Assembly: GCA_036562265.1 (NCBI GenBank)
Contig: DATCKS010000404.1
Coordinates: 1-8,726, forward strand
Direction of reading: 5' to 3'
DNA: 8,726 nucleotides
From: DASVDK01 sp036562265 [NCBI: Thermodesulfobacteriota bacterium]
Lineage (GTDB): Bacteria; DASVDK01
In this document: positions 1-8,726 of the stretch, in pieces
How positions within the stretch are numbered: the first letter of the stretch is position 1
How the letters are laid out: each line of letters opens with the position of its first letter
Position numbers and translations under genes: made by a program
The notes under the pieces: generated by a model
Database searches by the model: none
Told to the model about the DNA's origin: nothing
The model's input: only the letters and a program-made list of their open reading frames with translations

Positions 1-934
1 CGACGGCCACGCGATCGGCCGGCGTGCCGGCTTCGAGGGCGCGGCGCACCTCGCGGGCGACCGCCTCCACCTCCTCGCGCCGGCCCGGCGCCTCGACGAA
101 CGCGAGCGTGCCGGCCGTGTCGATCGCCCCGCCGGACGGGACGCCGGGCGGCGCGAAGAGCCTCCCGCAGAGGGTCGCGAGCGGGTGCGCGGCGTCGGCC
201 GCCCCGCAGCGCGCGACCCGGCGCACCGAGAGCGGCGTTCCGGTCCCCTGCGCCGCGACCGTCAGCGCGTCGGCCGAGCGCGCCACCAGGGCGAAGAGCC
301 GCTCGCGCCCCTCGACCGGCGCCGGAAGGTGCACCTCCACCGGGACGAAGCGCGCCACGGCGGCGAGCAGCGCGGCATCGGACGGCAGCCAGCGGTCCCG
401 GCCGACGGCCACGATCCGCTCGACGCGGGCGAGGAGCGGCGGGGGATCGACGAGCTGCCAGAGGACGCCGACGAGCTGCCGCCGCCGGGCGGCCGGATCG
501 CCGCGGCCGAGGCGGTCGAGGTGCGCGTCGTACGCCCCGTACAGCTCGGCCAGCTCGCGCACCTTCTCGCCGAGGCGGCCGTCGAGGCGGACCAGGTGGA
601 GCTGGTAGGGGTGCACGAGCGCCCGGGCGAGCTGCCCGAAGAGGTCGCGCAGCCGGTCGGCGAAGCGGGTCGCGTGGCGGAGCGGCGCGAAGTAGCCGGC
701 CTGGTCGTCCGGATAGGCCTCCCGAAGGACGCGGCGCACGAGGAGGCGGGCCGCCGTCTCGGAGACGCGCGAGCCGGGACCGAGGACCTGGGAGGCCAGG
801 CGCTCCTCGAACGACGCGATGGTGAGCACGACCGGGCCGACCAGCGCCCCCGCCGCGTCGAGGCGCGCCTCCACCTCCTGCTCCGCGTGGAGCGCGGTCG
901 GGACCAGCGTGAGGGTGCGGGGGCCTGGCGCCAT
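1..934 (-). CDS. AddB-like PD-(D/E)XK nuclease/helicase-type protein, N-terminal part (partial)
   Basis: The reading frame starts at an ATG (934-932) and stays open to the left edge, giving 311 residues with no stop; the C-terminus is outside the window. A GAGGA ribosome site (949-945) lies 10 nt upstream. The N-terminus (residues 7-20, TLTLVPTALHAEQE) and the stretch LTIASFEERL near residue 40 resemble the opening of AddB/RexB-type proteins, where a UvrD-like helicase fold precedes a C-terminal PD-(D/E)XK nuclease. Residues 280-311 (VEAPGRREEVEAVAREV, then RVAV) match the block with which these proteins enter their second RecA-like domain. No Walker A GxxGxGKT is visible at the N-terminus, so this domain is probably a non-ATPase scaffold. 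Relatives process DNA ends for recombination with an AddA/UvrD-like partner. The usual length is about 900-1000 residues, so roughly one third is seen. The nuclease motif is not in view and the assignment rests on family resemblance alone. Confidence 0.7.
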   Translation of the reverse strand, partial: MAPGPRTLTLVPTALHAEQEVEARLDAAGALVGPVVLTIASFEERLASQVLGPGSRVSETAARLLVRRVLREAYPDDQAGYFAPLRHATRFADRLRDLFGQLARALVHPYQLHLVRLDGRLGEKVRELAELYGAYDAHLDRLGRGDPAARRRQLVGVLWQLVDPPPLLARVERIVAVGRDRWLPSDAALLAAVARFVPVEVHLPAPVEGRERLFALVARSADALTVAAQGTGTPLSVRRVARCGAADAAHPLATLCGRLFAPPGVPSGGAIDTAGTLAFVEAPGRREEVEAVAREVRRALEAGTPADRVAV

Positions 935-991
935 GGGCCGCCCATCCTCACCGGAAACCGGCCCGGCGGTCAAGCGCCTTGCCGTGCGGCA

Positions 992-1032
992 TGCTATCTG
1001 TCTAGCAGGCTCGGCCTGACACGCGGTGTCAG
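992..1032. promoter_or_regulatory. Candidate operator region with two inverted repeats between divergent genes
   Basis: Two dyads lie in the 152-bp gap between the divergent AddB-like and WYL genes. The first is TGCTA-N6-TAGCA (992-1007). The second is a perfect 7-bp inverted repeat, CTGACAC-GCG-GTGTCAG (1016-1032), whose flanking GGC/GGCC nearly extends the symmetry. A weak sigma70-like pair on the plus strand, TTGCCG (979-984) and TAGCAG (1003-1008, 18-bp spacer), would place the second dyad near the transcription start. This is where a repressor site is expected. WYL regulators often bind inverted repeats in their own promoters, so autoregulation and shared control of the divergent gene are plausible, but this is inference. 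An mRNA hairpin is the alternative. Confidence 0.4.
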
Positions 1033-1086
1033 TGGCCAGGGCGCAGGCTCGAGTGAGCTCGCCTGCCGCAGAGGAGGTGGTTTCCG

Positions 1087-2112
1087 ATGGCGGTCTCCCG
1101 GCGCACCCGGGCCTCGGGCCCGTCGATCAGGCTCCCCCGCAACAAGCACCCGCTCCTGCGGCTCGTCTGGTTCGACCGGCAGCTCAGGGCGAAGAAGTAC
1201 CCGACGGCGAAGCAGTTCGCCGAGCACTTCGAGATGACGCCGCGGACGGCCTACCGGGACGTCGAGTACTTCCGCGAGCAGCTCAGGCTGCCGATCACCT
1301 ACGATCCCCGGCGAGGCGGCTACTGCTACTCGGAGGAGAACGCGCCGCTCTCGCCGCTCATCACGGTGACCGAGGGGGAGCTTCTGGCCCTCTACGTCTC
1401 CCAGCGGGTCCTCGAGCAGTACGAGGGGACGCAGTACGCGGCGCTCCTCGCGGGCGCCCTCCAGAAGATCTCCACCTACCTCACCGACACCGTGACGATC
1501 GACTTCGACGCCCTGCGGGAGGGGCTCTCCTTCCACATCGGCCCGCCCGGCCGGCTCGAGATGGAGATCTTCGCGAAGGTGAGCGAGGCGGTGCGGGGGC
1601 AGCGGCCGATCGCGATCGAGTACCTCACGCAGTCGCGCAACGAGGTCACGCGCCGCGTCGTCGACCCCTACCACCTCCACAACCACGCGGGCGTCTGGTA
1701 CCTGATCGGCCACGACCACCGGACGCGCCAGGTGCGCACCTTCAACCTCTCGCGCGTGCGCAAGGTGCAGGTGCAGCAGAAGCCCTTCGAGCGGCGGAAG
1801 GACTTCGACCTCAAGGCGTACCTGCGCGACGGCTTCGGGATGATGCGTGGAGAGACGGTCGAGCGGGTGTCGATCCGCTTCGACGCCGAGCAGGCGCGCT
1901 ACGTCGAGGAGCGAACCTGGCACCCCACGGAGCGGCGGGAGCGGCACCGGGACGGCAGCCTGACGCTCCACTTCGAGCTGTCGGGGCTCGAGGGGGTGAA
2001 GCGGTGGGTCCTGTCGTACGGCGCGCACGCCGAGGTCCTCGCGCCGGCGAGCCTCCGCCGCGCGGTCGCGGCCGAGGCGAGGCGCCTCTCGGCGCTCTAC
2101 CGGAACGCCTGA
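1087..2112 (+). CDS. WYL-domain transcriptional regulator (YafY/PafBC-like)
   Basis: 341 residues, the usual length for WYL regulators. The start ATG is fixed by a strong ribosome site (AGGAGGTGG, 1072-1080) six bases upstream. Residues 20-82 form a winged helix-turn-helix: the recognition helix contains [12 protein letters not shown] (51-62), and the wing follows as [14 protein letters not shown] (68-81), the classic HTH_11/DeoR-like pattern. The WYL domain spans about 150-235, with its signature W204-Y205-L206 in [10 protein letters not shown] and the RTFNLSRV segment (217-224). The C-terminal WCX domain covers about 260-338. WYL domains sense ligands, in several studied cases nucleic acids or nucleotides, and related proteins control DNA-damage and phage-defence genes. 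The gene is divergent from an AddB-like gene, so the two may be co-regulated. It is followed by a stem-loop and, 184 bp on, by an aldo/keto reductase on the same strand. Family is certain; ligand and targets are unknown. Confidence 0.93.
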
Positions 2113-2124
2113 CCGGACTGCTCC

Positions 2125-2155
2125 GCCGGCGTTTCGAGACGAAACGGGCGCCGGC
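2125..2155 (+). terminator. Stem-loop after the WYL gene, possible terminator
   Basis: An inner perfect stem CGTTTCG-AGA-CGAAACG (2130-2146) sits inside an outer GCCGG/CCGGC pairing (2125-2129 with 2151-2155), offset by a 4-nt bulge. It begins 13 nt after the WYL stop codon. No T-run follows, so if it terminates transcription it is not a classical intrinsic terminator; it may act as an mRNA-stabilising hairpin or with Rho. The rest of the gap to 2296 is GC-rich, and I see no convincing promoter in it. Confidence 0.4.
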
Positions 2156-2296
2156 CGCGCGATCCGGCGAACGGCCGTCGTCGCGCCGGATGCGGGCCGG
2201 CCTGCGTCTTGCACCGTGCCGCCGCTCGGAGCGGGTCGCGCGGCGCCGCGGCCCGCGCGAGACGGACGACAGGCGAAAAGAGAAGGGACATCGACG

Positions 2297-3298
2297 ATGA
2301 CGACAGGTGAGATGCCGAAGCGGCGGCTCGGGACGCAGGGGCTCGTGGTCTCGGCCCTTGGCCTCGGCTGCATGGGGATGTCGGAGTTCTACAGCGGGCG
2401 GGACGACGCCGAGTCGATCGCGACGATCCACCGGGCGCTCGACCTCGGGGTCACGTTCCTCGACACGGCCGACATGTACGGCGTCGGCCGCAACGAGGAG
2501 CTGGTCGGCCGGGCCATCCGCGGCCGCCGCCACGAGGTGGTGCTCGCCACCAAGTTCGGCAACGTGCGGGGCGCGGACGGCTCGTTCCTGGGGGTCAACG
2601 GCCGGCCCGAGTACGTTCGGTCGGCCTGCGAGGCGAGCCTCGAGCGCCTCGGCGTCGACGTGATCGACCTCTACTACCAGCACCGGGTCGATCCGAACAC
2701 GCCGATCGAGGAGACGGTCGGCGCCATGGCCGACCTGGTCCGGGAGGGGAAGGTCCGGTACCTGGGCCTCTCGGAGGCGGCGCCGGCCACGATCCGGCGG
2801 GCCCACGCCGTCCACCCGATCACGGCGCTGCAGACGGAGTACTCGCTCTGGAGCCGCGACCCGGAGGACGAGATCCTCCCGACCTGTCGCGCCCTCGGCA
2901 TCGGTTTCGTCGCCTACAGCCCGCTCGGCCGCGGGTTCCTCACCGGTCAGATCCGGCGCTTCGAGGACCTGCCGGAGGACGACTACCGCCGCCGTTCGCC
3001 CCGCTTCCAGGGGGAGAACTTCCAGCGGAACCTCGACCTCGTCCGCCGGATCGAGACGATGGCCGCCGAGAAGGGGGTCAAGCCGTCGCAGCTCGCCCTC
3101 GCGTGGCTCCTCGCGCGCGGGGCGGACATCGTCCCGATCCCCGGCACCAAGCGACGCAGCTACCTCGAGGAGAACGTCGCGAGCGTGCGGATCGAACTCA
3201 CGCCGGACGACCTCGCCCGGATCGACGAGGTCGCCCCGAAGGGGGCCGCCGTCGGCGACCGGTACCCGGCCGAGGCGATGCGGATGCTCAACCGGTAG
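2297..3298 (+). CDS. Aldo/keto reductase (AKR13-like)
   Basis: 333 residues, the usual length for a single-domain NADPH-dependent aldo/keto reductase. The ATG is chosen because AGAAGGGA (2281-2288) lies 8 nt upstream and the protein opens with [16 protein letters not shown], the normal AKR N-terminus; an upstream in-frame start at 2216 adds only low-complexity residues. The (beta/alpha)8 barrel carries the full catalytic tetrad: D56 and Y61 (in FLDTADMYG), K86 (ATKFG) and H129 (YYQHRVD). The C-terminal NADPH-binding segment is [14 protein letters not shown] (280-293). [12 protein letters not shown] near residue 22 and [14 protein letters not shown] near residue 126 are typical of the AKR13 group, which reduces a range of aldehydes and quinone-like substrates with NADPH. 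The protein is soluble, with no signal peptide. The substrate cannot be read from the sequence. It follows the WYL regulator on the same strand, but 184 bp and a stem-loop separate them, so co-transcription is uncertain. Confidence 0.93.
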
Positions 3299-3315
3299 GC
3301 GCGCTGCGGTCCATG

Positions 3316-3339
3316 GGGTCAGGCCTCGAGGCCTGACCC
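3316..3339. terminator. Perfect 24-bp palindrome between convergent genes; bidirectional terminator or REP-like element
   Basis: GGGTCAGGCCTC (3316-3327) is followed immediately by its exact reverse complement (3328-3339), 12 bp per arm with no spacer. It lies 17 nt after the stop of the plus-strand reductase and 5 nt beyond the stop of the minus-strand peptidase, as expected for a shared bidirectional terminator. There is no clear T-run on either side. A palindrome this perfect, sitting alone between convergent stops, could also be one copy of a dispersed intergenic REP-like repeat. No second full copy is in the window. Confidence 0.6.
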
Positions 3340-3344
3340 GCTCT

Positions 3345-4472
3345 CTAGAGGAGCCGGCGCCCCCGGGCGAACACCGCCACCGGCGCGAGGTCGGGGCCGA
3401 GCACGGTGATGTCGCCGTCCGCCCCCGGGGCAAGGCGCCCCTTGGTCTCGGCGAGGCCGAGCACCCGCGCCACGTTCCGCGTGATCAGCGAGAGCGCGTC
3501 GGCGAAGCCGAGGCGCCCCGCCCGCACGAGGCCCTGCCAGTCGGCGAGCAGCGCCCGGTTCGTCGCCATCCGCATGGCGACGAGCCTGCCCGCCTCGTCG
3601 AACTCGGGGAGGCTGCCGTTGCTGTCCGAACTCATCGTGATCCTCGAGACCGGAACGCCCGCGTCGACGAGGTAGTGGACCGCGTCGACGGCGCCGACGG
3701 CGTGTCGATCCGGGAACTCGAACGCCGTGACGTCGACCGGCGCGCCGAACTCGAGCGCGTAGGCGGCCGCCTCCTCGAGGAGCCGGCGGTGGCGGTTGAC
3801 GTGCGTCGGGATCACCTGGTCGGGCGGGATCTCCGTCTCGCGCAGGAGCGTCCGGAGCGGCGCGAGACCCCTCTCGCCGGACCCGACGTGGAAGTGGCAG
3901 ATGCCGCGCTTGCGGGCCAGCATGCCGCCGATGCGGGCCTCGCTCACGAGGCGCGCGATCTCGGCGTCGGTCGGCTGCGCCGAGCGGTGGTCGGAGATGG
4001 CGATCTCGCCGACGCCGATGACCTCCGGAATCCAGGCGAGGTCCCGCTGCACGTCGCCGGTCAGGGTCGGCGGGGGGATCCGGTAGGCGCCGGTGTACAT
4101 GTAGGCGCTGATTCCCTCTTCCCTGAGCCCGCGCGTTCTGGCGAGGAGGTCGGCGGGGGAGCGGCTCACGCTGTCGGTGCCGAGCACGCCGACCACGGTG
4201 GTGACGCCAACCGCGACGATCTCCTTCGCCGTGATGGCCGGGCAGCGCGTCGAGAAGCCGCCCTCGCCGCCGCCGCCGGTGACGTGCACGTGCTGGTCGA
4301 TGAAGCCGGGGACGGCGATGCCGTCCGGGACGTCGACGACCTCGACCGGCAGGCCGGACGGCACCGGCAGGTCGTCGCCCAGGGCGACGATCCGGCCGTT
4401 GGCGACGAAGACCTCGCGGTGCCCCGACGGGTCCGGCGTGTGCACCTCCTTGACGCGCAGAAGCGTGAGCAT
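3345..4472 (-). CDS. iadA: Isoaspartyl dipeptidase (beta-aspartyl peptidase), amidohydrolase superfamily
   Basis: 375 residues (E. coli IadA is about 390). The start ATG follows a GGGAGGGA ribosome site by 3-4 nt. The enzyme cleaves beta-aspartyl dipeptides left by degradation of isomerised proteins or of cyanophycin-type polymers, using a binuclear metal centre in a TIM barrel. Residues visible, matched to E. coli IadA from memory: metal ligands H61 and H63 (PGFIDQHVHV), H195 (HFHVGSG), H224 (PTHVNRH) and D283 (MSSDSNGS). Substrate-site residues: E70 (GGGGE), Y130 (TGAY), R163 (SDHRS) and R227. The bridging carboxylated lysine of E. coli (K162) is absent: the equivalent segment is GVGEIAISDHRS, with E156 at that place. 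The N- and C-terminal beta-sandwich pieces are present (residues 1-55 and about 345-375). The gene stands alone, convergent with the reductase and divergent from the YHS gene. Family assignment is strong; a relative with other substrate preference is possible. Confidence 0.9.
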   Translation of the reverse strand: MLTLLRVKEVHTPDPSGHREVFVANGRIVALGDDLPVPSGLPVEVVDVPDGIAVPGFIDQHVHVTGGGGEGGFSTRCPAITAKEIVAVGVTTVVGVLGTDSVSRSPADLLARTRGLREEGISAYMYTGAYRIPPPTLTGDVQRDLAWIPEVIGVGEIAISDHRSAQPTDAEIARLVSEARIGGMLARKRGICHFHVGSGERGLAPLRTLLRETEIPPDQVIPTHVNRHRRLLEEAAAYALEFGAPVDVTAFEFPDRHAVGAVDAVHYLVDAGVPVSRITMSSDSNGSLPEFDEAGRLVAMRMATNRALLADWQGLVRAGRLGFADALSLITRNVARVLGLAETKGRLAPGADGDITVLGPDLAPVAVFARGRRLL

Positions 4473-4499
4473 GGTCCCTCCCGTGCAGCCGATGCTCGC

Positions 4500-4530
4500 A
4501 TCTTACCGACATGCCATTGGCCCGCGGCAA
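4500..4530 (-). promoter_or_regulatory. Possible sigma70-like promoter for the isoaspartyl dipeptidase gene
   Basis: On the minus strand, TTGCCG (4530-4525) and TAAGAT (4505-4500) are separated by 19 bp, ahead of the peptidase start at 4472. The -10 box shares T, A, A and T with the consensus, but the spacer is 2 bp longer than ideal. It is the only promoter-like pair I find in this AT-poor divergent gap (4473-4607); nothing comparable stands out for the plus-strand YHS gene. Confidence 0.25.
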
Positions 4531-4607
4531 ACCTCGACGCGGGTCGGGCCCGCCCCTTGCGGTACCGGGAAGAAGCCCGAAACCATGCAGGCGAAAGGAG
4601 ACCGAGC

Positions 4608-4763
4608 ATGGCGACGTTCAGGGACCCGGTCTGCGGCGTGCAGGTCGACGACGGATCGGCGGAGATCGAGAGCACCTACCAGGGCAAGACCTACGTCTTC
4701 TGCTCCGAGGACTGCAAGCGGAGGTTCGAGGAGGACCCGGCGCGCTACGCGGTCCGCCCGTAA
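4608..4763 (+). CDS. Free-standing YHS-domain protein (51 residues)
   Basis: A small complete gene with a good ribosome site (AAAGGAG, 4594-4600) 7 nt before the ATG. The whole protein is one YHS domain: FRDPVCG (4-10) with C9, then YQGKTYVFCSEDCKRRF (24-40) with C32 and C36, then a closing EDPARYAV. The pattern DPVCG...Y.G..Y.FCS..C...F..DP is the family signature. YHS domains occur at the N-termini of copper-transporting P-type ATPases and in monooxygenases, and as small solo proteins thought to bind metal through these cysteines; the exact role of solo forms is unclear. It is soluble, with no signal peptide or membrane segment. It is divergent from the isoaspartyl dipeptidase gene and convergent with the archerase operon, with no metal-transport gene beside it. 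A longer reading of the same frame starting at 3675 overlaps the peptidase gene in antisense and is rejected. Confidence 0.9.
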   Translation: MATFRDPVCGVQVDDGSAEIESTYQGKTYVFCSEDCKRRFEEDPARYAVRP

Positions 4764-4770
4764 GGCGCCT

Positions 4771-4804
4771 CCGAACGCGCGGTCGGGCCTTCTTCCCCGT
4801 TCGG
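4771..4804. terminator. Weak stem-loop between convergent genes
   Basis: CCGAACG (4771-4777) and CGTTCGG (4798-4804) are exact 7-bp complementary arms around a 20-nt loop, lying between the YHS stop (4763) and the stop of the minus-strand DUF2229 gene (4836). Position suits a shared terminator, but the loop is long and no T-run follows on the plus side. Low confidence. Confidence 0.25.
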
Positions 4805-4835
4805 TCCGGGGCCGCCCGAGGCCCGATCTCGCGGC

Positions 4836-6062
4836 TCACGCCCCGGCGGCGGCGCTCGCCGCCGTGCCGGTCCCCGCCGGCAGCAGCGGACACCCGGCCG
4901 GCATCGCGGCCTTCTTCTTCTCGATGATCTCGGGCCCGTATCGCTCCAGGTAGTGGGCGATCGTCTCCACCCGGATCTTCACCGAGCCGGCCGGCTTGGT
5001 CGAGTCGAGTTCCTGGAAGGAGAAGAAGAGGGTGCCGGAGCGCTCGACGATCTGCTGGACCGGCGTGTAGGTCGGCTGGTCCATGCCGCACTCGTAGCTC
5101 GCGAGCCGGATCACGCAGGCGATCCAGGGGACGCGCGCGGCGACCTTCGCCCCCCAGAGGATCTCGTTCGTGTTGGAGCTGTAGGAGGAGGGCCACACGT
5201 CGGCGATGCTGAAGGGGGACGGGATGTCGCCCGCGGCGACCTCCCGGCCGAAGGCCCACTGCACGAGGTCGGCGTCGATCGGCAGGTACTGCGCCCAGAG
5301 GATCGGGTAGCCGAAGGCCTGCAGGTCCACCTCGATCTCGTGCCCGATGCCGGGGTCCATGTGGTACGGCCTGGCGAGGATCAGGAGGCAGGGCCGATCC
5401 TCGCGCGCGCACCACTCGAGGATCTCCCGCCCCTTCCTGCGGAGCCGGTCGTTGAACGCCTCGAGGCTCCGGTAGCCCGCCTCGACCGCCCGCGCCGTCT
5501 CCTCGAGCGTCAGGTCGGGCAGCACCTCCTTGAACGCCGCGTAGAGTTCCTTCGGCACGAGCGCGGGCTCCCCGAGGGAGACGAGCGGTGCCACGTGCCT
5601 GACCCCCTGCTCGGCGAAGAGGTCGCGCTCCTTGGTGAAGCCGGCCTTGATGTTCTCGGGCGCGGCCATGACCCTCGGGCAGGAGAGGGTCTGGACCACG
5701 TGCGGGCCGAGGAAGGAGGGGAGGGAGTAGATCATGGGCGACAGCAGGATGTCGATCTTCTTCCGCTGCCCGAAGAGGAGTTCCCCGTAGTGCCCCGAGA
5801 CGCACTTGACCGGGTAGCAGCAGTCGACGGTGCCGCGGCCCTTGCCGAACTGCCGGCCCTGCTCCTCGGAGGTGTCCGAGGAGAAGACGATGGCGCCCGG
5901 CGCGATGCCGAGCGCCGTGAGGAAGCCGACCCAGAACTGGTGAGTCGACCAGATGTTGAGGACCTTCGGGATCCCGACCCGGAGGTTAGCCCGACTGGAC
6001 GGGGCCGGTCGGTCGGCGGAAGGCCTCCTTGCGAACCACCTCGGCCAGGTTCGGATAGGCAC
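4836..6062 (-). CDS. DUF2229/HgdB-like component of an acyl-CoA dehydratase activase-type system
   Basis: 408 residues if read from the GTG at 6062, the only start codon in this frame ahead of the conserved domain. The conserved part begins at residue 26 with NLRVGIPKVLNIWS, the usual opening of the DUF2229 (COG3580-like) segment. Visible cysteines: C81, C82 and C87 (DCCYPVKCVSGH), C128 (TLSCPRV) and C325 (LASYECGMDQPTYTP). Some probably bind an Fe-S cluster, as in HgdB-type dehydratase subunits. The segment ILARPYHMDPGIGHEI (228-243) is also typical. The tail after residue 390 is Ala/Gly-rich and looks non-conserved. In the homologues I recall, this domain is fused behind two ASKHA activase domains. 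Here it is a separate frame that overlaps the end of the activase gene by 77 nt, so it is either a gene with an overlapping start or the rear half of a frameshifted fusion. The reaction catalysed is unknown; a role as electron acceptor or catalytic partner of the activase is inferred. Confidence 0.82.
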   Translation of the reverse strand: MPIRTWPRWFARRPSADRPAPSSRANLRVGIPKVLNIWSTHQFWVGFLTALGIAPGAIVFSSDTSEEQGRQFGKGRGTVDCCYPVKCVSGHYGELLFGQRKKIDILLSPMIYSLPSFLGPHVVQTLSCPRVMAAPENIKAGFTKERDLFAEQGVRHVAPLVSLGEPALVPKELYAAFKEVLPDLTLEETARAVEAGYRSLEAFNDRLRRKGREILEWCAREDRPCLLILARPYHMDPGIGHEIEVDLQAFGYPILWAQYLPIDADLVQWAFGREVAAGDIPSPFSIADVWPSSYSSNTNEILWGAKVAARVPWIACVIRLASYECGMDQPTYTPVQQIVERSGTLFFSFQELDSTKPAGSVKIRVETIAHYLERYGPEIIEKKKAAMPAGCPLLPAGTGTAASAAAGA

Positions 6063-8169
6063 GCTTGACCTCCTCGAGCTTGCCCTTCACCACCCGCATC
6101 TCGTTCACGTCCTCGACGAGCCCCTTGGGGCAGGAGTTGCCGCTGATGACGCGCTCCCAGCCTTCCGAGAGCGGCAGCTTGCTCCAGGGCCGCCCCTTGC
6201 CCTCCGCGAGCCGGACGTCGATGAAGGTCCGCTTGCAGTTGCACGGGCACCAGTGGCAGACGGTGTCCTGGCTGGTCGTGCTCCGATAGGTCAGCGACTC
6301 GATCGCGTCGAAGCCGCGGAAGCGCGAGGGGCGATCGCCCGTGCGCCGATCGGCGGCGCAGAGCGCGGCGCCGATGGCGCCGGCCTCGCCCGGGTAGGGA
6401 TGGACGACGATCTCGGCGTCGGGGACCTTGCTCGTGATGAAGTCGACCTGGGCCTTCACGACGGCGAGGTTCCGGTGGGTGCCCCCCTGCAGGATGAACT
6501 TCCGGCCGACGGCGCGCAGGTTCTGGAGCTGGCCCGCGTAGACCCACACGTTGAGGGGGAGGACGGCCGCGAGCGACGCCATGATCTCGTCGGCCGACCA
6601 GCCCTTGCGCTGCTGGTTCACGATGTCGGACTGGAGGAAGACGCCGCAGCCCATCGCGAGGGTCGGCATGGCGCGCGCCTGGAAGGCCCGGTCGGCGTAC
6701 CGGTCGAGGGGGACGCTGTAGCGCTCGGCGACCCCCTGCAGGAAGGCGCCGTTGCCCGAGGAGCACTGGGAGTTCAGGCGGAAGTCGGCGACGGTCCCCT
6801 GCCTGAGGATCATGATCTTCACGTCGCAGCCGCCGACGTCGCAGATCACGTCGGCGTCGGGGAAGAAGTGGAGCGCCGCCGTCGCGTGGGCGACGGTCTC
6901 GACGATGGCCAGGTCCGCCCCGAGGATGTCGGTGAGGAGGTCCTTGCCGTAGCCGGTGACGGCGAGACCGCCGATGTCGTGGAAGCCGGCCTCGCGGATC
7001 TGCCGGAAGATCGCCTTGGCGTCCTCGATCGGATTGCCCTTCGACGGGGCGTAGCAGCTCGACAGGAGCTCCCGGTCGGGCGAGAGGACGACCGCCTTCG
7101 CCGTCGTGCTGCCGAAGTCGCAGCCGACGAGCACGCCGGTTCGCCGCCCGGCGGCTGGCACGGCGCGCGGCGCCGGGATCGCCCGCACGCGGTTCCCGTA
7201 CCGTCCGAGGAACCGGGTGAGCTCGTTCTCGTCCGCGGCAAGCCCCCGCGCGCCGTCCTTCGCCTTCTGCGCGTGCTGCCCTTCCTCGATCCACCACCGG
7301 AGCCGTTCGGTCCCCTGATAGACCCCGACGCCGTCCGCCTCCTGCCGGCCGATCTCGACGCACCCGAGACAGGCGTAGTAGAGGGCGTCGGGCGGCACGT
7401 GGACGAGCGACGCGGGATCGACCCCGTCGGGCAGGGGGACGCGGCGCTGCATCCAGAGCGCCGTGAGGTGGTGCCGCCAGGCCTCCTGAAGCCCGGCGAA
7501 GAAGAGGTTCGGCCCGCCGAGGAGCAGCACCTCCGGCATGGGGGTGTTGCCCTTGGTCAGGGTCGCGAGGTTCTGGTAGACGACGGCCTCGAACAGGCTC
7601 GCGATGATCTCCTCGACCGGCACGCCGGCCTTGACGAGCGTGTTCGCGTCGGCCTCGGCGAAGATGCCGCACTTCGAGCTGATCTTGTGGAGGGAGAGCC
7701 CCGCGTAGGGCATCCGCGCGAGCCGCTCGGGCTCGATCTGCAGCTTGCGGGCGGTCTTCTCGATGAAGGTCCCGGTCCCGCCGCTGCAGGCCGACTGCAT
7801 GTAGACCTGCTTCGACTTCCCGGCGCCGGTGGGGGTGAAGAAGATCGTCTTCATGTCCTCCCCGCCGATCTCCGAGACGAACCGCACGCCGGGGTGCAGG
7901 CGCTCGACCGACGCCGCGACGGCGACGACCTCCTGCACGAACTTCCCACCGACGAGCGGCGCGATGAACCCGGCGCCGGAGCCGGTGAAGAAGACGCGGT
8001 CGCGACCCGGCGCGAGCGCGCAGTCGGCCTCCATGCGACCGAGGAAGTCGAGGACCGTCTCGGCCTGCCGGGTGCCGTGCCGCCGGTAGTCCTGCCAGAG
8101 CAGGCGGCCCTCGTCGACGACCGCCGCCTTGACCGTCGTCGAGCCGACGTCGATGCCGACGATCTTCAT
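5986..8169 (-). CDS. Tandem ASKHA (BcrAD/BadFG-type) 2-hydroxyacyl-CoA dehydratase activase-like ATPase
   Basis: 727 residues, starting at the ATG of MKIVGIDVG, which overlaps the previous stop as ATGA. Two complete ASKHA ATPase domains follow one another. Domain 1 (about 1-270) has phosphate loop GIDVGSTTVK, GGEDMK (102-107), C128 in SACSGGTG, C167 in SSKCGIFAE and LLLGGP (215-220). Domain 2 (about 345-605) has GCDFGSTTAK, GGCDVK (446-451), C469 in NSQCSSGNG, C508 in MGCGVFLQ and LQGGTH (560-565). In HgdC-type activators (one domain, about 260 residues) a homodimer holds one [4Fe-4S] cluster between two cysteines per subunit, and ATP hydrolysis drives an electron into a dehydratase or reductase. 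Here each domain keeps its own cysteine pair, so one chain could form the cluster as a pseudo-dimer. A Cys-rich tail follows: C638, C641, C643, C645 and C680 (in SGNSCPKG). The protein is soluble. It is the middle gene of a minus-strand operon. Family confidence is high; the partner's substrate is unknown. Confidence 0.92.
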   Translation of the reverse strand: MKIVGIDVGSTTVKAAVVDEGRLLWQDYRRHGTRQAETVLDFLGRMEADCALAPGRDRVFFTGSGAGFIAPLVGGKFVQEVVAVAASVERLHPGVRFVSEIGGEDMKTIFFTPTGAGKSKQVYMQSACSGGTGTFIEKTARKLQIEPERLARMPYAGLSLHKISSKCGIFAEADANTLVKAGVPVEEIIASLFEAVVYQNLATLTKGNTPMPEVLLLGGPNLFFAGLQEAWRHHLTALWMQRRVPLPDGVDPASLVHVPPDALYYACLGCVEIGRQEADGVGVYQGTERLRWWIEEGQHAQKAKDGARGLAADENELTRFLGRYGNRVRAIPAPRAVPAAGRRTGVLVGCDFGSTTAKAVVLSPDRELLSSCYAPSKGNPIEDAKAIFRQIREAGFHDIGGLAVTGYGKDLLTDILGADLAIVETVAHATAALHFFPDADVICDVGGCDVKIMILRQGTVADFRLNSQCSSGNGAFLQGVAERYSVPLDRYADRAFQARAMPTLAMGCGVFLQSDIVNQQRKGWSADEIMASLAAVLPLNVWVYAGQLQNLRAVGRKFILQGGTHRNLAVVKAQVDFITSKVPDAEIVVHPYPGEAGAIGAALCAADRRTGDRPSRFRGFDAIESLTYRSTTSQDTVCHWCPCNCKRTFIDVRLAEGKGRPWSKLPLSEGWERVISGNSCPKGLVEDVNEMRVVKGKLEEVKRAYPNLAEVVRKEAFRRPTGPVQSG
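6069..6075 (-). promoter_or_regulatory. Internal ribosome binding site that may set the DUF2229 start
   Basis: GAGGAGG on the minus strand, inside the activase coding region (codons for Glu-Glu-Val near residue 700), lies 6 nt before the GTG at 6062-6060. The match and spacing are as good as those of any gene in the window and support independent initiation of the DUF2229 gene. The caution is that GAG GAG codons are common in this GC-rich DNA, so the match may be accidental. Confidence 0.45.
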
Positions 8170-8726
8170 CGGCCCGCCCCCCGCGACGCGAGGTGGAGCA
8201 CCAGGTTCGCGGCCGTCCCGGCGACGCCGTCGCGCGGCACGCGGTAGGTCGCCCGGCGCATCTCGGGGTGCGCGGCAAGGTAGGCCCGCGCCGCCTCGGG
8301 CGTGAGCCGCGCGCGGCCGAGCGCCTCCTCGTACTCGCGATGCGCCCGCTTCCTGGCCTCGGCGAGGACCATCTGGCAACGCGACAGGACGTGCACCTCG
8401 GCATCCCCCTTGATCTCGAGCGGCGCGTAGAGGAGGTCCGGGTGCTTGCCGAGGACGCCGGCCATCGCCCCCACGCTCATCGTGTTGGGCATGCAGGCGT
8501 AGGGCGACAGCTCGCACGTCATGTGGGCCTTCTTGTGGTGGTAGGCCCAGAGCGCCTTGCCGACGAGCATGTCGCCCTCGCCGCCGGAGAGCCGGCTGTG
8601 GAAGTACGGCGCGGCGAGGCGCCGCAGCTCGTACTGGTCCGGCAGCTCGTGCGGCAGACCGCCGAGCGCGCGGCGCAGCCGGTCGTACGCGGCGCGCAGG
8701 AGGCGCTGCAGCGCCCGTCCGGTCGC
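8166..8726 (-). CDS. HgdB/COG3581-like 2-hydroxyacyl-CoA dehydratase component, C-terminal end (partial)
   Basis: The frame is open from the right edge to a TGA at 8168-8166, giving the last 186 residues; the N-terminus is outside the window. An internal Met at 8570 is not taken as the start, because the upstream residues (YELRRLAAPYFHSRL, then GGEGD) continue smoothly into the conserved part. The core is GEGDMLVGKALWAYHH, then C71 and C78 in CELSPYACMPNTMSVG, then KHPDLLYAPLEIKGDAEVH and a helix beginning SRCQMVLAEARKRA. It has the layout of the C-terminus of COG3581/HgdB-type proteins: a GxGxxxxGKA helix, a CMPxT loop, then an acidic AP.E.KGD.E strand. In the fused homologues I recall, this piece comes last; here it is encoded first. 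The stop overlaps the start of the tandem activase gene (ATGA), indicating translational coupling and work in one complex. The final 45 residues look poorly conserved. The COG-level assignment is from memory of motifs. Confidence 0.7.
   Translation of the reverse strand, partial: ATGRALQRLLRAAYDRLRRALGGLPHELPDQYELRRLAAPYFHSRLSGGEGDMLVGKALWAYHHKKAHMTCELSPYACMPNTMSVGAMAGVLGKHPDLLYAPLEIKGDAEVHVLSRCQMVLAEARKRAHREYEEALGRARLTPEAARAYLAAHPEMRRATYRVPRDGVAGTAANLVLHLASRGAGR

What the first reader, a model, noticed from the sequence alone, without database searches (positions are those of the whole stretch)
4836..8726. Archerase-type operon split and rearranged compared with the usual single giant protein, substrate unknown
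ASKHA-ASKHA-DUF2229-HgdB-like domains usually occur, to my knowledge, in that order in one protein of about 1400 residues with no assigned reaction. Here the HgdB-like piece is encoded first and the DUF2229 piece last, with tight overlaps at both junctions. No acyl-CoA ligase, CoA-transferase or ferredoxin gene is visible to name a substrate. ATP-driven low-potential electron transfer to an unknown acceptor is the likely theme, making this the best candidate in the window for an undescribed system.
Basis: partly seen in the sequence, partly recalled or inferred. Interest (0 to 1): 0.6.

Follow-up and report, generated by a model that had tools for sequence, protein, structure and literature searches.

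The report
Three-gene ATP-driven lipid-reductase-like operon
A soil-bacterium operon encodes, as three separate proteins, an ATP-driven iron-sulfur reductase related to enzymes that turn ester-linked membrane lipids into ether-linked ones, and the same split arrangement recurs in bacteria that carry oxygen-respiration genes, which suggests where some unexplained bacterial ether lipids could come from.

Summary
In detail: on the minus strand lie an HgdB-like gene (C-terminal part only), a double-ASKHA gene and a DUF2229 gene, in that order. It is not peculiar to the window: of 81 loci in five phyla, 64 show the whole order, none another; 17 are cut or lack a gene. That the fused form has no assigned reaction is out of date: fused and two-gene forms are PlsA/PlsR plasmalogen synthase and Ger glycerol ester reductase, tested in E. 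coli (passages and sections seen). The window's proteins are homologues of such forms with the same cysteines, in a clade beside them. I read an ATP-driven two-cluster reductase, most likely converting glycerolipid esters to alk(en)yl ethers; the substrate is inferred, not shown. New to me: DUF2229 starts inside the ASKHA gene at an ATG or GTG present in 86 of 87 junctions (some fetched twice), usually with a Shine-Dalgarno-like site, and the overlap encodes a Trp-Phe peptide not conserved in fused relatives.

The parts
8166..8726 (-). C-terminal part (186 codons) of an HgdB-like ('Red2', PlsR-like) subunit; 5' end off the contig; Cys78 of the fragment (SPYACMPN) is one of the cysteines conserved with PlsA-type proteins
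   Evidence: tblastn places it at L001 7340-7870 within the full gene 6374-7891; alignment; AlphaFold2 of the L001 relative, pLDDT 85.4; top eight structural matches HadC, BzdO, DCCP, MbdON subunits, Z 8.3-9.6, next row 6.8
5986..8169 (-). double ASKHA activator (Act1-Act2, 727 aa), each half with the two cysteines expected to hold the bridging [4Fe-4S], plus a cysteine-rich tail (VCHWCPCNC ... GNSCPKG)
   Evidence: 1hux E 1.7e-23; patterns looked for anywhere in the frame: D(V/I/F)GS(T/V)T, GGEDMK, CSGGTG, KCG(I/V)F, CSSGNG each 65 of 65 full-length relatives, GCGVF 64 of 65, DFGST(T/S)AK 61 of 65
4836..6062 (-). DUF2229 ('Red1') subunit, 408 aa, GTG start nested in the ASKHA gene; Cys82, Cys128, Cys325 line up with PlsA-type proteins
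   Evidence: AlphaFold2 pLDDT 84.6; top ten structural matches all of the 2-hydroxyacyl-CoA dehydratase/benzoyl-CoA reductase/DCCP kind, Z 9.7-12.1, next row 5.9
5986..6062 (-). 77-nt overlap: end of the ASKHA gene and start of the DUF2229 gene in the +1 frame; AYPNLAEVVRKEAF... in one frame, VPIRTWPRWFAR... in the other
6069..6075 (-). Shine-Dalgarno-like GAGGAGG 6 nt before GTG 6062, inside ASKHA codons
   Evidence: in the 5-16 nt before the start GGAGG in 49 of 87 junctions, a 4-base version in 21, a 3-base one in 14, none in 3
8166..8169 (-). ATGA overlap of HgdB-like stop and ASKHA start

Best explanation
The operon encodes one enzyme in three pieces. The double-ASKHA protein is a pseudo-dimeric ATP-driven electron 'archer' with a [4Fe-4S] cluster between its halves. 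DUF2229 and the HgdB-like protein form the receiving heterodimer, each subunit with a three-cysteine Fe-S site. ATP hydrolysis pushes single low-potential electrons onto the substrate carbonyl. By homology to PlsA/PlsR and Ger, the likeliest substrate is the acyl ester of a membrane glycerolipid, reduced to an alkyl or vinyl ether. The nested start of DUF2229 probably couples its translation to that of the ASKHA protein. Shown here: genes, order, conservation, homology, cysteine conservation, predicted folds. Inferred from the family: ATP use, clusters, heterodimer. Inferred and unproven: the lipid ester as substrate. That it is an ATP-driven BCR/HAD-type reductase I hold at about 0.93; the figure below is for the glycerolipid-ester reading (lowered from 0.55 on rereading, where the HgdB-like protein does not favour the PlsA side).
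For: Same four modules as PlsA/Ger (two activation, two reduction domains). Collinear homology with the five plasmid-borne fused or two-gene relatives L081-L085: ASKHA 27-31% over 689-732 aa (239-316 bits, against 129-152 for the nine rows of other DUF2229 groups or distant acidobacterial rows compared, most of them cut short), DUF2229 24-25%, including the Cys-rich tail. Fusobacterium L082 has the two-gene layout described for C. perfringens plsA-plsR. Shared cysteines: CxPxK, CP and CGxD in DUF2229; CxP, CR and PF/YxCxPN in HgdB-like. In the tree (ASKHA2 plus DUF2229) the split clade (25 of 25 rows, support 100) and its neighbours join the group of Listeria, Fusobacterium, Acetoanaerobium, Collinsella and Haliovirga proteins and four acidobacterial ones with support 99, apart from the other DUF2229 groups. 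Neighbours on the same strand point to lipids in a minority of loci: GDPD glycerophosphodiesterase downstream in 6 (4 of 39 downstream ORFs scanned by Pfam), an FA_desaturase_2-like gene just upstream of HgdB in 7 Rokubacteria, a TetR_C_24 TetR upstream in 7, TatT/TRAP transporter genes in 5. A TetR gene directly upstream of pls is reported for E. faecalis and other facultative anaerobes.
Against: Identity to the PlsA-type proteins is low. The HgdB-like protein of L001 is no closer to L081-L085 (62-103 bits) than to several proteins of the other DUF2229 groups (up to 99 bits), and it was not in the tree. The five comparators are called PlsA-type by layout and homology; none was tested one by one, and the validated Thermotoga, Desulfatibacillum and C. 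perfringens sequences were not at hand. I saw no lipid data for these hosts. Neighbours are not conserved across the clade: most loci show none of these genes. Acid transporters (MFS in 8 Acidobacteriota) fit other substrates as well. The tree program warns of long branches at the very joint that matters. Ger2 of D. alkenivorans, a homologue, gave no ether lipid on expression. PlsA-type enzymes are oxygen-sensitive, yet the six hosts tested carry COX1 (6 of 6).
Confidence: 0.5

Rival explanations
1. A BCR/HAD enzyme acting on a CoA thioester: an ATP-driven dehydratase or reductase of an unknown acyl-CoA, like 2-hydroxyacyl-CoA dehydratase or an aryl-CoA reductase.
For: Predicted folds match HadC, BzdO, MbdON and DCCP subunits; acid transporters upstream in some groups (MFS in 8, TRAP DctM in 4-5 loci); acyl-CoA ligases near six Rokubacterial operons, though on the opposite strand.
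Against: Equivalog models for benzoyl-CoA reductase subunits are far below cut-off (100.5 against 578, 96.1 against 312.85, 91.9 against 380.2). No hydratase, CoA-transferase or ligase recurs next to the operon in the ORFs scanned (50 upstream, 39 downstream). Over ASKHA the nearest characterised layout is PlsA-type with a double activator.
Confidence: 0.27
2. A PlsA-like reductase for another lipid-type substrate (free or carrier-bound fatty acyl group, or another esterified lipid), giving an aldehyde, alcohol or other product rather than a glycerol ether.
For: Lipid-type neighbours in a minority of loci (FA_desaturase_2-like, GDPD, FadR-like TetR); a branch of 0.9 changes per column leads to the split clade.
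Against: I know of no characterised relative that does this; it rests on branch length and neighbours only.
Confidence: 0.15
3. A general low-potential electron donor or small-molecule reductase of the double-cubane cluster protein (DCCP) kind.
For: DCCP is among the best structural matches (Z 8.8-11.3).
Against: Two different receiving subunits and a fused double activator here; that DCCP and its activator are each of one kind is recalled, only the entry titles were seen.
Confidence: 0.05
4. The split is an assembly or sequencing frameshift of an ordinary fused gene.
For: The DUF2229 frame is +1 to ASKHA, and 17 relatives have both in one frame.
Against: Separate assemblies from five phyla keep the same frame, start codon and, mostly, ribosome site.
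Confidence: 0.01

Closest known systems
PlsA/PlsR plasmalogen synthase (Clostridium perfringens plsA-plsR; single-gene PlsA in Enterococcus, Lactococcus, Bifidobacterium)
   Same: Two activation and two reduction domains; against PlsA-type records L081-L085 collinear over ASKHA and DUF2229 with shared cysteines; two-gene layout seen in L082
   Different: Three genes instead of one or two; HgdB-like gene first; DUF2229 out of frame with ASKHA and nested in its end; 21-31% identity to L081-L085. The tested PlsA sequences themselves were not compared
Ger glycerol ester reductase (Thermotoga maritima, Desulfatibacillum alkenivorans)
   Same: PlsA homologue with two activation domains (BB); ester to alkyl ether on expression in E. 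coli (passages and sections)
   Different: As above; sequences not at hand, so distance not measured. A 'modified Ger' is something I recall but could not check: the 2022 paper is not held
HgdB-first operons with ASKHA and DUF2229 fused, Acidobacteriota (16 loci among L124-L144)
   Same: Same order; 45-47% identity in ASKHA for the four rows compared; probable sister group
   Different: ASKHA and DUF2229 are one protein; start column and Trp-Phe codons not conserved. No function known to me
(R)-2-hydroxyisocaproyl-CoA dehydratase HadBC, benzoyl-CoA reductase BzdNO, DCCP
   Same: Predicted fold of both reduction subunits
   Different: CoA substrates or small molecules, separate small activator (recalled); 9-16% identity in the structural alignments

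Membership tests
BCR/HAD archerase superfamily | ASKHA acyl-CoA dehydratase activase domain | tested here: met
   TIGR00241 215.6 bits against 125.4; PF01869 in two stretches; 1hux E 1.7e-23
BCR/HAD archerase superfamily | Two cysteines per activator half for the bridging [4Fe-4S] | tested here: met
   CSGGTG and KCG(I/V)F 65 of 65; CSSGNG 65 of 65, GCGVF 64 of 65. Which cysteines bind is recalled from HgdC; the cluster itself is not testable here
BCR/HAD archerase superfamily | Reduction subunits of the HadBC/BzdNO fold with conserved cysteines | tested here: met
   VIA Z 9.7-12.1 (DUF2229) and 8.3-9.6 (HgdB-like of L001, a smaller margin over the next row, 6.8); cysteines. For the window the HgdB-like fold is read through its relative L001
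PlsA/PlsR/Ger | Two activation plus two reduction modules | tested here: met
PlsA/PlsR/Ger | Order Act1-Act2-Red1-Red2, in one or two genes | tested here: not met
   Red2 first and three genes in 64 of 81 loci, no other order, 17 incomplete. Hence described as a variant, not filed as a member
PlsA/PlsR/Ger | Published PlsA sequence motifs | not tested
   The paper that defines them (Jackson 2021) is not held
PlsA/PlsR/Ger | Makes vinyl or alkyl ether lipids | not testable with these tools
   needs expression and lipid analysis
Benzoyl-CoA reductase | Equivalog models of subunits A, D, Q | tested here: not met
   100.5/578, 96.1/312.85, 91.9/380.2 bits
Double-cubane cluster protein | One kind of receiving protein with a separate single-domain activator | tested here: not met
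   Two unlike receiving subunits and a double activator here; the defining composition is recalled

The most novel reading that the evidence does not exclude
A three-subunit, oxygen-exposed ether-lipid synthase: a PlsA/Ger-type archerase that split, swapped its gene order and gained a nested, overprinted start, letting oxygen-respiring soil bacteria (Rokubacteria, Acidobacteriota, Roseomonas and Burkholderiales relatives) convert membrane ester lipids to ethers, and so a missing source of alkyl-ether and branched tetraether lipids in soils.
Probability: 0.33. Interest if true: 0.75.

Novelty: new variant of a known kind. Interest (0 to 1): 0.5.

Why it matters
Bacterial branched tetraether lipids are used to reconstruct past temperature and pH, yet their producers are largely unknown (abstracts and passages seen). 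If this operon makes ether lipids, it gives a concrete gene marker in genomes that also carry COX1 (6 of 6 tested), and an oxygen-exposed member of an enzyme class reported as oxygen-sensitive. Apart from function, it is a clear case of one enzyme spread over three genes, with a start codon and a short new peptide overprinted on the neighbouring gene and kept across phyla.

Tried and rejected
Programmed frameshift producing an ASKHA-DUF2229 fusion: rejected as the main reading because ATG or GTG stands at one column in 86 of 87 junctions, with a Shine-Dalgarno-like site in most; a minor frameshift product is not excluded.

Strong dual coding over the whole overlap: not supported. Mean third-position entropy of conserved ASKHA codons is 1.14 bits in the overlap (13 codons) and 0.99 upstream (151 codons). 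Only single positions stand out: Arg CGT 51 of 51 against 6.3% (73 of 1164) upstream, Val GTT 79 of 87 against 6%, Ile ATT 36 of 40 against 15%. The start-codon tally printed was read at the wrong codon and is replaced.

Conserved neighbours naming a substrate: none holds across the clade. Cluster 3 (acyl-CoA ligase) looked widespread by single linkage (19 loci) but is closely similar only in six Rokubacteria, on the opposite strand. The Rokubacterial FA_desaturase_2-like gene of L015 had no PDB match below E 0.05. Profiles of DUF2229 and HgdB-like found no PDB chain below E 0.4. A scan of viral contigs confirmed no relative. The promoter scan found none and the terminator scan 3 against 1.3 expected; not used. 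The term 'modified Ger' was searched: 'mGer' with 'brGDGT' gave 0 papers, and the 30 of 469 papers listed did not describe it.
Full report
What is there. On the minus strand the window holds an HgdB-like gene running off the right edge (8166-8726), a 727-residue double-ASKHA gene (5986-8169) and a 408-residue DUF2229 gene (4836-6062). Pfam and NCBIfam confirm DUF2229 and two BcrAD_BadFG stretches with TIGR00241; they do not see the HgdB-like piece. No genome is held for the window. The nearest relative found is a Rokubacterium (L001; 80, 81 and 78% for the three pieces).

It is a clade, not a local rearrangement. A scan of genome contigs with the DUF2229 protein kept the best 80 of 130 relatives. 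In 64 of 81 loci (window included) HgdB-like, ASKHA and DUF2229 follow each other as three genes. In 13 the contig ends too close upstream of ASKHA to hold HgdB; L028 and L041 have no HgdB-like match in a longer upstream stretch (the ASKHA frame of L028 is itself incomplete); L044 and L080 show no ASKHA (L080 is cut). DUF2229 was searched in three phyla, the starting genome counted: 4 of 299 Pseudomonadota, 31 of 95 genomes of the Rokubacterial phylum and 51 of 199 Acidobacteriota had a match. Of the 4 in Pseudomonadota only the starting genome has the split size; the other three lie in frames of 1239-1615 residues. In the Rokubacterial phylum 17 of 32 matches lie in open frames of 402-474 residues (the split size), 10 in frames over 1000, and 5 in shorter ones.

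Other layouts. A profile search shows four: split HgdB-ASKHA-DUF2229; HgdB plus fused ASKHA-DUF2229 (Acidobacteriota); fused ASKHA-DUF2229 plus HgdB; and all fused; a script gave the labels, and 17 long frames without a clear HgdB match stayed doubtful. On a tree of 93 rows (ASKHA2 plus DUF2229) the split form is one clade (25 rows, support 100). The HgdB-first fused form (16 rows) is one side of a branch with weak support (58), and L144 and L096 are unresolved. These 42 rows together have support 100. They join a group of nine (Listeria, Fusobacterium, Acetoanaerobium, Collinsella, Haliovirga and four acidobacterial loci) with support 99, apart from the remaining DUF2229 groups. The program warns of long branches at these joints, and the root is a midpoint.

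What the relatives do. The papers seen give assigned reactions to this architecture. PlsA and PlsR of C. perfringens, and single-gene PlsA of lactic acid bacteria and Bifidobacterium, make vinyl-ether plasmalogens in E. coli, and the Lactococcus enzyme does so well even in air (PMC12838417, passages). Ger, a PlsA homologue with two activation domains, makes alkyl ethers (PMC13274423 passages and section 18; PMC11150832 passages and section 16; PMC11604127 passages; the T. maritima gene Tmari_0479 as a candidate in PMC8788747, passages). Sequence alone cannot yet tell PlsA from Ger. The founding papers (Jackson 2021; Sahonero-Canavesi 2022) are not held. I recall the term 'modified Ger' from the latter but could not check it, and a search for it with 'brGDGT' gave no held paper; so the three-gene form may already be in print. 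A study of Solibacter usitatus, an acidobacterium grown at 1-21% oxygen, proposes PlsAR homologues for its ether bonds (PMC10087280, passages).

Homology and cysteines. Against L081-L085 the window's ASKHA aligns at 27-31% over 689-732 residues and its DUF2229 at 24-25%; the HgdB-like protein of L001 aligns at 21-24%. By bit score ASKHA favours this group clearly and DUF2229 moderately over the other DUF2229 groups, but the HgdB-like protein does not (62-103 bits against up to 99). The alignment keeps the activator motifs and the Cys-rich tail, and three cysteines in each reduction subunit. Activator patterns hold in 61-65 of 65 full-length relatives; the Act2 pattern GGCDVK as I wrote it holds in only 19 of 65, the tail pattern CxWCPCxCxRTF in 1 of 65 and GNSCPKG in 34 of 65. 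Predicted models (pLDDT 84.6 and 85.4) match 2-hydroxyisocaproyl-CoA dehydratase, benzoyl-CoA reductase and DCCP subunits: Z 9.7-12.1 for DUF2229 against 5.9 for the next row, and 8.3-9.6 for HgdB-like against 6.8.

The nested start. DUF2229 begins inside the ASKHA gene in the +1 frame. In 87 junctions (some fetched twice) the column holds GTG 54, ATG 32, CTG 1 (L068); in one (L104) it does not lie in the DUF2229 open frame. The overlap has a median of 68 nt (56-152, n 86). In the 5-16 nt before the start, GGAGG is found in 49, a 4-base version in 21, a 3-base version in 14, none in 3. Where ASKHA has Arg at this column the codon is CGT in 51 of 51, against 73 of 1164 Arg codons upstream. Further on, ASKHA Val is GTT in 79 of 87 against 6% upstream, giving Phe in the +1 frame in 79, with Trp before it in 81. 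In 17 relatives with ASKHA and DUF2229 in one frame the start column varies and that Val is Ala in 17 of 17. So the start codon and a short L..WF peptide appear selected in the second frame, while the overlap as a whole shows no lower synonymous variation. Translational coupling is the plain reading; a membrane or docking role for the Trp-Phe peptide is a guess.

Neighbours. Most loci have no shared neighbour. Of the 81 loci 73 hold at least 1.2 kb downstream and 57 at least 1.2 kb upstream of HgdB. Where a gene recurs on the same strand: GDPD downstream in 6 (four close by, two 1.7 and 5.6 kb off), an FA_desaturase_2-like gene just upstream in 7 Rokubacteria (E 3.7e-5 for L015, above the cut-off; 7e-4 for L002, below), a TetR with TetR_C_24 in 7 (L145 included), MFS in 8 Acidobacteriota, TatT/TRAP genes in 5. 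In L036 TatT, DctP-type, DctQM, the three genes and GDPD lie in one row. This leans to lipids or hydrophobic acids, but each neighbour is bound to one group of hosts, and the window itself has none of them: downstream it has a YHS-domain gene on the other strand and an isoaspartyl dipeptidase gene; upstream is off the contig.

Oxygen. Six genomes that carry the operon all have COX1 over cut-off (6 of 6). That shows capacity for oxygen respiration, not when the operon is used.

Verdict. The system is a conserved, three-gene, HgdB-first variant of the PlsA/PlsR/Ger kind rather than an undescribed chemistry. That it is an ATP-driven BCR/HAD-type reductase I hold at about 0.93, by family; that it makes lipid ethers at 0.5.

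Noticed in passing
window 3345-4472, minus: Isoaspartyl dipeptidase gene (TIGR01975 410.6 bits against 331.25), downstream of the operon on the same strand after a gap of about 360 nt.
   Followed up: partly
window 4608-4763, plus: 51-aa YHS-domain protein (PF04945 66.3 bits against 30.3), opposite strand, between the operon and the dipeptidase gene.
   Followed up: partly
window 2243-3298 and 1087-2112, plus: Aldo/keto reductase and a WYL/WCX transcription regulator. A related frame also follows the operon directly in L021 (cluster 39), perhaps coincidence.
   Followed up: no
window 2-973, minus: 324-aa open frame running off the left edge with no Pfam or NCBIfam match at E 0.001.
   Followed up: no
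L044 (Parvibaculum sp.) 9809-11251 and L041 (Hyphomicrobiaceae): L044 has a DUF2229 of the split clade with no ASKHA or HgdB-like match in the ~10 kb held upstream; L041 has ASKHA and DUF2229 but no HgdB-like match in 7.9 kb upstream. Reduced or dispersed operons.
   Followed up: no
G002 C73:43444-44100 (L091): The L001 Rokubacterium carries a second DUF2229 gene, fused to ASKHA, from a different DUF2229 group.
   Followed up: no
L052, L065: Metagenome bins titled Bordetella parapertussis carry the operon and group with other betaproteobacterial bins; the titles may be wrong.
   Followed up: no
L090-L095, L106, L108-L110, L112, L114-L119, L121-L123, L133, L135, L139, L143, L146-L159: Other DUF2229 groups in Acidobacteriota and the Rokubacterial phylum, fused or ASKHA-DUF2229 then HgdB, on the other side of the tree from the PlsA-type group and without a function known to me.
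   Followed up: partly
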